Of a stretch of DNA of 5,216 nt, positions 1 to 5,216 are shown one piece after another. The number at the start of each line of letters is the position of its first letter. The stretch's first letter is position 1. Source of the DNA: Planctomycetota bacterium. GTDB lineage: Bacteria > Planctomycetota > Planctomycetia > Pirellulales > Lacipirellulaceae. The position numbers were made by a program, and so were the translations under genes. Under the pieces are notes generated by a model. That model saw nothing but the letters and a program-made list of their open reading frames with translations. It was not told the DNA's origin and searched no databases. The stretch covers positions 1-5,216 of the forward strand of contig JAKEGR010000019.1 of NCBI GenBank assembly GCA_022615465.1, given 5' to 3'.

Positions 1-50
1 AAGTTTCAGACAGCCGAGCGTCTGACCGGCGTTACTGTCAGGATTGCGTC

Positions 51-80
51 TGCCTGCGATGGGTGGCAACCCATCGGGCA
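51..80 (+). promoter_or_regulatory. Stable hairpin in the leader
   Basis: CGATGGGT (57-64) and ACCCATCG (69-76) form a perfect 8-bp stem over a GGCA loop. TGCC (51-54) and GGCA (77-80) extend it by four pairs across a 2-base bulge. No T-run follows, so it is a poor intrinsic terminator for an upstream gene. It could be a structured leader element or a factor-assisted 3' end. The structure is read directly from the bases; the role is unknown. Confidence 0.45.
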
Positions 81-87
81 ACGAGCT

Positions 88-125
88 TTGCAAGGAACAG
101 CGCCAGCGCTGCAATTACCTGGCAA
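88..125 (+). promoter_or_regulatory. Second hairpin in the leader
   Basis: TTGCAAGG (88-95) pairs with CCTGGCAA (118-125) with one mismatch, enclosing an inner perfect stem CAGCG (98-102) / CGCTG (107-111) with loop CCAG. It lies eight bases after the hairpin at 51-80, so the two may form one structured 5' leader. I do not recognise a known riboswitch or RNA family. Confidence 0.35.
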
Positions 126-239
126 GCGGCCACGCGGGCGGCAGCTCGATAGCCCCTGTTCCAGATGTGCGACGCCGGACTGCCCGACAAAACAACCCGC
201 TCGACAACGGAGTCTTCTTTTCGACTTAGGGGGGATACA

Positions 240-1160
240 ATGCGTAAAATGGTATTTTGGGTCTTGGCGGCCGCAGTCATGGTGCTGCCCGCTGCCAGCG
301 TGATGGCGGAATCGCCGGCAGATAAGGCGATAGCTCAACAAATTGGTTCGCGGCTCAAGGAAAGTGGCGAGCTGCAGAATTATCAGATCGGGGTTAAGTA
401 TCAGGACGGCGTTGCCTGGTTGTCTGGTAGCGTTGCCAGCGCTGAGCAGCGTGACGCTGCCTTACGTATCGCCAGAGAAATCGACGGCGTTTCGCATGTT
501 GTCTGCCGGCTTGATATGCCCAGTCAATTGCCGGCGGCGATCGGCAATTCGGCGGATCTTCACGGCGCGTTGCAACAGGCCGGAATCTCGCGTACACCCA
601 AGAGGCTGTCGGGGATCCAGCAGGCCGCGGCTCGTAGTACTTCCAAAAACACGCTTCAGAGAAGTTCCCAGCGGAATCCGGCCAACCCGCAATCAATCAG
701 GAGCAACGGCCAGCAGCGGATGATCCGCGGCGGTAACATGCCCTTGCCTGCACAGCGGATGGCGATGAACCCGGCGATTCGGCAGACCAGCGCTCAGGGT
801 ATTCAGCCGGCGGGCGGCGTCTACACGGCTGATGGCAGCATGGCTGGCGATGCTATGGTGGCCGGCGGGGGCAGCATGGGTGTTGAGGCCGTGCCAGCGA
901 CTTTTATGCATCGCAGCCAGGGCGGCCCAGCGGGCAGCTATGACAATGCCAACATGCCCGCTTATGCCTGGCCGAGTTATGCTTCCTACCCGAACTACGC
1001 TGCCTTGACTTATCCGCAGCAGTATTCGCCAACGGCTTGGCCCTACATTGGCCCATTTTATCCCTATCCGCAAGTGCCGCTCGGCTGGCGGAAGGTTTGC
1101 TTGGAATGGGATGATGGCTGGTGGTTCCTGGATTTCAGCCATGCGGGTGATAGCCACTAG
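240..1160 (+). CDS. Secreted BON-domain protein with aromatic C-terminal tail
   Basis: Protein of 306 residues. Residues 1-23 are a signal peptide with a basic start, a hydrophobic core and a VMA|ES cleavage site, so it acts outside the inner membrane. Residues about 28-94 match a BON domain: helix, strand with GVAWLSGSV, helix with EQRDAALRIA, then GVSHVVCRL. BON domains are small alpha/beta modules linked to membrane or peptidoglycan attachment in OsmY-type proteins. Residues 95-230 are low complexity, rich in Gln, Ser, Met and Gly. Residues 240-299 are very rich in Tyr, Pro and Trp and end in a compact motif, GWRKVCLEWDDGWWFLDF, which I recall from planctomycete homologues. The ATG at 240 is chosen because AGGGGGG (228-234) lies five bases upstream and the signal peptide starts there; a start at 165 would bury it. 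A single BON copy is present. The role is probably structural or adhesive in the envelope; no enzyme motif is seen. Confidence 0.93.
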   Translation: MRKMVFWVLAAAVMVLPAASVMAESPADKAIAQQIGSRLKESGELQNYQIGVKYQDGVAWLSGSVASAEQRDAALRIAREIDGVSHVVCRLDMPSQLPAAIGNSADLHGALQQAGISRTPKRLSGIQQAAARSTSKNTLQRSSQRNPANPQSIRSNGQQRMIRGGNMPLPAQRMAMNPAIRQTSAQGIQPAGGVYTADGSMAGDAMVAGGGSMGVEAVPATFMHRSQGGPAGSYDNANMPAYAWPSYASYPNYAALTYPQQYSPTAWPYIGPFYPYPQVPLGWRKVCLEWDDGWWFLDFSHAGDSH

Positions 1161-1201
1161 GCGTTGCCCGGAGAAAAGCGACCCGAATTTTGGAAATTGC
1201 T

Positions 1202-1246
1202 CGACCCCATCGCGAAGCAACTCGCGGTGGGGTTGTTGCTTGCGCG
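1202..1246 (+). terminator. Probable transcription terminator of the BON gene, with alternative fold
   Basis: CCCCATCGCGA (1205-1215) pairs with TCGCGGTGGGG (1222-1232) over the 6-base loop AGCAAC, with one G-U pair. The stem extends outward through 1204-1233, 1203-1234 (wobble) and 1202-1235. It starts 42 bases after the stop codon. The tail is only moderately T-rich (TTGTTGCTT). The loop side CGCGAAGCAAC (1211-1221) can instead pair with GTTGCTTGCGCG (1235-1246) with one bulged base, which excludes the first stem. The location and stem strength favour a terminator; the competing fold could make it conditional. Confidence 0.55.
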
Positions 1247-1303
1247 GAGACACGCTCTTGTTGAATCAGAACGCCTTGGTCAGCGGCGTCCGAGAGTAAC
1301 GCC

Positions 1304-1343
1304 ATCCCGCCAGTGGGCAGTGCCAAAGCTGCGCTGGCGGGAT
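1304..1343. repeat. Perfect 10-bp inverted repeat with 20-base loop
   Basis: ATCCCGCCAG (1304-1313) and CTGGCGGGAT (1334-1343) are exact reverse complements. Inside the loop, GCAG (1317-1320) and CTGC (1329-1332) can add four pairs. No T-run follows on either strand. It may be a second 3'-end structure, a protein-binding palindrome or a dispersed repeat unit; the window contains no second copy. Confidence 0.45.
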
Positions 1344-1542
1344 CAGCTTGCTATCAACGGCAAGTTTTGACCGTCACAATCGGAAAAACCCGCAAGTTTT
1401 CTCCAGCCTAACTCGATAACTACGTCTAGTGGTGCCGAACGCACTTAGGCCATGGGCTGGGAATAGATTCGTGCTGGCCAGTTCCTGCGAACCACTTCTC
1501 CCAACCAAGACAAGATTCTCGCTGCTGGACAGGGGACGCGTG

Positions 1543-2121
1543 ATGTCAAAAACAACGACCATCGCCACAGGAATTGCATTAGCGGTCCTGCTATCAGCCA
1601 CATCGGGCTGCTTCTGGGGCCTGCCGACGCAAGGCCCGAGCCTGGGAATCCTGGCGATTCCCATTCCGGTCAGTCCCTACTTTCAAGATCAAAAGGAAGA
1701 CGTGGCTTGGGAAAAGGAGCGATACGAACGCGTGCCGATCCTCGGTCCGGTAACCTCGGGCGGTTCGCCGGTGGCGCTCGACCCACCCAGTGACGACGAA
1801 GTGATGCGTGCCCTGGAGAAAGCCGAGCCAGTCGAAGGGGGCATCCCGTTCCTGTGGGAGCGGTGCCGCAACGATGTGCGGATTGTGAAATACAAGATTG
1901 CCGACTATGTGGATCCTCCGCGAGTCTATCCGCTCCTTGGTCCAGCGCAGCAACATCATGCCCATTACAAGTGCATCATCTACTACGAGGACATCCGTCG
2001 CATCGGTTGGCCGGTGCCGCACACGATCCGCGATGACGAGGCGGAAGAGGTGATCTACATCGACCACAATCACTTGCACATGGTTGGTAATCTCGATACA
2101 GGCGCGGGTGCCAAGTTTTAG
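1543..2121 (+). CDS. Planctomycete-type lipoprotein of unknown function
   Basis: Protein of 192 residues. Residues 1-22 form a lipoprotein signal peptide: SKTTT, a hydrophobic core with IALAVLL, then TSGC with the lipid-bearing cysteine at 23. The -3 residue is Thr, which is permitted but less common. The mature protein has no repeat or membrane segment. It carries a Pro-rich stretch (about 78-84), a segment with VEGGIPFLWE (97-106), DYVDPPRVYPLLGPAQ (121-136), then QHHAHYKC (137-144) and DHNHLHMVGN (174-183). I recall a conserved planctomycete hypothetical family with the GPAQ-HHAHYKC pattern but know no function. The ATG at 1543 is supported by AGGGGA (1531-1536) six bases upstream and by the signal peptide; a GTG overlaps just before it. 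Flanking non-coding gaps of 382 and 187 bases suggest a single-gene unit. The His clusters could bind metal, which is inference. Confidence 0.9.
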   Translation: MSKTTTIATGIALAVLLSATSGCFWGLPTQGPSLGILAIPIPVSPYFQDQKEDVAWEKERYERVPILGPVTSGGSPVALDPPSDDEVMRALEKAEPVEGGIPFLWERCRNDVRIVKYKIADYVDPPRVYPLLGPAQQHHAHYKCIIYYEDIRRIGWPVPHTIRDDEAEEVIYIDHNHLHMVGNLDTGAGAKF

Positions 2122-2176
2122 CGTGAAATGGCGGGGTCGCCGGGACGCAGACGGCAGCGTTGGCCATCGAAACACG

Positions 2177-2216
2177 AGTTCACTCAGTTTGTCATGTGCA
2201 AGGAACTGGGTGAACT
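2177..2216 (+). terminator. Hairpin after the lipoprotein gene, possible terminator
   Basis: AGTTCACTCAGTT (2177-2189) pairs with AACTGGGTGAACT (2204-2216) through 13 pairs, one of them G-U, over a 14-base loop. TTTG follows directly, so the T-tract is short. It sits 56 bases after the lipoprotein stop codon and 93 bases before the exbB-like start. TTTGTCATG occurs twice at 28-base spacing, at 2188-2196 overlapping the end of the left arm and at 2216-2224 overlapping the end of the right arm. This fits a terminator or an operator for the downstream operon; the sequence does not decide between them. Confidence 0.4.
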
Positions 2217-2308
2217 TTGTCATGCGCTGTTGAGTTGACTGATCAGAAGTTGGGATTGAGGGGCGGCCAAATGATACCTGAAGCGACTGTCGAGCGGAGA
2301 TTGCTTTC

Positions 2309-3109
2309 ATGAGTTGCAACATTCGCGTTTTCTGCATGGCAACCGGTGTCCTTGCCGCCCATGGAATCGCAATTGCCAATATCGCGGCGGCCCAGCAGGT
2401 GGTAGGCGAAGCCGCCCAGGGAGAAATCATCCCCACGCGCAGCCTGTTCGATATGCTGCTGGCAGGTGGGCCGCTCATGTTGCCAATCGCGATCGCCTCG
2501 TTTGTGATGTTGTTGGTCACGTTCGAGCGAACGGTCAGCCTTCGCCAACGGCGTGTTGTATCACGGCTGTTTGTTGAGCGATTTCTGTTGCAACTCCGAG
2601 AGGGAGCACTGGATCGGAACGAAGCTCTGGAACGGTGCGAAGAAGAACCCAGCCATATTGCCTGTGTGTTTGCCGCCGCGGTGCGTAAATGGGGTAAGCC
2701 GGCCGTCGAGGTCGAACAAGCCGTTCTGGACGAAGGGGAGCGAACCGGCAACGTGCTGCGGCGGTATCTCCGCGTGCTCAATGGCGTAGCAACCGTCTCG
2801 CCACTGCTAGGATTGCTCGGCACGGTATGGGGCATGATGGAGTCGTTCAACTCGATCGCCAATCATGGAGCCATTGGCCGGGCCGAGTTGCTGGCGGGCG
2901 GAATCAGCCACGCGATGATCACCACGGTAGGAGGTTTGTTCGTCGCGATTCCAGCTTTGATTCTCTATTTGTATTTTGCCGGGCGGGTCGATCGCCTGAT
3001 CATGGAGATCGATCACCACGGCCAGGAAGTTGTGGGCTTGATTTCTTTGGAAGGGCTGGAGGAACGGAAGAATTCCAGGATGGCGACCGCCCGACGTAAG
3101 GCGGCGTGA
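2309..3109 (+). CDS. ExbB/TolQ/MotA-type proton channel subunit
   Basis: Protein of 266 residues. With ExbD it forms an inner-membrane proton channel that converts proton motive force into movement of a partner protein. Residues 1-28 look like a cleavable signal peptide ending IAAA|QQ, a feature I recall in planctomycete members. Membrane segments are at about 48-73, 158-180 and 197-224. The family core is clear: ATVSPLLGLLGTVWGM (161-176), where TVWG matches the channel threonine region of E. coli ExbB, and ISHAMITTVGGLFVAIPAL (199-217) with the conserved Thr pair and Pro. The cytoplasmic loop (about 78-150) is of normal size and largely charged. The C-terminus is short and basic (ARRKAA). 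The ATG at 2309 is preceded by GGAGA (2296-2300) at eight bases; an ATG at 2336 would cut into the signal peptide. It is the first gene of an operon with the ExbD-like and toroid genes. It could equally be named TolQ-like; orthology is not claimed. Confidence 0.95.
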   Translation: MSCNIRVFCMATGVLAAHGIAIANIAAAQQVVGEAAQGEIIPTRSLFDMLLAGGPLMLPIAIASFVMLLVTFERTVSLRQRRVVSRLFVERFLLQLREGALDRNEALERCEEEPSHIACVFAAAVRKWGKPAVEVEQAVLDEGERTGNVLRRYLRVLNGVATVSPLLGLLGTVWGMMESFNSIANHGAIGRAELLAGGISHAMITTVGGLFVAIPALILYLYFAGRVDRLIMEIDHHGQEVVGLISLEGLEERKNSRMATARRKAA

Positions 3110-3110
3110 A

Positions 3111-3163
3111 GAGAAGGTCATGTCTTGGTAATTTGCCTGCCCGCTGAAGCGAGCGTCGCCAGG
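3111..3163 (+). promoter_or_regulatory. Inter-cistron element with mini-ORF and possible Shine-Dalgarno-occluding hairpin
   Basis: Two bases after the exbB-like stop, GAGAAGG (3111-3117) sits three bases before ATG TCT TGG TAA (3120-3131), a three-codon frame. It is not in frame with the exbD-like gene. Downstream, CCTG (3136-3139) can pair with CAGG (3160-3163), and CGCT (3142-3145) with AGCG (3152-3155). This would hide the AGGA (3161-3164) that serves the TTG start at 3172. The layout suggests translational coupling or tuning of the ExbB:ExbD ratio. It is read by eye only and may be chance. Confidence 0.25.
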
Positions 3164-3171
3164 AAATTGGG

Positions 3172-3624
3172 TTGAGTGATAGCCTTGCCATGCCACTGAA
3201 GCTGCAACACGAAGAGACGCCGGCACTGAATCTGACGCCGATGATCGACCTGCTGTTCTTGTTGATTATCTTCTTCATGGCGGCGGCAAATTTTGGTGAG
3301 CCGGAGCAAAACATTAGCGTGGCCGTGCCCGAAGTGTCGCAGGCCGGTGAAAGTGTCGCGACGTCCAAGCCGCGAATCGTCACCGTGTTCCCTGACGGCC
3401 GGTATGACTTCGATGGGGAATCGGTTACCCTCGACGACCTGACCACGCGATTGACGGCTGCACGCAGCCAGCATGGCGGCCTCTCGGTCGTGATTCGTGG
3501 CGACGCCCATTGCACATTCCAACAGGTGGCGTCGGCCTTGTCCGCCTGCCAGCAGGCTGGGATTTCAGAACTGGGAATCACGGTACGCGTCGCCAGCGTG
3601 GGTGGTGTGGGTAATGTGCGTTGA
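3172..3624 (+). CDS. ExbD/TolR-type biopolymer transport subunit
   Basis: Protein of 150 residues from the TTG at 3172, close to the usual ExbD length of about 140. A short cytoplasmic N-terminus leads into LNLTPMIDLLFLLIIFFM (19-36), the single membrane helix. Asp26 in this motif corresponds to the essential proton-carrying Asp of ExbD (Asp25 in E. coli) and TolR. The periplasmic domain follows the family plan: IVTVFPDGRYDFDG (69-82), VTLDDLTTRL (85-94), LSVVIRGDAHCTFQQV (104-119) and a final strand ISELGITV (131-138). Start choice: TTG at 3172 has AGGA (3161-3164) seven bases upstream. The ATG at 3190 (residue 7, giving MPLK) resembles the usual planctomycete N-terminus but lacks a well-placed ribosome binding site. 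An in-frame TGA at 3145 bounds the upstream side. It lies 62 bases after the exbB-like gene, and its stop codon overlaps the ribosome binding site of the next gene. Confidence 0.94.
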   Translation: MSDSLAMPLKLQHEETPALNLTPMIDLLFLLIIFFMAAANFGEPEQNISVAVPEVSQAGESVATSKPRIVTVFPDGRYDFDGESVTLDDLTTRLTAARSQHGGLSVVIRGDAHCTFQQVASALSACQQAGISELGITVRVASVGGVGNVR

Positions 3625-3631
3625 GGGCGGC

Positions 3632-5216
3632 ATGTTTCAGCACCTTATCGCCGCCGGATTTTTAGGGCGCATCACCCAGATGTCGCTATTGCACCTGCTT
3701 CTGTGGTGCGGCATGGCAGCATCCAGTGTCGGGCTGATCGTGCTGTTACGCACAAGCTGGGCCACACAGCGACCGCTGCATAAGTGCGCGATCCTGTCGC
3801 TGGCGGTGCATCTGCTGTTGGCCTGCATCGCGATGACAGTCCGGATAGTGGTGGGCGAAAGCGGTATTGGTTCCGGGCCGCCGATCCGCGTGCGTATCGT
3901 ACAAGAATCGCCTGTGACGGCAGTGTCGATGACCGATCTGGTCGTTGCATCTGCCGAACTAACCCCGCCGCCGTTGATCGAGACGCCGGCAGTTGAGCCG
4001 GAGGAATCCCTCTCCGATCCCACGCAGGAAGAAATACCACCCAAGCCGCCGACGGAAGCCATAACACCCGATCAGCCGATTGCGGAGTCAACCGACTCGG
4101 AGATCATTGATGCGAGCGATGACACGTTACCCCTGATTGACCCTTCAGCGTCGAGCCTGGCTGCCAGTTTAGTCGGGACCGAGGACGCCCCGTCCCGGGT
4201 TGATGACGCTGAAAATAGGCCGCAAGACACGGCGGACGAGGACACGCCTGCAGTTGTCGATTCTGCAAGGAATAATAGCACCGACTTGCCGCTGCCGACG
4301 GCCGCTACCTCCGTGGCGGTTGCTGGCAGCACGACCGCGCCGTATAAGCTGCGGGCTGACACGGATCGATTGAGCCTGGTCGAGTCGCAAGGCGGGAGTC
4401 GCGAAACGGAGGCGGCCGTGGAGGCGGCCGTGGCGTGGCTTGCCGCCGTGCAGTCGCCCGATGGCCGCTGGGATGCGAGCCGGTTCGGCGCCGGACGGGA
4501 ATTGGCGGTGTTGGGTCACGATCGGCATGGGGCGGGACGGGACGCCGACACCGGGATCTCTGGATTGGCGATTCTGGCGTTTCTTGGTGCGGGTCACACC
4601 CATCAAAGCGGCAGTTACGATCGAACGGTGGGCCGCGGCCTCGATTTCTTGATGCGTTCCCAAGCAGCCGATGGAAATCTATACGGAAACGCCGAATTTT
4701 ACGCCCAAATGTATTGCCACTCGATGGCCTCGTTTGCACTCGCCGAGGCACTCGCCATGACCGGCGACCGGCGGCTCGAGCCGAGCGCGAGGCGGGCAAT
4801 CAACTTTTCACTGCGCGCTCAGCATCCGTCGACGGGGGGCTGGCGGTATCGCATCGAGGATACAGGTGACACCAGCCAATTGGGTTGGCAAATGATGGTC
4901 CTGGCAAGTGCGGAGCGATCCGGAATTGCTGTCACACCTTCCACGTGGACAGGCATCGAACGATTTCTGCGAAGCGTGCGCCGTGGTCAGTACGGAGGAT
5001 TAGCCAGTTATCGGCCGGATGGACCGCCCAGCACATCCATGACGGCCGAGGCATTCTACTGCCATTTGTTACTAAGTGAGGTCACCAAGGGTGTAGTTGA
5101 TGAACACGCTGCTGTTGAATCGACAACGCGGATTTTGTCATCGCTGCCACAACGGGATCTCGTCAACCTCTATTACTGGTACTATGCGACGCTCGCGCTG
5201 CACTCTCGCCAAGGTG
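3632..5216 (+). CDS. TonB/TolA-like anchored protein with terpene-cyclase/prenyltransferase-type repeat domain (3' incomplete)
   Basis: At least 528 residues, open to the window end. Membrane segments are at about 17-38 and 52-70, with basic residues between them (Arg40, Arg47, Lys51), so the rest should be periplasmic. The second helix holds Ser56-x-x-x-His60, the signature of TonB and TolA helices that contact ExbBD or TolQR. Residues about 105-240 form a Pro/Asp/Glu-rich linker. From about 257 an alpha/alpha-repeat domain of the prenyltransferase/squalene-cyclase fold begins, with QW-like turns QSPDGRWD (274-281), QAADGNLYG (344-352), QHPSTGGWRY (397-406) and QYGGLASY (453-460). NLYYWYYATLAL (512-523) is a motif I recall near the end of planctomycete relatives, so perhaps 70 residues are missing. 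The DxDD catalytic motif of squalene-hopene cyclase is not seen. The ATG at 3632 has GAGGG (3623-3627) four bases upstream; an ATG at 3614 overlaps the exbD-like gene. The role is unknown; coupling to ExbBD is inferred. Confidence 0.88.
   Translation, partial: MFQHLIAAGFLGRITQMSLLHLLLWCGMAASSVGLIVLLRTSWATQRPLHKCAILSLAVHLLLACIAMTVRIVVGESGIGSGPPIRVRIVQESPVTAVSMTDLVVASAELTPPPLIETPAVEPEESLSDPTQEEIPPKPPTEAITPDQPIAESTDSEIIDASDDTLPLIDPSASSLAASLVGTEDAPSRVDDAENRPQDTADEDTPAVVDSARNNSTDLPLPTAATSVAVAGSTTAPYKLRADTDRLSLVESQGGSRETEAAVEAAVAWLAAVQSPDGRWDASRFGAGRELAVLGHDRHGAGRDADTGISGLAILAFLGAGHTHQSGSYDRTVGRGLDFLMRSQAADGNLYGNAEFYAQMYCHSMASFALAEALAMTGDRRLEPSARRAINFSLRAQHPSTGGWRYRIEDTGDTSQLGWQMMVLASAERSGIAVTPSTWTGIERFLRSVRRGQYGGLASYRPDGPPSTSMTAEAFYCHLLLSEVTKGVVDEHAAVESTTRILSSLPQRDLVNLYYWYYATLALHSRQG
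4409..4432 (+). repeat. In-frame 12-bp tandem duplication
   Basis: GAGGCGGCCGTG occurs twice back to back (4409-4420 and 4421-4432), encoding Glu-Ala-Ala-Val twice (residues 260-267) at the first helix of the repeat domain. It may be a recent slippage event or a helical composition that happens to use identical codons. Confidence 0.7.

Follow-up and report, generated by a model that had tools for sequence, protein, structure and literature searches.

Organisation of the locus

The window, by which we mean the whole stretch of 5,216 nucleotides that was analysed, is one entire contig (C21) of a fragmented planctomycete genome (2.29 Mb in 437 contigs, estimated to be 66% complete), in which genes were called mechanically as the longest open reading frames. 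An exbB/tolQ-like gene (positions 2309..3109; PF01618, E 1e-28), encoding the 266 amino acid subunit of a proton-channel pentamer, is followed by an exbD/tolR-like gene (3190..3624; PF02472, E 1.3e-26), encoding 144 amino acids from the start common to its relatives, and by the putative toroid transducer gene (3632..5216), which begins with the ATG at 3632, runs without a stop codon through the last complete triplet (to 5215) and encodes 528 visible amino acids. All three lie on the forward strand. The C-terminus of the toroid protein is missing because the contig ends inside its gene; where complete, the toroid proteins of relatives are 572-717 amino acids long.

The original prediction described an ExbB-ExbD operon in which a toroid protein takes the position of TonB, and this observation was confirmed by the PF01618, PF02472 and PF13243 matches together with the conserved gene order in relatives. 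The common strand of the three genes and the gap of 7 bases between exbD and the toroid gene both stand. The gap of 62 bases given for exbB and exbD applies to the mechanical reading frame of exbD, which begins with the TTG at 3172, but is probably 80 bases since the ExbD proteins of relatives begin with MPLK, the equivalent of the ATG at 3190.

Two further forward-strand genes precede exbB, each no more than a candidate part of the system: one encodes a BON-domain protein (240..1160; PF04972, E 1.3e-14) and the other a putative lipoprotein with a signal-like N-terminus and no Pfam family (1543..2121).

The first two proteins have the residues expected of a proton-driven motor. ExbB contains the MotA/TolQ/ExbB domain and both proton-path threonines, Thr172 and Thr206, which align to Thr148 and Thr181 of E. 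coli ExbB and are invariant in 14/14 aligned relatives. ExbD contains the ExbD domain and the proton-binding aspartate of the membrane helix, Asp20, which aligns to E. coli Asp25 (invariant in 15/15 aligned). The E. coli residues Asp25 (ExbD), Thr148 and Thr181 (ExbB) are named as essential in passages of PMC12905483.

N-terminal region of the toroid protein

Two N-terminal membrane helices are predicted in the toroid protein, at approximately residues 18-41 (3683..3754, forward strand) and 48-69 (3773..3838), their positions being transferred from the AlphaFold2 model of a complete relative (locus L039). The TonB/TolA layout that had been proposed therefore holds for the linker and the distal domain but not for the single membrane helix. 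The second helix probably runs from cytoplasm to periplasm as in TonB, judging by the basic loop that precedes it.

The second helix contains a Ser56-x3-His60 motif (3797..3811), identified in an alignment of 54 toroid proteins, including the one under study, 53 of which have the N-terminus. His60 is found in 53/53 of these rows and Ser56 in 52/53 (the protein of L081 has Ala), and when 33 N-termini were aligned alone the Ser56 and His60 columns were the only invariant ones. In a second collection of 80 named loci the motif lies inside a hydrophobic stretch in 72, the other eight comprising four proteins without the N-terminus and four with the His but without the Ser. As a control, 551 other open reading frames from the same loci were screened; 218 have a hydrophobic stretch and only two of these the motif, and one of them is a TonB carrying a TonB_C domain. 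As a positive control, 18 TonB_C proteins of the same order were scored; 11 have the motif at threshold 1.0, three fall just under it and four are without it. Some of these last four were perhaps read from the wrong start.

The full TonB motif is Ser-3x-His-6x-Leu-3x-Ser (SHLS), of which Ser and His are the hub of the ExbB contacts and the Leu makes no contact, as described in parts of PMC12905483. The second half of SHLS is essentially absent from the toroid proteins, with the Leu in 1/53 and the final Ser in 0/53. An attempt to link the N-terminus to TonB by profile comparison failed: the N-terminal profile gave no TonB match at E values up to 10, its sole match being a claudin (E 1.7), and the TonB match of the full-length profile (E 0.031) may reflect the composition of the linker. 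The Ser-x3-His motif, which the original prediction overlooked, is the best evidence that the toroid protein could be a motor-driven partner.

A strand-like segment, IRVRIVQ (3884..3904, forward strand), sits 29 residues past the motif serine and has the hydrophobic pattern of a D-box. The distance equals that from the motif serine, Ser16, to the D-box in E. coli TonB. That D-box, ISVTMVT, lies within residues 43-54 according to a section of PMC10907165. The pattern occurs in strict form in 25/53 orthologues and in loose form in 45/53, and in 0/212 windows of the linker. The strict form is also found in just 1/11 true TonBs of the same order, so that the pattern is not diagnostic, and with this failure of the positive control the D-box was dropped as proof of a transducer. 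The strand is no more than suggestive.

Linker and toroid domain

The Pro/acid-rich linker, approximately residues 92-236 (3905..4339), has few conserved columns, and the equivalent part of the L039 model has low pLDDT. It is followed by the alpha/alpha toroid domain, approximately residues 237-528 (4340..5215), which is incomplete here. The original description of this domain as an alpha/alpha repeat of the terpene-cyclase type with QW-like turns was borne out: hmmscan of the visible residues gave a PF13243 (SQHop_cyclase_C) match of 29.1 bits against a curated cut-off of 26.1, the turns QSPDGRW and QHPSTGGW are present, and the AlphaFold2 model of L039 has a toroid as its distal domain. The fold is thus a predicted one. 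No TonB_C domain was found in the 528 visible residues by hmmscan, the L039 model having the toroid instead, and the visible protein has no Pfam match to vWA, its fold being predicted as toroid.

Public annotation names the toroid relatives squalene--hopene cyclase, prenyltransferase repeat protein or hypothetical protein. The catalytic motif of squalene-hopene cyclase is DxDD. This motif occurs in 1/54 toroid regions, which makes a canonical class II cyclase unlikely, and the toroid protein falls well short of the cut-offs of the NCBIfam cyclase models; hopanoid synthesis was on these grounds rejected as the main reading. Residues Trp404, Arg405, Tyr406, Asp413, Ser415, Trp419, Glu473, Tyr514, Tyr517 and Tyr518 of the toroid are invariant.

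Conservation of the gene order

Searches of 59 genomes, the source genome included, revealed toroid homologues in all 59. Loci were fetched around the best match in 53 of the 58 relatives. In these, exbD is upstream on the same strand in 53/53 and exbB in 52/53, the exception being L059 where the contig starts at exbD, and the gap between exbD and the toroid gene is below 400 bases in 52/53 (2246 bases in L083). The five relatives left out (G022, G025, G041, G045 and G051) have weaker toroid best matches only, among the matches listed; two of these genomes are incomplete and three are 95-99% complete. In G051, exbBD was not found at the toroid locus L205, and the paralogous locus L227 has the order TPR-exbB-exbD-toroid.

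In the 80 named loci, whose species overlap with those of the first collection, both motor genes lie beside the toroid gene in 73; of the remaining seven, four have exbD only and three have neither, and all seven are at most 1.4 kb from a contig end or start there. The best named matches are Pirellulales, including Bythopirellula, Botrimarina, Pirellula and Rhodopirellula, which agrees with the planctomycete origin assumed in the original prediction. The adjacency of the toroid gene to exbB and exbD goes beyond chance. Together with the domain matches and the proton-path residues it supports the proposal of an ExbBD motor with a partner in the TonB position.

The toroid family itself is wider, with matches in at least 181 of 196 genomes of the phylum and in 98/98 of the class. 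A further 40 loci were examined, drawn from family f21, from other orders and phylum-level matches and from Pirellulales paralogues, and in 11 of these exbB or exbD lies within the fetched stretch while 29 stand away from exbBD. The adjacency anticipated by the original prediction is accordingly a property of the orthologues but not of the wider toroid superfamily. The arrangement varies: the loci of f21 have exbD-toroid with no adjacent exbB found in 11/11 examined (8 + 3), many loci of family f87 have exbB but no exbD, and 20 loci from the class comprise two with exbB-exbD-toroid, ten with exbB-toroid, three with exbD-toroid and five with the toroid gene alone. In the class loci L263, L265 and L268, exbB has a TPR gene in front of it. 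The Ser-x3-His helix is present in 34 of the 44 toroid open reading frames of the further loci, including a paralogue in the source genome (contig C168).

The putative lipoprotein gene is upstream in 42/53 fetched loci, an invariant Gly-Cys ending its signal-like N-terminus, and a BON gene is upstream in 33/53. The lipoprotein is found in 98/98 genomes of the class and in 6/99 of a phylum sample, all six of that class, yet in those complete genomes of f21 that were compared it is not linked to the toroid gene; it may thus mark no more than the class and was set aside as a triad-specific partner. A likeness to LptE was also discarded (model mean pLDDT 75.8; best Foldseek matches LptE, with E 0.06 or worse and TM below 0.25).

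Ton and Tol components in relatives

Of 39 relatives screened, 18 have Plug matches, 13 have TonB_C matches and 20 have neither. The exbB-exbD-toroid triad is present in 37/39 and, of the 20 genomes that lack both kinds of match, in 19, in each case among the matches listed. TolB_N was found in 0/39 genomes, the E. coli, Caulobacter and Bacteroides controls being positive. The Pal model matched in 37/39 genomes at E ≤ 0.001 and in 0/39 above the Pal cut-off; with these Pal-like domains present, below the cut-off, absence of the Tol system is not proven.

Proposed function

What the sequences establish is the order of the genes, the conservation of that order, the Ser-x3-His helix and the retained proton-path residues of ExbB and ExbD. 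The reading that we favour, with a probability of roughly three in four, is that the third gene encodes a TonB/TolA-type force transducer, which would dock on ExbB-ExbD through the Ser-x3-His helix and pull the predicted toroid over the linker in a Tol-like job. ExbB would bind the Ser-x3-His helix and ExbD would catch the D-box-like strand after it; proton flow through the ExbB pentamer would turn or move ExbD and so tug the linker, and the toroid would grip a partner in the outer membrane or periplasm by its conserved aromatic and acidic residues. The weakest step is the last, that the job would be Tol-like, i.e. keeping or remodelling the outer membrane and not nutrient import. The triad is near-universal in the order, independent of TonB-dependent receptors and present where TolB was not found, which suggests such an envelope job over nutrient import. 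The interpretation put forward originally, a proton-driven periplasmic toroid, is thereby partly supported, through the motor with its partner in the TonB position, the adjacency in orthologues and the toroid fold; the single helix was a wrong detail, and the suggested action on a hopanoid-like lipid gained no support.

The toroid protein could alternatively be a membrane-anchored enzyme or a binder of glycans or terpenoids, with ExbBD in the same operon merely serving another partner. The many invariant aromatic and polar residues of the toroid would fit this, as would a fold common to cyclases, sugar epimerases and GH76 mannanases and the wider paralogues that stand away from exbBD. Near-invariance of Ser-x3-His in a protein whose linker is not conserved, the rarity of that motif among membrane proteins of the same loci and the general lack of DxDD all argue against it, and we consider it unlikely, though the toroid may be both catalytic and energised. 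Very improbable is a structural or regulatory role in a device for export or motility that ExbBD would power and of which the neighbouring TPR and TatA-like proteins would also be parts: a TPR gene is upstream in 28 of the 53 fetched loci and 42 have a TatA-like gene downstream, but these neighbours differ between families and here no TPR gene precedes exbB, the downstream side lying beyond the contig. Least probable of all is a variant Ton system with the toroid in place of the TonB C-terminal domain opening TonB-dependent receptors, since, although the motor and the N-terminal motif are the same as those of TonB, the reading is weakened by the 19 genomes that keep the triad among those without Plug and TonB_C matches, and receptor-bearing genomes often have a real TonB_C protein as well.

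A broader and tentative idea, doubtful at present, is that toroids of terpene-cyclase fold, in place of TonB_C, TolA or vWA domains, form the basis of a third line of periplasmic force transducers in planctomycetes, which has spread into many Ser-x3-His paralogues, the orphans borrowing a motor, and that the near-universal triad copy replaces a missing Tol-Pal in shaping the outer membrane of budding bacteria. Some PVC bacteria lack FtsZ (noted in part of PMC5147048). In Rhodopirellula baltica, exbB/exbD genes RB12053 and RB12055, which may or may not be those of the toroid triad, rise at high salinity (an entry in PMC2754498).

Comparison with known systems

To our knowledge, ExbBD-type motors have been associated with few kinds of distal domain, namely those of TonB and TolA and, since 2025, vWA. 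The toroid triad resembles the Ton system in the proton-path residues of ExbB and ExbD, the Ser-x3-His N-terminal helix, the Pro-rich linker and a possible D-box strand at equal distance. It differs in that the toroid protein has no TonB_C but a distal toroid, has an extra first helix and is without the Leu and final Ser of SHLS, and in that the triad has no tie to TonB-dependent receptors. With TolA-TolQR it shares motor, motif and linker. The Tol-Pal neighbourhood includes the TPR protein CpoB, and a TPR gene is likewise near many toroid loci; unlike Tol-Pal, however, the genomes screened gave no TolB match and Pal-like matches below the cut-off only, and the toroid is unrelated to the distal domain of TolA.

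Closest in architecture are the TonB-like transducers with vWA distal domains described in Planctomycetes, PVC and other bacteria in sections of Williams-Jones et al. 2025 (PMC12204202), which also have a TonB-like helix with the motor-binding His, a linker, a foreign distal domain and TPR and motor genes upstream. The distal domain here is a toroid and not vWA, and toroids are absent from sections 8 and 12 of that paper. In contrast to class II terpene cyclases such as squalene-hopene cyclase (PF13243), the protein combines a single toroid with a preceding linker and membrane helices, and the family generally lacks DxDD; its score stays far below the NCBIfam cut-offs.

Searches of the open-access literature found no paper that describes a toroid as the partner of ExbBD. 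The toroid protein is likely to be pulled by the motor, for a job in the cell envelope. If this is correct, public names such as squalene--hopene cyclase or prenyltransferase repeat protein are misleading for the toroid relatives, a group of bacteria that gave no TolB match gains a testable candidate for an energised envelope device, and the terpene-cyclase-fold toroid is a further kind of distal domain for ExbBD-type motors, conserved across many planctomycete families.

Genes upstream of exbB

The gene upstream of exbB (window positions 1543-2121) encodes a putative lipoprotein for which no Pfam family was matched. The protein has a mean column identity of 63% across 29 relatives, with invariant residues His138, His141, Cys144, Asp174, His177 and His179. 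It is present in all 98 class genomes (98/98), and in a sample of 99 genomes from the phylum it was found only in the six belonging to the same class. The BON-domain protein (window positions 240-1160) has a conserved aromatic C-terminus (YPNYAALTYPQQYSPTAWPYIGPFYPYPQVPLGWRKV), which is common to its relatives.

Toroid genes at other loci

The genome contains a second exbD-toroid pair on contig C168 (L002, 1027-3393), where exbD is immediately upstream of the gene for a 788 amino acid toroid protein with the Ser-x3-His helix; the contig stops before any exbB is reached. On contig C421 of the same genome (L003, 1165-2226), a toroid protein of 353 amino acids lacks both the long linker and the Ser-x3-His motif, and a MoxR-like ATPase gene (assigned by eye) lies downstream.

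In genomes of the class, a Ser-x3-His toroid gene is found immediately 3' of exbB at loci L263-L267, L272, L273 and L276-L278, with no exbD found adjoining the pair at these loci. These pairs possibly represent a motor whose ExbD is encoded elsewhere.

Among the paralogous and distant loci, L207 encodes, 3' of exbB-exbD, a 1269 amino acid protein (6014-9823) that combines WD40-like (PD40) repeats with a toroid at its C-terminus and lacks the Ser-x3-His motif. At L223, the genes for a true TonB (TonB_C; 3919-4686) and a Ser-x3-His toroid protein (6434-8167) lie on one strand, separated by at most 2 kb.
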